In this document: one piece after another, positions 1 to 64,000 of the stretch | Layout: each line of letters starts with the position of its first letter | Position numbering within the stretch: position 1 is the first letter of the stretch | DNA from: Fibrobacteraceae bacterium | GTDB taxonomy: Bacteria > Fibrobacterota > Fibrobacteria > Fibrobacterales > Fibrobacteraceae | Length of the DNA: 64,000 bases | Assembly (NCBI GenBank): GCA_017631885.1 | Contig: JAGBSH010000024.1 | Span: 1-64,000, forward strand | Direction: 5' to 3' | The notes under the pieces: generated by a model | What the model was told of the DNA's origin: nothing | Seen by the model: the letters and a program-made list of their open reading frames with translations, nothing else | The model's database searches: none | Position numbers and translations under genes: made by a program

Positions 1-2
1 AG

Positions 3-143
3 ACAACAGAATTTCGTGTAGATAGAACTGCCCCGGAATTTTCATTTGAAAATGTTGTAGGGCTTGCATTAGATTCCTTTTCGAGTGAAAAATATGCGAG
101 CTTTAAAAGACCTTCTCGAAATGAAGGCTTTATGTATGTTTAG
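3..143 (+). CDS. C-terminal fragment of an unknown protein (5' end outside window)
   Basis: Frame 3 is open from the left edge of the window to a TAG at 141-143. It encodes the last 46 residues of a protein ending in NEGFMYV. I do not recognise the family. The short run VDRTAPEF is reminiscent of linkers in surface proteins, but that is too little to assign a function. The other two forward frames stop within the first 25 bases, so this is the only frame that can be a gene tail. It is followed by a long non-coding stretch before the restriction-modification genes and is not obviously part of them. Confidence 0.5.
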   Translation, partial: TTEFRVDRTAPEFSFENVVGLALDSFSSEKYASFKRPSRNEGFMYV

Positions 144-566
144 ATAATTTTCTTTTATAATGATGAGAATAGATTTGAGCTGAATTTTTGAATTTGTAAA
201 TCGTTGTAGGAAACTTTTCTATTGTGGGGAATGTAAAAAAAGAATAATCTTTTCAAAAAAATCTATATTTTTTTAACATAGCTTTTGTCTGAAAGATTAA
301 AGCAACCTATTTTAGAGTTTTCGACTCTTATTCTCAATCCTGAAACTACCACTTTCAACGTATCCAGAGAATAAGACGAATTCTCACGTCCCATTTGGGA
401 CGTGGGTCGTCTTGTGCTTATTGGATACAAGGGTGTGGTAGCCCTCAGGATTGATAAGCCCTTAAAGCGATACCACGTCCTTTTTTTTATAAAAAATGTG
501 TCAGTATATTCTTTGGGAGCTTCTATGGAATAAGAGTCAAACTTGATTTCAATCAAGGAGACTATC
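144..566. other. Non-coding stretch of 423 bases before the restriction-modification genes
   Basis: No credible gene is seen here. The left part (144-300) is simply AT-rich and includes a TATAAT at 156-161 with no convincing -35 box. The right part (323-538) is dense in nested inverted repeats, described separately. A reading frame on the minus strand spans it, but it runs straight through the palindromes and has no Shine-Dalgarno sequence, so I treat the segment as non-coding. Confidence 0.6.
323..538 (+). ncRNA. Candidate structured RNA or leader with nested hairpins and a T8 tract
   Basis: Four stems nest on one axis: 334-343 with 445-454 (10 bp), 346-352 with 435-441 (7 bp), 360-366 with 422-428 plus 373-379 with 407-413, and an apical 385-392 with 397-404 closing an ATTT loop. 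An outer pair, 323-333 with 528-538, is a perfect 11-bp inverted repeat. Two alternative pairings compete with these: 398-405 with 473-480 (8 bp) and 435-440 with 471-476. Both would place a hairpin 0-4 bases before eight T residues at 481-488, as in an intrinsic terminator. The pairings are read directly from the sequence. That it is transcribed, and that it acts as a switch for the genes at 567-3678, is inference. Confidence 0.45.
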
Positions 567-767
567 ATGAGTCATAATATAAAAGAAAGTTTAATTGGAG
601 AATTAGACAAAAAAATTGAATGTAAAATTTTAGAACCTAAACTATTGCAGAAATTAATTCTTAATGCTGAAAATGACAATGACTCTTTAATGATTGCAGA
701 GTTAAGGACTACATATAAAAATGGTTGTCATTCTTTAATACAAGTAATCAAAGTAATGAATACATGA
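567..767 (+). CDS. Small protein (66 aa) leading the restriction-modification operon
   Basis: The ATG at 567 has a strong AAGGAG six bases upstream, which makes it preferable to an in-frame ATG at 543. The stop (765-767) is nine bases before the methylase-nuclease start, and its TGA overlaps that gene's GAGGG ribosome site, so the two are probably co-transcribed and coupled. The protein is mostly helical in appearance, without cysteines forming a zinc site, signal peptide or membrane segment. I see no clear helix-turn-helix of the restriction controller (C protein) type. I do not recognise the family. By position it could be a controller, an antitoxin-like partner or an accessory subunit; none of these is shown by the sequence. 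Confidence 0.65.
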   Translation: MSHNIKESLIGELDKKIECKILEPKLLQKLILNAENDNDSLMIAELRTTYKNGCHSLIQVIKVMNT

Positions 768-776
768 GGGATAACC

Positions 777-2642
777 ATGAAAAAAATTGATATTATAAGC
801 AAGATTGGCGACAAATACCACGTTGGTAACACGGAAAATGGCGAGTTTAGTTATGCGAAAGCATTAAAATCTGTCGGAAAGGATATCAAGGATTATCAAA
901 AAGCAACCACTGGTACACGTCACCAATTTCTTGATATAAGATTTGAGAATGAGCGTTTGGTTGTACTTGTCGAATGTAAAAACAAATTCAGCAAATGGGA
1001 TAAAACTAAAATACAAGCACAGTTGCAAGACTATGTTAGATTTGAAAAGAATTACTCCGACAAGAAAATCGTTGCTATTCTGGCTGAAACCGATGGTAAC
1101 GATGTTTGGGTATGGCACGGTCAATCTGTTATCATCGACGATGACCATAAGGCAGAAGACGAAACTGTTCTCCGTGCTTTTGAAGAATACGAAAACCTTT
1201 GCTTTGGTAGAGTAAATGACAAAATCAAGGTTGTGGATTCTATCAAAACGCTTAATGAAAAATTGCACTCGGACGGTGTAGATGAAAAACTGCGTAGCCA
1301 GTTTGTTGGCACTTGCCTACTCGCCCTCAAAAATGGTCTGGTATACAAAGATGTTAAAGAAACCATTGATCCCAAAACTGGAAGAAAAGTATCCCCCGAA
1401 AAAGTGGTGCTTAAAAGTATCAAAGAGATTTTGGAAGGATTGCTTACCCGTGGTGGAGATATAAACAAGGCAAGCAAACTTGCGGTCTTGAACAACAAGG
1501 TTCTTAACGACCAAGACGTAACAAGCCTTACTTACAAGGAGCTTGAAGATATACTCCAGTTTATTGATGATAATGTTGTTCCGTACATCAATGATAAAAG
1601 CACCGCAGGGCAAGATTTGCTTAATCTGTTCTTCACCACATTTAATAAATATGTCGGAAAATCTGATAAGAATCAAGCGTTCACTCCCGACCATATCTGC
1701 GACTTTATGAGCAAAGCAGTTGGCGTAAACAAAAATTCAAGAGTATTAGACCCTTGCTGTGGTAGTGGAGCGTTCCTTGTTCGTGCTATGACGGATGCGA
1801 TGGACGATTGCGACAGCGAAGAAGAACGTGAGGATGTAAAGAAAAATCAAATCTTTGGTATTGAGTATGAAGAAGGTGCGTTCGGTCTGTCATCAACAAA
1901 CATGTTGATACACGGAGATGGAAATTCAAATGTCGTTCAAGATTCAATGTTCAAGCGAGGAAAATGGATTGAAGATAACAACATCAACATAGTGCTGATG
2001 AACCCACCTTATAACGCTACCAAAAAATGCTGTGATCCAGACTATACCAAAAACTGGGATGCCAAGAAGAAAGAAGACCCATCAAAGGGATTGCATTTTG
2101 TTGAATGGGTTGCTCGACATGTTTCAACAAATTGCAAAATAGCGGTATTACTTCCCATGCAAGCTGCTATCGGCAATAGTGGTGATGTAAAAGTATTCAA
2201 AAAGAAGATGTTAGAAAAGTACACGCTTGATGCCGTGTTCTCCTTGCCAAACGAAATGTTCTATCCCGGAGCTTCCGCAGTCGCTTGTTGTATGATTTTC
2301 GATTTGTCACAGAAACACGAAAAGGCAGATAAGGATACATTCTTTGGCTATTTCAAAGATGATAACTTTATAAAGAGAAAAGGTCTTGGTAGAGTGGAGC
2401 AAACGGATGCTAGTGGTAATAGCTTGTGGTTGCAAACCGAAAAAATGTGGCTTGATTTATATAAAAACAAGCGAGAAGTGGCTGGCATTTCAGTTATGCA
2501 TAGAGTAACTTGGGAAGATGAATGGCTTGCAGAAGCATATATGGAAACGGATTACTCCACATTAAGAGAAGATGATTTTCAGCAAACCATAAACGATTTT
2601 TTGGCGTACTTGGTTAAAGAGGGGCAAATATATGAATCTTAA
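777..2642 (+). CDS. Type IIB (BcgI-like) restriction-modification A subunit: nuclease plus N6-adenine methylase
   Basis: One 621-aa chain combines DNA cleavage and methylation. The N-terminal ~120 residues look like a PD-(D/E)XK nuclease of the HsdR-N kind, with D53 and E66-C-K68 as the probable metal site. A helical linker leads to an HsdM-type N6-adenine methylase: the AFTPDHICDFM helix at 301-311, the AdoMet loop DPCCGSGAF at 325-333 and the catalytic NPPY at 409-412. Length and order match the BcgI A subunit (about 637 aa), which works with a separate ~340-aa specificity subunit, exactly the next gene here. The stop overlaps the next start by 11 bases. A type I HsdM is less likely because of the fused nuclease and the absence of a translocase gene. 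Confidence 0.85.
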   Translation: MKKIDIISKIGDKYHVGNTENGEFSYAKALKSVGKDIKDYQKATTGTRHQFLDIRFENERLVVLVECKNKFSKWDKTKIQAQLQDYVRFEKNYSDKKIVAILAETDGNDVWVWHGQSVIIDDDHKAEDETVLRAFEEYENLCFGRVNDKIKVVDSIKTLNEKLHSDGVDEKLRSQFVGTCLLALKNGLVYKDVKETIDPKTGRKVSPEKVVLKSIKEILEGLLTRGGDINKASKLAVLNNKVLNDQDVTSLTYKELEDILQFIDDNVVPYINDKSTAGQDLLNLFFTTFNKYVGKSDKNQAFTPDHICDFMSKAVGVNKNSRVLDPCCGSGAFLVRAMTDAMDDCDSEEEREDVKKNQIFGIEYEEGAFGLSSTNMLIHGDGNSNVVQDSMFKRGKWIEDNNINIVLMNPPYNATKKCCDPDYTKNWDAKKKEDPSKGLHFVEWVARHVSTNCKIAVLLPMQAAIGNSGDVKVFKKKMLEKYTLDAVFSLPNEMFYPGASAVACCMIFDLSQKHEKADKDTFFGYFKDDNFIKRKGLGRVEQTDASGNSLWLQTEKMWLDLYKNKREVAGISVMHRVTWEDEWLAEAYMETDYSTLREDDFQQTINDFLAYLVKEGQIYES

Positions 2643-3678
2643 TATTGAAAATTGGACTTCATTTCGGTTGGGGGATATATTTGATATAAAAAAGGGCAAG
2701 CGTTTAACTTCCGAAGACCAAACCATCGGTAATACGCCATATATAGGTGCTATTGATTCCAACAATGGTATTGCGAACTATATTGGGCAAAGCCCAACAC
2801 ATAATGGCAATACTATAACTTTGAGTTATAACGGCTCTGTAGGAGAAGCGTTTTATCAACCAAATGCATTTTGGGCTACAGACGATGTCAATGTTTTATA
2901 TTTCAAAAAAGAAAATGGCGTGGAATTTAATGAACATATTGCTTTGTTCATTTGTGCGGTGCTAAAAAAAGAGAAATATCGTTATTGTTACGGAAGAAAA
3001 TGGGTTCTCGAGTCAATGAATGAGACAAGAATCAAACTACCTACCAAAAACAATGTGCCGGATTGGGAATGGATGGAAACATATATCAAATCGTTGCACC
3101 ACAAACCCATAACAACAAAAATATCAAATAAAAACAATGTCACCTTGAAATCAAACGAATGGAAAGAATTCTATCTTCACAAACTATTCAATGCAGGAAT
3201 GGGTAATGGCATTGATGCCGTGTTGACAACAAATGACAATCCTAAATATAATTATGTTTCACGCAAAAGTGATAGCGATTTTGATTTTGTTGATGAAATT
3301 GAGGGAGAAACACCATTTCCGGCAGGATCAATGACATTAGCTTTGGGAGGCAGTTTAGGTTCTTGCTTTATACACTCTAAACCATTTTATACGGCACAGA
3401 ATGTGGCTGTCTTACAAGAGAAAACGCCTTTGTCTAATCATACCAAACTGTTCATTGCCACACTTATTAGAAACGAGTGCAAAATCAAATATCAAGCCTT
3501 TGGACGCGAGTTAAATGCTCATTTCAGAAAAGACTTTACAATTAAGCTCCCGATAAAACGTGATGCAAATGGAATTATCTATGATGAAACACACGAGTTT
3601 TCAGATGATGGTTATATTCCTGATTGGGAATGGATGGATAGCTATATGAAATCTTTACCGTATAGCGATAGAATTTAA
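2632..3678 (+). CDS. BcgI-like specificity (B) subunit with two target-recognition halves
   Basis: This 348-aa HsdS-like protein should supply DNA sequence recognition to the preceding methylase-nuclease. It contains two similar halves. Each starts with a short segment of the W..F.L..LF type (W8-F16 and W177-F186) and ends in a near-identical helix start, VPDWEWMETYIKSL at 142-155 and IPDWEWMDSYMKSL at 329-342. Two target-recognition domains imply a bipartite, gapped DNA site, as in type I and type IIB enzymes. The recognition sequence cannot be predicted from the protein. The ATG at 2632 has GAGGGG nearby and lies inside the end of the A-subunit gene, so translation is coupled. The gene appears intact. 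Confidence 0.85.
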   Translation: MNLNIENWTSFRLGDIFDIKKGKRLTSEDQTIGNTPYIGAIDSNNGIANYIGQSPTHNGNTITLSYNGSVGEAFYQPNAFWATDDVNVLYFKKENGVEFNEHIALFICAVLKKEKYRYCYGRKWVLESMNETRIKLPTKNNVPDWEWMETYIKSLHHKPITTKISNKNNVTLKSNEWKEFYLHKLFNAGMGNGIDAVLTTNDNPKYNYVSRKSDSDFDFVDEIEGETPFPAGSMTLALGGSLGSCFIHSKPFYTAQNVAVLQEKTPLSNHTKLFIATLIRNECKIKYQAFGRELNAHFRKDFTIKLPIKRDANGIIYDETHEFSDDGYIPDWEWMDSYMKSLPYSDRI

Positions 3679-3738
3679 GGGATTTTATTAAAAATTATCA
3701 GCTTTTTTATTGACCCCAAAATTGAGTTTTGAATGTAA

Positions 3739-3912
3739 TGCGTTAGGGATTGAAGCCCTTTAGGGTTCGGACTTGGAAAATGTTATGGTTTTTATTTGTA
3801 TTATTTTCCAAGGCTGAACGGACGAGTGCCGCAGAAGGATTTTATAGTTAGATGTAGCGGCACGAGATAACGCAAGAGCCCGACCTCCACAAAGTGGAGG
3901 GAACGCCCATAA
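3739..3912. ncRNA. Structured non-coding element downstream of the restriction-modification genes
   Basis: The space between the specificity gene and the aminopeptidase gene contains a multi-stem palindromic unit. 3739-3745 pairs with 3868-3874 (7 bp, closing). 3765-3770 plus 3772-3781 pairs with 3803-3812 plus 3814-3819, a 16-bp arm with one mismatch and one G-T pair. 3826-3832 pairs with 3857-3863 (7 bp). 3884-3890 pairs with 3894-3900 around an AAA loop. It is richer in G and C than its surroundings. It resembles a folded RNA or an interspersed palindromic repeat. I cannot match it to a named RNA family from memory. Strand is uncertain. Confidence 0.45.
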
Positions 3913-3918
3913 AAAATT

Positions 3919-5154
3919 TTACTCAATCCAGTGCAATTCCGAACGGAATAAGGATTTTGAAATTTCTTCAAGGTCTGTGTAATCTTTGTAGTGAGCGGTT
4001 TCTCTGATGCTGTGCATGCTGAGCAAGGGAACGCCAATGTCAACCGTTGGAATCCCGAGATTTGCTGAAAGAATTGGCCCTAGAGTTGAACCAGCTGGAA
4101 TGTCATTTCTGTTGACGAAATGTTGCAAATTTATTTTTGAGTTGGAAATTATTTTTTTAAAGAATGCTTCTGAATAGACGTCTGTGGCATAGCGTTTTTT
4201 GGCGTTCGTTTTTAGAACAATTCCGTTTCCGAGTTGGGGGGCGTGATTTTCTTCTATTACGCCAGAATAATTAGGTGGCTCGGCGTGAGCGGCATCTAAA
4301 GAAAATAAAAATGAACGGGAGAAAGCTTTTTCAGGATTTTTCCCACCGAGACTTTTGTGAATATTTTTTAAAGTTCGGTAAGCAAAATTTCCATTGGCTC
4401 CCTCGCGAGAGTTAGAACCGATTTCTTCGTGGTTGAAAAGGAAAAAGCCAGTGACCATTTCTGAATGAGATTCTGTTTTTATTAAAGCATTTAAAGCAGC
4501 TGCGCAAGATAGCAGATTATCTAAACGCCCAGATGAAATATATCCTTCTTCAGAAATGTTGGCTGAAGATGAATCTACAAGCCAGGCATCATAAGAAAGA
4601 AGTTTTTCATTTTGTGGTATGTATTTTTCTTGTAAATACTGAGAAGCGTTGGTTTTAAAAGTCGCGATTGCATCAAGATTTTGTTGCGTGTCAATAGAAG
4701 AATTGTCTTTGTTTTTGTTTAAATGTATGGCAAGGTTTGGGATTTTACAGAGAGCCGAATCATTAAAAAGTGTTGGAGTGAGTGAATCTCCGATAAGCAT
4801 GCCAGCGAGGTGTAAATCTCTGTCGAACCAAGTAGAAAGAATGGGCGAACCATAAATTTCTGGGTGTAATAAGTGCTGCTCTTTGTTGTATTTGTCTGGA
4901 TTTGGGGTTAAACGTAAGGCTGGAAAATCGGTGTGTCCGCTCAACAATCTGAAAGCTGATTTTTCTGAATAATTTTTAGGGAGTCGAAAGGCGGCAATTG
5001 AAGCATTTGCGGTTTCAAAATAATAAGCACCACCTGATTTTAATGATTCTTCTTTTGCAGATTTAAAACCAGCGTTCTGTAATTTTTCACGAATAAATTG
5101 AACAGTGTGGTATGGAGTTATGGCGTTATCTAAGAAAGTCTTTAAATTTTTCAT
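3919..5154 (-). CDS. M18-family aminopeptidase
   Basis: The 411-aa protein is a cytosolic dinuclear zinc aminopeptidase of the M18 (aspartyl aminopeptidase, ApeB) family, which removes N-terminal residues, often acidic ones, from peptides. Metal-site motifs are in order: H74-T-D76, the R-L-D212-N segment, N-H-E-E at 241-244, the DAAHAEPP segment, and a C-terminal MHSIRE histidine at about 381. Length matches the family (about 420-480 aa), slightly on the short side. There is no signal peptide. It stands alone on the minus strand, divergent from dapB, with 60 bases between the starts. Its substrate preference cannot be read from the sequence. Confidence 0.88.
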   Translation of the reverse strand: MKNLKTFLDNAITPYHTVQFIREKLQNAGFKSAKEESLKSGGAYYFETANASIAAFRLPKNYSEKSAFRLLSGHTDFPALRLTPNPDKYNKEQHLLHPEIYGSPILSTWFDRDLHLAGMLIGDSLTPTLFNDSALCKIPNLAIHLNKNKDNSSIDTQQNLDAIATFKTNASQYLQEKYIPQNEKLLSYDAWLVDSSSANISEEGYISSGRLDNLLSCAAALNALIKTESHSEMVTGFFLFNHEEIGSNSREGANGNFAYRTLKNIHKSLGGKNPEKAFSRSFLFSLDAAHAEPPNYSGVIEENHAPQLGNGIVLKTNAKKRYATDVYSEAFFKKIISNSKINLQHFVNRNDIPAGSTLGPILSANLGIPTVDIGVPLLSMHSIRETAHYKDYTDLEEISKSLFRSELHWIE

Positions 5155-5214
5155 GAACTAAAAATAAAATTTTCTACCTTTTCGGTTGTAAAATTAGAAC
5201 AAAGAGGTGTATTT

Positions 5215-6045
5215 ATGTCTATCCAAGTGATGGTGAACGGAATTCCCGGTAATATGGGGCGAATGGTTGCAGAAACTTGTGTGGAACGCGGTCTGTTTTT
5301 GGTGCCATATTCTTTGACTGGTGAAATTATTGTAGAAAATGAATCTGAAGTAGCTGGTAAAACGATTCAGCTTTTGAAACCTTCTAATCGAGAAGAACGT
5401 ATTCAGGAAGTTTTAAAAGAATACCCGGACCTTATTTGTATTGATTATACGCACCCGTCAGCAGTGAATGATAATGCTGAATTTTATGTGCGTCATGGCT
5501 TGCCTTTTGTGATGGGAACAACTGGCGGCGATAGAGACGCATTAATGAAATTGGTTCAAGAAAAGAATCACCCCTGTATTATTGCGCCGAATATGGCAAA
5601 GCAGATTGTGGCGTTCCAGGCGATGATTGAATTTTTATCTAAGGAATTTCCTGGAGCATTTTCTGGTTATACGCTTTCTGTGGTGGAAAGTCACCAGAAA
5701 ACTAAAGCAGATACTAGCGGAACAGCAAAGGCTGTGGTGGCTTCTTTTGAAAAAATGGGACTTTCTTGTTCTGAAGAAGAAATTGTAAAGGTTCGTACTG
5801 AAAAAGAACAAATGGAACTTATGAAAGTGCCAGAAGAATATTTAGGAGGTCATGCGTTCCATACTTATTCTTTGGATAGCCAAGATAAAACGGTTCATTT
5901 TGAATTCCAACATAATGTTTGTGGCCGTAAAATTTATGCTGAAGGGACTGCCGATGCTGTTTTCTTTTTAGCAGAACATTTGAAGTCTGGGACTGCTCGT
6001 CCATTTAATATGATGGATGTTTTGCGTTCTGGTAAAATGCAATAA
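5215..6045 (+). CDS. dapB: 4-hydroxy-tetrahydrodipicolinate reductase
   Basis: DapB reduces the dihydrodipicolinate-level intermediate with NAD(P)H in the lysine and meso-diaminopimelate pathway, which also feeds peptidoglycan. Visible are the nucleotide-binding GIPGNMGRM loop at 9-17, GTTGG at 101-105 and the catalytic/substrate segment ESHQKTKADTSGT at 158-170. The shape of this last motif and the 276-aa length recall the plant-type DapB rather than the classical E. coli form (SHHRxK); that is a judgement from motif spelling. GAGG eight bases before the ATG supports the start. A terminator follows at 6090-6118. The partner enzyme Asd is encoded elsewhere in the window (38906-39934). Confidence 0.9.
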   Translation: MSIQVMVNGIPGNMGRMVAETCVERGLFLVPYSLTGEIIVENESEVAGKTIQLLKPSNREERIQEVLKEYPDLICIDYTHPSAVNDNAEFYVRHGLPFVMGTTGGDRDALMKLVQEKNHPCIIAPNMAKQIVAFQAMIEFLSKEFPGAFSGYTLSVVESHQKTKADTSGTAKAVVASFEKMGLSCSEEEIVKVRTEKEQMELMKVPEEYLGGHAFHTYSLDSQDKTVHFEFQHNVCGRKIYAEGTADAVFFLAEHLKSGTARPFNMMDVLRSGKMQ

Positions 6046-6089
6046 ATTTTATTTGAAAACTCTTGTTGTAAAATCCTTGTTTGGAAATT

Positions 6090-6118
6090 CCCGCAGGCTT
6101 TGCCTGCGGGGATTTTTT
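6090..6118 (+). terminator. Intrinsic terminator after dapB
   Basis: A 9-bp GC-rich stem (6090-6098 with 6102-6110) around a TTT loop is followed by GA and six T. The hairpin sequence is repeated exactly at 30360-30380. Confidence 0.85.
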
Positions 6119-6157
6119 ATAACACAAAGAATTTGTGTTATAAAAATTTGTGTTATA
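6119..6157. repeat. Short palindrome with a second partial copy
   Basis: 6119-6128 pairs with 6132-6141 (10 bp, GAA loop). The right arm recurs immediately downstream at about 6146-6156. It sits between two terminators and has no evident gene. Confidence 0.5.
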
Positions 6158-6162
6158 AAAAA

Positions 6163-6186
6163 ATCCCGATTCAAAAGAATCGGGAT
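6163..6186 (-). terminator. Intrinsic terminator for the ferredoxin gene
   Basis: A 10-bp stem (6163-6172 with 6177-6186) with an AAAA loop is followed on the minus strand by a run of T. It lies 23 bases beyond the ferredoxin stop codon. Confidence 0.85.
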
Positions 6187-6209
6187 AAAACTTTTAAATA
6201 CGAAAAAAA

Positions 6210-6407
6210 TTATTCGTACTTGATAACGCCTGCTGGGCAAGAAGAAGCTGCGTCTTTGATTTCTGCTTCAAAAGCATTAAAATCAGCGCCTTCATTTACG
6301 CTCATTTTATCGTTTACAGCAAAAACATCGGAGCAAACAGATTCGCAAGCGCCGCAAGAAATGCATTCATCGCTTGATTCATCAAGCCAAACTTTTGTAA
6401 TAGCCAT
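6210..6407 (-). CDS. Small [4Fe-4S] ferredoxin
   Basis: A 65-aa soluble electron carrier. C15-x2-C18-x2-C21 plus C57-P58 provides four ligands for one [4Fe-4S] cluster, as in single-cluster ferredoxins. C25 is an extra cysteine at the position where two-cluster proteins carry a further ligand, but the remaining ligands of a second cluster are missing. It should act in the cytoplasm in low-potential electron transfer, as expected for an anaerobe. Its redox partners are not encoded next to it. It is monocistronic, with its own terminator. Confidence 0.9.
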   Translation of the reverse strand: MAITKVWLDESSDECISCGACESVCSDVFAVNDKMSVNEGADFNAFEAEIKDAASSCPAGVIKYE

Positions 6408-6515
6408 AATAAATTCCTTTTCTTGAATGGTGATATACTGAATATAGCAAAAAAACGAATATGGTGGAAGAATTTATTTCTAGATTTTGGAAGAATTTTT
6501 TTGAGGCTTTTGAAT

Positions 6516-7292
6516 ATGAAAAAAGTAGTGATAAAAATTGGTGGAAGTTTAGCTGTTGACGAAACTAAATTGGCTGAATTTGTAGCTGCGGTTTCTCGTT
6601 TGCCGGCTCTTGGTTTTCAAGTGGCACTTGTTCATGGTGGTGGTAAAGAAATCAATGAAAATATCGGTCTTTTAAAAGAAGAACCACAATTTATAGATGG
6701 CTTGCGTGTTACTACGCCTTCTATTATGAAAATGGTAGAAATGACGCTTTCAGGAGCGGTCAATAAAAAGTTAGTGCGTTTGTTTTTACAAAATGATTGC
6801 CCGGCGGTCGGTATTTCTGGCGTTGATGGCGGGCTTTTTAAGGTTGTAAAACGCAAAGGAAATGTTGATTTAGGCCTTGTTGGCGATATTTGTTCTGTGG
6901 ATACCAAAGTGATAGATGCGCTTTGGAATGCCGGTTTTATTCCTGTAGTCAGCCCGATTTCTTTTGGTGATGGACTTTCTTGGAATGTCAATGCTGATAC
7001 GGCCGCTTCTGAACTAGCAACAGCACTTTCTGTTGATCAATTTGTTCTTGTAAGCGATGTCCCTGGCGTTATGGATTTAGAAAAGAAAGTGTTACCTGAA
7101 CTTTCCGAAGAAATGGCTGAAAAATTAATTGTTGATGGCGTTATTTCTGGCGGAATGATTCCAAAAGTTAGAGATAGTTTCCGCTCTATTAAGCAAGGTA
7201 TTCAGGCAATTCATATTGTTGGTTTTAATGGTCTTGAACGTTTTGTTCAGCAGATGCAAGGAGATATAAACGATGGCACAATCCTTCACTAA
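6516..7292 (+). CDS. argB: Acetylglutamate kinase
   Basis: ArgB phosphorylates N-acetylglutamate in arginine synthesis. The amino-acid-kinase fold is clear from KIGGSL near the start, the VHGGGKEIN glycine loop, the N-D-A-D-T-A-A-like segment (VNADTAASELA) and the ISGGMIPK loop near the end. I chose the ATG at 6516 (258 aa) over an upstream in-frame ATG at 6423. The extra 31 residues are not family-like, and MKKVVIKIGGS is the usual N-terminus. It overlaps argD by 20 bases, so the two form an operon with coupled translation. Confidence 0.92.
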   Translation: MKKVVIKIGGSLAVDETKLAEFVAAVSRLPALGFQVALVHGGGKEINENIGLLKEEPQFIDGLRVTTPSIMKMVEMTLSGAVNKKLVRLFLQNDCPAVGISGVDGGLFKVVKRKGNVDLGLVGDICSVDTKVIDALWNAGFIPVVSPISFGDGLSWNVNADTAASELATALSVDQFVLVSDVPGVMDLEKKVLPELSEEMAEKLIVDGVISGGMIPKVRDSFRSIKQGIQAIHIVGFNGLERFVQQMQGDINDGTILH

Positions 7293-8472
7293 TTTTAAAG
7301 ATGCTGAATCGCAGTTGTTGGCCTCACTTTATGGTAAAGCCGATTTAAATTTTGTTTCTGGTAAAGGCAGTTATTTAGAAGATGCTTCTGGCAAGCGTTA
7401 CCTGGATTTTGTTTCGGGTATTGCGGTGAATGCTCTTGGACATTGTCACCCTTCTATTCAGAAGGCGATTGCTGAACAAGCTGAAAAATTCATGCATATC
7501 AGTAATCTTTATCCGAATAAGCCTCAGATTGATTTTGCCGAAAAACTTTTAGCGGCTTCTGGCTTTGATAAAGCTTTCTTTTGTAATTCTGGAACAGAAG
7601 CGAATGAAGGTGCAATTAAATTCGCTAGAAAATATTTTAATCGTAAAGGTTTAATTGAAAAACAGAGAATCGTTACATTTGTAAATAGTTTTCATGGCAG
7701 AACTTTTGCGGCGCTTTCTGCAACAGGGCAGCCTGCTTTGCGTGAAGGTTTTGGCCCAATGCCAGGTGAATTTGAACATGTGGTTTGGAACGATACAAAT
7801 GCACTTTGCAAAGCTGTAAATGAATCTACTTGCGCGATTATGCTTGAACCTCTCGCCGCCGAAGGCGGCGTGATGACCATTTCAGAAGAAATGGTAAAAA
7901 CCATTAACGAATTGCGTGAAAAGTTTAATTGCCTTGTAATTGCAGACGAAGTTCAAACAGGGGTCGGCCGCTTAGGTACTTTCTTAGGCTCTTCAAAGTA
8001 TGGCTTAAATGTTGATATTGTTTCTCTTGCAAAAGCTGTTGGTGGCGGGCTTCCTTTAGGCGTTGTTCTTATGCGTTCTCATGTTGCTGAAATGTTAAAA
8101 CCAGGCGATCATGGAACGACTTTTGGCGGTAACCCGCTTGCGTGTGCTGCTGGGCTTGCTGTAGTCAATGAAGTTCTTTCTTCTGGTTTTTTGGAAAGCG
8201 TTTTAGAAAGGTCAGAAGAATTGAAAGCAGGTTTAGCCAAACTTGCTGAAAAATATTCTTTTTTAGGAAACGTTCACGGAGACGGGCTTCTTCTTGGAAT
8301 CGAAACAGAAAAGCCTGTGGCTGAATTGATTGCTAGTGCGCGTGAAAATGGTTTGCTAGTTCATAGAGCTGGCGCCAATGTGCTTAGACTTTTGCCTCCA
8401 TTAAACGTTTCTAAAGAAGAAGTCAAAGAGGCTTTATCCATTTTAGATAAGGCTTGCTCTTTGGTTTCTTAA
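7273..8472 (+). CDS. argD: Acetylornithine aminotransferase
   Basis: ArgD is a pyridoxal-phosphate class III aminotransferase that converts N-acetylglutamate semialdehyde and glutamate to N-acetylornithine; many also serve the succinyl-DAP step of lysine synthesis. Diagnostic features are NSGTEANE at 105-112, the IADEVQTG cofactor aspartate D225 and the Schiff-base lysine K254 in SLAKAVGGG. The length of 399 aa is typical. AAGGAG upstream of the ATG lies inside argB. A bidirectional-looking terminator follows. Confidence 0.92.
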   Translation: MAQSFTNFKDAESQLLASLYGKADLNFVSGKGSYLEDASGKRYLDFVSGIAVNALGHCHPSIQKAIAEQAEKFMHISNLYPNKPQIDFAEKLLAASGFDKAFFCNSGTEANEGAIKFARKYFNRKGLIEKQRIVTFVNSFHGRTFAALSATGQPALREGFGPMPGEFEHVVWNDTNALCKAVNESTCAIMLEPLAAEGGVMTISEEMVKTINELREKFNCLVIADEVQTGVGRLGTFLGSSKYGLNVDIVSLAKAVGGGLPLGVVLMRSHVAEMLKPGDHGTTFGGNPLACAAGLAVVNEVLSSGFLESVLERSEELKAGLAKLAEKYSFLGNVHGDGLLLGIETEKPVAELIASARENGLLVHRAGANVLRLLPPLNVSKEEVKEALSILDKACSLVS

Positions 8473-8488
8473 ATTATTTAGAATTTTA

Positions 8489-8522
8489 AAATCCCACTTG
8501 GTTACACCAAGTGGGATTTTGT
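8489..8522. terminator. Bidirectional intrinsic terminator between argD and the glycosyltransferase operon
   Basis: The stem ATCCCACTTGG...CCAAGTGGGAT with a short TTACA-type loop is flanked by A-rich sequence on the left and T on the right. It can therefore end both the argBD transcript and the convergent minus-strand operon. Confidence 0.8.
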
Positions 8523-8523
8523 G

Positions 8524-9264
8524 TTAATGGAATAATTTTTTGATGGAATTTTTTATTCCTAAAGTCTGTAAATTGGCTAAAAGCGAAACAGGGTAGTTTA
8601 AAATTTTTGCAATGGGCTTTGGAAATTTTTTGTAGAGTTTATGGCGGCGTTCAATGCTTTTTTGAATAATAGGAGAGCGCCAAGTACTTTCAAAGTGGTG
8701 AATGCAAAAAGTATTTTCTGTAATCTGAATAGTGCCGTCATAATAATTTTTAGGTGAAAAATATTCTTCAGGAAAAATAGTAAGAGAAAATTTTTCAAAA
8801 GCATTTTGCATGACTTTAGGCAAAATAAAGTGATCAATATTTTCTTCAGAAAAATTAAATTCGGTATTCAGGTAAAAATCAAGAGCTTGTTTGATAAATG
8901 GAGCTTTTTCTTGAGCGCCAAGGACTGCGCCCTCTATTCTTTTAGAGCCATTCTCGTAACAAAAAAAATATTCTTGATTGAGTAGTGGTGTGAATGGGCG
9001 AATGCATTCCACGTCGGTGTCTAAATAAATACCACCTTCGTTCCAAATAGCGTAAAGCCTAACGGCATCGGCGGCAAATGCCCAGCGTTTTTCTTTTATG
9101 GCTTTATTTACCCAAGGAATATTTAAAGCCAGAGCCTTTTCTTTTGTCCAGTGAATTTGCTTGTAATCAGGGAGAATAGTTTCCCAACTTTTTAAGCAAC
9201 GGAGAATTTTTTCTGGATATGGTTCAGAAGAAAACCAACAAAAATGAATTTTTTTAGGAATCAT
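8524..9264 (-). CDS. Glycosyltransferase of the GT32-like DXD family
   Basis: The 246-aa protein starts MIPKKIHFCWF and carries the sugar-nucleotide and metal-binding D82-T-D84 in GGIYLDTDVE. This is the hallmark of the Gly_transf_sug (GT32-like) family, which transfers sugars onto cell-surface polysaccharides or oligosaccharides. There is no membrane segment; it is probably cytoplasmic or peripheral. It is the last gene of a minus-strand operon. Its start overlaps the end of the GT2 gene by four bases. Donor and acceptor are unknown. Confidence 0.85.
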   Translation of the reverse strand: MIPKKIHFCWFSSEPYPEKILRCLKSWETILPDYKQIHWTKEKALALNIPWVNKAIKEKRWAFAADAVRLYAIWNEGGIYLDTDVECIRPFTPLLNQEYFFCYENGSKRIEGAVLGAQEKAPFIKQALDFYLNTEFNFSEENIDHFILPKVMQNAFEKFSLTIFPEEYFSPKNYYDGTIQITENTFCIHHFESTWRSPIIQKSIERRHKLYKKFPKPIAKILNYPVSLLANLQTLGIKNSIKKLFH

Positions 9265-10217
9265 CCGAATCTCCGCAAAGCAAATATTAAAAAGCGTCTG
9301 CCCAATAAAGAAAATAAAACAGCGACTTTATTTCGAAACCTTGTGCGAGTATCGAAAAGAGCCTTAAAACGCAATTTTAAAATGTATTGGTAGGCTCGCT
9401 TTTTTACATCAGAAAATTCTTCGGTATCAGGTGTTTTCCAAAGAATAGAAAAAGAAGCGCTTAATAAAGTATTTTCTGCGGCAGGTATTAAACGTTTGTC
9501 TTTCTTAGAAAGTTTTTTCAAAAGAGTTTCAGCTATTTCAAGTAGTTCAGCTTTTTCTTTATTGTAAGGTGTGTTTAAAAGGCTGTCTTTTCGTTTCCGA
9601 TAAAAATATAAAGGTTGTGTTGTAATAATTATGCGGTTTGTATTTAATAAAATATCTGGAATAGTTGCTAAATCTTCAGCAAATTTTCTAGGTTCAAAAA
9701 ATTTGTTTTTCCATAAATCTGCAGAATAAAGTTTATTCCATGCAGAATAATCAGGAGTGCTGTTTTGGAAAAGCGCATTGTGTAAAGCTTGTGGTCCACT
9801 TAAGAAAAATGAATGTGCTTTTTTTGTATTGGTAGGTAAATTGTTTTTGTTGAAAAATGGAATGTGGGCCGAAATAGCAATTTGCGAATTAGACGTGCAA
9901 ACCAAATTGTAAAGAGTTTCTAAAAATTTTGGGTCTAATAAATCATCGCTATCAAGAAAAGTAATCCATTTTCCAGAGGCGTTTTTTAACCCTGTATTTC
10001 TTGCACTGTAAAGCCCAGAATTTTCTTGCTGAAAAATTTTAAAGCGAGAATCTTTTTTTACATAGCTATTTGCAATTTCAAAAGAATTATCAGGAGAACC
10101 GTCATCTACAAGAATCGCCTCGAAGTCTTTAAAAGTCTGAGCAGTAAGACTATCTAAACAATCAGTAAGATAGGCTTCTGTCTTGTAAATAGGAACGATA
10201 ACGCTAATTTCAGCCAT
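9261..10217 (-). CDS. GT2-family glycosyltransferase
   Basis: The 318-aa protein has a classical GT-A domain: ISVIVPIYK at 4-12, the nucleotide-binding VDDGSPDN at 37-44 and the metal-binding DSDD at 89-92. The C-terminal third is basic and helical, with hydrophobic stretches suited to membrane association. Most likely it adds a sugar during lipopolysaccharide or capsule synthesis. The gene overlaps both neighbours (8 bases with the upstream gene, 4 with the downstream one), a tight three-gene operon. The substrate cannot be inferred. Confidence 0.88.
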   Translation of the reverse strand: MAEISVIVPIYKTEAYLTDCLDSLTAQTFKDFEAILVDDGSPDNSFEIANSYVKKDSRFKIFQQENSGLYSARNTGLKNASGKWITFLDSDDLLDPKFLETLYNLVCTSNSQIAISAHIPFFNKNNLPTNTKKAHSFFLSGPQALHNALFQNSTPDYSAWNKLYSADLWKNKFFEPRKFAEDLATIPDILLNTNRIIITTQPLYFYRKRKDSLLNTPYNKEKAELLEIAETLLKKLSKKDKRLIPAAENTLLSASFSILWKTPDTEEFSDVKKRAYQYILKLRFKALFDTRTRFRNKVAVLFSLLGRRFLIFALRRFG

Positions 10218-10695
10218 TAGATTCTTGCATTTTTAATTCGCCCCAGTGTATGCGAACAAAGGCGCCGGCACGAACTAAATCAGTTTGAGCTTGTTCATAT
10301 TCTTTTAAAATTTTATTAAAAGCGAAAACATCACGTTTAATAGTTTTTTCTAAAAGTTTCTGCTTGAAATCAGCAACGGCAGAAAGTTTTTCACAAGAAT
10401 TTTTTAATGCATCTAAATAAGAAAGAGTGGCGTTTAAGAAATTAGTTTCGGTTTCGTTAGTCGCTTTTGATTTGTTTTTTTTAATGAATTCTTTTTGCTT
10501 TTGACATTCTTCGCCAATATTTTCCATAAAACGTTGAATGCGCAAATAATCAACTTGTGGCCAAATTAAATTGAATGGCCATAATTTTTTCCAATGGAAT
10601 TTAAACATTGATTCGTGGGCAGCATTTTTCCCTTTTATCAACTCTTTTAAATTTTCAAAAACGACAGATGTCAATTTGTTTTCTGATTGTTCCAT
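10210..10695 (-). CDS. Uncharacterised helical protein heading the glycosyltransferase operon
   Basis: A 161-aa protein rich in Lys and Glu, predicted by eye to be mainly long helices, with no signal peptide or membrane span. I do not recognise it. Its last eight bases overlap the start of the GT2 gene, so it is translated with two glycosyltransferases and may assist them or modify the same glycan. A central FHWKKLWPFNLIWPQVDYLRI patch (about residues 33-53) is unusually tryptophan-rich and may be an interface. Confidence 0.7.
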   Translation of the reverse strand: MEQSENKLTSVVFENLKELIKGKNAAHESMFKFHWKKLWPFNLIWPQVDYLRIQRFMENIGEECQKQKEFIKKNKSKATNETETNFLNATLSYLDALKNSCEKLSAVADFKQKLLEKTIKRDVFAFNKILKEYEQAQTDLVRAGAFVRIHWGELKMQESNG

Positions 10696-10833
10696 AAGGA
10701 GTAATATAGTAAAGCTGAAAAATGAAAATGGAAAATTTTATAGGTATCTTGTCATATTATGTTGTTTTTATTTTGAAATAGAAAGCTTTAAAATTAAATT
10801 TCATATAAGGATTTTTTATTTCAGAGAGTATGT

Positions 10834-11763
10834 ATGCATAAAATTTTTCTATCGGCTTTTTTTTGTGTTGCTACTAGCTTGTTTGCTAGAGACATAATTC
10901 CTTTAGAAGGTTTAGTGGCGTATTACCCATTTAATGGAAACTTTGAAAATGAATTTGTTCAAGACTCTGTAAAAATTTTAGCCACAGAAAATTATGGTGC
11001 CAAGTTTGCTTTAGATAGATTTGAAAAAGAAAACGCTGCAGCTTATTTTGATGGTAATGGAAGTTATCTTGAAATTCCAGATAATGATGTTTTTAGCATT
11101 GTAGAAAAAGGGGCTTTAACCATTTCTGTTTGGGTTTCACCCGAAGTTTTAACATTTGAAAAAGCTGAAAGTGGAGGCTATGTTCATTGGATGGGAAAGG
11201 GAATTCCTCACCAACATGAATGGACTTTTAGAATGTATAATAAAGAATTGACGTCTGAACAAGAGAATCGCCCCAATCGCATGTCAGCTTATGCTTTTAA
11301 TCTTGAAGGTGGTTTAGGTTCAGGCAGTTATGTGCAAGAACCGTTAGAAGAAAATGAATGGGTGCATTTTGTAGCTCGCTATGATATTGCTATGAATAAA
11401 ATTACTTTGTTCAAAAATGGAATTCAAAAAGACCAAGATGATTTATTTGATGCCACTTATGGTGTTCAAGTACAAAATGGAGAGGCTCCAATTCGTTTAG
11501 GTACTCGTTCTGGTTGGAGTTTTTTTCAAGGTAGAATAGATGATTTAAGAATATATAATCGGGCGTTGACTGAAGAAGAAATACTTGTTCTTTATAATGA
11601 AAAAGAATCATTAGTAGAAGAAGACTCTACTACGCTTTTTATTGTGAAAAATAAAAAAGAAAAGAAAGGCGTTGTGCTTGAGCGAGAATGTGGAAATTTT
11701 AAAATAGAAGTGTTAAAAAATGACAACCGTTACGACCTAAAAGGTCGAACGATTAGCCATTAA
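10834..11763 (+). CDS. Exported LamG/concanavalin-like lectin-fold protein
   Basis: The 309-aa protein has a signal peptide (about residues 1-19, ending SLFA). A single LamG-like jelly-roll domain spans about 24-252: it starts LVAYYPFNGNFEN, contains AAYFDGNGSYLEIPD, and ends in the typical GRIDDLRIYNRALTEEEI. Such domains bind glycans or act as modules of surface proteins. After it comes a short tail ending NDNRYDLKGRTISH, which recalls the start of the C-terminal sorting segment of Fibrobacterota and Bacteroidota secreted proteins (YDLxGR) but is cut short. No catalytic domain is present. It converges on purF with a gap of only three bases. Confidence 0.82.
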   Translation: MHKIFLSAFFCVATSLFARDIIPLEGLVAYYPFNGNFENEFVQDSVKILATENYGAKFALDRFEKENAAAYFDGNGSYLEIPDNDVFSIVEKGALTISVWVSPEVLTFEKAESGGYVHWMGKGIPHQHEWTFRMYNKELTSEQENRPNRMSAYAFNLEGGLGSGSYVQEPLEENEWVHFVARYDIAMNKITLFKNGIQKDQDDLFDATYGVQVQNGEAPIRLGTRSGWSFFQGRIDDLRIYNRALTEEEILVLYNEKESLVEEDSTTLFIVKNKKEKKGVVLERECGNFKIEVLKNDNRYDLKGRTISH

Positions 11764-11766
11764 AAT

Positions 11767-13242
11767 TCATTCTTTTTCGCTGACTTCAGGATGGTCTTTA
11801 CAACAAGGGCAGTTGTAACAATCACCTGTTATGGTGTAATCCTTTCCGCTCCAGCAATAAGTACAAACTTGTTCTGGAGGAAGCCCAATAGCATGAATTA
11901 AATCATCAATACGTTGGAACGCAAGCGTTGTTAAGTTTAACTTTTGGCGAATAAAATCAACCATGGCTTTGTATTCTTCGGTATCTGGATTTGTGTATTT
12001 TTCAAGGTCTGCATTTTCGCCTTCTTTATCGCGAATATAACGGCGAGTGATCAAATCATATTCATTTTTAGATCTTGAAAAATTGATGAACTTGCAAGGG
12101 TAAAGAAGAGGTGGACAAGCAATGCGCATGTGGGTTTCTTTACAGCCAAGAGAATAGAGTTTTAAAGCTTGTTTCCCTAATTGAGTACCACGAACAATAG
12201 AGTCATCGCAGAATACAAGTCGACGGTCTTTAATAAGACCAGGGATTGGAATCAGTTTCATTGATGCAACATGTTCACGTTGGCGTTGGTCTTGTGGCGT
12301 AAATGAACGAGCCCATGTAGGTGTGTATTTTACAAAAGGTCTTGAAAACTTAATGCCTGCTTCGTGTGCATACCCCAAAGCATGAGATGTTCCGGAATCT
12401 GGAATCCCGCAAGCGGCATCTGCTTCTGTTGGAGTCCTTTTGGCTAAAGCGCTTCCACATCTATAGCGAGTCATTTCAACGTTTCTGCCTTCGTAACTAG
12501 AAGAAGGGTAGCCATAATAAACCCAAAGGAAAGAGCATATTGCCATTTTCTTTCCAGGAGGAACTAGGGTAGTGTCAGAATCTGGAGTGATTTCAACAAT
12601 TTCACCTGGTCCAAGGTCGCGGACATATTCATAGCCTAAATTGTGTAACGCACAACTTTCTTGAACCGCTATCATAGAATCGTCTTTTTTGCCAAGAATA
12701 ATTGGCGTGCGGCCCCATTTATCGCGGCTTGCAAAGAAGCGGCCTGTGCTATCCATAAGTAAAATAGAACAACTGCCTTTTACTTTTTCGTGAACATATT
12801 TTAAACCATCAACAATGGAATCGCGAGTAGCAATAAGAGCTGAAATAACTTCTGTTGGCCCAATCATTCCACTAGTTGTTGAGTATTGTAATTGCGCACA
12901 ATTGTTACGGAAAAGTTCTTCTTGAAGCTCTTCCATATTAGTGAGGTAGCCTACAGTGACAATAGCAAATGTGCCTAATTTGGAACTCATAACAAGCGGT
13001 TGTGGATCGGTGTCAGAAATAACGCCAATACCGACTTTTCCCGAAAATCTTGCTAAGTCATGTTCGAATTTACTGCGGAAAGGTGTATTTTGGATGTTGT
13101 GAATGGAACGGTGAAACAGCCCGTTGGATTTTAAAACGGCCATGCCACCGCGGTGTGTTCCGAGATGAGAATGGTAGTCAGTTCCGAAGAAAAGATCGCA
13201 AACACAATCTTGTTTTGAAACTACGCCACAAAAGCCACCCAT
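11767..13242 (-). CDS. purF: Amidophosphoribosyltransferase-like protein (PurF family)
   Basis: PurF makes phosphoribosylamine from PRPP and glutamine, the first step of purine synthesis. An N-terminal class II glutaminase domain begins MGGFCGVVS, where C5 would be the nucleophile after removal of four residues. The phosphoribosyltransferase domain carries the PRPP loop LVFCDDSIVRGTQL at 342-355. The C-terminus (about 458-481) is cysteine-rich (CTYC...CYNCPCC), suggesting a metal site; classical PurF proteins place Fe-S ligands elsewhere. The match to PurF is clear at domain level, but several segments deviate from the E. coli type. AAGGAG precedes the ATG. IMP cyclohydrolase for the same pathway lies at 29133. 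Confidence 0.85.
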   Translation of the reverse strand: MGGFCGVVSKQDCVCDLFFGTDYHSHLGTHRGGMAVLKSNGLFHRSIHNIQNTPFRSKFEHDLARFSGKVGIGVISDTDPQPLVMSSKLGTFAIVTVGYLTNMEELQEELFRNNCAQLQYSTTSGMIGPTEVISALIATRDSIVDGLKYVHEKVKGSCSILLMDSTGRFFASRDKWGRTPIILGKKDDSMIAVQESCALHNLGYEYVRDLGPGEIVEITPDSDTTLVPPGKKMAICSFLWVYYGYPSSSYEGRNVEMTRYRCGSALAKRTPTEADAACGIPDSGTSHALGYAHEAGIKFSRPFVKYTPTWARSFTPQDQRQREHVASMKLIPIPGLIKDRRLVFCDDSIVRGTQLGKQALKLYSLGCKETHMRIACPPLLYPCKFINFSRSKNEYDLITRRYIRDKEGENADLEKYTNPDTEEYKAMVDFIRQKLNLTTLAFQRIDDLIHAIGLPPEQVCTYCWSGKDYTITGDCYNCPCCKDHPEVSEKE

Positions 13243-13464
13243 ATAAACTCCTTAAAGGACAAGGAAATTTTGTTTAACGGGTTAAAAAGTAGAAATTTTA
13301 ATGGTTTTGTCTGCTTATTTTTTTTGGCTTTTTAGATGATTTTTATAGTGTTTGGTATAGAGTTCTTATTCTACTTCTCAGAAATAAAAAAAGCGCATAA
13401 ATTTCATTCATTTTTATAAATTTTTGAAAGGATTTTGAAAATTTTCCTATTGCAAGGAGTTCTT

Positions 13465-14229
13465 GTGAAGCGTTTTTTAACAATGATTTCAATGGTGGGT
13501 TTGTTTATGTCTTTTTCTGCCTGTCAAGAAAATAAAAATGTCTCAGAAAAAATAAATGTCACAGAAAAATCTTTGACTCATGTTGATTTTAATTCAATTG
13601 ATAAAGTTTTTGCAAGCGTTAAGGATTCAGAAAAAGTTGTGTTTTTGCTTCGCCATGGAGAACGCGGCAAAGACTATTCGCCAGCAGGACTTTTAACAGA
13701 AAGGGGATTGTTGCAATCAAAAGAAGTTGGCAAAAAAATAAAAACAGAAGAAGATTTTTTTTATGCGTCTTCTAGCATAGCAAGAACTCAACAAACTTGT
13801 GAAAATATTGCTCTTGGGCGAGAAGAAAAAAATTACAAACGAGAAACTTGGGATATTTTATCTGGCGATTGGTATGAAAAGGACCCTTCAAAAGTTGAAG
13901 AAATTGGGCGCTCGTGGGAACTGGTTTCAAAGTGGGCTTATGAAGGGGGCTATGATGATGCTTTTTATGATTTGAAAACAAGAAGCGAAGAATGGTTGGA
14001 TTCTTTAAAAGTGCGTTTGCCTACTATGAAACGTTTAAATGTTTTGATTTCCCATGATTTCTTTGTTATTGGTATGACAGTTTTTGCAACTGACAAAAAA
14101 ATAGATTTGCGTCATTGGCAAAATGGCAAGTGGATTAATTATTTAGCAGGTATTGCTATTATCGTATCACCAGATGGGAAAATGCGACTTGAACCTGTCA
14201 GAGGTTTAGATTCTGGTTTATTAAAATAA
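13465..14229 (+). CDS. Histidine-phosphatase-family lipoprotein
   Basis: A GTG start at 13465 with AAGGAG just upstream gives a 254-aa protein; an in-frame TTG 30 bases earlier lacks a ribosome site. A lipoprotein signal ends at SFSAC, so the protein is anchored in a membrane facing the periplasm. The catalytic RHGERG motif (phosphohistidine) and later H-D in ISHDFFVIG match the histidine phosphatase (phosphoglycerate-mutase-like) superfamily. Physiological substrate unknown. Monocistronic, with a terminator hairpin directly after the stop. Confidence 0.83.
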   Translation: MKRFLTMISMVGLFMSFSACQENKNVSEKINVTEKSLTHVDFNSIDKVFASVKDSEKVVFLLRHGERGKDYSPAGLLTERGLLQSKEVGKKIKTEEDFFYASSSIARTQQTCENIALGREEKNYKRETWDILSGDWYEKDPSKVEEIGRSWELVSKWAYEGGYDDAFYDLKTRSEEWLDSLKVRLPTMKRLNVLISHDFFVIGMTVFATDKKIDLRHWQNGKWINYLAGIAIIVSPDGKMRLEPVRGLDSGLLK

Positions 14230-14251
14230 AACGCTCGGTAAAGAGCGTTTT
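14228..14251. terminator. Bidirectional intrinsic terminator
   Basis: AAAACGCTC (14228-14236) pairs with GAGCGTTTT (14243-14251). It serves the lipoprotein gene on the plus strand and the GerW-like gene on the minus strand. Confidence 0.8.
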
Positions 14252-14257
14252 AAAAAG

Positions 14258-14590
14258 TTAATTCTCACTGTGTTTCTGAAATTTTGAAACAACGTCTGGC
14301 ACAAGATCCATTACTTTAGACATTACAGAAGAATCTTTAGTAACTGGTAAAATGCGGACGTCGCCGTTTTGAATAGAAAGAAACGCAACTGGTTCAACTG
14401 ATGCACCACCGCCAGAAGCAGATGTTTCACCTTTGCCTGCGTGGCCACCAATTCCAAAACCAACAGAAATGCGGTTCACAGGAACAATGGTTGTTTCTCC
14501 GGCTTGGATAGGTTTACCAATAACCGTTTCGGCTTGAGTAATAAGCTTGATTTTTTCAAGTAAAGTTTCTGCAAGATTTTCTATAGCCAT
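14258..14590 (-). CDS. GerW/YtfJ-family protein
   Basis: A ~110-aa cytoplasmic protein with the glycine-rich core of the GerW (YtfJ) family: VIGKPI near 24, VPVNRISVGFGIGGHAG, then ASGGGASVEPVAFL. In Bacillus the family is known from spores, but members are common in non-spore-formers, including Gram-negative lineages, where the function is not established. I use the ATG at 14590 (MAIENLAETLL), the typical family N-terminus; an upstream TTG would add 19 basic, non-conserved residues. It is in the same direction as, and 75 bases downstream of, the DUF1846 gene. Confidence 0.8.
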   Translation of the reverse strand: MAIENLAETLLEKIKLITQAETVIGKPIQAGETTIVPVNRISVGFGIGGHAGKGETSASGGGASVEPVAFLSIQNGDVRILPVTKDSSVMSKVMDLVPDVVSKFQKHSEN

Positions 14591-14665
14591 ATTTTTAATA
14601 TAAAAAACTTTCAAGAAAAGAGAAAAGATTTTTCTAGAAGTTTTCAAGGAAAAATGTAAAACGCC

Positions 14666-16150
14666 TTATTCCCTGTGGTAGAGTTTTTTTGTCTGGTAAT
14701 TTGGCTCACTGGTGAGATTTACTCCGAGACGTCTGAAAACATCTATATCTACTTGCGATAAAAGAACGCTTGAATGCACTTCACAACCGCGAAGGTTGGC
14801 TAATTGTTCCATAGCAATTTTAGCATTATAATCAGTTAATGCGCAAATAGATAAGGCTACAAGAACTTCATCAGTATGAAGTCTAGGGTTTGTGTGGCCT
14901 AAATGTTTGGTTTTCAAATTCTGGATAGGTTCAATTATCATTGGGGATAAAAGCTGAATGTCTGGAAGTTTTGCTAAATGTTTAAGAGCATTTAAAAGCA
15001 TTACAGCAGAAGCCCCGAGTAAAGAGGTCGTTTTCCCCGTAACAATTGTCCCGTCCATAAGTTCAATAGCTACAGCCGGACCGCCAGTTTCTTGAGCTTT
15101 TTCAACAGCTGCCGCAGCAACAGGGCGGTCTTTTATGCTCACATGAGCTTGTTCCATCAAAAGTTCTAGTTTGTAAACTTGTTCTGGTTCTGCGTTTCCT
15201 TTACGAACTTGGCATAACGCATGGTAATAACGGCGAATAATTTCTGCTCTTGCGGCTGCACAAACGGCTTCGTCGTCAATAATACAGTTGCCCACCATGT
15301 TTACGCCCATATCTGTCGGAGATTTGTAAGGCGATTCTCCCATGATTTTTTGGAAAATGGTGTTTAAAACAGGGAAAATTTCGACATCACGATTGTAATT
15401 GATAGTTGTTTTCCCATAAGCTTCTAAATGGAACGGGTCAATCATATTGACGTCATTCAAGTCCGCAGTAGCCGCTTCGTAGGCTAAGTTTACTGGGTGC
15501 TTTAATGGAATGTTCCAAATAGGGAATGTTTCAAATTTGGCATAGCCTGCTTTGATACCGCGCTTGTTTTCGTGGTAAAGTTGAGAAAGACAAACTGCCA
15601 TTTTTCCACTGCCAGGGCCCGGAGCTGTTACGACAACAAGTGGGCGAGTGGTTTCAACATAATCGTTTTTACCATAGCCTTCGTCGCTAACAATAAGCGG
15701 AATATTAGAAGGATAACCTTCAATATGGTAATGTTTATAAACTTTAAGGCCTAATTTTTCAAGTTTTTTCTGGTAAGCGAGAGCTCTGGATTGCCCTTCA
15801 AACTGAGTGAGTATAACACTGCTTACATAAATTCCATAGCCAGAAAAAGCATCGATAAGGCGCAAAAGATCCATGTCATAAGTAATGCCTAAATCACCAC
15901 GAACTTTGTTCTTTTCAATATCTCCAGAGTTGATAGCAATAATAACTTCGGCATCATCTTTTAATTTTTCAAGCATTCTGATTTTGCTGTCGGGTTCAAA
16001 TTTTGGGAGAACACGAGAAGCGTGAAAATCATCAAAAATTTTTCCACCAAATTCCAGATAGAGTTTGCCACCGAATTGAGCGATTCGTTCTTCAATTTTT
16101 TCGGATTGCATTTTGATGTATTTGTCGTTATCAAACCCGATCTTTAACAT
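14666..16150 (-). CDS. DUF1846-family protein
   Basis: A 494-aa cytoplasmic protein recognisable as DUF1846 by its MLKIGFDNDKYI start, VTAPGPGSGKMA nucleotide-loop-like segment (about 180-191), FPIWNIPLKHPVNLAYEAATADLND and the MDGTIVTGKTTSLLGASA segment. The glycine/lysine loops suggest nucleotide or phosphate binding, but no activity is established that I can name with confidence. The start at 16150 is preceded by AAGGA; an earlier in-frame start would add 27 unrelated residues. Fairly complete relative to the family (about 500 aa). Confidence 0.85.
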   Translation of the reverse strand: MLKIGFDNDKYIKMQSEKIEERIAQFGGKLYLEFGGKIFDDFHASRVLPKFEPDSKIRMLEKLKDDAEVIIAINSGDIEKNKVRGDLGITYDMDLLRLIDAFSGYGIYVSSVILTQFEGQSRALAYQKKLEKLGLKVYKHYHIEGYPSNIPLIVSDEGYGKNDYVETTRPLVVVTAPGPGSGKMAVCLSQLYHENKRGIKAGYAKFETFPIWNIPLKHPVNLAYEAATADLNDVNMIDPFHLEAYGKTTINYNRDVEIFPVLNTIFQKIMGESPYKSPTDMGVNMVGNCIIDDEAVCAAARAEIIRRYYHALCQVRKGNAEPEQVYKLELLMEQAHVSIKDRPVAAAAVEKAQETGGPAVAIELMDGTIVTGKTTSLLGASAVMLLNALKHLAKLPDIQLLSPMIIEPIQNLKTKHLGHTNPRLHTDEVLVALSICALTDYNAKIAMEQLANLRGCEVHSSVLLSQVDIDVFRRLGVNLTSEPNYQTKKLYHRE

Positions 16151-16393
16151 AATAATCCTTGCTTTTGGAAATCTTAAAAACGGACTGCAACCAGTAGTCG
16201 CATTTTTTAGACCCTTGTTTACCAAGTGCAAAGATAAAAATTAATGAATGAACATTTCTTTTTGAAATAAAAAGAAGAAAAAGTTTTGCGTTTTTTGTTT
16301 TTTATGCGGTAGAACTTCGTTTAAAGTCATTTTTTTTAAACACTCTTTTATAATCCTTGACAAGTCTATTATCTTTAAAAAGAACAGTTTTTA

Positions 16394-16410
16394 TTCTCGC
16401 TAAACGAGAA
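16394..16410 (+). promoter_or_regulatory. Small hairpin in the citrate synthase leader
   Basis: TTCTCG (16394-16399) pairs with CGAGAA (16405-16410) around CTAAA, 32 bases before the start codon and upstream of the GGAGG at 16433-16437. It may stabilise the 5' end of the message. A TTGACA at 16357-16362 could be a -35 box, but I see no well-spaced -10. Confidence 0.35.
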
Positions 16411-16441
16411 ACGGAGTGCTTACAAAAATATCGGAGGTTTT

Positions 16442-17719
16442 ATGGCTCGTATGGAAGTAGATGGAAAATTTCTGGATTTCCCAGAAATTACCGGTTCAGA
16501 AAATGAAAAGGCAATTGATATCTCTAAATTGAGATCTGAAAGTGGTTACATAACATTAGATGATTCTTTTGGAAATACAGGGAGTTGCCGTTCTGCAATT
16601 ACTTACATAGATGGGGCTAATGGAGTTCTTCGTTATAGAGGGTATTCCATAGAAGAACTAGCTGAAAAAAGTTCTTTTATTGAAACAGCGTATCTTGTAA
16701 TTTATGGACATTTGCCAAATAGAGAAGAATATGATCGTTTTTCTGATTTGTTGACCGCTCATGAAATGTTAGATGAAGATTACAGAAAGCATTACGAAGG
16801 GTTTCCGCGTAAAGCACACCCAATGGCTATTCTTTCAGCTATGATAAATACGCTTGGTTGCTATGACCCAGAGCATTTTTTAGATGAAGATGTTTCTCAC
16901 TTTGATATTAATGCGGCAAGGCTTATTTCACAGGTGCGTACAGTTGCAGCGGCTGCTTATCGCATGAGTGTTGGGCAACCTATGATGTACCCGTCGCCAG
17001 ATAGATTATATGCAAATAACTTTTTGCACATGATGTTTAGCCAACCTTATAAGCTTTTTGAAGCTACTCCAGAAGTGACTCAAGCGTTAAATAAATTTTG
17101 GATTTTACACGCAGACCATGAACAGAATTGTTCTACAAGTACAGTGCGTTTAGTAGCTTCAAGTGGAGCTAACATGTATGCAAGTTGTGCAGCTGGTGTT
17201 TGTGCTCTTTGGGGTAAACTTCATGGTGGTGCAAACCAAGCTGTTGTAGAAATGCTTTTAAAAATTCAAGAATCCGGGATTAGTGTAAAGGATTTTGTTG
17301 ACAAAGTCAAGCGTAAAGAGCCTGGTTTAAAATTAATGGGGTTCGGGCACCGAGTTTATAAAAATTTTGACCCACGTTCAAAAATTTTACAAAAAGCACT
17401 CCAAAAAATGTTAAAGGCTTCTGGCCAAACAGACCCTCTTTTAGACATAGCTCAGGAACTAGAAGAATGTGCTTTGCGGGACGAATATTTTATTGAAAGA
17501 AAATTGTATCCGAATGTGGACTTTTATTCTGGCTTGATTCTTAGAAACATTGGAATTCCTTTGAATATGTTTACGGTAATGTTTGCTATTGGGCGTATGC
17601 CTGGTTGGATAGCTCATTGGAAAGAAATTTCTGAAAATCCAAAGCAACGCATTTATCGACCAAGACAAATTTATACAGGAGAAAATTTGCGGTCTTATAT
17701 TCCTTTAGATGAACGTTAA
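16442..17719 (+). CDS. gltA: Citrate synthase
   Basis: Condenses acetyl-CoA and oxaloacetate to citrate. The 425-aa length and catalytic residues match the hexameric type II enzyme: H226 in ADHEQN, H261 in GKLHGGAN, H303 in GFGHRVYK and D360 in NVDFYSG, at nearly the same spacing as E. coli GltA. Both [12 protein letters not shown] and the C-terminal RPRQIYTG are typical. GGAGG stands five bases before the ATG. In an anaerobe it most likely supplies 2-oxoglutarate for glutamate synthesis. The next gene follows after 18 bases. Confidence 0.95.
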
Positions 17720-17737
17720 TAGTTATTTTAAGGCAAT

Positions 17738-17932
17738 ATGTCTACGTTTGGTTTTAAAGCAATAAAGGCTAAAGTTGATTCTCTAAAAGGAGAATACCAT
17801 AATTTTCGTTCTAAAATACGAAATCTCAAAAAATGGCAAAAGGTGCTTTTGCTCGTGATAGCCGTTTTTGTGCCAGCAGGTATTGCGATAGCTTCTTTAA
17901 TTGTTTTAAAAATGAAGGCAAAAAGGCAATGA
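17738..17932 (+). CDS. Small single-span membrane protein
   Basis: A 64-aa protein with a basic, helical N-terminal half and one clear transmembrane segment at about 36-58 (VLLLVIAVFVPAGIAIASLIVL), ending in Lys/Arg, so probably with both tails cytoplasmic-facing charge-rich. AAGG precedes the ATG. Its stop overlaps the start of the aminotransferase gene (ATGA), showing translational coupling. No family recognised. Confidence 0.6.
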   Translation: MSTFGFKAIKAKVDSLKGEYHNFRSKIRNLKKWQKVLLLVIAVFVPAGIAIASLIVLKMKAKRQ

Positions 17933-19095
17933 AAAATTTGCTCTCTGAAAGATTACCTAAGGATTTGTCACCAAGTCCTTTTTTTAAAAAGTTAGAAGAA
18001 CTAAAAAGAGCTGACTCGTTTTTAGATTTAACGGTAAGTTCGCCTATAAAAGTAGGGATTTGCCCTGATTTAAAAACGGCGGTAATTTGTTCTGAAAAAG
18101 AGTGGGATACATGGAATCCAGAAGCGGCTGGTTGGGATTCTGCGCGCGAAGCGGTGGTAAATTATTATCAAAATCGCGGTGGGGTTTTCAGTGCTAATCA
18201 AATTTTATTGACTTCTAGTACAAGTGAAGCTTATTCTATTTTGTTTAAAACGTTTTGTAATCCAGGAGATGTAATATTAACGCCTGTTCCTGGGTATCCG
18301 CTTCTTGATACTTTGGCGATGTTAGAGCATTTATCTTGTTATCCATATTTTTTAAAGCAATCAAAAGAAAATAACTTTGTCATTGATACCGATTCTTTGC
18401 TCTCTGCTCCAGAAAATTCAAAAATATTATTGCTCATTTCTCCGCATAATCCGACAGGGCATTGTGTTTCAGAAAAAGAATGGCAAGAAATAATTGCTTT
18501 TTGTAAAGAGCGAAACTTGATTCTTGTAGTCGATGAAGTTTTTGGAGATTACATATTTAATTCAAATATTAAACGGTCATTCCTTTTTGAAAATTCTGAT
18601 GTTCCTGTATTTTGGCTGAATGGTTTAAGTAAAACGGTGGGCTCGCCAGAAATAAAATTAGGCTGGATTGCTTATAAAGCGCCTTGTAAAAAAATTATAG
18701 AGATTCAAGAAGCCTTGGAGTATGTAGCTGACGCTTATTTAAGTGTTTCTTCTATGGCGCAAGCACTTTCTATTCCTTTACTTCAAGATTCTTTAGATTA
18801 CGAAGGCCGGGTAATGCTTCGCTTAAATGAAAATCTTGATGTTTTAAGCAAGGAATTTCCGCCAGAAATTTTTCCGCAAGTTTCAGGCGGGTGGTATGCG
18901 GCCCTCCATTTTGATATAGATGACGAACAATTCACATTAGATTTACTAGAACAAGAACGTGTTCTTGTTCAACCTGGATTTTTCTTTGACTTTGAAGAAG
19001 ATGGCTGGGTAGTGGTATCTTTATTGCAAGCGCCTGAATTATTTAAAGAAGGCATAAAAAAGATAAAGCGTGCTTTGGGAACTTTTAATTATTAA
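17929..19095 (+). CDS. Pyridoxal-phosphate aminotransferase (class I/II)
   Basis: A 388-aa fold-type I aminotransferase. Visible are the TSSTSEAYSILF cofactor-phosphate loop, NPTGH (substrate/cofactor asparagine), VVDEVFGDY (cofactor aspartate) and the lysine in NGLSKTVGSPEIKLGWI, the probable Schiff base. The start at 17929 overlaps the stop of the small membrane protein gene; a longer reading from 17833 would run through that gene in another frame and is rejected. The amino-acid substrate is not predictable from sequence. Confidence 0.85.
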   Translation: MKNLLSERLPKDLSPSPFFKKLEELKRADSFLDLTVSSPIKVGICPDLKTAVICSEKEWDTWNPEAAGWDSAREAVVNYYQNRGGVFSANQILLTSSTSEAYSILFKTFCNPGDVILTPVPGYPLLDTLAMLEHLSCYPYFLKQSKENNFVIDTDSLLSAPENSKILLLISPHNPTGHCVSEKEWQEIIAFCKERNLILVVDEVFGDYIFNSNIKRSFLFENSDVPVFWLNGLSKTVGSPEIKLGWIAYKAPCKKIIEIQEALEYVADAYLSVSSMAQALSIPLLQDSLDYEGRVMLRLNENLDVLSKEFPPEIFPQVSGGWYAALHFDIDDEQFTLDLLEQERVLVQPGFFFDFEEDGWVVVSLLQAPELFKEGIKKIKRALGTFNY

Positions 19096-19110
19096 ATGAC
19101 AAATAAAAAA

Positions 19111-19132
19111 CTCTCTAACTTGTGTTAGAGAG
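19111..19132 (+). terminator. Intrinsic terminator hairpin after the aminotransferase gene
   Basis: A 9-bp stem (19111-19119 with 19124-19132), TTGT loop. An A-run precedes it, so it could also function on the minus strand for glgC. Confidence 0.65.
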
Positions 19133-19149
19133 GGAAAAATAAATACATA

Positions 19150-19174
19150 AAGTCGCCGGCATAGCCGGCGACTT
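19150..19174 (-). terminator. Terminator after glgC
   Basis: An 11-bp GC-rich stem (19150-19160 with 19164-19174) with an ATA loop lies 13 bases beyond the glgC stop. The neighbouring T tract is short on both strands. Confidence 0.7.
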
Positions 19175-19187
19175 TTAAATTTTGAAA

Positions 19188-20435
19188 TTAGGTTTTTATA
19201 ACGGTGTCTTTAGCTAGCACAACAATTCCTGATTCTGTGACATGGAATAGTTTTTTGTCGCGTTCTAAATCATAACCAATCTGGAAACCTGCAGGAATAT
19301 GAAGGCCTTTTTCGATAATGGCTCGGCGAATTTTAGCGCCTGGACCGACCGTTACATTAGGGAACAAAATGGATTCTTCTACTAGAGCTTCTTTTTGGAT
19401 AGAAACCGCAGGGCTTAAAACGCTTTTGACAACGGTAGCCCCACAAATTACACAACCAGCAGAAACAATGGAATCAATGGCGGCGCCTTGGTGGCTTTCG
19501 CCTTCTGATGCAACAAAACGTGCAGGAGGCTGGTTCCAGTTGAATGTACGAATTGGCCAATAATTGTTGTACAAATCAAATGGCGGATTTTCAGCACAAA
19601 GGTCCATATTTGCTTCAAAGAAAGCGTCAAGCGTACCAACGTCTTTCCAGTAGCCTTTAGTGCTTGCTTGTTCACCGCGGACAATGTTTGTGTTAAAGTC
19701 ATAAACATAAACAGGGTATTCCGGGTAAAGTGCTGGGATAATGTGCTTTCCAAAGTCGGTAGCTCCATTAGTAGCACCTTTTAAAAGTTCACGTACCAAG
19801 AATTTGCTTGTGAAAATATAGTTTCCCATGCTTGCAAGGCACCAACCTGGGCGACCAGGCATTTCTTTTGGATTTTTAGGTTTTTCTTCAAAACCAATCA
19901 TGCGGTTGTCGGCATCCACTTCAATAATTCCAAATTCGCTTGCTTCAGAAACAGGAACAGGAATCGCTGCGATTGTAAGGAGCGCTGCACGGCTTAAATG
20001 AAAGTCAATCATTTGATTGATATCCATTTTATAAATGTGGTCGCCACCAAAAATAGCGACGAGATCTGGGCGTTCATCGGTAATCAGGTTGATATTCTGG
20101 AAAATAGCATCTGCTGTTCCGCGATACCAGTCATCACCAGTGCGCATTTGAGCAGGAACGAGGTCTACATATTGGTCAAGGCTTGCGTTTAAATTCCAGG
20201 CAGCAGAAATATGCTTGTTTAAAGAATCTGACTTAAATTGGGTAAGGACTTTAACTTTAAAAATGCCTGAGTTTATAAAATTGTTTAAAACAAAGTCTAT
20301 AATACGATAAGTGCCACCAAAGTGAACAGCTGGCTTTGCTCTGTCTCTAGTGAGAGGTTGTAAGCGGCTTCCTTGACCGCCTGCCATAATCATACACAAT
20401 ACGTTTTTCTGGTGTTCCCGATAGGACCAACTCAT
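19188..20435 (-). CDS. glgC: Glucose-1-phosphate adenylyltransferase (ADP-glucose synthase)
   Basis: GlgC makes ADP-glucose for glycogen. The 415-aa protein has the nucleotidyltransferase start MIMAGGQGSRLQPLTRDRAKPAVHFGG, FGGDHIYKMD (metal aspartate), the EEKP substrate loop and a C-terminal left-handed beta-helix (GCVICGATVVKSVLSP and repeats). It is typical of bacterial GlgC with allosteric regulation. Glycogen storage is known in Fibrobacter. It is monocistronic here, divergent from pckG across 261 bases. Confidence 0.94.
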   Translation of the reverse strand: MSWSYREHQKNVLCMIMAGGQGSRLQPLTRDRAKPAVHFGGTYRIIDFVLNNFINSGIFKVKVLTQFKSDSLNKHISAAWNLNASLDQYVDLVPAQMRTGDDWYRGTADAIFQNINLITDERPDLVAIFGGDHIYKMDINQMIDFHLSRAALLTIAAIPVPVSEASEFGIIEVDADNRMIGFEEKPKNPKEMPGRPGWCLASMGNYIFTSKFLVRELLKGATNGATDFGKHIIPALYPEYPVYVYDFNTNIVRGEQASTKGYWKDVGTLDAFFEANMDLCAENPPFDLYNNYWPIRTFNWNQPPARFVASEGESHQGAAIDSIVSAGCVICGATVVKSVLSPAVSIQKEALVEESILFPNVTVGPGAKIRRAIIEKGLHIPAGFQIGYDLERDKKLFHVTESGIVVLAKDTVIKT

Positions 20436-20696
20436 AAGGACCTCAATTAAAAAGTGTTCTTGCCTAATTTACTTTTATTTTAGGAAAAAAGGCAGATTTT
20501 TATTAAAAAGGGGAAAATATTTTTATTTCTAGGAATCATTATTTTTTTTTCTGTGATGAATGATAAATGATTTTTAAAACATCAGAAAAAAGCGGTTTTT
20601 TCTTTATTACGTTGTATCTAATAGGCAATATTTTTTTAAATTTCAAGCGTTCGAAATTATTCGAAGTGAACACTTAAACCTTTTGAAGGAGATGAA

Positions 20697-22514
20697 ATGT
20701 CCCTGACAAAACACGCAAAGCTCAATGCCTGGATTGAAGAAATCAAGGCTATGGTAGAGCCAAAGGAAGTCGTTCTTTGTGACGGTTCCCAAGCTCAATA
20801 TGACAAGCTCATGGCCGAACAGGTCGAATGTGGCATGGCTACAAAATTGAATCAGGATAAACTTCCTGGCTGTTATCTTTTCCGTTCTGATGCATCTGAC
20901 GTTGCTCGCGTAGAAGGCCGTACTTTTATTTCTTCTGTAAACGAAGAAGATGCTGGTCCTACAAACAACTGGCGTGCACCTGCTGAACTCAAAGAAGAAA
21001 TGAAGGCTCTTTATAAGGGTTGTATGCATGGCCGTACCATGTACGTTATTCCTTTCTCCATGGGTCCAGTTGGTTCTGATATTGCAAAAATCGGTGTAGA
21101 AATTACTGATTCTGCATACGTTGTTCTCAACATGATGATTATGACTCGCGTTGGCAATAAGGTTTTGGATGTTCTCGGCGAAGACGGTGAATTCATTCCT
21201 TGCTTGCACTCTGTTGGTAAGCCACTTGAAAATGGCGAAGCAGATAATGGTGTATGGCCTTGCGCTCCAATCGAAAAGAAATACATCACTCAGTTCCCAG
21301 AAGAAAAGACAATTTGGTCCTATGGTTCTGGTTATGGTGGAAACGCTCTTCTCGGTAAGAAGTGCTTTGCTCTCCGTATTGCAACTACTCTTGCTCGTAA
21401 CGAAGGCTGGCTCGCAGAACACATGCTCATCTTGAAGATTACTTCACCAGAAGGCGTTGTAAAGCATGTTTGCGCAGCATTCCCATCTGCTTGCGGTAAA
21501 ACAAACCTCGCTATGCTTATCCCAACTATCCCAGGTTGGAAGGTTGAAACCATCGGTGACGATATCGCATGGATGAAACCAGGTAAGGATGGTCGTCTCT
21601 ATGCTATCAACCCTGAAGCTGGTTTCTTTGGCGTTGCTCCTGGTACAAACTACAAGACAAACGCTAACGCAATGTATTCTGCTTCTAAGAATACCATTTT
21701 CACAAACGTTGCTCTCGAAGCTGACGGCACTGTTTGGTGGGAAGGTATGGATGACGCTCCTAAGGGTGAACTCATCGATTGGAAGGGTAATCCTTGGACA
21801 TATCCAGAAAATGGCAAGAGCGAAAAGGGTAAAGAAGCTGCTCACCCAAATAGCCGCTTCACAGCTCCAGCAGCTAACTGCCCAGCTATTGCTCCTGATT
21901 GGGAAGATCCAAACGGCGTTCCAGTTGACGCAATCCTCTTTGGTGGCCGTCGTCCAAGCACCGTTCCTCTCATTCACCAGTCCTTGAACTGGAACCACGG
22001 TGTATTCATGGGTTCTATCGTTGGTTCTGAAGTAACAGCTGCTGTTATTTCTGACCAAGTTGGTCAAATCCGTCGCGACCCATTTGCAATGCTTCCATTC
22101 TGCGGTTACCACATGGGTGACTACTTCGCACACTGGATCAAGATGGGTCAAGCAAACCCAGACAAGATGCCTAAGATCTTCTTCGTGAACTGGTTCCGTA
22201 AGACTAAGGAAGGCAAGTGGTTGTGGCCAGGTTACGGTGACAACTCTCGCGTCTTGAAGTGGATTTGCGAACGTTGCGATGGCCAAGGTAAGGCTGTTGA
22301 AACTCCAATTGGTTACATGCCAACTGTAGACGCAATCGACCGCCCAGAAGATGTTTCTGAAGAAGATATGAAGGAACTCTTGAGCGTTGACGTTGAAGGC
22401 TGGAAGGCTGAACTCAAGGATGTGAAGGAAAATCACTATCCTAAGTTTGGTGCTAAGTTGCCAAAGGAACTTTCTGAAATCATTGATATGATTCAGGCTC
22501 GTTTGAACGCTTAG
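20697..22514 (+). CDS. pckG: Phosphoenolpyruvate carboxykinase (GTP)
   Basis: Interconverts PEP plus CO2 plus GDP and oxaloacetate plus GTP; in succinate-forming anaerobes it runs toward oxaloacetate. The 605-aa protein carries the P-loop [10 protein letters not shown] at 261-270 with the hyper-reactive C266, the upstream [11 protein letters not shown] (about 212-222), and GRRPSTVPL. Codon choice differs from its neighbours: many CTC, AAC and AAG codons, consistent with very high expression. This also produces long spurious frames on the opposite strand. GAAGGAG before the ATG is strong and a terminator follows closely. Confidence 0.96.
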
Positions 22515-22530
22515 TTCATAACAGTTCTTC

Positions 22531-22556
22531 AAAAGGCTCCCCTCGGGGAGCCTTTT
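22531..22556 (+). terminator. Strong intrinsic terminator after pckG
   Basis: AAAAGGCTCCCC pairs with GGGGAGCCTTTT with a two-base apex in the DNA. It starts 17 bases after the pckG stop. Confidence 0.88.
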
Positions 22557-22580
22557 GTGATTTTTGGAAGTCGGTTACTT

Positions 22581-23762
22581 TTACTCGCATTTATTTTGAA
22601 TACCAGGGCTTGGTTCTGCTAAGCACCAGGCACTACCAGATTCCTTTTCCTTCCATTTATTTAAAATCAATTGAGTAGAAACCGCCGATTTAACGGGAAT
22701 AAAATCTGTACTCAAAGAATCTTTTTGCCCATAAAACACAGAATCAATAGTTATGCCATCGCATTCTAACACAATACTTTGTTTCGTATTAGTCAAAGAC
22801 GGCCATTTGGTAAGCGTATGCAAATCAACACCGATAGCACTATCTGCCCCAATAGCTTTATAAGAATTAGGGGGCAAAATAACGCCATCAGGAATACTAG
22901 CACTTTTAGGCGTTCCACCAAAAAGCACACAATTTTCTAGCACCAAAGAATCATTTGTTCCATTATAAAATTCAACAAATTCAAAATCAGTCCCTGTTTG
23001 TTCAGGAATCGGTAAAATTTCAGAAATTAAAATTTCATGATTTTTTGGAGTGCGCTTATGGCCTTTAGGCAAACTGGCTTGAATCGATTGTGTCTGGAGT
23101 AAATCCGTCACAAATGTAACAGAAAGAGTCCCTTTGAGAGATTCTAGTTCCCATTCTTGGACGGCATTTTCCAAATTAAGCACAAGTGTATCTTCTGCCA
23201 TAAAAACACACTCGCCATCAGAATCAAAAAGTTTTAATAAAACGTTATAAGTCTTATCAAGCGGCAAAGCGTCTGTTGCAAATTTCCCATAAGGAAGTTC
23301 GATTTTCATATCGTAAGCATAAGTTGTATCATTTGTTTTAAGTTCAAGCGTTCCACTTTCAATTTTAGCAGGATTATTCAAGCCAAGAGGCAGAGAAACA
23401 TCGACAAAGCCAAACAAAGCTTTTAAAGGAATTTGCAGAAAATTTTTTTGCCCGCTTTCGATTTCAATTTCGCTTTCGCCTTTTTGCATAAGCATTCCAT
23501 TAGCATAAAGGTTTGCGTAAAATTTCCAAAGAGCAGGGAACAATTCTAATTCAAGCGCTTTTTCGGGTTCTTGAATTTGCAAATGAATTGTATCAGCCCC
23601 TTCGCCATGCAAAACTAAACTATCAAACCGAGATGTTTCAGTATATTGCATTGCAAGTTGCAAAGTCGTTTTCTCGCCACCACTACTTAAAACGTCGCCC
23701 TCGTTTTGCGAAGAACACGCCCACAGCGAAAAAACAGCCAAAAAAAGAATAAGAGATTTCAT
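22581..23762 (-). CDS. Lipoprotein with a lamin-tail-like domain
   Basis: A 393-aa protein with a lipoprotein signal (LWAC, C16 lipidated). The middle is rich in beta strands with no recognised domain. The region from about 240 to 385 has lamin-tail-domain features: ILISEILPIP, DFEFVEFYNGTNDSLVLENCVL, GVILPPNSY and LECDGITIDSVFYG. Such domains occur on bacterial surface and cell-wall proteins. Role unknown. Monocistronic on the minus strand, converging on pckG. Confidence 0.78.
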   Translation of the reverse strand: MKSLILFLAVFSLWACSSQNEGDVLSSGGEKTTLQLAMQYTETSRFDSLVLHGEGADTIHLQIQEPEKALELELFPALWKFYANLYANGMLMQKGESEIEIESGQKNFLQIPLKALFGFVDVSLPLGLNNPAKIESGTLELKTNDTTYAYDMKIELPYGKFATDALPLDKTYNVLLKLFDSDGECVFMAEDTLVLNLENAVQEWELESLKGTLSVTFVTDLLQTQSIQASLPKGHKRTPKNHEILISEILPIPEQTGTDFEFVEFYNGTNDSLVLENCVLFGGTPKSASIPDGVILPPNSYKAIGADSAIGVDLHTLTKWPSLTNTKQSIVLECDGITIDSVFYGQKDSLSTDFIPVKSAVSTQLILNKWKEKESGSAWCLAEPSPGIQNKCE

Positions 23763-23930
23763 AGATTTTCCTTTGTTTAAGTGAAAGAGCCTATTTTGAG
23801 CTCTCTATTTGTATAAACGCTTAAGCAAAGGATTTTGAACACAAAAAAACAGCAAAAAATACTTTACAAAAAAGGAAAGGTGATTTCAAAAACATTCGTT
23901 TTTGAAATCGTCGACAAACCTTCAATATTC

Positions 23931-26822
23931 TTATTTATGTTTTTTCAAATTTTCAGCGCGAAGCTTTTGGATTTCTCTTTCCATAAGACGCTTTTCAACA
24001 GGGTAGAAATTGTCATTAGAAAGAATAGCTTCTTTATAAATCACAAAAGCTAGTTCAGGTTCTTTTGCAAGTAAAGAAATAAGAATAGCATTCCTCAAGA
24101 AGAAATCATCCATTTCTTTGATTTCATACATTTCATAGAATTCCGCAAGTTGTAAGGCTGCTTTTTGCCAATCTTTCTGCCTTGCACTTTCAGTAATCCC
24201 AAATTCCATCTGGAATGATTTCGGGAAAAATTCTTTACTATAAAGTTCAAGCATTTTTTGGTAAACGGCGTTTTCACTTCGCAATTCAAGAGGAATATCT
24301 CGAACCCATTCAATGTAATCTATACGGAATGCTTGCCATTCTTTTGAAGAATCAGTAATAGCTTCAGCCCTTGTATCAAGATAATGCAAAAGAGAATTTT
24401 CAACATAAGGCGTTTTTTTGCTAGCCAAAGCTTTTACTTTAGCCGGGCGACGTTTTTCAAATTCATCTTTATCAAGGTATTCTTGCCAACAAACTTCGCA
24501 ACTATCAAAAATTTCCACAATGTGAGCATCCGAATTGACAAAACGAGCTTCTTCTGCTTTGTTATCGACAATAGGTGTAAATGTGCTATTAGGCGCAATG
24601 CCTTCTAACAAAGAACTAACCATTTTTGAAGTAAATAAGAAATTCGCTTCGCCAAAAAATTCTGGAGAATGCTTGATAGTTTCAAATTCTTTTATAAGTA
24701 AAGAATCTTTATAAAACCTTTCAATGCCTTCTTGGTAAACAGGCACATCACTTGCAATAATAATAATATCTGGTTCTTCAGGTGCTTTATAAAGTGAAAC
24801 ATGCGGGAATACCACATCAAGAGCTTTAAGGATATGCAAGAAAAGCAAATCGTTAAATTCATAAGTTTGAATCCATTGCACCCAAAGACCACCTGGTTTT
24901 AAATAGCGGCGCATTTTGCTATAAAATTCATGGCTGAAAAGACTAGCCACGCCGCTAACCCATGGGTTAGAAGGAACGCTTATTATCAAATCGTATTTTG
25001 TTTTACGCGTGTGGAAAAATGTCCCGGCATCGTCAATATGAATTTCAATTCTCGGGTCGTCGTAACCGCGGTAATTCCAGGGTAAAAATCCCTTAGCTAA
25101 ATCCATCATTTCTTCTTCGATTTCAACACAATCCAAATGTTTTAAAAGTGGGTCAGCTAGTAAATAATGGGCTCCCATTCCGCTACCAAAACCAACCATA
25201 GCTGCGTCATAGGGTTTTGTTTTTACTGCCATTGGCATAAAGGCTGTGGCGGCTTGTGTGAGTTCGTCTCCAGAAATAGGGGAGTTTCGGTCTTTACTCA
25301 TACTAGCATCAGCTTTGCCATTTGTTTTTACGTAATAATGAACTTTGGATTCGTGAAAACTGATTGTCGCCGTTTTTCCATCGCGGATAATAATTTTTTC
25401 ATCAGGGTGTAAATTTTTATAGGCTCTGAATGCACCAGAAGTAATTAAAGACGGGTCAAATTTAATGAATAAAGCAGGCAAAATCATTAAAATCGTAACC
25501 ACATAGAAAGGAACACTTCGGCGGAATTTTTTGCGATAAATAACAAGCAAGAAAAAGCCTATTGCAAAATCAGCTAAAGCAGCTAATACCAAAGCGCCTT
25601 TAAGCTGAAGAAGTGGTAAAAGTAAAAGACCGCCACCGGCAGACCCGACAATAGAACCAAGAGTGTTCCAACCATAAACTTTACCAATAGGCGCTTCTGA
25701 TTTAAAAGCTCTTGTAAGAATTAATGTGATAATAGGCAATGTCATTCCAGCAAAGAAACTTGTCGGAATCATCCAGAGCATAGATAACAAGTATTTGAAA
25801 ACGCTCCACCAGACATAGCCACTTGCTGTTGTGTTAAAAATCTGGTTGGCTTCATTCATCATTGCCCAGAATGGCTCATGGAAATAAAGGGTGCAAAGGG
25901 CAAATAGAGCCATGAAAATTTGAGCAAAAGCAAGCACTATAAGAGAATCTTTTTTCAAGAATTTCCCGCTGACAAGGCTGCCTAGAGAAAGCCCTAGAAT
26001 AAAAGCAGAAAGCATCTGGTCAAAACTATGGCTAGAAGAACCCATCAAAAGACTAAGCAAACGAATCCAAACGATTTCATAAATGAAAGAAGTCATGCCA
26101 GTAATGGCCGCAATCCAAAGCCAGGCTGTTTTAGGAGGCATTGCAAAATTTTTAGAAGGAGTTTCATTTTCTTCTGTCGTTATAGAATCTGAAGTTTCTT
26201 CATTATGGACTGGTGAAGAAGAAAGCCCGATAAATGTAAAAGCGCCCGCGAGTAAAAAGTTTATAGAAGCAGCAATACAAAGAGTTATATGGTTTCCAAA
26301 AGTAGGGATAAGTAAATAGCTTGTTACTAAAATGCCAATAGCACTACCAAAACTATTGGTAAAATAAAGTCGTGGTAAAGAAATCTCTGTTCCGCTTTTT
26401 CTCAATAAACCAGCGGCGATAAATGGAAAAGTCATACCGACTGCAATAGCTACAGGGAGTGTGCTTGCTGTTGCAAGAATCACTTTGCAAATTTCTGCTC
26501 CTCGTGTAGAAAGTGAAGCCGTTAATTCAGAATCAAAAAAGAATCCTGTGAGAGCATTGTATAAAGGGTGGTAAAAAACGCCCCCAAGCCCAATAAGTAA
26601 TTCTGTAATAGCATAACCTAAAAGAGGCCGTTTGATTTTCATTACAATTTTACCGGCTAGGAAACTGCCAATAGCAAGCCCGCCCATGTAAATACAAAGT
26701 GTTAAAACCTGGCCATAACTTGAGTGTCCAAGGAAAAGTTTTAGGTATCTTGCCCAGGAACCTTCGTAGATAAGTCCAGAAAATCCAGATAAGGCGAAAA
26801 GGATGTAAATAAGAATATTCAT
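23931..26822 (-). CDS. Membrane-fused spermidine-synthase-like protein
   Basis: A 963-aa protein. The first ~490 residues contain many hydrophobic segments in two transporter-like blocks (starting FALSGFSGLIYEGSWARYL, and a second copy at about 235, AAITGMTSFIYEIVWIRLL). They are followed by a spermidine-synthase-like Rossmann domain (about 500-760: MVGFGSGMGAHYLL, CVEIEEEMMDLA, DDAGTFF, DLIISVPSNPWVSG). A helical C-terminal tail of about 200 residues follows. The E-x-D-E of the cofactor site is present. The D in the usual catalytic DSSDP-like segment is replaced (SVPSNPW), so true aminopropyl transfer is uncertain. This fused family is widespread but poorly characterised. Confidence 0.8.
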   Translation of the reverse strand: MNILIYILFALSGFSGLIYEGSWARYLKLFLGHSSYGQVLTLCIYMGGLAIGSFLAGKIVMKIKRPLLGYAITELLIGLGGVFYHPLYNALTGFFFDSELTASLSTRGAEICKVILATASTLPVAIAVGMTFPFIAAGLLRKSGTEISLPRLYFTNSFGSAIGILVTSYLLIPTFGNHITLCIAASINFLLAGAFTFIGLSSSPVHNEETSDSITTEENETPSKNFAMPPKTAWLWIAAITGMTSFIYEIVWIRLLSLLMGSSSHSFDQMLSAFILGLSLGSLVSGKFLKKDSLIVLAFAQIFMALFALCTLYFHEPFWAMMNEANQIFNTTASGYVWWSVFKYLLSMLWMIPTSFFAGMTLPIITLILTRAFKSEAPIGKVYGWNTLGSIVGSAGGGLLLLPLLQLKGALVLAALADFAIGFFLLVIYRKKFRRSVPFYVVTILMILPALFIKFDPSLITSGAFRAYKNLHPDEKIIIRDGKTATISFHESKVHYYVKTNGKADASMSKDRNSPISGDELTQAATAFMPMAVKTKPYDAAMVGFGSGMGAHYLLADPLLKHLDCVEIEEEMMDLAKGFLPWNYRGYDDPRIEIHIDDAGTFFHTRKTKYDLIISVPSNPWVSGVASLFSHEFYSKMRRYLKPGGLWVQWIQTYEFNDLLFLHILKALDVVFPHVSLYKAPEEPDIIIIASDVPVYQEGIERFYKDSLLIKEFETIKHSPEFFGEANFLFTSKMVSSLLEGIAPNSTFTPIVDNKAEEARFVNSDAHIVEIFDSCEVCWQEYLDKDEFEKRRPAKVKALASKKTPYVENSLLHYLDTRAEAITDSSKEWQAFRIDYIEWVRDIPLELRSENAVYQKMLELYSKEFFPKSFQMEFGITESARQKDWQKAALQLAEFYEMYEIKEMDDFFLRNAILISLLAKEPELAFVIYKEAILSNDNFYPVEKRLMEREIQKLRAENLKKHK

Positions 26823-26873
26823 ATAACCTCAATTAACTTACAGGAGAAAAATAAATTTTTATGTTTGGGATAG

Positions 26874-27983
<1,110 letters not shown>

Positions 27984-28002
27984 TTCTTTCCTGAAATTTG
28001 TA

Positions 28003-28038
28003 AAAGCCTTGTTTTTCAGATTCTGAAAGCAAGGCTTT
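28003..28038 (+). terminator. Intrinsic terminator after leuB
   Basis: AAAGCCTTG (28003-28011) pairs with CAAGGCTTT (28030-28038). The interior (TTTCAGA...TCTGAAA) extends the stem. Confidence 0.75.
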
Positions 28039-28100
28039 ACTTATAAAACAGAATTTTTTTTTGATTTACGAAAGAGTGATTTTTTTCTATTCTTGATTCC

Positions 28101-29051
28101 GTGAAAAGAAAAAGTTTAATTTTCCCTTTTTTGTTTCTTTTTTTTGCGCAAGTAGCTTTAGCTGGACTTTCTCCGGAAGCTCCACAAGAATTGCATTGGC
28201 GCGACCAACAATTTGAATACAGAAAAGAAGACCCTTCTGATTCATTAAATAATTTTTCAATTCCAAAATTCGTAGGGGTTGCTTCAACGACTCTTTTGGC
28301 TTATGGGGCGGCCTATTGGCTTATTTTAGACAAAGGCTGGTGGGACGAAGGCAAAACAGATTTTCATTTTGAAAATGATTTTTATTATGCAAAAAATTTA
28401 GACAAATTAGGGCATTTTGCTTCTGGCGTTTTAATGGGGGAATTTTTTTACGAAGGTTACCATTGGGCCGGAGTAAGCGAACGCAATGCTTATCTTTTTG
28501 CAGGGAGTTCTGCTTTTTTAACGCACGTAGCAATAGATATTAAAGATGGTTATTCGCCAGAATGGGGGTTTTCTGTATTTGATGTTTTCTTTGGCACTTT
28601 AGGTGGCTTTTATCCAATGGCAAAACGCTATGTTCCTCTTTTTAAATATTTTGATTTAAAATGGAGTTATTGGATAAACTCAAAAGCTTATTATCGCACT
28701 TCAGACACAGGAATATTTACAGATGATTATGTGAACCAAACTTTCTGGCTTTCGTTAAAGGTTTATCGCATGTTACCTGTAAAAGCAAGAACCTATTACC
28801 CAGAATGGCTAGCATTTGCATTTGGCTTAAGTATTGATGAAGGGCGTTTTACTCATAGTAAAAATGGTGGTTTTAAAAAAGGTCATTATGAAATTTACTT
28901 TGCTTTAGATTATGATTTAGAAGCATTTAAGCCACATTCTCGTTTGGCAAGAACTTTAGTTAAATCTTTAAATTATTTTAAATTGCCTGCTCCGACATTA
29001 CAACTTTATCCAGATTTTAAAATCCATTGGATTTACCCAATAAAGTTCTAG
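28101..29051 (+). CDS. Exported DUF2279-like membrane-associated protein
   Basis: A 316-aa protein with a signal peptide (about residues 1-21, ending VALA). The core has short hydrophobic helices and DKLGHFASGVLMGEFFY, followed by FLTHVAIDIKDGYSPEWGFSVFDVFFGTLGG, the conserved pattern of the YfiM/DUF2279 group, which is predicted to sit in the cell envelope. Function unknown. The start is a GTG with a weak ribosome site, so the exact start is uncertain. It is alone between a terminator and purO. Confidence 0.7.
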   Translation: MKRKSLIFPFLFLFFAQVALAGLSPEAPQELHWRDQQFEYRKEDPSDSLNNFSIPKFVGVASTTLLAYGAAYWLILDKGWWDEGKTDFHFENDFYYAKNLDKLGHFASGVLMGEFFYEGYHWAGVSERNAYLFAGSSAFLTHVAIDIKDGYSPEWGFSVFDVFFGTLGGFYPMAKRYVPLFKYFDLKWSYWINSKAYYRTSDTGIFTDDYVNQTFWLSLKVYRMLPVKARTYYPEWLAFAFGLSIDEGRFTHSKNGGFKKGHYEIYFALDYDLEAFKPHSRLARTLVKSLNYFKLPAPTLQLYPDFKIHWIYPIKF

Positions 29052-29132
29052 TTTAAGCATTTAATATAGAGAAAATACTTTTACAATAAAGTAAAGATTT
29101 TTATCTTTTAACCGTAATTTTTTGGAGGTTTT

Positions 29133-29867
29133 ATGTCTTTTTCAAAAGAAGCTGAATTGAATTTTAGCAATTTGCAAGCGAATGAATACCCAGGTCGCGG
29201 GATTGTTATTGGCACAAGTCCATGTGGTAAATACTTAGCTCAAGTTTATTGGATTATGGGGCGTAGTGAAAATAGTCGCAATCGTATTTTTGTTTTAGAA
29301 GATTCTGGTTTTTTAAAAACGCAAGCATTTGATGAAAGTAAGTGTAGTGACCCACATTTAATCATTTATTACCCAGCAAGACACTTGCCAGGTGTTCATA
29401 TTATAACAAATGGTGACCAGACCGATACAATTTATGAAGGCTTACAAAATGGCCTTTCATTTGAATCTTCTTTAGCTACACGTGAATACGAAGACGATGC
29501 TCCTAATTTTACACCTAGAATTTCAGGCATTGTTTATAAAGATTCTAAAGAAGCTTTGTATAAACTTTCCATTTTAAAAAGCCGTTCTAATTCAGAAGAT
29601 GCTGGTTGTATGCGTTTTACCTATGCTTACGAAAAAGCATTGCCTGGCTTTGGACATTTTATTTCAACTTATCAAGGTAATGGGAATCCTATTCCAAGTT
29701 TTAATGGTGAACCGCAACTTATGCCTATAGAAGAAACGGCTGAAGCAACACTTGAAAAGTATTGGAATGCTTTAAATAGCGATAATAAAGTTTCAATGCT
29801 TGTAAAGTGGGTTGATTTGGAAACATTTGAAGCAAAAACTTTGGTTCGTAACAAATTAGCTCCATGA
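29133..29867 (+). CDS. purO: IMP cyclohydrolase, archaeal (PurO-like) type
   Basis: Closes the purine ring by converting FAICAR to IMP. The 244-aa protein matches the stand-alone IMP cyclohydrolase family first known from archaea: NEYPGRGIVIGTSPCGKYLAQVYWIMGRSENSRNRIF near the N-terminus and EDDAPNFTPRISG at about 126-138, both typical. Bacteria usually use the bifunctional PurH instead, so a separate AICAR transformylase is expected elsewhere in the genome. GGAGG precedes the ATG. It overlaps the following FISUMP gene by four bases. Confidence 0.85.
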   Translation: MSFSKEAELNFSNLQANEYPGRGIVIGTSPCGKYLAQVYWIMGRSENSRNRIFVLEDSGFLKTQAFDESKCSDPHLIIYYPARHLPGVHIITNGDQTDTIYEGLQNGLSFESSLATREYEDDAPNFTPRISGIVYKDSKEALYKLSILKSRSNSEDAGCMRFTYAYEKALPGFGHFISTYQGNGNPIPSFNGEPQLMPIEETAEATLEKYWNALNSDNKVSMLVKWVDLETFEAKTLVRNKLAP

Positions 29868-30352
29868 ATATTGAAGAATTTACAGATACAAGAGATGGAA
29901 GAACGTATTCAATCGTAATGATTGGAGATACTTTGTGGATGGCTGAAAATTTGAATTATGCTTGTCCTGGTTCTTTCTCTTATGAAAATTCTAATCAAAA
30001 TCGAGACAAATACGGATTACTTTATACTTATGAAGCTGCTTTAAATGCTGTTCCTAAGGGTTGGCGTCTCCCAACAAAAAAAGATTGGGAAGAACTTTTT
30101 AAAAATGCTGGTGGCGAAGATGCTGGTTTATTATTAAAAGGTGAATCCTTAGGCTTTAAAGCTCTTTTAGCAGGGTATAGAAATTCTGATGGGATTTTCA
30201 AAGATATTTCTGATAAAGCTTATTTTTGGTCAGCTGAACATTTTGGTTCTTTAGCAGAATATGTTGGCTTGTTAAAAATATCTGATTCTCCACTTCGGTT
30301 ATTTGAATCTGTCCATGCAGCTTGTTCTGTTCGAGCTGTATTTGATGCTTAA
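29864..30352 (+). CDS. FISUMP-domain protein without export signal
   Basis: The 162-aa protein is one Fibrobacter succinogenes major paralogous domain: FTDTRDGRTYSIVMIGDTLWMAENLNYA at about 5-32, KYGLLYTYEAAL at 46-57, PKGWRLPTKKDWEEL at 62-76, then FWSAEH. Members are normally exported or lipidated and have cysteines at the NSWCY..C and CP.GWHLP positions. Here those cysteines are absent (SFSYENSN, VPKGW) and there is no signal peptide, so it is probably cytoplasmic. The ATGA overlap with purO means translational coupling. Function of the domain is unknown. It is the best lineage marker in the window. Confidence 0.88.
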   Translation: MNIEEFTDTRDGRTYSIVMIGDTLWMAENLNYACPGSFSYENSNQNRDKYGLLYTYEAALNAVPKGWRLPTKKDWEELFKNAGGEDAGLLLKGESLGFKALLAGYRNSDGIFKDISDKAYFWSAEHFGSLAEYVGLLKISDSPLRLFESVHAACSVRAVFDA

Positions 30353-30359
30353 AAAAAAT

Positions 30360-30380
30360 CCCGCAGGCTTTGCCTGCGGG
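30360..30380 (+). terminator. Hairpin after the FISUMP gene, exact copy of the dapB terminator stem
   Basis: A 9-bp stem (30360-30368 with 30372-30380) with a TTT loop follows an A8 tract. No T-run directly follows, so it may depend on the second hairpin downstream. Confidence 0.6.
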
Positions 30381-30403
30381 GAACTCTTTATAATACTCTT
30401 CTC

Positions 30404-30429
30404 AAAAAAAGGCCCGAAGGCCTTTTTTT
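30404..30429. terminator. Bidirectional terminator between the FISUMP and RND genes
   Basis: Seven A, GGCC, CGAA loop, GGCC, seven T: a symmetric hairpin that can end transcription from both sides. Confidence 0.85.
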
Positions 30430-30436
30430 ATAGAGT

Positions 30437-33400
30437 CTATTTCTTCTTGACAGTCTTTTTCACTTTAGTGAATAAAGCGTTTGGAAGCCAGAAGAATGTT
30501 GGAATAAGATACATTGTTAAAATTGCAGAAATTAACAAACCACCAATACTTGCAATACCCATTGGTTGCGTTGTTTCAGCACCTTCACCAAGCCCTAAAG
30601 CAAGCGGAACTTGAGCTGCTATAGAAGCAACTGTTGCAAGAACAATTGGAGTAAATTTGTTATTGGCTGCATTTAAAATAGCTGAACGTCTGCCCATTGT
30701 GCCGCTACGCAAAAGTCTGTTAGCTTCATCAAGCAAAAGAATAGCGTTGTTCACCACCACACCAATCAACATAACGATAGCGAAGAATGCGATAATGGAA
30801 AGGCTTTTCCCTGTGATGGCAAGAGCCATAACCACACCGATAGCACCCATCGGAATTGTAGTCATAATGATAAATGGTTGAGCAAAAGATTCAAGGAGAG
30901 CAACAAGAAGAATGTACACCAAAAGGATAGCCATTAAAATAGCCACAACAAATTCTTCCACCATTTCTTTTTGCATATCGGCGTTACCACCAAATCCAAA
31001 TGTCACACCTTCTGGAACATTTTCAATAGCTTGAGTTACTTTGGTAACTTCTGACATGATTTGTCCCGATGTAAAACCTGGAAGCAAGTTCATACTGATT
31101 TGGATAACATAGTTTTTACTTTTACGTAAAAGTTTGGTTGGAGCCATAAAAGATTCTGCTTCAAACAACGCCGTAATTGGTAAATAACCTTTTGGTGTAA
31201 GAATCGGTAAGTTGCGGATTTTTTCAAGTGTATTTCTATCTGCTTCGCGTAAACGAATAAAGATATCATATTCTTCATCATCAATAGGGTCCATATAGCG
31301 AGAAGCTTCGTAGCCAGTAATGTACATGTATGCTGTAGTGGCGGCTTCTTGAAGTGTCATACCATAATCAGCAATAGCTTTTCTGTTAGGAATAAATGCA
31401 ATTTCTGGCTTACCGGCTTCATAACTAGATTTCAATTCAATAACACCATTAACATCAGCAATCTTATCCATAGCTAATTCAGCGGCTCTGACAACTGAAT
31501 CTAAGTTAGTCCCTAATACTTCTAGAGTAACATCACCACGGCTTCCACCTTGCATATTAGAGGCTGATGTACTCTTAATAGAAAGGTAAGCTCCAGGAAT
31601 GTTAGAAAATACCATACGCAAAGAGTCTACAATTTGATCTGTGGAACGGGTTCTACTTTCTCTGTCAACAAGAGTTATGCGTAAAGAACCCTGGTTAACT
31701 GTAGTTAAACCTTGTTCACCACCGATTGAGATGTAGTATTTTTCAAGTTCAGGAATGTCTTTTACTCGACTTTCCATGTCTTTTATAACAGCGTCAGTCT
31801 TATCAAGGTTAGTGCCTACAGGCAATTCTAAAGTAACAACGATAACACCTTCATCTGTTTTTGGCATCATTTCAACAGAGAGGAATTTTGTGGCTAATGT
31901 ATATGTGAAGAATAATAATGCAACTAATGCCCCCATTTGAACGACAAAACCAAATTTAGACAAGCAGAATTTAAGCGTTCCCATATAAGCTTTTTGGACT
32001 AAAGCTAAAAGCATTGGGAAAATTCCAAAGAATTTGCCAAGGATTGATTTCTTTTCGGGGATAAGTTCACCATTAGCGTCTCTCTTACGGGCTTTAAACA
32101 TGTAAGCCGCCATAAGTGGGGTAAGGGTAAATGTAATAAGAAGAGAAACAAATGTTGCAAAGACCATTGTAAGACCAAAGCTTTTAAACATAGACCCGGC
32201 AATGGATTTCATAAAGGCAATAGGCACGAACACACAGACGTTTGTCAAAGTAGAACTCATCACAGCAAGCATGATTTCTGTTGTTCCTTTGAACGCTGCT
32301 TCTTTTGGAGAAAGACCTTCAGCCAAGAATTTATCAATGTTTTCAAGAACGATAATAGCGTTAGTTACAAGCAAACCCGTAGCAGAAGAAAGCGCCATTA
32401 AAGTCATAACGTTAATGGTGAAACCTGCAAAATACATAAATGTAAAGGAACCAATAACAGAAATAGGCATGGTAATTGCTGCAATAAACATGGAACTAAA
32501 ACGTCCAAGGAACAGCAAAAGAATACCAGAAGTCAAGACAATTGCCAAAAGAAGGTTAGTAATAACGTTATTCACGGAATTACGAATGACTTTAGAAGAG
32601 TCATAAACAACACTTAGTTTATAGCCTTCAGGCAAAAGAGCATTGATTTTTTCAAGACGTTGTAAAACACCATCAACTACGTCAATAGTATTAGCGTCAG
32701 TTCTTTTCTTAATAGATAAACCAACAGAATTAATACCATTAAAACGAGAAGCAGAGGAAATTTCTTCAACGGTATCTTTGATAGCGGCGACATCAGACAA
32801 GCGAATCATGCCCTGTGATGTTGGAATTTCCATATTACGAATGTCTTCTAAATTAGCGTATTTAGCAGAAACTCGAACGTTGGTATTTTTATTTTTTCCT
32901 TTTACTTCACCGCCTGGATAGTTCAAGTTAGATGCTTGAATTAATCCCATAACAGTAGTGATTGAAATATTACGTTCTTGTAAAGCATCAGCATCTAATT
33001 CAACAAGAACCTGACGGATTGTACCACCAAAAAGGTCAACGCTAGCCACACCAGGGAGTGAGGAAATTTGTGGTTTTAACAAATCATCGGCACGGGTTCT
33101 GAGTTCTGTAGAAGTACCTGGCCCAGTAAGAGCAAGTTCAATAATGGCTTGGCCATTAATGTCAACTTTAGAAATAACAGGGTCTTCAACAGCATCTGGA
33201 AAATTGATAGCTGTTTGTTCAATTTTATCGCGCATGTCATTGGCGGCCACATCAATATTTACATCCATTTCAAACATTGCAATGAAAATGGCGTAGTTTT
33301 CAAGAGCATAAGCCATGACATAGTCAATACCATCAAGAAGTTCAAGTTGTTCTTCTGTTGGTTTAATTACTGTAGAAACAAGTTCATCTGGGTTAGCACC

Positions 33401-33550
33401 TGTATAAATAACTACAGCAGTAACAACAGGAACTTCAAAATCCGGAAGCAAGTTAACCGGAAGCATTCGATAAGTATAAATACCGAAAACAACGACGGTG
33501 AGAATCACCATGAGCATTGTTATCGGCTTGTAAATACTAGCCTTAATCAC
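30437..33550 (-). CDS. RND-family efflux pump inner-membrane subunit
   Basis: A 1037-aa AcrB/HAE1-like transporter with the standard N-terminal helix (MIKASIYKPITMLMVILTVVVFG), two periplasmic halves and twelve membrane spans. It should expel drugs, dyes or lipids through the TolC-like partner. Odd point: the AcrB proton-relay residues are not conserved. The DD pair of TM4 (407-408 in AcrB) is T396-N397 in GLLVTNAIIVLEN; the TM10 lysine (940) is N934 in VVVNNAILLLDE; the TM11 arginine (971) aligns with a threonine. The gene ends the operon tolC-like, adaptor, pump, all on the minus strand with gaps of about 15 bases. Confidence 0.92.
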   Translation of the reverse strand: MIKASIYKPITMLMVILTVVVFGIYTYRMLPVNLLPDFEVPVVTAVVIYTGANPDELVSTVIKPTEEQLELLDGIDYVMAYALENYAIFIAMFEMDVNIDVAANDMRDKIEQTAINFPDAVEDPVISKVDINGQAIIELALTGPGTSTELRTRADDLLKPQISSLPGVASVDLFGGTIRQVLVELDADALQERNISITTVMGLIQASNLNYPGGEVKGKNKNTNVRVSAKYANLEDIRNMEIPTSQGMIRLSDVAAIKDTVEEISSASRFNGINSVGLSIKKRTDANTIDVVDGVLQRLEKINALLPEGYKLSVVYDSSKVIRNSVNNVITNLLLAIVLTSGILLLFLGRFSSMFIAAITMPISVIGSFTFMYFAGFTINVMTLMALSSATGLLVTNAIIVLENIDKFLAEGLSPKEAAFKGTTEIMLAVMSSTLTNVCVFVPIAFMKSIAGSMFKSFGLTMVFATFVSLLITFTLTPLMAAYMFKARKRDANGELIPEKKSILGKFFGIFPMLLALVQKAYMGTLKFCLSKFGFVVQMGALVALLFFTYTLATKFLSVEMMPKTDEGVIVVTLELPVGTNLDKTDAVIKDMESRVKDIPELEKYYISIGGEQGLTTVNQGSLRITLVDRESRTRSTDQIVDSLRMVFSNIPGAYLSIKSTSASNMQGGSRGDVTLEVLGTNLDSVVRAAELAMDKIADVNGVIELKSSYEAGKPEIAFIPNRKAIADYGMTLQEAATTAYMYITGYEASRYMDPIDDEEYDIFIRLREADRNTLEKIRNLPILTPKGYLPITALFEAESFMAPTKLLRKSKNYVIQISMNLLPGFTSGQIMSEVTKVTQAIENVPEGVTFGFGGNADMQKEMVEEFVVAILMAILLVYILLVALLESFAQPFIIMTTIPMGAIGVVMALAITGKSLSIIAFFAIVMLIGVVVNNAILLLDEANRLLRSGTMGRRSAILNAANNKFTPIVLATVASIAAQVPLALGLGEGAETTQPMGIASIGGLLISAILTMYLIPTFFWLPNALFTKVKKTVKKK

Positions 33551-33563
33551 TTAACAACCTCCG

Positions 33564-34598
33564 TTATTCTACAATAAGAACTTTATCGCTGTCATCTAAT
33601 CTAGACATGCCATCAACAATGACAACGGCATTATCTTCAACCCCACTCTTTATTTGAGTGAAGTTTTCATCAGCAACACCAACTTGTACTAAATTGCGTT
33701 TGGCTTTTCCATCTTCAACAGTCCAAACATAGTTGAGACCATTAGAGTAAATTACGGCGTCGTTTGGAACAGAAACACCTTTTACTACAGCGGTGTTAAT
33801 AGATGCTGCTACAAACATACCTGGTAACAATTGACGATTAGAATTGTTGAATGTGATTTCTACAGGGAAAAAGCGAGTAACAGGGTTAGCGGCCATTGGA
33901 ACGCGTGTCACTTTACCTGTGAGAGTTTTTCCATTCATTTCAACAGTTGCTTTAAGGCCGTTTTTAAACAAGCCAATGTCTTTAGTAGTTACAGAAGAAA
34001 GAGTAAGGATAACTTTGTCAAGTTTTGCTGTTGAGAACATTTTAGAACCAACAGATGGAACTTCTCCTTCATCATACAAAATTTCTGTAACAATACCATC
34101 AGCTGGAGCTAAAACCTGGTTTGCACGGCGCACAGCTTCAAGTTGCATTTTAGAAATACGCAATTGCATTTCTTGTGCTTCAAGATCTTGTTGGGAAACG
34201 CCACCTTTTTCATAGACCTCTTTAAGGCGACGAGTAACATCTTCTTGTAATTTTACAGTTTCTTCAAGTTGTTTTAATTGAATGTTGTCACCTGTATATT
34301 CGAATTCTGCAAGAAGTTGATCTTTCTTTACTTTACTACCAATCTTGACATGGATTTTTTTGATTGGGTCTGAAAGTTTAGCAATGGCTGTTGCTGGTTG
34401 AACACCAGAAATAGCGCCATTAAAAGTACGAACATCATTAAGATCCATTGTGGAAGCTGTTGCTACACGAACAGGTTTTCCTTTTTCTTTTTGAATTTCT
34501 TCCATTGTTGGAGCTCTTTTAACTTCTTCTTTCTGTACACAACCAACGAACAAAAAGGCAAGAGCAGCCAAAGTGATGATTTTAGTGAACTTTTTCAT
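33564..34598 (-). CDS. RND efflux periplasmic adaptor lipoprotein
   Basis: A 344-aa membrane-fusion protein with a lipoprotein signal ending FVGC (C20). It contains a biotinyl-lipoyl-like half motif (AIAKLSDPIKKIHVKIGSKVKKDQLLAEF), a short helical hairpin (about 100-140), the second half motif (LAPADGIVTEILYDEGEVPSVG) and beta-barrel and membrane-proximal domains. It bridges the RND pump and the outer-membrane channel. It lies between those two genes, as usual for three-component efflux operons. Confidence 0.92.
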   Translation of the reverse strand: MKKFTKIITLAALAFLFVGCVQKEEVKRAPTMEEIQKEKGKPVRVATASTMDLNDVRTFNGAISGVQPATAIAKLSDPIKKIHVKIGSKVKKDQLLAEFEYTGDNIQLKQLEETVKLQEDVTRRLKEVYEKGGVSQQDLEAQEMQLRISKMQLEAVRRANQVLAPADGIVTEILYDEGEVPSVGSKMFSTAKLDKVILTLSSVTTKDIGLFKNGLKATVEMNGKTLTGKVTRVPMAANPVTRFFPVEITFNNSNRQLLPGMFVAASINTAVVKGVSVPNDAVIYSNGLNYVWTVEDGKAKRNLVQVGVADENFTQIKSGVEDNAVVIVDGMSRLDDSDKVLIVE

Positions 34599-34612
34599 GT
34601 GTTCCTTTCTCC

Positions 34613-36004
34613 TTAAAATTCTCCGGTGGCCTTAAGCAAGGCGTTATATGCACTATTCCAATTGAGTAATGCATTCATATAGTCTAATTTTGCTGAACGC
34701 AATTCCATTGTTGCATCAAGTAAGTTGAGTTGGGTATCGCGTCCGACTTTATAAGCAGCTTCTGTCAATTCAAAATTTTTCGTAGCTAATTCTACTTGGC
34801 GTTTACGGATGCCAATTTGATTAAAAGCATCATTCAAAGTATTTACAGAAGATTCAATCTGAAGTTTTATACCGCGTTCTGCCGATTCTTTTTGGATTTG
34901 ATTAGAACGTAAGTCTGTTTTTGCCATAGCAACGCTTTCACGTGTCTGCATCCCATTGAAAAGATTCATGGAAACATTTAAATAGACTTGCTTTGAAATG
35001 TTTTCATCCCAATCCGGAGCATCCCATTTGAAAACACGGTTTTGACCATTTTGATAAGTGATTGACCCACCAAGAACAACTGTTGGCTTGTAATCACCTT
35101 TTGCAATATTAATATTTTGTTGGTACATTTGTTCGCTTTCGTTTAATTGTGCTAATTCTTTGCGTTTAGAACGAACAACACTCATAGATGTATCTGGGAT
35201 AGGGAAGTTTTCTACAGTTGGATCACGTAATGTACCAGAAAAACTAGCTTCAGCATTCCATGGAAGTCCCATTGTATTCAAAAGAGCATTTCTAGCTACT
35301 TCTCTATCTTTTTCAGTTTTGGCAAGAGCAGAATTGAGATTGTCTAATTGGATTTCTGCACGAACTGCATCAAGTTCTGTTGCAAGACCGCTAGCTTGAG
35401 CTTGTTTTATGTAATTAATGTGTTCTTCAAGTTGAGCTTTACTTGCTTCAAGAATCTGAAGAGCAGAATCCAAATAAATCATTTGGTCAAAAGCTTGTTC
35501 TACGTCAAAACGAACAGAGATTTTAGCATTTTCTAAAGAAAGTTCATTTACACGACGATAGTGCTTAGCAATTTTTGTGCCTGTTGCCACTTTCCCTTGG
35601 GCATAAAGGATTTGTGTTGCTGTAAGACCAACTTGAGTTCCCCAGCGAAAGCCTTGCATTGCGTTTAATCCATAAGACATAGCATCTAATGTACCTGCAA
35701 GGATTCTTTCATTCGTAGTAGCTGTTTCATCAAGCATTTGACTTATGGCATTACTGGTTTTTACATCAGATACGCCAAAAGTTCTTGCATAAGTAGCACT
35801 GAAGTCTATTTTGGGGTAAGCAGCACCATAAGTTTGAGAAACTTGGGCTTCAGCGGCTTCTAATTTTTGTTCAGCGGATTGAATGTCCGAAGACTTTTCC
35901 AAGGCAATTTTTACAGCTTCTTCCTTGGTGTAAACCTGGGCAGCCCATGCAGGCATAGAAAGCAATGCCAAAAGGACTATCCGTGAGGTTAATGTTTTAT
36001 GCAT
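34613..36004 (-). CDS. TolC-family outer-membrane efflux protein
   Basis: A 463-aa protein with a signal peptide (cleavage after PAWA, about residue 21). It has two repeats of the TolC type: long amphipathic helices with AEAQVSQTYGAAYPKIDFSATY in the first half and KGDYKPTVVLGGSITYQNG in the second, ending RSAKLDYMNALLNWNSAYNALLKATG. It forms the outer-membrane exit duct for the adaptor and RND pump encoded just downstream. First gene of that operon; no dedicated regulator gene is next to it. Confidence 0.92.
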   Translation of the reverse strand: MHKTLTSRIVLLALLSMPAWAAQVYTKEEAVKIALEKSSDIQSAEQKLEAAEAQVSQTYGAAYPKIDFSATYARTFGVSDVKTSNAISQMLDETATTNERILAGTLDAMSYGLNAMQGFRWGTQVGLTATQILYAQGKVATGTKIAKHYRRVNELSLENAKISVRFDVEQAFDQMIYLDSALQILEASKAQLEEHINYIKQAQASGLATELDAVRAEIQLDNLNSALAKTEKDREVARNALLNTMGLPWNAEASFSGTLRDPTVENFPIPDTSMSVVRSKRKELAQLNESEQMYQQNINIAKGDYKPTVVLGGSITYQNGQNRVFKWDAPDWDENISKQVYLNVSMNLFNGMQTRESVAMAKTDLRSNQIQKESAERGIKLQIESSVNTLNDAFNQIGIRKRQVELATKNFELTEAAYKVGRDTQLNLLDATMELRSAKLDYMNALLNWNSAYNALLKATGEF

Positions 36005-36061
36005 TCAATTCTCCTTAAGAATCGACTAAATTATTCCATTTTGCCCCAAATTTAGCAAAAA

Positions 36062-36081
36062 TCCCTAGATTTACCTAGGGA
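36062..36081 (-). terminator. Terminator of the dnaX-ybaB operon
   Basis: TCCCTAG (36062-36068) pairs with CTAGGGA (36075-36081). On the minus strand it is followed by ATTTTTG, 50 bases past the ybaB stop. Confidence 0.7.
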
Positions 36082-36130
36082 GTTTGCTATAATGTCTTGA
36101 TAAAAAGACATATTTAAAGATAAAAGGCTT

Positions 36131-36439
36131 TTACATTAATCCAGGTATTTTCATTCCTTGCGTTAAGTCATTTAAACTAGATTGAGCAGCTTCATCTTTT
36201 TTCTTAATGGCTGAATTCAAAGCGGCCATAACTAAGTCTTCTAATGCTTCAACATCGTCTTTATCTACGGCATCAGGGTTGATTTTTATCATAGTGAGAA
36301 TGCCTTGACCATTAATGGCTACTTTAACCATTCCGCCACCAGCTTCGGCTTCAAATGACTGTGCTTTGAGATTATTTTGAGCTTTAAGCATCTGAGATTG
36401 CATTTTTTGCAAATCTTTGAGCATTTTTTGCATGTTCAT
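36131..36439 (-). CDS. ybaB: YbaB/EbfC nucleoid-associated protein
   Basis: A 102-aa dimeric DNA-binding protein of the YbaB/EbfC family. The N-terminal helix MNMQKMLKDLQKMQSQM, the FEAEAGGGMVKVAINGQG core and the C-terminal helical DDVEALEDLVMAALNSA are typical. It follows dnaX by 26 bases, the conserved dnaX-ybaB(-recR) arrangement found across bacteria; recR is not next here. Confidence 0.93.
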   Translation of the reverse strand: MNMQKMLKDLQKMQSQMLKAQNNLKAQSFEAEAGGGMVKVAINGQGILTMIKINPDAVDKDDVEALEDLVMAALNSAIKKKDEAAQSSLNDLTQGMKIPGLM

Positions 36440-36465
36440 ATTGGTCTCCGTTTTTTATGTAAAAT

Positions 36466-38235
36466 TTAAGAATCTTCGATTTCAGTTTGTTCAGGATTGG
36501 TTTCTAATTTAGTTATTTGTTTGTTAGATGTAATCCAGATTGGTGCAAATTTTTCTTGCAAAATCTGCAGTTGTAAATCGTATTGTAATTCTTGTTCGTA
36601 AAGATTAAGTTGTTTTTTCGGTTGAGAAATATTTGAATCAGATTCTTTAAAATCTTTAATGTTTAAAATAAATTTTGCCTTTAAAGTGCTTTCTAATTTT
36701 TCTATCAATTTTTGTTGGTCTTTTTGTGAATTGATAAAAAGAGTTGCATTCCATTGGCGAGAACCATCTTTTTGTAAAGGAATGTTGAGAGTGCAAGTAT
36801 AAGGCTCACTTGAAAAATCAATATTTACCTTTGAGTTTTCAAGTGCGTAGTAAATATCAGTTTCGCCATTATTTGCAAAAGTTTCTAAAAAGGATTTCCA
36901 ATTTTCAGATATGTTTTCTAGAGTGTATTGAAAAGAAGGTTCTTCTAGAAAAACATAATTATCAGATGACGGCAATGAAGAGATGTCTTCAATTGGTTCG
37001 TCAAATATATTCAAATCTTCTAGCGAAGGGATTTGATTTGTTGGAACTTTATTTTCAGGATTAACTGGAGGAAGAGTTAATTTTTTTTTTATTTCGCCAG
37101 TTGTAGGCGATTGCATAGTTGAAAGGACTTTGCGTAAATCAGTAAGGTGATCAAGCCAAGCCATTCTAGCAAAACAAGTTTCTACAAGTAATCTAGGATT
37201 GGTACTTTGTCTTAAAAGCCCTTGTGTGTCTGTTAACATTTTAGCGATTCTAAGTAAATCTCCGTTACTAAGCGATGCCCCAGCAAGAGAAAGGCGTTCA
37301 ACAAGTTCTTGAGATAAATTCAAGAAATTAGAATTGTTTTTGCTGACTCGTATATAGAGAATATTGCGTAAAAATTTGGCAAACCCATCGAGTAATGGCA
37401 TGTATTCAACGCCATTTGAACAAACTTGTTCTATTTGGTTAAAGCATGTGGCAATGTCGTGTTTACCAATTGCTTCTAGCAAAGTAAAATAAATTTCGTT
37501 TGATGGTAAACCCAAAACAGAACGAACGGCATCTGCAACCATATTGTTGCCTGTAAATGCGTAAGCTTGGTCAAAGTATGTCAAAGCATCACGCATAGAA
37601 CCATCTGCTTTTTCGGCAAGAATAGAAAGCGCTTCGTTATCTGTTGTTATACCTTCTTCATTACAAATAAAACGTAGGCGTTCAATAATCTGAGTTTGAG
37701 ATAAACGCTTAAAATCAAAGCGTAATACTCGAGAAAGAATAGTCTGCGGTATTTTATTTGCTTCAGTCGTTGCGAAAATGAAAATTACATGAGGAGGCGG
37801 TTCTTCAAGTGTTTTTAACAAAGCGTTAAAAGCACTTCCTGTTATCATGTGAACTTCGTCTATAATGAAAATTCTGTACTTTCCAATCATAGGATGGTAC
37901 TGGACTTGTTCAATGATTAAATCACGAATTTTATCAACGCCTGTATTACTAGCACCATCAAATTCAAGAATATCAACAGAACTTCCGCTTGCAAAATCTT
38001 TACAGCTAGGGCATTTCCCACAAGGGCGCTCTGATTCTCCTGTACAATTTAATGTGCGAGCTAAAATTCTAGCAGATGTAGTTTTACCAACACCACGAGT
38101 ACCGGTAAAAAGAAAAGCATGGTGAACACGACCTTCTTCAATTGCATTTTGAAGAGTTGTAGCGACATGTTCTTGACCGACCATGTCTTTGAATGAATAA
38201 GGACGCCATTTTCTGGCCATTGCTACATATGCCAT
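36466..38235 (-). CDS. dnaX: DNA polymerase III subunits gamma and tau
   Basis: The clamp-loader ATPase of the replisome. From the chosen start (MAYVAMARKWRPYSF, aligning with the usual MSYQVLARKWRP) it is 589 aa. Walker A is GTRGVGKTTSARILA, the zinc site CTGESERPCGKCPSC, and Walker B IIDEVHM; SRVLRFDFKRL follows. A C-terminal extension of about 230 residues beyond the clamp-loader domains indicates a tau-length product. I see no obvious slippery A-run-plus-hairpin typical of E. coli frameshifting, but the + strand run of T at 37080-37090 (A-run in the mRNA) is a possible slippage site. Confidence 0.92.
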   Translation of the reverse strand: MAYVAMARKWRPYSFKDMVGQEHVATTLQNAIEEGRVHHAFLFTGTRGVGKTTSARILARTLNCTGESERPCGKCPSCKDFASGSSVDILEFDGASNTGVDKIRDLIIEQVQYHPMIGKYRIFIIDEVHMITGSAFNALLKTLEEPPPHVIFIFATTEANKIPQTILSRVLRFDFKRLSQTQIIERLRFICNEEGITTDNEALSILAEKADGSMRDALTYFDQAYAFTGNNMVADAVRSVLGLPSNEIYFTLLEAIGKHDIATCFNQIEQVCSNGVEYMPLLDGFAKFLRNILYIRVSKNNSNFLNLSQELVERLSLAGASLSNGDLLRIAKMLTDTQGLLRQSTNPRLLVETCFARMAWLDHLTDLRKVLSTMQSPTTGEIKKKLTLPPVNPENKVPTNQIPSLEDLNIFDEPIEDISSLPSSDNYVFLEEPSFQYTLENISENWKSFLETFANNGETDIYYALENSKVNIDFSSEPYTCTLNIPLQKDGSRQWNATLFINSQKDQQKLIEKLESTLKAKFILNIKDFKESDSNISQPKKQLNLYEQELQYDLQLQILQEKFAPIWITSNKQITKLETNPEQTEIEDS

Positions 38236-38420
38236 GTTCCAAAGATACAAAAAAACAAATAAAAGCGAAAATTTGGAAAAATATCTGTTAAAAAATTAAG
38301 GATTTTTTCAAAGAAAATAAAATATTCAATTCCTAAATTTATTTTATGTTATTTTTGGGAGAACTTTATTGTATCTTTAAAGTGATTTTACGAATCATTC
38401 AATGATATTTAGGAGTTTCT

Positions 38421-38822
38421 ATGTTGCAACAAGATATGGCTTTACTTCTTTTGCTTTGGCAAGAGGCTTGTTTAGAACACGATACAGAAAATGGTGAATT
38501 AATTCCTGGTGCAAAATCAGCGACATTAGAAGAAGAAAAAATTTTAGATGCTGTAAAAGAAGAAGAAAATATGACTTTTTCTTGGGATGATTTTAATAAA
38601 GCTTATATGTCATTTCCGACTGCGTCAGCTCGTTTGACAGGCTGTTTAGAAGCTTTAAAAGAAGCTCCATACGAATACCGAGTTAAAACTATTCGTTATT
38701 TATTTGCTATGGCTTCTGCTTCTTTTGAAAACAATTCAGACCATGCTATCTCTAAAACAGAATCCGAATTTATTTTAAGAGTAAAAAAAGAATTGGATGT
38801 AGATGACGAATCGGTTCTTTAA
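38421..38822 (+). CDS. TerB-like small helical protein
   Basis: A 133-aa soluble helical protein. The C-terminal half (RVKTIRYLFAMASASF ... ISKTESEFILRVKKELDVDD) recalls TerB/TerB-like domains, which use acidic residues to bind metal and are linked to stress proteins. The resemblance is by pattern only. AGGAG precedes the ATG; it is monocistronic with its own terminator. No tellurite-resistance operon surrounds it. Confidence 0.6.
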   Translation: MLQQDMALLLLLWQEACLEHDTENGELIPGAKSATLEEEKILDAVKEEENMTFSWDDFNKAYMSFPTASARLTGCLEALKEAPYEYRVKTIRYLFAMASASFENNSDHAISKTESEFILRVKKELDVDDESVL

Positions 38823-38853
38823 TTTCTTTTAGTAAATTTTTTAAACTAAATAC

Positions 38854-38880
38854 AAAACGAATCCCATAGGGATTCGTTTT
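38854..38880. terminator. Bidirectional intrinsic terminator between the TerB-like gene and asd
   Basis: AAAACGAATCCC pairs with GGGATTCGTTTT around ATA; it is well placed for both convergent genes. Confidence 0.85.
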
Positions 38881-38905
38881 GCTTTTAAAAAATGAAACAA
38901 GAACG

Positions 38906-39934
38906 TTATAAAAGTTCTGCAATTTCAACGGCGTTCAAAGCAGCACCTTTTCTGATTTGATCGCCAACAACCCAAAGGTCAAATGTATTTTTCTGAGAAA
39001 GATCTTCACGAATTCGACCAACGAGAACAGGGTCTTTTCCGCTAGCATCTAAAGGCATTGGCCAACGGTTTGCAGAAGCGTCTTCTAAGATTTCAACATT
39101 CTGTGCTTTAGTGCGGAGAACATCATAAATCTGTTCAACAGAAGCTTGCTTTTTAAGTTGCACATTAATAGCTTCAGAATGAGCTCGTAAAACAGGTACG
39201 CGAATACAAGTTGGAGCAACGCAAATAGATTCGTCGTGGAAAATTTTACGAGTTTCTGCAACCATTTTCCATTCTTCTTCACAATAGCCTTTAGGCGCTT
39301 TTACTTTTGCCTTTTCTTCTGAGCCATCATTGAAAGGAGAATTATGTGGGAAAAGGTTAAAGGCATATTGGTAAGGGAATACAGTTCTTTCAAAAGGTTT
39401 TCCTTCACCAACAGCAATACTTTCTTTTCTAAGTTCTTCCATAGCAATAGCACCGGCGCCAGAAGCAGCTTGGTAAGTGCAGACTGTTACACGTTCAATA
39501 CCGAATTCTTTGTAAAGAGGGAAAAGCGGTAAAGACATAATGATTGTTGTACAGTTTGGGTTTGCGATAATGCCTTGGTGTTTTTTAATATCTTCAGGGT
39601 TTACTTCAGGAACAACCAAAGGAACATTTGGGTCCATACGGAAATAACTGGTGTTGTCAACGACAACGGCTCCTGCTTTAACAGCGCTTGGAACGAATTC
39701 TTTAGAAATTGAACCGCCTGCTGAAGATAAAACTAAATCGACGCCCTTAAATGAATCGTGCGTTAATTCTTCGACGGTGATTTTTTCGCCACGAAATTCA
39801 ATAGTTTTGCCGGCACTGCGTTTTGATGCCAAAAGTTTTAATGATTTTAAAGGAAAATTGCGTTCAGCAAGAAGTGAAAGGAGTTCTTGACCTACTGCAC
39901 CAGTTGCACCGAGGATGGCGACATTTTTACTCAT
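38906..39934 (-). CDS. asd: Aspartate-semialdehyde dehydrogenase
   Basis: Asd reduces aspartyl phosphate with NADPH on the route to lysine/diaminopimelate, threonine and methionine. The 342-aa protein has the ILGATGAVGQELL nucleotide loop, the active-site C128 in ANPNCTTI, and H245-like histidine in RVPVLRAHSEAINV. Its length and motif spelling match the Gram-positive-type Asd (about 340 aa), also common in many other phyla. It stands alone downstream of the ssb pair on the same strand. Confidence 0.94.
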   Translation of the reverse strand: MSKNVAILGATGAVGQELLSLLAERNFPLKSLKLLASKRSAGKTIEFRGEKITVEELTHDSFKGVDLVLSSAGGSISKEFVPSAVKAGAVVVDNTSYFRMDPNVPLVVPEVNPEDIKKHQGIIANPNCTTIIMSLPLFPLYKEFGIERVTVCTYQAASGAGAIAMEELRKESIAVGEGKPFERTVFPYQYAFNLFPHNSPFNDGSEEKAKVKAPKGYCEEEWKMVAETRKIFHDESICVAPTCIRVPVLRAHSEAINVQLKKQASVEQIYDVLRTKAQNVEILEDASANRWPMPLDASGKDPVLVGRIREDLSQKNTFDLWVVGDQIRKGAALNAVEIAELL

Positions 39935-39952
39935 AAATGAACCTTATGTTGT

Positions 39953-40573
39953 TTATTGTGGCCTTAAAGTAGTTTTTTTTAAGAGTTCTTGTAATTCATG
40001 AACTTTTTTTTGAGCGATTTCTAATTGTTCTTTCTTTTGAAGGGCTTGGAAATCTCTAAAAGTTTTGTCTTCTGACGATGCTTCTGCATAAAAAGCAAAG
40101 GCACTCGCTTTTAAATGTTCTAAAGCAGAAAGGATAACTTGTTGAAAAGACTCGTTTTCTAGTGTTTGAGAAAGTTTTTGATTCTTTTGGCAAAAGAGTG
40201 AAATTTTTTCTCGAATGCTTAAAGCTTTTCGAGAAAAATTTTCTTGTTCCATATCAGATTCAAAAGCTTCTGGGACTTTTTCTTCAAGTTGTTTTCCTAG
40301 AGAGAAAAATTCTTTAGAAAATTCTTGTAAAAAAAGATCATGATTTTTAGCGTTAGAATCTCTTTTATCTAGAGAGCGTTCTGAAGAAACGAACTGAGTT
40401 TGTGTTACAGGAGTTTCAGAACGCAGGCCCGCAAAAAGAATGATTCCTAAAATGAACAGAAAAGCAATTACTGCATAAATTCTTTGTTTACCACGTAAAA
40501 CAACAATTTGTAATATCGTAGAAACAGCTATCGCTAAAAGAATTAATACAGAATAAAATTGCAGTTCTGACAT
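39953..40573 (-). CDS. Membrane-anchored coiled-coil protein of unknown role
   Basis: A 206-aa protein with two N-terminal membrane spans (about 5-26 and 33-49) followed by a long charged, coiled-coil-like region rich in Glu, Lys and Gln. I do not recognise the family. It follows ssb by nine bases on the same strand and is followed by asd after 18 bases, so it may be part of one transcript. Nothing visible ties it to single-strand DNA binding. Confidence 0.65.
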   Translation of the reverse strand: MSELQFYSVLILLAIAVSTILQIVVLRGKQRIYAVIAFLFILGIILFAGLRSETPVTQTQFVSSERSLDKRDSNAKNHDLFLQEFSKEFFSLGKQLEEKVPEAFESDMEQENFSRKALSIREKISLFCQKNQKLSQTLENESFQQVILSALEHLKASAFAFYAEASSEDKTFRDFQALQKKEQLEIAQKKVHELQELLKKTTLRPQ

Positions 40574-40582
40574 TTTAAAATT

Positions 40583-41089
40583 TTAGAACGGGAAATCGTC
40601 TTCAACTTCGTCTGGACCGTCGTTCATTGGAGCAGGTTGGTAATTTTGCTGAGGAGGACGTCCGTAACCAGAAGTTGCTTGATTGGAGTAAGCATTAGGT
40701 TGGTTATAGCTAGAATTGTTGTAAGAAGAATTTCCGTAAGAATTGTTCTGAGCTGGGCGTGGAGTTAACAATTGGAATGTTTCCATTGTGATGTCAGTCA
40801 TATAGCGCTTTTGACCATTCGGATCATCCCAACTGCGATAAGAAATAGAACCTTCTATAAAAAGGCTCATTCCTTTATGAACACCGAGTTGCTCAATGAG
40901 GTCAGCAAGTTTGCCCCAACCTACAACATTGTGCCATTCGGTTTGTTCCCTAGTTTCACCATTGTTGTCGCGGTAACGACGGGACGTAGCTAATGAAAAG
41001 GATACTTTTTTCTTGTTGGAGGCAGTCATACGGATTTCAGGATCTTTTCCGATATTGCCTATTAACATAACTTTGTTCAGATACGCCAT
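40583..41089 (-). CDS. ssb: Single-stranded DNA-binding protein
   Basis: A 168-aa SSB. The OB-fold occupies residues 1-110 (MAYLNKVMLIGNIGKDPEIRM, SLATSRRYRDNNGETREQTEWHNVVGWGKLAD). A flexible Asn/Gln/Tyr/Gly-rich linker (about 115-155) leads to the acidic tip DEVEDDFPF, which binds partner repair and replication proteins. Domain order, length and tail are all typical. Confidence 0.95.
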   Translation of the reverse strand: MAYLNKVMLIGNIGKDPEIRMTASNKKKVSFSLATSRRYRDNNGETREQTEWHNVVGWGKLADLIEQLGVHKGMSLFIEGSISYRSWDDPNGQKRYMTDITMETFQLLTPRPAQNNSYGNSSYNNSSYNQPNAYSNQATSGYGRPPQQNYQPAPMNDGPDEVEDDFPF

Positions 41090-41141
41090 AAATAATGTTC
41101 CTATATTTAGTTTTAATTTAGGTCATCAAAGATAATAAAAA

Positions 41142-42242
41142 ATGAGCGTTAAATTAGCAATATCCAATTTTGAAAAGAATTTTCCTTTTCATCTTAAGGG
41201 AAAACGACTTGGTGCTGTTTTGCACCCAGCCTCAATAGGTGAAAATTTTGCCCATACTCTTTCGTATTTGAAAGAATTTGATGGTAATTTGTTCCATTTG
41301 TCGGCTTTATTTGGCCCCCAACACGGAATAAAAGGCCATACTCAGGACAATATGATTGAATGGGAAGGTTATACAGATCCTGAACTGGGAATACCAGTTT
41401 ATAGTCTTTATGGTGAACACAGAAAGCCGTCTCCAGAAATGTTGAAAAATGTAGAAGTGCTTTTTGTGGATTTGCAAGATGTCGGGGCCCGCTATTATAC
41501 TTTTATTTGGACTTTGTTTCTTTGTATGGAGGCTTGCGAAAAGCAAGGAATTCCTGTTGTTGTTTTAGATAGGCCTAATCCTATTAATTGCGTTGATGAA
41601 GAAGGACCTGTTTTAGATTTAGGTTATACGAGTTTTGTGGGATTACATTCTATTCCTGTTAGACATGGTAAAACGATTGGTGAACTTGCTCGGATTTTTA
41701 AAGCGGAGCGTTTTCCGAGTTGTGAACTTTATGTGATGGAAATGGAAAATTACGACAAGAGAATGTGGTTTGATGAAACGGGGCTTCCTTGGGTGATGCC
41801 TTCTCCGAATATGCCAACTCTTGATACGGCAATTGTTTACCCAGGAATGTGTCTTTTAGAAGCAACCAATGTAAGCGAAGGTCGTGGAACGACAAGGCCT
41901 TTTGAAATTTTTGGAGCTCCTTTTATTGATGCAGAAAAACTTTGTCGTTACATGAATGGTTTAAAGTTGCCAGGAGTGTTGTTCCGCGAAAATTATTTCC
42001 AGCCTACGTTTCATAAAGGAGCTGGTTCTATTTGTGGTGGGGCGCAAATTCATGTTCTTGATAGAAATGTTTTTCGTTCGTTTGATATGACGATTAAGTT
42101 GTTGCAATATTTATTCCATGAGTATCCTAATGATTTTGCTTGGAAAGCGCCTCCTTATGAATATGAATTTGAAAAGTTACCGATAGATATTTTGCTTGGT
42201 TCGGGAACTTTCCGGAAAGAGTTTATTGAATCAGGACTTTAG
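41142..42242 (+). CDS. NamZ-like (DUF1343) exo-beta-N-acetylmuramidase
   Basis: A 366-aa DUF1343 protein, the family of NamZ (GH171), which releases N-acetylmuramic acid from peptidoglycan fragments. Family marks are KRLGAVLHPASIG, LFGPQHGIKG, VLFVDLQDVGARYYTF, VVLDRPNPIN, SPNMPTLDTAIVYPG and NVSEGRGTTRPFE. Unlike Bacillus NamZ it has no signal peptide, implying a cytoplasmic role on imported muropeptides. No MurNAc-6-phosphate etherase or transporter gene is adjacent. Confidence 0.85.
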   Translation: MSVKLAISNFEKNFPFHLKGKRLGAVLHPASIGENFAHTLSYLKEFDGNLFHLSALFGPQHGIKGHTQDNMIEWEGYTDPELGIPVYSLYGEHRKPSPEMLKNVEVLFVDLQDVGARYYTFIWTLFLCMEACEKQGIPVVVLDRPNPINCVDEEGPVLDLGYTSFVGLHSIPVRHGKTIGELARIFKAERFPSCELYVMEMENYDKRMWFDETGLPWVMPSPNMPTLDTAIVYPGMCLLEATNVSEGRGTTRPFEIFGAPFIDAEKLCRYMNGLKLPGVLFRENYFQPTFHKGAGSICGGAQIHVLDRNVFRSFDMTIKLLQYLFHEYPNDFAWKAPPYEYEFEKLPIDILLGSGTFRKEFIESGL

Positions 42243-42252
42243 GTTTGTCGAC

Positions 42253-42283
42253 AAAAAAAGAAGAACGGCGTTCTTCTTTTTTT
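42253..42283. terminator. Bidirectional intrinsic terminator
   Basis: A-run plus GAAGAAC (to 42266) pairs with GTTCTTC plus T-run from 42270. It lies between the convergent NamZ-like and UbiA genes. Confidence 0.82.
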
Positions 42284-42295
42284 ACCTTTCCTGAA

Positions 42296-43129
42296 TTAAG
42301 AGAATGTTTCTGATAAAATGAGAAAAACTATTCCTAAAATCATGGCGATTTTGGTGAGAGTTCTTGCTTTTGTGTAGTCTTTTTTGTTGAGATTAAAGAT
42401 TATCCATATGGATAATGGAATGAGTAAAATTAAGGCGAGTAAAAAGAGAGAGGAATGCCATTTTAAGAGAACTGGTAAGGGAAGTAAAAATAATGCAAAG
42501 ATTATCTGGAAAGAGGCTAGGGTAGAAGCTTTTTTTTCGCCGACTAAAATGGGTAGCGTTAATATGTTTGCGGCTTTGTCTCCCGTGATGTCTTCTAAAT
42601 CTTTTTGGATTTCTCTAGAAAGCGTGTATAAAAAAGCAAAAATGATTGGGAAAATTAAGGGTGAAATGTGTGCTGAATCATAAAGCATAATGCGTATCAA
42701 GGGCGTTGTGCATAAAAAGGCAACGGTGAGATTTTTTAAGAAAGGAATTTGTTTTGCGTATTTGTTGTAAACAAATAAGAGTGCAAGTAAAAGGGTATAG
42801 AATATAAGGTGAGTTATGCTTTGGACTTCTTTTAAAAAAGCGGGCAGAAGAGAAGAGATTGAAAGAATGAGAATTGAAAGTTTGGTGGCTTTGATTGAAA
42901 TTTTCCCTGAAGGCAAGGGGCGATTAGGTCTGTTTAATTTGTCGGTTTCTATGTCTAGTAAATCGTTGTGGATGTTGCCGACAGAAATAGCCATAGTGAA
43001 AGCGATTACATCGGCAAAAAATGTTTGTGCTGAAAAAATACAATGCGATAAAAAATAACCGGCTGCTAAAGTGGCTATGGCAATAATCGCATTATTTAAG
43101 CGAGACATTTTTAATAAAGCTATAAACAC
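42296..43129 (-). CDS. UbiA-family prenyltransferase resembling DGGGP synthase
   Basis: A 277-aa integral membrane protein with about eight to nine spans. The first aspartate-rich motif is N55-D56-LL-D59-IET-D63 followed by KLNRPNRPLPSGKIS, the spelling typical of archaeal geranylgeranylglyceryl-phosphate geranylgeranyltransferases and their bacterial relatives. The second is KDLEDITGDKA at about 173-183. It attaches a polyprenyl chain to a membrane acceptor. The acceptor here is unknown; menaquinone-type (MenA) and heme-type (CtaB) functions are less supported by the motif. The start may be the GTG at 43129 or the ATG at 43108. Confidence 0.8.
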   Translation of the reverse strand: MFIALLKMSRLNNAIIAIATLAAGYFLSHCIFSAQTFFADVIAFTMAISVGNIHNDLLDIETDKLNRPNRPLPSGKISIKATKLSILILSISSLLPAFLKEVQSITHLIFYTLLLALLFVYNKYAKQIPFLKNLTVAFLCTTPLIRIMLYDSAHISPLIFPIIFAFLYTLSREIQKDLEDITGDKAANILTLPILVGEKKASTLASFQIIFALFLLPLPVLLKWHSSLFLLALILLIPLSIWIIFNLNKKDYTKARTLTKIAMILGIVFLILSETFS

Positions 43130-43153
43130 AATTAAAAAATAGAAGAGTTGAAG

Positions 43154-43897
43154 TTAGTGAATGACAGAAAGAAATTCTTTTAAACGCTCGTCTTTTGGAT
43201 TTTCAAATATTTCTTGTGGTGTTCCTTGTTCTTTAATTATGCCTTCTGAAAAGAATAAAACTTTGTTGGCTACAGATTTTGCAAAGTTCATTTCGTGAGT
43301 GACGATAAGCATAGTCATTCCAGAATTAGCTAAGTCTTTGATTATTTTTAAAACTTCTCCAACCATTTCAGGGTCAAGTGCACTAGTAGGCTCATCAAAA
43401 AGTAGAACATCTGGATTCATAGCCATAGCTCTTGCAATAGCAATGCGCTGTTGTTGACCTCCAGAAAGTTGGGATGGGTAGTGGTTTTCATAGCCAGAAA
43501 GCCCGACTTTATTTAACAATTCTTTTGCTTTGGCTTCTGCTTCGCTTTTTGTCATTTTATGTAATGTGACTGGAGCAAGCATAATGTTTTTTAAAACCGT
43601 TAAGTTTTTGAATAAATTGAATTGTTGGAATACCATGCCGATTCGTTCTCGGACAAATCTAGAATGTAGGCCTTTTTCGTAAATGTCTTTTCCGTTAAAA
43701 AGAATTTTGCCTTCATCTTGTTTTTCCAACATGTTTAAATGTCTGATAAATGTAGATTTACCACAACCAGAAGGCCCGATAATAGCAATGACATCGCCTT
43801 GATAAACATCTAAAGAAATGTTTTTTAGAACTTGTAAATTTCCAAAAGATTTTGATAAGTTCTGTACTTGAATGATTGTATTTGGCTTAGCGTTCAT
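43154..43897 (-). CDS. Amino-acid ABC transporter ATPase (GlnQ-like)
   Basis: A 247-aa polar amino-acid transporter ATPase: Walker [11 protein letters not shown]-loop FQQFNLF, signature LSGGQQQR, Walker [13 protein letters not shown] and the family-typical MVGEVL, ending in the H-loop VTHEM. It energises uptake through the fused binding-protein/permease encoded immediately upstream, whose end it overlaps by 11 bases. The residue carried (glutamine, another polar residue, or a dipeptide) is not determinable. Confidence 0.93.
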
Positions 43898-45377
43898 TCT
43901 TTTTTAACCTCTTTTCCAGACGAGCAACACAGCTAGAAAGACCTGCAACTAAAATGAAATAGATTACAGCAACAGCGAGTAAAGGGAGCATGGCTTCATA
44001 AGTTAGACTGCGGATAATGTCGCCTCCTCGAGTTAAATCGGTAATTCCAATGTAACCGCAAATAGAAGTTTCTTTAATAAGTGTAATGAATTCATTTGTC
44101 ATTGAAGGTAAAGATGTTTTAAATGCCTGAGGAAATGCAATATGACTAAGAATGTGTCGAAAACGTAGCCCTAAACTTCTACCAGCTTCTATTTGGCCTG
44201 GGTCTATGGCTTTGAATCCGCTACGAAGAATTTCAGAAACGTAGGCGCCAGAGTTTATTCCAAAAGCGATAACAGCAACAAGAATTTTGTTGACGTTAAC
44301 AGAAGAAAATACAATGTAATAGATAATAAGAAGTTGAACAAGAACAGGTGTGCCTCGGATAATGGCTAAATAAATTTTGCAAATGGTGTTAAGAAATTTC
44401 ATTCCCCCCATGGTTTCATGTGCGAAGCGAACAAAGGAAACGCCTATACCGATGCAAATGCCAAGGAATGCGGCAAAGAAAGAAATAATTAAGGTGTTCC
44501 CTAAACCTTCAACAATAAATTTCCAACGTGCTTCTTTAATAAAGTTTTTGTGTAATAATTCACCAATGGATTCTGTTTTAGAAATTTTGTTATTGTCTCT
44601 AACGATAACAACAATTTTTGATTCGGCATAAGGAGTTGTAAAAAGGATAGATTTTTTACGTTCTTCCGTTATGGTAAAACCAGCAAGCCCAATATCAGCT
44701 TTTCCAGAATTAACTGAGTTGATAATAGCGTCGAATTCAATATCTTGAATTTCTAATGAGCGATTCATGTAATCGGCAATATAACGGGCAATTTCAATAT
44801 CAATTCCTTCAATGCCATTGGCTGAATGAAATTCGTAGGGCGGAAACTGAGCGTTTGTAGAAAGGATAAGTTTGTTTTCTGATTTAACTTTTTGTGTATA
44901 ATGGAAATCACTACTTCTATTTATGTAAGTATTGAAAATAGAATCATAAGTTCCCGAAATTTTTAGGTTTTTTAAAGCCATGTTCACGGTGTCTAATAAA
45001 GCAGTATTATTTTTGGCAATAACTCCGGCATAAGTTTCTTCAACAAAAACTTCATCTAATATTTTTAAAGATTGATTCTGGCGAAGAAATGCTTTTGCAG
45101 GCTGGTCATCGCAAAGGACTGCATCAATTTTCCCTTGAGACAATGCTTGGATAGCATCAGTTAATTTGGAATAGCGTTCAACTTGAATTTTTGCGGTATC
45201 ACCACCAAAATCAGAAGCGTAAATATCAGCGGTATTTCCAATTTGTACGCCGACTTTTTTATGTGCAAGATCCTTTACTGCAAAAACTTTATTTGCTGGA
45301 ATTGCATTGTCGTTGCATCCAAGAATGAATGCAAAAGAAAAAAACAATATAGCCCAAATGGGTATTTTTTTAAACAT
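43887..45377 (-). CDS. Fused amino-acid ABC binding protein and permease with domain-swapped order
   Basis: A 496-aa lipoprotein (signal ending ILGC) carrying substrate-binding and channel parts in one chain. Residues about 35-155 look like the second lobe of a family 3 solute-binding protein ([41 protein letters not shown]). Residues about 168-262 look like the first lobe ([56 protein letters not shown]). The permease follows (about 285-490) with its [22 protein letters not shown] loop. So the lobes appear in reverse order compared with the normal protein. Downstream is the ATPase gene. Confidence 0.88.
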
Positions 45378-45415
45378 TATTTTGTCCTCAATAAGATTAC
45401 CAAATATAAGAAACG

Positions 45416-46939
45416 TTATTTAATACGTGGTGGTAGCGAAATGAAAATTCCGGCATAAATGCCATCAATCATTTTACTTCCTACACCTAAATACCCAATT
45501 TCAAGCCCAATCCAGTCAATAAGTTTTCCATAACCACCGATATAATTTGCTGGCATGTTTGGGTCTAATAAAAGAGAATACCTTACCCCTAATTCAAAAG
45601 GGGTTTTTCGAGATAAAAGAGCAAATTCAATTTGGAACATTGGAGCAACCAAACAATCAATATTGTATGATTCAAATTCATCAGCATAGTAAGAATTGAT
45701 TTTTTCTTCTGCTGAATTAAACCACATTATGCCTAAACCGCCACCGATGCCAAAAACAATATTTTCGCCATAATACCGAAACATTCCTATAAAATTTACC
45801 ATTGGAATATTGAGTGAATCTCGTGTCACCTCATTATCATCAACGGAAAATTCGTCAAAAAAGTTATCGTGAATTGTAGTCGGTAAACCTATGAATAAAC
45901 TCGTGTTGAATTGAAATTTAAAGCCATAAACAGCAGAATCTACATTAGAAGAATTTTCATCAGAAAAATTTGAAGTTGTGTTTGTTTTAGAAGGTTGATT
46001 TTTTTTATAGGGCGAATCCCAATGGATTTTTCCTCTTAACCCATTTCTGATTTCATTTTCAGTAAAAATAGCTTTCCCATTTTCATAAAAGTTATATTGA
46101 ATGTTCAGCGAAATAGAATTGTCATAATTATCAAAATAGATTTTTCCGATAGTGGAATTTTTTGAAATAGTATTATTAAAGAGTTGTTTTTTGTTGAGGA
46201 TATAGGCCATATTTAAATCGTGTTTTTGTTTGATGTAAATAACCTTATTGTACTTTGAAACTTCAAAAGAAAGGGAGTTTTCAGGAATATTTTCAGCGAG
46301 TCTTTCTAAAAAAAGAGGGGCGAATTCGCCTGAGTTATCTGTTCTGAAAATAATTGAATTGCATGTTGAATACCAAATATTGAGTTGGTGTTCTAATGCT
46401 TGTATTGTACTTTCATTCCTTACAAAACTAAAATGATAAGAAATTTCAACACCATCAGATAAAGGTTCAGGAGAGACGTTCCCTTCAAGAGTAATAAGTT
46501 TTGGAAAATCTATGGAGTGTAATGGAAATGCATTAAAACAAGCTTCAATAGCTTCACGACGATTTTCCATGTTGTGAGAAAGATTCATTCCGTTTAATCG
46601 AATTTCTCCCGTTAAATTCAAAAAATCTTTTTCAAATTGCGGTAATTCGTTTCGGTAAAAATTAAAACATTCGGAATTTAAAGTTTCATTTAAAGAAATT
46701 TCAGCACATTTATCATTGAGTTCAGCGATTTTAGAAGCCCTTTCCCATAGCTTGTCTAATCGGCTTTTTGATTCTTCATCTAAATAATTTAATTGTTTCA
46801 GTTTTTCAATTTCTGTTAATTGTTCTTTAACCATTTCGCTAGAAACTGAAGAAAGTATAATTTCAGGTTCTGCAAAAATATTTGTGTAAAAAATAACACA
46901 AAATAAAAAGGTTAAACGAAAAATTAAAGAATATTTCAT
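45416..46939 (-). CDS. Exported protein of unknown function, possible outer-membrane part
   Basis: A 507-aa protein with a signal peptide (about 1-23, ending NIFA). The first half is helical then mixed; the second half (about 330-507) is a string of alternating hydrophobic strands with Gly/aromatic residues, ending LPPRIK, plausibly a small beta-barrel. No recognised domain. Its start abuts (one base) the end of the lipoprotein gene upstream, so the two are likely co-expressed envelope partners. Confidence 0.65.
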   Translation of the reverse strand: MKYSLIFRLTFLFCVIFYTNIFAEPEIILSSVSSEMVKEQLTEIEKLKQLNYLDEESKSRLDKLWERASKIAELNDKCAEISLNETLNSECFNFYRNELPQFEKDFLNLTGEIRLNGMNLSHNMENRREAIEACFNAFPLHSIDFPKLITLEGNVSPEPLSDGVEISYHFSFVRNESTIQALEHQLNIWYSTCNSIIFRTDNSGEFAPLFLERLAENIPENSLSFEVSKYNKVIYIKQKHDLNMAYILNKKQLFNNTISKNSTIGKIYFDNYDNSISLNIQYNFYENGKAIFTENEIRNGLRGKIHWDSPYKKNQPSKTNTTSNFSDENSSNVDSAVYGFKFQFNTSLFIGLPTTIHDNFFDEFSVDDNEVTRDSLNIPMVNFIGMFRYYGENIVFGIGGGLGIMWFNSAEEKINSYYADEFESYNIDCLVAPMFQIEFALLSRKTPFELGVRYSLLLDPNMPANYIGGYGKLIDWIGLEIGYLGVGSKMIDGIYAGIFISLPPRIK

Positions 46940-46940
46940 T

Positions 46941-47864
46941 TTAATTGAGTTCCATAATAATTAATTTGTTTGTAATGTTGTTTTTCTGAACCACACCTTT
47001 GTCTGAAAGACTTGCTTTAATGGCTGAATAAACGGCATAAACATCAGGGTGTTCTGTTGCCTTTGCATAAAGCACCAAATCAATTGTTTTTTCAGTCATT
47101 TGATTGATTTTAAAATTGCTGAAATTAGCCCGAATAGAAGTTAAACTTTTATCTTGAATATCTTCTAATATTTCACCTGAAAATCTTTCGCCAAGGTTTA
47201 TAATAACTTTATAGGGAATACCTTTTTTTGAATCTTCTTGCCAATAGGCATGTATTGTTTTTTCAAGCGCTGGGAACGCTTTTTTGACAGCAGTTTGGAC
47301 TAGATAACGTTGGTTGCTTTTATCTAATCCATGGTCTTTTACCATACCAGTTTTAGAACCTAATAAACGAGCCGTTGTTGTTTCATAGGCGGAAAGTTCT
47401 ACCGTTACCATATCGTTTCGAATGCTTCCAGAAAAAGTAATGTATATATCAGCCCCAAATGTTAATCCTGCGATATACGACATATCTTCTTCTTTATCAG
47501 AAATATCATTTTGTATTTGCAAAACTTCTGTTAAATCTTCATTGCCTTCTAAAGAACGAACTTTATAACTTTTTTCTGTCAGGTATTCATTTATGCTTTC
47601 CATTGTGGTTTTAGCAAAAGGATTTTGTTTAATCACTTCAATGGCTGATGCGTTATTAGAAATAGCAGGGATAACCATAATTACAGGCTCTTGAAAATCG
47701 TATTTCAATTCAGGTTCTTCTGTTTTTTGTGGAGTTTCTTGGAAAAAAGCAGACGAAAAAACTTCGTCGGAACGTTCTTTTACATTTGTTGTCGGTTTAG
47801 AACTTGCGCAAGCAACAAGTGCAATAAGCGAAATACCCCATAATAAAAAACAGAAGCGACGCAT
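46941..47864 (-). CDS. Lipoprotein of unknown function (DUF6175-like pattern)
   Basis: A 307-aa lipoprotein (signal ending VAC, about C19). The body starts with a QEPVIMVIPAISNNASAIEVI strand and contains GADIYITFSG and TTTARLLGSKTGMV, a pattern I associate with DUF6175-type and CsgG-like periplasmic proteins. This is weak. It precedes an exported 507-aa protein with a single base between them, suggesting a two-gene envelope operon. Confidence 0.62.
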   Translation of the reverse strand: MRRFCFLLWGISLIALVACASSKPTTNVKERSDEVFSSAFFQETPQKTEEPELKYDFQEPVIMVIPAISNNASAIEVIKQNPFAKTTMESINEYLTEKSYKVRSLEGNEDLTEVLQIQNDISDKEEDMSYIAGLTFGADIYITFSGSIRNDMVTVELSAYETTTARLLGSKTGMVKDHGLDKSNQRYLVQTAVKKAFPALEKTIHAYWQEDSKKGIPYKVIINLGERFSGEILEDIQDKSLTSIRANFSNFKINQMTEKTIDLVLYAKATEHPDVYAVYSAIKASLSDKGVVQKNNITNKLIIMELN

Positions 47865-47972
47865 TAGAATCCTTTGTTGAAATTAATCGTCTATATTCTT
47901 TTAACACTAAACAGAATTAAGTTTAATAGACAATATAAATTAAAATAGTGTAAAGCGTTTTACAAAAATGAA

Positions 47973-48659
47973 TTATAAAGGCTGTATGTCTACAAGTTGT
48001 AAGACATTTTGATTGACTTGAAAGCGGATTTCAAAGCCTGCAAAAGAAAAACCATAAATGCGATTAGAATCTTTTTGGTAAGCAGGGCGAGGGTCTTGGG
48101 CTAAAATTTCTAGAAGATTTTGTCGTTTAGATTCTGGAAACTTTGAAAGAACCATTTCGTCTGCAATAACTTCTAAACATTTATCTTGTAAAGAACTAGC
48201 AAATCCGCCTGTAGCATTGTTTATACAATCGGCAAATGGAAGGTAAGGTTTTATATCAAGTATCGGTGTTCCACTTTTTATGTCAGCGCCTGAAACTATT
48301 ATTTCTGGGCCATTAGAACCATTTAATTTGATTTCTTCTAGTTTTACGCAAGAAAGCCCTATTGGATTAGGGCGAAATGGTGAACGTGTTGCAAATACAC
48401 CTAATCTTGTATTACCACCAAGTCGCGGTGGGCGTACGGTAGGGTTCCATTCTTTTTTTTCGTTTTCGGAAAACACCCAAAGAATCCATAAATGAGAAAA
48501 GCCTTCTAAACCACGTAAAGCATTTATATCTCTAAATTTTTTTTCAAAAACAATAGTTGAATAAAAATTAGAAAGTAAACTACTTTGTCTTGGAATAGCG
48601 AATTTGGCTTGAAAATCGTTATAAATTTTTGCAATAGTCTGGAATTTATATGTTTCCAT
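47973..48659 (-). CDS. trmO: tRNA N6-threonylcarbamoyladenosine methyltransferase (TrmO/TsaA)
   Basis: A 228-aa TrmO: uses AdoMet to methylate t6A37 in certain threonine tRNAs. Family features are the IPRQSSLL start, LEGFSHLWILWVF, VRPPRLGGNTRLGVFATRSPFRPNPIGLS and the C-terminal domain with LAQDPRPAY. Cytoplasmic. The TsaE protein needed for t6A itself is encoded at 54403-54837. A two-base gap separates it from the upstream TRL lipoprotein gene, but the functions do not obviously relate. Confidence 0.9.
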   Translation of the reverse strand: METYKFQTIAKIYNDFQAKFAIPRQSSLLSNFYSTIVFEKKFRDINALRGLEGFSHLWILWVFSENEKKEWNPTVRPPRLGGNTRLGVFATRSPFRPNPIGLSCVKLEEIKLNGSNGPEIIVSGADIKSGTPILDIKPYLPFADCINNATGGFASSLQDKCLEVIADEMVLSKFPESKRQNLLEILAQDPRPAYQKDSNRIYGFSFAGFEIRFQVNQNVLQLVDIQPL

Positions 48660-48661
48660 AT

Positions 48662-48937
48662 TTATTCACCATAAATGGTAAAGGTAACGTTTCGATAAAA
48701 AAACAAAAATGAATCTTCAGCAATGTCTATATGATGAATTTTCTTTATGTTATTTTCCTTTTTAATTTTGTTTAAATCAGCGTTTCCTAAAGAAACTAGT
48801 TTAAAGAAAGAATGAATTTTGGCTTTAGCAATTTTGGGAGAATTTGTATATTCGTAGTTTGATGCAATATAAGGTTTTTGCCATGGAGCACAAGCCGATA
48901 AAAGAAAACTTAGCAGAATAAAAAGAACAAATCGCAT
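48662..48937 (-). CDS. TRL-family small lipoprotein (copy 2)
   Basis: A 91-aa lipoprotein (signal ending LSAC). GGAG six bases upstream supports the ATG at 48937 rather than one four codons earlier. The mature part contains LVSLGNADLNKIKKENNIKKIHHIDIAEDSFLFFYRNVTFTIYGE, the TRL-family pattern (GNASL..A....I.KI..VD). It is a diverged paralogue of the gene directly upstream, probably a tandem duplication. Function unknown. Confidence 0.75.
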   Translation of the reverse strand: MRFVLFILLSFLLSACAPWQKPYIASNYEYTNSPKIAKAKIHSFFKLVSLGNADLNKIKKENNIKKIHHIDIAEDSFLFFYRNVTFTIYGE

Positions 48938-48938
48938 T

Positions 48939-49235
48939 TTATTCTCCATAAACCGTTATCGAATATTTTCGATAGACTCCAAGAATAATAAAGTCATTAA
49001 CATCAACGTGTGAGATTTTTTTTATGTTTCCTTCTTGTTTTGCTTTTTCTAAACTAGCATTTCCAAAAGTAAATAACCCCAAAATGGAATAATTAGAAAC
49101 AGTGATGGATTTTTCAGTAATTTCGTTTTCTGTAGAAATTAAAGGGTAAGAAATATCGGTATAGAGTAATCCCGAATTTGTATCCATCAACGTACACCCA
49201 GAAAGCAATAAAGCTAAAAGAAAACAATAGCGCAT
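48939..49235 (-). CDS. TRL-family small lipoprotein (copy 1)
   Basis: A 98-aa lipoprotein with signal MRYCFLLALLLSGC. The core SILGLFTFGNASLEKAKQEGNIKKISHVD is the TRL-family signature. It lies one base after the end of the SpmAB-like gene and one base before the second TRL gene's start, so all three may be one transcript. The longer reading (start at 49286) would overlap the SpmAB end and hide the signal peptide. Confidence 0.75.
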   Translation of the reverse strand: MRYCFLLALLLSGCTLMDTNSGLLYTDISYPLISTENEITEKSITVSNYSILGLFTFGNASLEKAKQEGNIKKISHVDVNDFIILGVYRKYSITVYGE

Positions 49236-49236
49236 T

Positions 49237-50475
49237 TTATACAGGAGGGTAGAATATATAAGCGATAATAATAGCCGCAATAACACCAGCTAAATCAGCG
49301 GTTAAAGCACATATAAGGGAATGTCTAGTTTTGCGGATTCCAACAGAGCCAAAATAAACTGCAATAATATAAAATGTGGTATCTGCCGCACCTTGGAACA
49401 TACAACTCAATCTTCCGACAAAACTGTCAGCACCATAAGTTTTCATAGCATCAATCATCATTCCGCGGGCACCACTTCCTGAAAGTGGCTTCATTATGGC
49501 TGTAGGTAAGGCGGGAACTACATCATTTCCTATGCCAAAAATAGCTAGGATATAAGAAACGCCTTTCATCAAAAGATCCATAGCTCCACTTGCTCGGAAA
49601 ACAGCAATGCCTACAAGAATCGCAACCAAAAAAGGTATAACCATGATAGCGGTTTGAAAACCTTCTTTAGCCCCTTCAACAAAAGAATCAAAAGCATGAA
49701 CTTTTTTATAAGCAGCCAATCCCAAAAAAGCTACAATAATTGCAAAAAGAACAAAGCCACTCACTAAAGCACTTGTCGTTCCGAGTTCTTCAGCTGTTAA
49801 GCGAGAAAAATAAAAAAGAGTACCAAATACAGCCGCACAAAGCCCAAGAATCCATGCTATGGTTATGGGGTGTCGCAAATGGACTTTTTGAAAACAACTT
49901 GTAATTAAAAGCCCTGTAAGGGTGCTGAAAAATGTTGCAAGTAAAATAGGTAAAAAAACATCAGATGGATTAGCTGCTCCCAATTGAGCTCGGTAAGTCA
50001 TAATGCTTACAGGAATAAGTGTAAGACCACTTGCATTTAAAACGAGAAAAAGAATTTGGGAATCACTAGCGACATCTTTTTTGGGGTTTAGTTCTTGCAA
50101 CTCTTTCATAGCTTTTAACCCCATAGGAGTTGCTGCATTGTCTAAACCAAGCATGTTAGCGCTTATATTCATAAGCATAGTTCCTGTTACCGGGTGTCCA
50201 GGAGGAATGCCTGGAAATAGTCTTGAAAATAGTGGGGAAACAATTTTTGATAAAATTTGGATAGCTCCGGCTTTTTCACCTACTTTTAAAATGCCTAACC
50301 AAAAGGCGAGAATCCCTGTTAAACCAAGAGCTATTTCAAAGGCTGTTTTGGCCATAGCGAAAGCCGCTTGTACAGTATCATTAAAAATACCAGAATTTCC
50401 AAAGGCAATCCATTGCACCAAACAAGCAATGAAAGCAATAAAAAAGAATGAAAGCCAAATGATATTTAAAACCAT
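49237..50475 (-). CDS. Fused SpmA-SpmB (nucleoside-recognition/Gate domain) membrane protein
   Basis: A 412-aa integral membrane protein in which two Gate-like domains, separate SpmA and SpmB in Bacillus, are joined. The SpmA-like half has KVGEKAGAIQILSKIVSPLFSRLFPGIPPGHPVTGTM; the SpmB-like half has VEGAKEGFQTAIMVIPFLVAILV, AIMKPLSGSGARGMM and FQGAADTTFYIIAVYFG. In Bacillus these affect spore-core dehydration; the fused form occurs in many Gram-negatives, where its transport substrate is unknown. Head of a short minus-strand operon with two TRL lipoproteins. Confidence 0.85.
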   Translation of the reverse strand: MVLNIIWLSFFFIAFIACLVQWIAFGNSGIFNDTVQAAFAMAKTAFEIALGLTGILAFWLGILKVGEKAGAIQILSKIVSPLFSRLFPGIPPGHPVTGTMLMNISANMLGLDNAATPMGLKAMKELQELNPKKDVASDSQILFLVLNASGLTLIPVSIMTYRAQLGAANPSDVFLPILLATFFSTLTGLLITSCFQKVHLRHPITIAWILGLCAAVFGTLFYFSRLTAEELGTTSALVSGFVLFAIIVAFLGLAAYKKVHAFDSFVEGAKEGFQTAIMVIPFLVAILVGIAVFRASGAMDLLMKGVSYILAIFGIGNDVVPALPTAIMKPLSGSGARGMMIDAMKTYGADSFVGRLSCMFQGAADTTFYIIAVYFGSVGIRKTRHSLICALTADLAGVIAAIIIAYIFYPPV

Positions 50476-50554
50476 GTAAAAAAAATAATTATCCCAAAGG
50501 GAAAAAAGAAATTAATGTTTTGATTTAATATAAAAAAACGCTTAAAATAAAGAA

Positions 50555-50580
50555 AATCCCCGAAAATAGAAACGGGGATT
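50555..50580 (-). terminator. Terminator after the pentapeptide-repeat gene
   Basis: AATCCCCG (50555-50562) pairs with CGGGGATT (50573-50580). On the minus strand it is followed by a T-rich run, 29 bases past the stop. Confidence 0.75.
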
Positions 50581-50609
50581 CTCTCACTTCTCATAAAACA
50601 AACTTAAGA

Positions 50610-52025
50610 TTAGTTACGTTTTTTGCGACGTTTTTTCTTTTGAGGCATTGCATCATCAGCAACGGAAGAACTCTTCTTTTCTACGACAACTTCAACAGCT
50701 TTTTCACCTGGTTTTGTAAAACCAAAGGCTCTTGGGTTAAATCCTGCTGGGAATTTGGTTTGGTTGTTATAGAAAACGCGTTTTGCAGTGAATTTTTCAA
50801 TTTTTGCGTTAGAGAGGTCTGCTCCGTCAAAAATAACGTTGTCCATTTTGGTATCAGCGTTAATTTTCATACCAGTAAGATCTGCATTGGTGAAGTCTAC
50901 TTTTTTGAGTACAGCACCAGAGAAGTTTGCTCCAGTCATTTTTGCACCAGTGAATGCAGAAGATTCAATGTTGGCACTAGCAAAGTTTGCTTTGGTGAGT
51001 TCTGCGTTATCAAAAATGCTCTTGAAAATATAAGCACCATCGAAGTCAGCCTTTAACATTTGAGCATTTTTGAAGAAGTTTTTAGAAACTTCTGTATCAA
51101 AGAATGAAGTTCCGTTCAATTTAGCCTTTTCAAAACGGCTACCAGCAACTTTACCTTTGTCGAAAACAACTTCAGTCAAATCTTGACCATTGAAGTTCAT
51201 GTCTTCAACTGTAGATTGTGCAAATTGAGCTTTTTGGAGACGAACTTTAGAAAGGTCAACATCGTCAAAGATGGTTAAAGACAAGTCTGCACCAACCATA
51301 TTTACGTTGTTGAATTCAGTCCCTTTGAAAATAGCACGAGACAAACCAGCTTTTTCCAAATTGACGTCTTGGAGTGTAACACCGCTAAAGTCAGCGTTAA
51401 TTAAGTTACATGCAGTAAAGTCTGTTTTAACGATTGTTGCGTCAGAAAGATTAGCACTACCCATCAAAGAACGAGTAAAGTTTGCATTGGTGAGGTTAGC
51501 ATCGCTAAAATCAGCTTCTGTAAGGTCAACATCCATGATAGAAGCGTTTGTTAAGTCTGCCTTTGAAAAATCTGCACGGTCAGAGACTTTCATAGCATCC
51601 ATACGTGCGCCTTTCAAATTTGTTTTTGGGAACGCACAATCAAGAAGAGTAGCACGATACAAGTTAGCTTCTTCCATATTAGCGCCTTCGAAATTGGCTC
51701 CACGAATATCAGCACCGCTAATGACGACTTTTTTCAAATCAGCTTTGCGGAAATCTGGATTGCTGATAACGGCATTCTGGAAACTTACTCCAGATAAAGA
51801 GGCGTTACGGAAAGATGGAGCTTCACCAGCGGAACGCTGGAAGTCTGTTTGGCCTTCAATAGCCTTTGCATTTTCGAAATTGAAACCATCTATGCGTTTA
51901 TCGCGGAATGAAGTCCGGAGTTCTTTACCACGATAGTCACCCGCATCCTGGGCAAAAGAAGCGCAGGCCAAAGCACCAACGAGGAAAAGGCCAACCTTGG
52001 AAGATTTCTTTAGCTGTCTATTCAT
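50610..52025 (-). CDS. Exported pentapeptide-repeat protein
   Basis: A 471-aa protein with a signal peptide (about 1-25, ending ASFA). It is almost entirely pentapeptide repeats of A(D/N)LXX type (ANLTNANF, ADLSNAKI), which fold into a right-handed four-sided beta-helix; roughly 70 coils' worth of five-residue units are present. The C-terminus is strongly basic (KKKRRKKRN), which could contact lipopolysaccharide, nucleic acid or a partner. Pentapeptide proteins are often DNA mimics against gyrase, but an exported one cannot act that way; structural envelope use is more likely. Monocistronic. Confidence 0.85.
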   Translation of the reverse strand: MNRQLKKSSKVGLFLVGALACASFAQDAGDYRGKELRTSFRDKRIDGFNFENAKAIEGQTDFQRSAGEAPSFRNASLSGVSFQNAVISNPDFRKADLKKVVISGADIRGANFEGANMEEANLYRATLLDCAFPKTNLKGARMDAMKVSDRADFSKADLTNASIMDVDLTEADFSDANLTNANFTRSLMGSANLSDATIVKTDFTACNLINADFSGVTLQDVNLEKAGLSRAIFKGTEFNNVNMVGADLSLTIFDDVDLSKVRLQKAQFAQSTVEDMNFNGQDLTEVVFDKGKVAGSRFEKAKLNGTSFFDTEVSKNFFKNAQMLKADFDGAYIFKSIFDNAELTKANFASANIESSAFTGAKMTGANFSGAVLKKVDFTNADLTGMKINADTKMDNVIFDGADLSNAKIEKFTAKRVFYNNQTKFPAGFNPRAFGFTKPGEKAVEVVVEKKSSSVADDAMPQKKKRRKKRN

Positions 52026-52200
52026 TAGGGTTCCTTTTAGATTAAAGGTTATTAAAACTTAAAACTGCCTCTAAAATAAATAAAAAAAATAAAGAATAAC
52101 CAAAAAAAAGGATATTTTTTTCACAAAAACTCAATATCTTGCGATTTTGAGCAAAAAAAAGGATTTTTTTTTTGCTTTTTTCCAATAGAAAATATTCTAA

Positions 52201-53424
52201 ATGCTAATTTTGTGCCGTATGTTGAATTTTTCTACAGATATTTTTGATGTAATTGTGTGCGGTGCTGGCCCCGCAGGTTTAAAAACGGCTTATGACTTGC
52301 TACGCCAGTCTAATGGAAAAATATCTGTACTTTTGTTGGACAGAAAAGACCCATGGAAAGAACCTGTTATTTGTGCTGAAGCTGTCTCTGTAAAAGCTTT
52401 ATCAAAATATTGGGAAATTAAAGAACGCTTTGTTCGTGGTCCGCTTTCTGGAATTTACTTTGTTTCTCCAGATGGCACAAAAGCCGAGTTCTATCGGAAA
52501 AATTGTGGATTACAATTAAATAGAGCTGAATTGCATAGAGATATTTTTGAATCGGCAAAGGCTCTTGGTGTGTTATTTGATTTTAGAACACGTTGTGTTG
52601 GCATTTCTAGGACGGAATCTGGGTTTTGGAATTTAGAAGTTGAAAATCAAGGAAATTCTCAAATTCTCACCGCAAAGGTAATTGTGGATGCTACAGGTCC
52701 AGGAGATAAGTTGACTGCTAAAGTTTCAGAACTTTCTGAATTAGAAAACGGAAAAACAGACCTAGAACCAGCTGCATTTGCTATCGCAGAAGGTATTGAA
52801 CATAGCAGAGAACACATTGAATTGCATTTTGGCTCAGAATTTAGAAGTGGCTATGGCTGGGTATTTCCTAGGGATGGCGTTGAAGTTAATGTTGGTTTAG
52901 TTCTTGGAAAAGAATCAAAGGCAGAAGGAATTTCTTCTAGAAAAGCGTTAGAGGATTTTATTGCCAAACGTTATCCAACAGCAACAATCAAAGGCTTTTA
53001 TGGTGGCTTGATTGCTTGTGGGCAGTCAATGCGACCTTTAGCTAAATTAGGAGTTTTTAAAGCAGGAGATGCCGCTAGTTGCGTGAATCCGATTAGCCGG
53101 TCAGGAATTGTTGAAGCGTTAAAAAGTGGAACTTGCACAGCAACATCTGTTTTAGAATGGTTGAATGCTAAAAATGATTCTGAAAAACGATTGGCTGAAA
53201 AAGCGGCTTTTGAACGTTGGTATGCATTACAAGGGAAAACGCATTTACACATAGCACATGCTAAAAAGGCCTTTGGGGTAATTCCTGATGCAAGACTAAA
53301 TCGTTCTGCGCATCGTTTAGCAACTCTTCCAAGAGAAAAACGGACTTTATGGAAAATTTTCTTTGAAGTATTAGCGCTTTCTCCAACATTAATTTGGAAA
53401 ATGCGGTCATTTTTGAGGAGTTAA
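52201..53424 (+). CDS. Geranylgeranyl-reductase-family FAD oxidoreductase
   Basis: A 407-aa flavoprotein. The FAD-binding Rossmann motif VIVCGAGPAGLKTAYDLL is at about 16-33, DATGPGDKL near 163 and the second FAD contact AGDAASCVNPISRSGIVEAL near 288. These match the GGR/digeranylgeranylglycerophospholipid-reductase branch of the p-hydroxybenzoate-hydroxylase family, which saturates prenyl chains. Substrate unproven. An in-frame ATG at 52219 is an alternative start. The TAA overlaps the sufE start (TAATG), so the two are translationally coupled. Confidence 0.78.
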   Translation: MLILCRMLNFSTDIFDVIVCGAGPAGLKTAYDLLRQSNGKISVLLLDRKDPWKEPVICAEAVSVKALSKYWEIKERFVRGPLSGIYFVSPDGTKAEFYRKNCGLQLNRAELHRDIFESAKALGVLFDFRTRCVGISRTESGFWNLEVENQGNSQILTAKVIVDATGPGDKLTAKVSELSELENGKTDLEPAAFAIAEGIEHSREHIELHFGSEFRSGYGWVFPRDGVEVNVGLVLGKESKAEGISSRKALEDFIAKRYPTATIKGFYGGLIACGQSMRPLAKLGVFKAGDAASCVNPISRSGIVEALKSGTCTATSVLEWLNAKNDSEKRLAEKAAFERWYALQGKTHLHIAHAKKAFGVIPDARLNRSAHRLATLPREKRTLWKIFFEVLALSPTLIWKMRSFLRS

Positions 53425-53867
53425 TGACTGAGTTAGAAAGAAGACAACAAGAAGTTAGAGATGTTTTTGCTGGTTTTTCTGACCCTGATGATAAGTGGGC
53501 TTTTATTTTAAAACTAGCAAGAGAACACGAGGGTATGGACGAAAACTTAAAGGCTGATAAGTTTTTGGTTCAAGGGTGTGCTGCTACTATGTATCTTGTT
53601 CCTTCATTTGAAAATGGAAAAGTTCGCTTTTTTATGGATACAGAAGGTGGTGTAGAAAATCCTTTAATTAGTCGTGGACTCGGCGTGTTGGCTTTAAAAA
53701 TTTATAACAATTTAACTCCAACAGAAATATTAGAAGCAAATCCAGAATTTTTCCAGGACATTGGATTGACTGTTGCTTTATCAGCAACAAGAGCAAATGG
53801 TTTTGCTAGTTTATTAAAACAGATTTATCTTTATGCACGAGTTTATGCGACTTTATCGCAAAAGTAA
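53424..53867 (+). CDS. sufE: SufE-family sulfur acceptor
   Basis: A 147-aa SufE protein, which accepts persulfide sulfur from a cysteine desulfurase and passes it to Fe-S cluster assembly. The family signature FLVQGCAATMYLV carries the acceptor cysteine (about C52). The start at 53424 has GAGGAG upstream and overlaps the stop of the flavoprotein gene; an ATG 30 bases earlier would extend into that gene and lacks a ribosome site. SufS and SufBCD are not in the window. Confidence 0.9.
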   Translation: MTELERRQQEVRDVFAGFSDPDDKWAFILKLAREHEGMDENLKADKFLVQGCAATMYLVPSFENGKVRFFMDTEGGVENPLISRGLGVLALKIYNNLTPTEILEANPEFFQDIGLTVALSATRANGFASLLKQIYLYARVYATLSQK

Positions 53868-53885
53868 ATAGCAGAGAGGTTATTT

Positions 53886-54437
53886 ATGCTTACTTTTATG
53901 AAAAAAGATCACAACTTTGATGGCGAAGATTCTTCGATAAAAAAAGAACCAGACCCATCTTTTGAAAAACAAAATGTCCGTTTTATGAGTTGGCAAGACT
54001 TGTTGACTCTTTTAGTTATTGGTGGTCTTATTGCTGGTGGTTATTTTTATTTCAAACAAGCAAGACAAAAAGCGGATGATTTTTTTGCTCGCTGCGATGT
54101 TTCGTTTCAAGAAAAAGATTTCTTGAAAGCAGAAGCTTGCTATGATTCTACTTGGGAATTGGGTTATATTACAGATACTATGGAATTGGTTCGTCAAGAA
54201 AGAATTGGAATAATTAAAGATATCCGTATTACACAAACAGATCTTTTAGAAGAAATTGAAATTTTATTAGAAACAAAAGATTCTCTGAATGCTTTAGCAA
54301 GGTTTAAATCTCTAGAACAGCCTTTGCTCTTGTTAGGCAAAAATTTAGTAGCTTGGAAAGAGGTCGAAAAAGTTTTATCTGAATTAGAAGTAAAGGATTC
54401 TCTTAAGGCTGTTCCGGATTCTTCTCTTGCACAATAA
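53886..54437 (+). CDS. Single-span membrane protein of unknown function
   Basis: A 183-aa protein: a charged N-terminal 35 residues, one membrane span (about 39-57, LLTLLVIGGLIAGGYFYF), then helical segments resembling one or two TPR-like hairpins (FFARCDVSFQEKDFLKAEACYDSTWELG) and an acidic C-terminal helix. No recognised family. Nineteen bases after sufE and likely in its operon. Its last 35 bases overlap tail-to-tail with tsaE on the other strand. Confidence 0.65.
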   Translation: MLTFMKKDHNFDGEDSSIKKEPDPSFEKQNVRFMSWQDLLTLLVIGGLIAGGYFYFKQARQKADDFFARCDVSFQEKDFLKAEACYDSTWELGYITDTMELVRQERIGIIKDIRITQTDLLEEIEILLETKDSLNALARFKSLEQPLLLLGKNLVAWKEVEKVLSELEVKDSLKAVPDSSLAQ

Positions 54438-54837
54438 TTTTTCGATAATTGTCGTTTAATATTTCAATATGAACCGTATGGGTTATTCCTATACGGTTTT
54501 CTAGTCTTTCAGCCCATTCAATTAAAGTAATTCCGTTACTTTCTAAACAATGTGATAACCCAACTTCTTCTAAATCACTATTTGATTCTAGTCTATAAAG
54601 GTCTAAATGAAAAATAGGCGGGTCATTTGGGTATTCGTGTAAAATAGTATAAGTTGGAGAACAGACTGTTCCAGAATAATTCAATGCTTGGCAAATGCCT
54701 CTGGTAATAAGAGTTTTTCCAGCTCCTAAGTTTCCGTAAAAAGCTATTGCATCACCAATTTTTAAAGTCTTTGCGAAAGTTTTTGCCCATTGCAAAGTTT
54801 CTTCTTCTGATTTTGTTGTTATTTCAAATGGGAGCAT
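54403..54837 (-). CDS. tsaE: tRNA t6A biosynthesis ATPase TsaE
   Basis: A 144-aa P-loop protein: GNLGAGKTLITRG (Walker A), SPTYTILHEY (family-specific threonine segment), HLDLYRL and LIEWAERL. TsaE is the ATPase of the TsaB-TsaD-TsaE complex that installs threonylcarbamoyl on A37 of ANN-decoding tRNAs. Its C-terminal codons overlap the convergent neighbour by 35 bases. It is preceded by nspC with a four-base gap. Confidence 0.93.
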   Translation of the reverse strand: MLPFEITTKSEEETLQWAKTFAKTLKIGDAIAFYGNLGAGKTLITRGICQALNYSGTVCSPTYTILHEYPNDPPIFHLDLYRLESNSDLEEVGLSHCLESNGITLIEWAERLENRIGITHTVHIEILNDNYRKIIVQEKNPEQP

Positions 54838-54841
54838 TTTA

Positions 54842-55969
54842 TCAACCTAGTTTATCTTTAAATTGTTGGTAAGAAAATTTTCGTAATAAGCGGAATTGTC
54901 CATTTTCCCAAATGCCTATAGAGGGGTGTTTGACTCCATTAAAGAAAGTTGTTTTTACCATAGTATAATGAATCATATCTTCAAAAATAATTTTATCGCC
55001 AGGAGAGAGTGGTGTATCAAAAGAATAATCTCCTAAAACGTCACCAGCAAGGCATGAGTTTCCTGCTAAACGATAACAATATTTTTTTTCGCCTGGTAAT
55101 CCAGCGTTGAGAACATTTGGGCGATAAGGCATTTCTAAACAGTCAGGCATATGAGCACTAATAGAAACGTTTAGGATTGCTGTTTCTATTTCATTTTTTA
55201 CAATATCTCCGACAGTTGCTACAAGTTCACCAGTTTGCCAACCAATAGCTTCTCCTGGTTCTAAAATTACATCAGTGTTAGGGTAGCGTTTTTTAAAACC
55301 AACAAGAATAGATTTTAATTTTTCTACATCATAATCTTTTCTTGTAATATGGTGACCTCCACCGAAATTAATCCATTTCATTTGAGGGATCCATTTTGAA
55401 AATTTCTTTTCGAATTCTTGAAGGACACTTTCTAAAGCATCTGCATTTTGTTCGCATAAAGCATGAAAATGTAAACCTTCAATTCCGTCTAGTAAATCGG
55501 GCTTAAATTCTTTTAATGTGACTCCAAGTCTTGAATAGCGCCCACAAGGGTTGTATAAATCAGTTTCAACAGTAGAAGATTCAGGGTTTACTCGAATACC
55601 AGCACTCACATTTGCTTTTTGCGTTTTTAATTTAAAACGTTCCCATTGAGAAAAACTATTAAAAGTAATGTGGTCGGCAAGCGATAAAATTTCTTCAATT
55701 TCATCATCTTCGTAAAGTGGGGCAAAAACATGAACTTCTTTGTTCATTTCTTCGCGGGCTAGTTTTGCTTCGTTTAAACTAGAAGCGGTAGCACCTTTTA
55801 AAAAACAACCTATTTCTTTAAAGGTATGCCAAAAACTATAACCTTTAAGAGCGCAAATGATTTTTACTCCAGTTTCTCGCTGTATGTTTTGTAAAAGGCT
55901 TAAATTTTTTTGCAGACGTTCTAATTCCAGAACATAACATGGCGATGGAACTTGAGAATAATCAATCAT
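54842..55969 (-). CDS. nspC: Carboxynorspermidine/carboxyspermidine decarboxylase
   Basis: A 375-aa PLP decarboxylase of the alanine-racemase-fold group that completes (nor)spermidine synthesis. K42 in ICALKGYSFW is the expected Schiff-base lysine; FGGGHHITRKDYD, EPGEAIGWQTG (cofactor phosphate) and GNSCLAGDVLGDY (dimer catalytic cysteine) follow as in NspC. The partner dehydrogenase is not in the window. Whether the membrane-fused spermidine-synthase-like protein at 23931 is related to polyamine synthesis is open. Confidence 0.92.
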   Translation of the reverse strand: MIDYSQVPSPCYVLELERLQKNLSLLQNIQRETGVKIICALKGYSFWHTFKEIGCFLKGATASSLNEAKLAREEMNKEVHVFAPLYEDDEIEEILSLADHITFNSFSQWERFKLKTQKANVSAGIRVNPESSTVETDLYNPCGRYSRLGVTLKEFKPDLLDGIEGLHFHALCEQNADALESVLQEFEKKFSKWIPQMKWINFGGGHHITRKDYDVEKLKSILVGFKKRYPNTDVILEPGEAIGWQTGELVATVGDIVKNEIETAILNVSISAHMPDCLEMPYRPNVLNAGLPGEKKYCYRLAGNSCLAGDVLGDYSFDTPLSPGDKIIFEDMIHYTMVKTTFFNGVKHPSIGIWENGQFRLLRKFSYQQFKDKLG

Positions 55970-56101
55970 ATCTAAAACCTCTCGCCCTAATTTAAAAAAA
56001 GTTCTAAAGCTTTTTTAGAAAAGAGAAGTTTTTTTATAAAAACAATAAATATTGTTGAGATATTTTTTTTGAAAATCAAAACAGTTTTTATTTTTTGTTT
56101 C

Positions 56102-57082
56102 ATGACTTTGTATGAAAAACATTTAAAACAAATGCTGCCGATTTTCATTCGGATGATTTTGCTTTTTTTGTTTTTTTTATTCATCATTTTTTTAGTGTTA
56201 AGTAAAGGACCCGATTCTTTTTCTTTTGCTGAACTTTTAAAAAATGAAAACCAGGATATCCTTTGGAATTTTAGATTGCCTTTAGTTGTTTCTGCCGTTT
56301 TTGGAGGAATGGGACTTTCTGTTGCTGGCCTTGTAATGCAAAGTGTTTTTAAAAATCCTTTGGCAGGGCCTTTTGTGCTTGGAGTTAGTTCTGGTGCTTC
56401 TTTGGGAGTTGCGCTTGTTGGTGTTGCAGGAATCGCTATTACATCATTAAATATTTTACCAGCGGCTTTAATGGGTGGATTTTGTACTGTTTTTATAGTG
56501 TTTTTATGTTCTCGTTTTTTTATTGGTAAAGCAGGAATTTTAATAGTTGGTTTGATGATAGGTTATTTTGCCGATGCAATAGTTTCGTTGGTTTTATTTT
56601 TTGGAGAAGCGAATGCTTTGCGCGGATTTATTACTTGGGGAATGGGGTCTTTTTCGCGATTGAGTATTGATAATGTTCCCTATTTTTCGTTAGCGATATT
56701 GATAGGTTGTTTGCCTATTTGTTTTTCTATTCGGTATTTGAATTTAGCGCCATTTGGAGATGATTTTGTTAAAGATCATGGTTTGTCAGTAAAGTTTTTT
56801 AGATGGTTGAGTTTGTTATCGGCTTCGTTTTTGGCCTCTGTTGTTACAGCTTTTTGTGGGCCAATTGCTTTTTTAGGTTTAGCGGTTCCACATTTAGCTT
56901 ATGGAATTTTTAAAACAACTAACCATGCCGTTTTATTACCAACATCTGCATTGTTAGGAGCAACTTTAGCATTATTAGCATCGTTATTTTCTTATCTACC
57001 GTTACAAGCCATAATGTCTGTCATAGGTGTTCCTGTTATTTTATGGGTTTTGCTTTCATCAAGAGGTAAAAATCGTGAATAA
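56102..57082 (+). CDS. FecCD/BtuC-type ABC transporter permease
   Basis: An about 326-aa inner-membrane permease with eight to ten spans; family signatures include LRLPLVVSAVFGGMGLSVAGLVMQSVFKNPLAGPFVLGVSSGASLGVAL in overlapping segments and FCGPIAFLGLAVPHLA. It imports heme, iron-siderophore or cobamide. The start is uncertain: an in-frame TTG at 56069 and ATGs at 56102 and 56132 are all possible and none has a strong ribosome site. The ATPase gene overlaps its end by eight bases; no periplasmic binding-protein gene is adjacent. Confidence 0.85.
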   Translation: MTLYEKHLKQMLPIFIRMILLFLFFLFIIFLVLSKGPDSFSFAELLKNENQDILWNFRLPLVVSAVFGGMGLSVAGLVMQSVFKNPLAGPFVLGVSSGASLGVALVGVAGIAITSLNILPAALMGGFCTVFIVFLCSRFFIGKAGILIVGLMIGYFADAIVSLVLFFGEANALRGFITWGMGSFSRLSIDNVPYFSLAILIGCLPICFSIRYLNLAPFGDDFVKDHGLSVKFFRWLSLLSASFLASVVTAFCGPIAFLGLAVPHLAYGIFKTTNHAVLLPTSALLGATLALLASLFSYLPLQAIMSVIGVPVILWVLLSSRGKNRE

Positions 57083-57764
57083 ATTGTTAGATGTTAGGTC
57101 TTGCCAATTTGGGTTTAAGCAAGCATTGCTTTTGCCATTTAACTTTTCTTTGTATCCAGGAGAAGTTGTTGCTCTTCTAGGTGAAAATGGCGTTGGAAAA
57201 TCAACGTTTCTGCGCCTTTGTGTTGGTTATGAAAAAATAATTTCTGGTGAAATTTTTTATGGAAAAGAAAATCGAGAAAATCTTTCTGTAAGAGATTTAT
57301 TTCAAAAAGTAAGTTTAGTACGTTCTAATTTATCTATTCCTGATAGAATTTTGGTCCGAGATTTTGTGATGCTTGGCATGCAAAAGAAAAATTTTGAACT
57401 GTTAGAAAAAGTAATGAAAGAAACAAAGATACAGAATTTTTTAGATAGAACATTAATTTCTTTAAGTGATGGTGAACGTTCAAGAGTTTTACTTGCTGAA
57501 GCTTTAATTCGAAATACATCTCTTCTTTTGCTAGATGAACCAACAGCTTTTTTAGATGTCCCTCGTTCGATAGATTTATTTAAACTTTTAAAAAGCATTG
57601 CAGTAAATGAAAATAAAGGTATTTTAATTTCTACGCATCAAGTAGAGCATGCTTTAAAATACGCTGATAGATTATTGGTTTTTTTACGAAATGGTCAAGT
57701 TGTTTCTGGGCTCGTTGAAGACGTTTTGAAAAGTGGAGCTTTGTCATGGGCAGAATTAGATTAG
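57075..57764 (+). CDS. ABC transporter ATPase (FecE/BtuD-like)
   Basis: A GTG start with AAGAGG upstream gives a 229-aa ATPase: Walker A GENGVGKST, signature LSDGERSR, Walker B LLLLDEPTAFLD and H-loop STHQVEHA. It pairs with the FecCD-type permease it overlaps. A longer reading from 57027 would extend into the permease gene and is not needed. The signature has D in place of the usual second G (LSDGE), a known minor variant. It overlaps the TraB-like gene by 19 bases. Confidence 0.88.
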   Translation: MNKLLDVRSCQFGFKQALLLPFNFSLYPGEVVALLGENGVGKSTFLRLCVGYEKIISGEIFYGKENRENLSVRDLFQKVSLVRSNLSIPDRILVRDFVMLGMQKKNFELLEKVMKETKIQNFLDRTLISLSDGERSRVLLAEALIRNTSLLLLDEPTAFLDVPRSIDLFKLLKSIAVNENKGILISTHQVEHALKYADRLLVFLRNGQVVSGLVEDVLKSGALSWAELD

Positions 57765-58654
57765 GATTTATTTTTGTAGTATTTGTTTTGGGCTTATTAG
57801 GCTGTTCTCGTCATCCAGCATTTTATGATGAAGGGAATAATTTACTTTGGAAAATATCTGATAACAATTCATCGGTTTGGATTTTAGGGAGTATTCATTA
57901 TGCCGATTCTTCTTTTTATCCTTTATCCAAAGTAATAGAACAAGCTTTTCAAGAATCAGAAGCATTAGCTGTTGAAATGGATATTTCTGATACAGAAACA
58001 CAAATTCAAACAGAAGAAGAATTTAAAAAAGAAGGAATGTTTTCAGGAAACGAAAATTTGAAAGACTTTTTACCGGATTCTCTTTGGAACAAATTAGATA
58101 GTATAGCTGTAGTATTAGGGGTTCCTTCTGAAATGTTTTTGCCAATGCGACCTTGGATGGCTGCTACAGTTCTTGCTTCAATGGCTATTTTATCGACAGG
58201 AATAGAAAAGGATTTAGGAATAGATGTTGTACTTTTAGATAGCGCTGCAAATTCTGGAAAAGAAATTATCGCACTAGAAACTCCAAAAGAACAAGTTCAA
58301 AGTTTTAGTGATGTAGCTGATTCTAATGAAACAAGTGGAATTTCTTATTTAGAAACCACATTTAAAGAATTTGAAAATTTAAAACCTATGTTAAAAAGTA
58401 TTTTGCATGCTTGGAAAACAGCAGATATAAAAGCATTACAAGAACTTTTAAAAACAGAAAATATGACCAAAACAGAAGAAAAATTAAATCAGAAAATATA
58501 CAATGAAAGAAATTTTAAAATGGCAGCAAAGGTAGAAGAATTTTTAAAGACAAATAAAAAAATTTTTGTAGTTGTAGGCGTTGGACATTTGATTTTAGAA
58601 GACAATGTTTTAGAAATACTTTCTAAAAAAGGTTATTCTATACAAAAATTTTGA
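57746..58654 (+). CDS. TraB/GumN-family lipoprotein
   Basis: A 302-aa lipoprotein (signal ending LLGC, about C20). The TraB/GumN (Tiki-like) fold shows in VWILGSIHYADSSFYPLSKVIEQAF, with the histidine of GSIH, and the closing VVVGVGHLILEDNVLEIL with G-x-x-H. Such proteins are thought to be membrane metalloproteases; substrate unknown. It overlaps the upstream ATPase gene, so it may be co-expressed with the importer and process a cofactor-binding or receptor protein; that link is inference. Confidence 0.83.
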   Translation: MGRIRLGFIFVVFVLGLLGCSRHPAFYDEGNNLLWKISDNNSSVWILGSIHYADSSFYPLSKVIEQAFQESEALAVEMDISDTETQIQTEEEFKKEGMFSGNENLKDFLPDSLWNKLDSIAVVLGVPSEMFLPMRPWMAATVLASMAILSTGIEKDLGIDVVLLDSAANSGKEIIALETPKEQVQSFSDVADSNETSGISYLETTFKEFENLKPMLKSILHAWKTADIKALQELLKTENMTKTEEKLNQKIYNERNFKMAAKVEEFLKTNKKIFVVVGVGHLILEDNVLEILSKKGYSIQKF

Positions 58655-58655
58655 T

Positions 58656-60008
58656 TTAGGAATCTTTAAATGATAGCCCAAGACGTTTGGCTCGGGCGTA
58701 GAAACCAGTACGCGTCATATCTAATTCTTTTGCTACTTTAGAAACTGATCCCTCAACAAGGCTTAATCGATTTTTTAAGAAATCAATTTCTTCGGCTTCT
58801 TGTAAAAGTCTAAACTCTTGATAAGAAATATCGCGCCAGTTTTGTGGTAAATGGTGTTGCTCAGGGAAATTTTTAGTGAGTAAAGAAAAATCTTCTGGGT
58901 AAAGTTTGTTGGAATCAGAAAGGACAACTGCCCGATGGATTGCATTTTCTAATTCACGAATGTTCCCTGGCCAGGAGTAATTTTGTAAAAGTGCCATTGT
59001 CTTTTCATGAAATGAAATTGGCCTATCTGCGTATATATTTGCAAAATGCCTAGCTAAAAGAGGAATGTCAGTTGGACGTTCTCTAAGAGCAGGAACGTAA
59101 AGAGGAAAAATATTTAATCGATAATAAAGATCTTCTCTGAATTTTCCTTCTAAAACATCTTGTCGTAAATCTCTATTAGTTGCGGCAATAACACGAACAG
59201 AAACTTTTATATTTTTTGTTGTGCCAACAGCACGAATTTCTCCATTTTGTAATACTCTTAAAAGTTTGGCTTGTGTACTTAAAGGCATTTCGCCAATTTC
59301 ATCAAGATAAAGAACGCCACCATTTGCTTCTTCAAATAAACCTTTATGGTCTTTATCTGCTCCAGTAAATGCTCCTTTTGCATGGCCAAAAAGTTCGCTA
59401 TCAAACAGCGTTTCCGGAATAGTACTACAGTTAACAGAGATAAAAGGCGTCTGCCCACAAGCAACAAGTCGCGCGACTAATTCTTTACCAGACCCTGATT
59501 CTCCTTGTATAAGAACTGTCCCAGAAATGGGAGAATCTTTATGCAAATTAAAGACTTTCTTTTTTAAAATCTTTTTTATTTGTTTGATTAAAATTTCTCG
59601 TTCTTTACTTTCGCCAATAATTTGTTGTGATAAAAAATCAAAATATTTTCGGAATTTGATTACTTTTTGCAAATTAGAAAGGTGACGGCTGAAATCTAAA
59701 TTAACTCGGTCATAAGAAAGGATTACTGAAAAAAGTTGTCTTTTTTCAAGAGAAAGTTTCTCTGGAAATTTAGAATAAGCAATAGATTCGGCATGGCGTA
59801 AAATATCTTGTGAATATTCCCAAAAACCAGGTATTTGCTCAGCGTAATCCAAATCTAAAATAAAAATGTCTGGGAAAGTTTCAGGCAAAGATTGTGTAAA
59901 CGCATGAATGTAATTTTCTTGATTTAAAGCATGTAAAAAGCTTTGTAATAATGAAGGGATATAATCGTCTTCATTGGCAAGAATAAGTACATTGGTTTTA
60001 GAATCCAT
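58656..60008 (-). CDS. Sigma-54-dependent transcriptional activator with an atypical N-terminal domain
   Basis: A 450-aa enhancer-binding protein. The AAA+ domain has Walker A GESGSGKE, the sigma-54 contact GAFTGA, and LDEIGEM, with R-fingers later. A Fis-type helix-turn-helix ends the protein (VSKVAKELDMTRTGFYARAKRL). The N-terminal ~130 residues resemble a receiver (NVLILANEDD, FILDLD) but lack a clear conserved switch Thr and Lys, so it may be a pseudo-receiver. No sensor kinase gene is adjacent. I see no confident sigma-54 promoter in the window to assign it a target. Confidence 0.88.
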   Translation of the reverse strand: MDSKTNVLILANEDDYIPSLLQSFLHALNQENYIHAFTQSLPETFPDIFILDLDYAEQIPGFWEYSQDILRHAESIAYSKFPEKLSLEKRQLFSVILSYDRVNLDFSRHLSNLQKVIKFRKYFDFLSQQIIGESKEREILIKQIKKILKKKVFNLHKDSPISGTVLIQGESGSGKELVARLVACGQTPFISVNCSTIPETLFDSELFGHAKGAFTGADKDHKGLFEEANGGVLYLDEIGEMPLSTQAKLLRVLQNGEIRAVGTTKNIKVSVRVIAATNRDLRQDVLEGKFREDLYYRLNIFPLYVPALRERPTDIPLLARHFANIYADRPISFHEKTMALLQNYSWPGNIRELENAIHRAVVLSDSNKLYPEDFSLLTKNFPEQHHLPQNWRDISYQEFRLLQEAEEIDFLKNRLSLVEGSVSKVAKELDMTRTGFYARAKRLGLSFKDS

Positions 60009-60018
60009 GCTTGATTTT

Positions 60019-60846
60019 TTAACCTAATTCCTTAGAACGTTTAGTAGCAGCTTTCACTGTTTCCATTAAAGTGCCACGGAACGAATTGTTTTCAAGAACT
60101 TCTAAACCTGCGATAGTTGTTCCACCCGGTGAAGAAACCATAGCAGAAAGATCAGCAGGGGACTTTTTAGATTCTTTTAATAGAGCCACACTGCCTTCTA
60201 CAGTACTTATTGCAAGTTTTGAGGCTGCTTCTCTAGATAACCCCATAGAAACGCCACCACGAATTAAACCTTCAATAAATTCAAAGACGTAAGCAGGTCC
60301 ACTTCCAGATAACCCAGTAACCGCATCCATCCAAGATTCTTGAACGCGACAGGTTGTGCCAACAGAAGCAAAAATAGACTCGGCAAAATTAAGAGTTTCT
60401 TCTGATACTCCATCAGTAGCAAGAGCTATAGTTCCTTTACCAACAGTTAAAGGAAGGTTGGGCATAATTCTTACAATTTCTGTATCTCCAATAGATTGGC
60501 GAATTTTTTCTTTAGTAACGCCTGCCATAATGGAAATAACTGTTTTATTTTCGATGTTTGGTAAACTTAAAACATTAGTTGGAGACTGAAGTTCTTCTAT
60601 CCAAGTGGCAGGAAGTTTTGAAAAAATTTGTGGTTTTACACAAAGCAATAAAACCTCTGCATTATTGTAGCCTTCTGCAAATGTTTTAACTCTTTTTACT
60701 CCAGCTTTTTCAAAAGTTTCAGCAATAGCATCCGCTGGTTCTAAAAAAGACAATTGCGTAGCAGAGTAGTTAGCTTTAAGTAAGCCATTTAAAATGGCTC
60801 CTCCCATATTACCAGCACCCACAAAAAAAATAGAAGGATTCTTCAT
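60019..60846 (-). CDS. proC: Pyrroline-5-carboxylate reductase
   Basis: ProC reduces pyrroline-5-carboxylate to proline. The 275-aa protein starts with the nucleotide loop FFVGAGNMGGAILNGLL. It has LLLCVKPQ, VSIMAGV, RIMPNLP, and the C-terminal dimer domain VTGLSGSGPAYVFEFIEGLIRGGV ... SSPGGTTIAGLEVLE. Complete and typical. Lies between the activator gene and rho on the same strand with gaps of ten and four bases. Confidence 0.95.
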   Translation of the reverse strand: MKNPSIFFVGAGNMGGAILNGLLKANYSATQLSFLEPADAIAETFEKAGVKRVKTFAEGYNNAEVLLLCVKPQIFSKLPATWIEELQSPTNVLSLPNIENKTVISIMAGVTKEKIRQSIGDTEIVRIMPNLPLTVGKGTIALATDGVSEETLNFAESIFASVGTTCRVQESWMDAVTGLSGSGPAYVFEFIEGLIRGGVSMGLSREAASKLAISTVEGSVALLKESKKSPADLSAMVSSPGGTTIAGLEVLENNSFRGTLMETVKAATKRSKELG

Positions 60847-60850
60847 AAAA

Positions 60851-62731
60851 TTACCGATTCATAATTTGTAAAAATTCTGTATTGTTTTTAGCGTCTTTCA
60901 TTTTTTCACGCATGAATTCAATAGCTTCTGTTGCCGTATGATCTTGTAAGTAACGACGTAATATATATACACGTCGTAAAGTTTCTTCGTCAAGTAAAAG
61001 CTCTTCTTTACGAGTACCTGACTTGAAAAGATCAATAGCAGGCCAAATACGCTTTTCAGCAATACGACGGTCAAGAACCACTTCCATATTACCTGTGCCC
61101 TTGAATTCTTCAAAAATCACTTCATCCATGCGGCTTCCGGTTTCAATCAATGCGGTCCCGATAATAGTTAAAGAACCACCATTTTCAATTTTTCTAGCTG
61201 CTCCGAAAAAGCGTTTAGGACGTTGTAATGCCATAGCATCAACACCACCAGAAAGAATTTTTCCGGAATGCGGGATAACGACGTTATTAGCTCTTGCAAA
61301 ACGAGTAATGGAATCCAAAAGAATAACTACATCTTTTCCGTATTCAACAAGGCGTTTGGCTTTTTCAAGAACCATATCGGCCACTTGAACGTGACGTTCT
61401 GGCGGTTCATCAAAAGTAGATGCTAACACTTCACCTTTAACATTTCTGCGCATTTCAGTAACTTCTTCTGGACGTTCATCAATAAGCAAAACAAGCAATG
61501 AAACATCAGGATGGTTTTGAGAAATAGCGTTTGCAATATTTTGCAATAAAACAGTTTTTCCTGTACGAGGAGGTGCTAAAATAATACTTCTTTGTCCCTT
61601 TCCTATAGGCATAAAGAGATTCATAATTCTGGTACTATGTTCGTCTTGACGCCATTCTAAATTAAGCTGTTCGTAAGGGTGGAGTGGAGTTAAGTATTCA
61701 AAGGCCACGCGTTTTTTTGAACGAACAGGGTCTTCGCCATTAATCGTATCAATACGTTGTAAAGAGAAATATTTTTCATTGTCTCTAGGTTTACGCACTT
61801 GTCCTGTAATGGTATCACCTGTTTTTAAATCAAAACGTCTAATAAGGAACTGGTTTATGTAAATGTCATCCGGACCAGCTAAATAGTTATGTTCTGGATT
61901 ACGTAAAAAGCCATAACCTTCATTTAAAATTTCAAGCACACCTTCAGTATAAATAGGAATATCTTCGCCAGTTGTTGCTGCAAGGATTTTATAAATTAAC
62001 GCTTGTTTACGCAAACGTCTAACATCAGGAATTTCCAATTCTTGAGCCATACGTTGTAACTCAAACATAGGTTCTTTGCGAAGGTTTTTCCATTTTTCAA
62101 TAGCTTCGGCTACTTTTTCTGGATCAGGAGGTGGTAAAATTTCTTCGGGTTCTTCTATATAGCGTTTTTGATTTTTACCATATTTATTAAAACGTCCGTT
62201 ATTTTTATAGCCATTATTGAAACGTTTGTCTTGAAAACGGCGATTATCTCTTTGATCTTGAAGATTTTCAGGATTTTGAGATGGATCTTTTTCTTGGGAA
62301 TCTATTTCGCTTGATTCTTGTTCAGAATTTTGTTCTTGAGAAAAAGATTCTTGAGACTCTTGAACTGGTTTTTCTGTTTCTACTATAGAAGGTGGTGTTT
62401 CAGTAACTTCTACAAGAGGTTCAGAAACATTGGTTTCTGGTATGTTTTCTACAGGAGATTCTTGAATAGGTTGAGTTTCTTCTGCTACTAATGTTTCAGT
62501 TTTTTTTCTGCCTCGGGTTTTCTTTTTTTCTGTTGCAACAGTTTCTGCATTTTCAGCTTTTTGTGCTTTTCGAACTCGACGTTTTACTGGAGCCTCGGCT
62601 TTTTCAGCTTCTTCAGGGAATTGAATAGGAGCAGCTAATTCACCAAGTGCATTAAAATCAGGTTCTGCATTTGGGTCAACAATGTCAGATAAAAGAGAAA
62701 TAGAAGAAGGTTTCTTTGTCACGGAATACAT
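60851..62731 (-). CDS. rho: Transcription termination factor Rho with long disordered N-terminal extension
   Basis: A 626-aa Rho. The last ~420 residues are a complete helicase: RNA-binding OB part ([19 protein letters not shown]), Walker [11 protein letters not shown], Walker [15 protein letters not shown] and [24 protein letters not shown]. The first ~205 residues are low complexity: acidic, Gln/Ser/Pro-rich, then Arg/Asn/Lys/Gly-rich around 160-185. Similar extensions occur in Bacteroidota, where an insert in Bacteroides thetaiotaomicron Rho drives phase separation. It is the first gene of a run rho-proC-activator. Confidence 0.95.
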
Positions 62732-62984
62732 CCTTGAAAATTAAATGCAAACTCTAAAAAGAATGCTGTTTAATGGGAAATATAAAGAAAAAAATTTAGA
62801 AAACTACAAACTCTAAATTAGAACTTCTGTAGGATTGCTTTAAAAATAGCAAAAAAAAATAAAAAAGCAAAGAGTTAAAAAAATCTTTTAATTCTTAACA
62901 AAAAAAAGCAAAATTGTAATATTTTTTTTAAAAGCCTATAAAAATGAAAAGGAGATTATTTAAAGAATATTCTATATTAAGAAT

Positions 62985-63497
62985 GTGAAAAAATTAGAAA
63001 GAGTTTTTGTTGCTTTAGGGTCCAATTTGTCCCCTAGAGGGAAACACCTTGCAGATGCTCGTAAAATGCTTCGCAGTATTTCTCTTGGAGGCTGGATGGA
63101 GAGTCGTATTTATGAAACTCCGCCAGTTGGTCCAGAAGGGCAAGGCCCGTATTTTAATCAAGTGGTTTCGTTTTGGTATTCTAAAGGAGAAACGCGTTTA
63201 CTTTATTACTTGAAAGGCGCTGAACTTTTATTAGGACGTAAGCCTAGTGGTCATTGGTGTGCAAGAGAAATAGATATGGATTTACTATATTACGGAAACA
63301 GAATACGCTCCGGGCGACCAGAATTGCCTCACAAAGAAGTTTCTAAAAGGCAATTTGTGCTTGTCCCACTATGCGATATTGCTCCAGAATGGGTAGATCC
63401 ACTTTCAGGGCTTCCTGTTAATTTAATGTTAAAGCATTTACAAAATAGCGAAGGCGCATTGAATTTCCCAATTATTTCAGAGGAGACCACAGAATGA
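62985..63497 (+). CDS. folK: 2-amino-4-hydroxy-6-hydroxymethyldihydropteridine diphosphokinase
   Basis: FolK makes the pyrophosphorylated pterin for folate synthesis. The 170-aa protein has VFVALGSNL at 6-14, PVGPEGQGPYFNQVV, and W-C-A-R-E-I-D-M-D-L-L-Y-Y, where the DxD binds Mg-ATP, and LPHKEVSKRQFVLVPL. A GTG start is the only available one: an overlapping ATG two bases earlier meets TGA immediately. The only AAGGAG is too far upstream to help. It overlaps the next gene by four bases. Confidence 0.92.
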   Translation: MKKLERVFVALGSNLSPRGKHLADARKMLRSISLGGWMESRIYETPPVGPEGQGPYFNQVVSFWYSKGETRLLYYLKGAELLLGRKPSGHWCAREIDMDLLYYGNRIRSGRPELPHKEVSKRQFVLVPLCDIAPEWVDPLSGLPVNLMLKHLQNSEGALNFPIISEETTE

Positions 63498-64000
63498 GTA
63501 TCCCAGAACATATCCGTTATGTGGCAATAGAAGGAACTATTGGCGTTGGAAAAACATCTCTTGCTCAGATGCTTTTAAAACGTTGGTCTCCTCAATTTGC
63601 TGATTCTTGTGGTATTTCTTTTTTAGAAGAAAAATTTGATAACAATCCATTTCTTGAAAAATTTTATACTCACCCAGATGAGTATGCATTTCAAACTCAA
63701 TTATTCTTTTTAATTTCTCGTTTACAAGAACTCAAAAATAATGTTTCTCAAAATGAAATGTTTCGCCCGCTCCTTGTAAGTGATTATACTTTTGATAAAG
63801 ACCGTATTTTTGCTGCACAAAATCTTACAGACGCTGAATTTTCAATGTATGATACGGTTTCTAAATCATTGTCGGTAGATTTGCCAACGCCAGATTACAT
63901 TATTTATCTGCAAGCTGGGGTAGATACGCTTTTAAGTCGAATTCGTCATAGAAACAGAGAAATGGAACGCAATATACAAGGTGATTATCTTTTGAATTTG
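63494..64000 (+). CDS. Deoxynucleoside kinase, 3' end beyond window
   Basis: The ATG at 63494 overlaps the folK stop (ATGA) and has GGAG upstream. The 169 visible residues run to the window edge without a stop. Walker A is EGTIGVGKTS; SDYTFDKDRIFAA, IIYLQAGVDTLLSRIRHRNREMER (lid arginines) match the deoxyadenosine/deoxyguanosine kinase family, which salvages deoxynucleosides. Family length is about 200-220 aa, so only the last few dozen residues should be missing. Confidence 0.88.
   Translation, partial: MSIPEHIRYVAIEGTIGVGKTSLAQMLLKRWSPQFADSCGISFLEEKFDNNPFLEKFYTHPDEYAFQTQLFFLISRLQELKNNVSQNEMFRPLLVSDYTFDKDRIFAAQNLTDAEFSMYDTVSKSLSVDLPTPDYIIYLQAGVDTLLSRIRHRNREMERNIQGDYLLNL

Follow-up and report, generated by a model that had tools for sequence, protein, structure and literature searches.

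A conserved leader RNA with a predicted termination switch ahead of DNA methylase operons in Fibrobacteraceae

Transcription attenuators of the trp type place mutually exclusive pairings (1:2, 2:3 and 3:4) and an intrinsic terminator before an operon. Riboswitches and T-boxes are conserved 5' leaders whose fold decides termination and which serve many genes per regulon, and type III toxin-antitoxin loci set a promoter, a structured antitoxin RNA of tandem repeats and a terminator before a toxin gene of the ToxN/TenpN type. For restriction-modification genes, the available text of two papers describes C proteins, methyltransferase repressors, promoter methylation, antisense RNAs (EcoRI, Eco29kI) and translational effects (PMC3874152, PMC12707154), and that of a third describes RptR, a protein repressor (PMC12255303). 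A cis-acting leader switch or attenuator is not described in the available portions of these three papers; the word "riboswitch" does not occur in them, nor does "attenuat" in that of PMC12707154. A search for literature on a Fibrobacter attenuator or non-coding RNA with restriction-modification found none and a broader search found nothing equivalent; subscription papers lay mostly outside the coverage, so that absence is no proof. Within that coverage, we found no description of a comparable termination switch for restriction-modification operons.

The Fibrobacter leader that we describe here shares the layout of the attenuators, but it has no leader peptide, carries an extra zipper (P1–P3) around 2:3, and precedes genes for DNA methylases, restriction enzymes and lipoproteins rather than those of one pathway. 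It would resemble riboswitches and T-boxes in the features named above, yet it matches no Rfam family and has no known ligand and no identified tRNA specifier. Unlike type III toxin-antitoxin RNAs it has no tandem repeats, the genes behind it belong to many unrelated families, and no toxin family is among the first-gene families listed. Restriction-modification operons would be among its targets, as they are for the known restriction-modification regulators, which, in the available text of the papers cited, are protein repressors or activators or antisense RNAs and not a cis leader (PMC3874152, PMC12707154, PMC12255303). As in attenuators and riboswitch-like leaders, the element is a 5' leader on the strand of its gene, its exclusive terminator and antiterminator are both under selection, and a T-run follows the stem.

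We analyzed a 64,000-nucleotide stretch of a Fibrobacteraceae contig (the window). Positions 277–488 of its forward strand hold one copy of the structured leader RNA, upstream of a restriction-modification operon. The initial annotation had proposed mutually exclusive hairpins before a T8 tract here, and all the pairings that it named are present at the bases given: 385–392 (CACGTCCC) and 473–480 (CCACGTCC) are each complementary to 397–405 (GGGACGTGG), and 435–441 (GTGGTAG) pairs with 346–352 (CTACCAC) and with 471–476 (TACCAC). It had overlooked segment 1 (319–335), which pairs with segment 2 through 367–380, and the layout is thus that of a full four-segment switch. Segment 2 (367–392) pairs with segment 1 or with segment 3 (397–422), and segment 3 pairs with segment 2 as an antiterminator or with segment 4 (454–480), the 3' arm of the terminator stem. 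The pairings 1:2, 2:3 and 3:4 are mutually exclusive, as in the trp attenuator. Two mutually complementary stretches, one between segments 1 and 2 and the other between segments 3 and 4, contain the helices P1 (334–343 with 445–454), P2 (346–352 with 435–441) and P3 (360–365 with 423–428). In the antiterminating fold (fold A), 2:3 and P1–P3 form one long hairpin and segment 4 is unpaired. In the terminating fold (fold T), 1:2 forms together with 3:4, the terminator stem, and the T8 tract (481–488) would be the 3' end of the terminated RNA.

A −10-like box, TATATT (264–269), is the putative leader promoter, from which we expect the RNA to start near 275–277. Similar boxes lie upstream of most copies, and the full promoter block (AATCTATATT..TTGACATAG) occurs with 0–3 mismatches in 17 of 113 copies, whereas shuffled sequences never came that close. 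An optional 5' hairpin (281–303), read from the sequences, is found with differing sequence in many copies of a short class that includes the window; it is missing in two copies and in the whole of a long class of ∼230 nt. In the long class the promoter adjoins segment 1 directly and the extra sequence is confined to the 2:3 loop. Past the element, an outer stem (320–333 with 528–541) is loosely kept among copies. Tentatively, 527–538 may be a fifth segment complementary to segment 1, since other copies have a similar match: 58 of 113 copies have at least 9 consecutive pairs to segment 1 within the 75 nt that follow, versus 19 of 113 when shuffled.

The operon behind the window element begins with a small open reading frame (MSHNIKESLIGELDKKIECK...), listed from TTG 543 to 767, although a GGAG at 557–560 favours ATG 567 and thus 567–767. 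This frame has no Pfam or PADLOC match but is conserved in genome G001; it may encode a control protein or one that counters restriction. A type IIG-like restriction-methylase fusion with an N6-methyltransferase domain follows at 777–2642 (PF02384, E=7e-32; PADLOC REase_MTase_IIG, E=1e-51), and then a specificity subunit with two target-recognition domains at 2632–3678 (PF01420, E=1e-34; PADLOC Specificity_II, E=3e-40), all on the forward strand.

DNA searches of the window's own genome and its relatives revealed further copies, several per genome. We aligned 26 of them and built a covariance model, which after a short calibration matched 89 of 111 genomes of the Fibrobacter family (Fibrobacteraceae), or 47 of 56 among good genomes. 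By this model the window's own genome has 7 copies and others up to 21, and the family comprises hundreds of copies in total. Nearly all genomes of genus g2 carry the element, and genus g5 is almost devoid of it. Other families of the phylum gave weak yet structurally complete matches, and at two such loci the pairings are kept while the sequence has changed. The window had no Rfam match at the gathering score, and seven loci, the majority with copies, gave no hit at E≤1 to any family of Rfam 15, T-box included. The element is a previously unlisted, strongly conserved RNA that is absent from Rfam. Two copies (L043:8465-8630 and L046:5685-5851) keep 1:2 and 3:4 with differing segment-1/2 sequences (GATTCTTGT/ACAAGAATC) and a weak 2:3; the 216-aa gene behind them had no PADLOC match, as tested in the L046 copy. 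The exact core motif also occurs on seven contigs, most of them short, from MAGs assigned to Bacilli, Treponema, Lachnospiraceae and Bacteroidales; these contigs are probably misbinned Fibrobacter DNA.

The window RNA is predicted to fold at −97.2 kcal/mol, versus −51.8 ± 4.4 for dinucleotide shuffles (z = −10.3; reached by none of 200). The reverse strand folds nearly as strongly (z = −9.5), so the strand question had to be settled by comparing copies. In every helix G.U cells far outnumber A.C cells, with 252:43 in 1:2, 323:49 in 2:3 and 261:22 in 3:4, which identifies the folded molecule as the sense-strand RNA.

We then asked whether each fold is maintained among copies. An alignment of 115 matches, fitted to fold A only, had 94.5% of fold-A cells paired, with a covariation of 0.684 (0.209 after shuffling, no higher than 0.10 after sliding); 1195 cells were altered on both sides versus 380 shuffled. 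The same alignment, although not fitted to fold T, had 90.0% of fold-T cells paired and 206 cells changed on both sides versus 66 ± 6, and sliding the partners by 1–3 columns brought pairing down to 41–58%. Compensatory branches were counted against 300 simulations that preserved the tree, itself derived from the same alignment, and the substitutions per column. The counts were 13 for 1:2 (null 2.6 ± 1.6; 84% of cells paired in the tree-thinned set), 22 for 2:3 (2.1 ± 1.4), 33 for 3:4 (2.5 ± 1.5) and 339 for P1–P3 (12.6), and no simulation reached the observed value for any of them. Every P1 pair, 7 of 7 P2 pairs and 6 of 6 P3 pairs vary on both sides. In a column-wise covariation test 19 of 40 fold-A pairs passed at E<0.05 and none of the individual pairs in 1:2 or 3:4 did, which is why we relied on helix-level tests. 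Variation is low in segments 1–4, with the invariant bases mostly in the switching segments 2–4, and free in P1–P3; this is expected if every base of the segments must suit two partners while those of P1–P3 have one each.

Compensatory changes in the homologous upstream regions thus preserve both alternative folds, the outcome that the switch of the initial annotation predicts, and on this comparative evidence both mutually exclusive folds are kept by selection. Among its pairings, 385–392 with 397–405, 346–352 with 435–441, and 397–405 with 473–480 and the T-run are conserved across 113 homologues. The pairing of 471–476 with 435–441 is not: it is found in the window and its nearest relative alone, the remaining copies having CTCCACGCC or CACCACGCC at the 471–476 site, and we rejected it as a second conserved switch.

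The comparative data point to a cis-acting leader RNA that probably decides, ahead of the operon, whether the polymerase reads through or stops at an intrinsic terminator. During transcription segment 1 would pair first with segment 2. As segment 3 emerges, 2:3 would displace 1:2 and P1–P3 would zip the flanks into a single long hairpin ahead of segment 4, which would be left without a partner; no terminator would form and the operon would be transcribed. A signal that held 1:2 or blocked P1–P3 would free segment 3 to pair with segment 4 before the T-run and stop transcription at ∼488; a protein, a metabolite, an RNA or the speed of the polymerase are candidates. Equilibrium folding of growing window transcripts gives the same order: 1:2 until ∼410, then 2:3, then P2 and P1, both finished by 458, prior to segment 4. 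Fold A is more stable than fold T by a mean of 7.9 kcal/mol in the short class (18.8 in the window), and termination there would need strong outside help; in the long class neither fold is favoured (mean −0.4 kcal/mol). This modelling suggests that read-through would be the default state in the window and other short copies and that long copies may be more finely balanced. In the window, transcription would run from the 264–269 box and terminate at 488.

Control could instead lie in mRNA stability or translation, with the terminator secondary, if a double-strand RNase of the RNase III type cut the long hairpin or if the hairpin hid the ribosome site. The P1–P5 hairpin of ∼40 pairs would be a plausible RNase III substrate, and in several copies (L037, L040, L057) the start codon seems, by eye, pairable with upstream sequence. 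However, an RNase site would not require 3:4 and a T-run, yet both are kept in all copies: at least 4 T close the element in 113 of 113, always at the same end, and the compensatory branches in 3:4 count against a secondary role for the terminator. We regard this explanation as unlikely.

The element could also be an independent small RNA acting in trans from its own promoter and terminator, as the initial annotation allowed, with the operons behind it using promoters of their own. A promoter-like box, a compact structure, a terminator and many copies per genome would suit such an RNA. But the element hardly varies in its orientation or in its place before a gene: in 101 of 113 copies a gene on the same strand follows within 500 nt, mostly with 50–110 nt from element to start codon. 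Nor would a small RNA with a plain terminator need an antiterminator, yet 2:3 and P1–P3 are the best-kept part. The fixed position disfavours a trans-acting RNA, which we consider quite improbable, and fits the cis-acting termination switch.

The genes behind the element are largely those of DNA modification. Genes were called mechanically, and the annotation of neighbours covers a sample of the copies. A simple pattern test for catalytic motifs identified 40 of 86 non-redundant first genes as DNA methyltransferases, versus 2 of 75 among the nearest upstream genes, and 61 of 101 operons have a DNA methyltransferase as gene 1 or 2. The other first genes include further restriction genes and lipoproteins of Fibrobacter. 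Among the 86 first genes Pfam recognized N6_Mtase (12), DNA_methylase (10), N6_N4_Mtase (8), MethyltransfD12 (5), EcoRI_methylase (4), Tsp45I (2) and the Fib_succ_major lipoproteins (6); methylase families are absent from the 25 Pfam families that are most frequent in the upstream genes. Second genes contribute specificity subunits, ResIII helicases and restriction enzymes. In five genomes (G000, G003, G013, G017, G097), a comparison of positions places the element just upstream of about one in two strong N6 or C5 methylase genes. The proposal of a restriction-modification attenuator therefore holds in that the element adjoins methylase and restriction operons far above chance, but it is too narrow, because lipoprotein and unassigned genes also carry the element. 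Timed expression, which the initial annotation had offered as the purpose, is just one among several possible purposes.

At five loci, long-class copies stand ∼60–70 nt before predicted lipoprotein or secreted genes and not before defence genes. At two others (L113:4784-4986 and L139:4814-5015, both on the reverse strand) a second, diverged element follows the leader in tandem, before a C5 methylase gene, and five further loci have similar spacers; this second element accounts for the 250–350 nt spacing in the C5-methylase class. At one hot spot, different leader-led operons occupy the same site in three loci from different Fibrobacter genomes, flanked upstream by a Schlafen/AlbA_2-like gene and downstream by a conserved gene for a 445-aa ATPase-like protein (MFKRKILKEFENW...).

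A mobile or recombinational DNA element (MITE or attC-like) that carries defence cassettes and uses its palindromes for DNA folding would likewise be multi-copy, palindromic on both strands and placed before exchangeable defence genes at hot spots. Copies within one genome, however, share a median identity of only 57–60% and their differences are compensated, which excludes the plain repeat that the initial annotation had entertained. The strand neutrality of a DNA palindrome, MITE or integron attC site is not seen, as the G.U excess indicates selection on single-stranded sense RNA, and the T-run is always at the same end. Carriage by viruses was rejected as well, no viral contig having an exact match to the core motif. 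We consider a mobile element very improbable. A trp-type attenuator in which ribosomes on a leader peptide set the fold is hardly credible despite its identical 1-2-3-4 topology, because a Shine-Dalgarno-led frame of at least 8 codons occurs in just 6 of 113 leaders and the promoter of the long class, abutting segment 1, leaves no room for one.

Fibrobacter species are gut cellulose degraders. The control of restriction-modification and other defence genes in bacteria is described largely in terms of protein repressors and antisense RNA. In Fibrobacter one RNA element, in up to ∼20 copies per genome, stands ahead of a large share of methylase operons, with comparative support for two competing folds of which one is a terminator. 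We entertain, as a possibility somewhat short of even, that the termination switch represents a phylum-specific class of signal-sensing leader RNAs which joins restriction-modification and methylase operons and some surface lipoprotein genes into one RNA-controlled regulon, with phage attack or DNA-methylation state as examples of the cue. If confirmed, the element would be a new class of regulatory RNA and a new form of control over defence genes, and it would offer a starting point in the search for their controlling signal.
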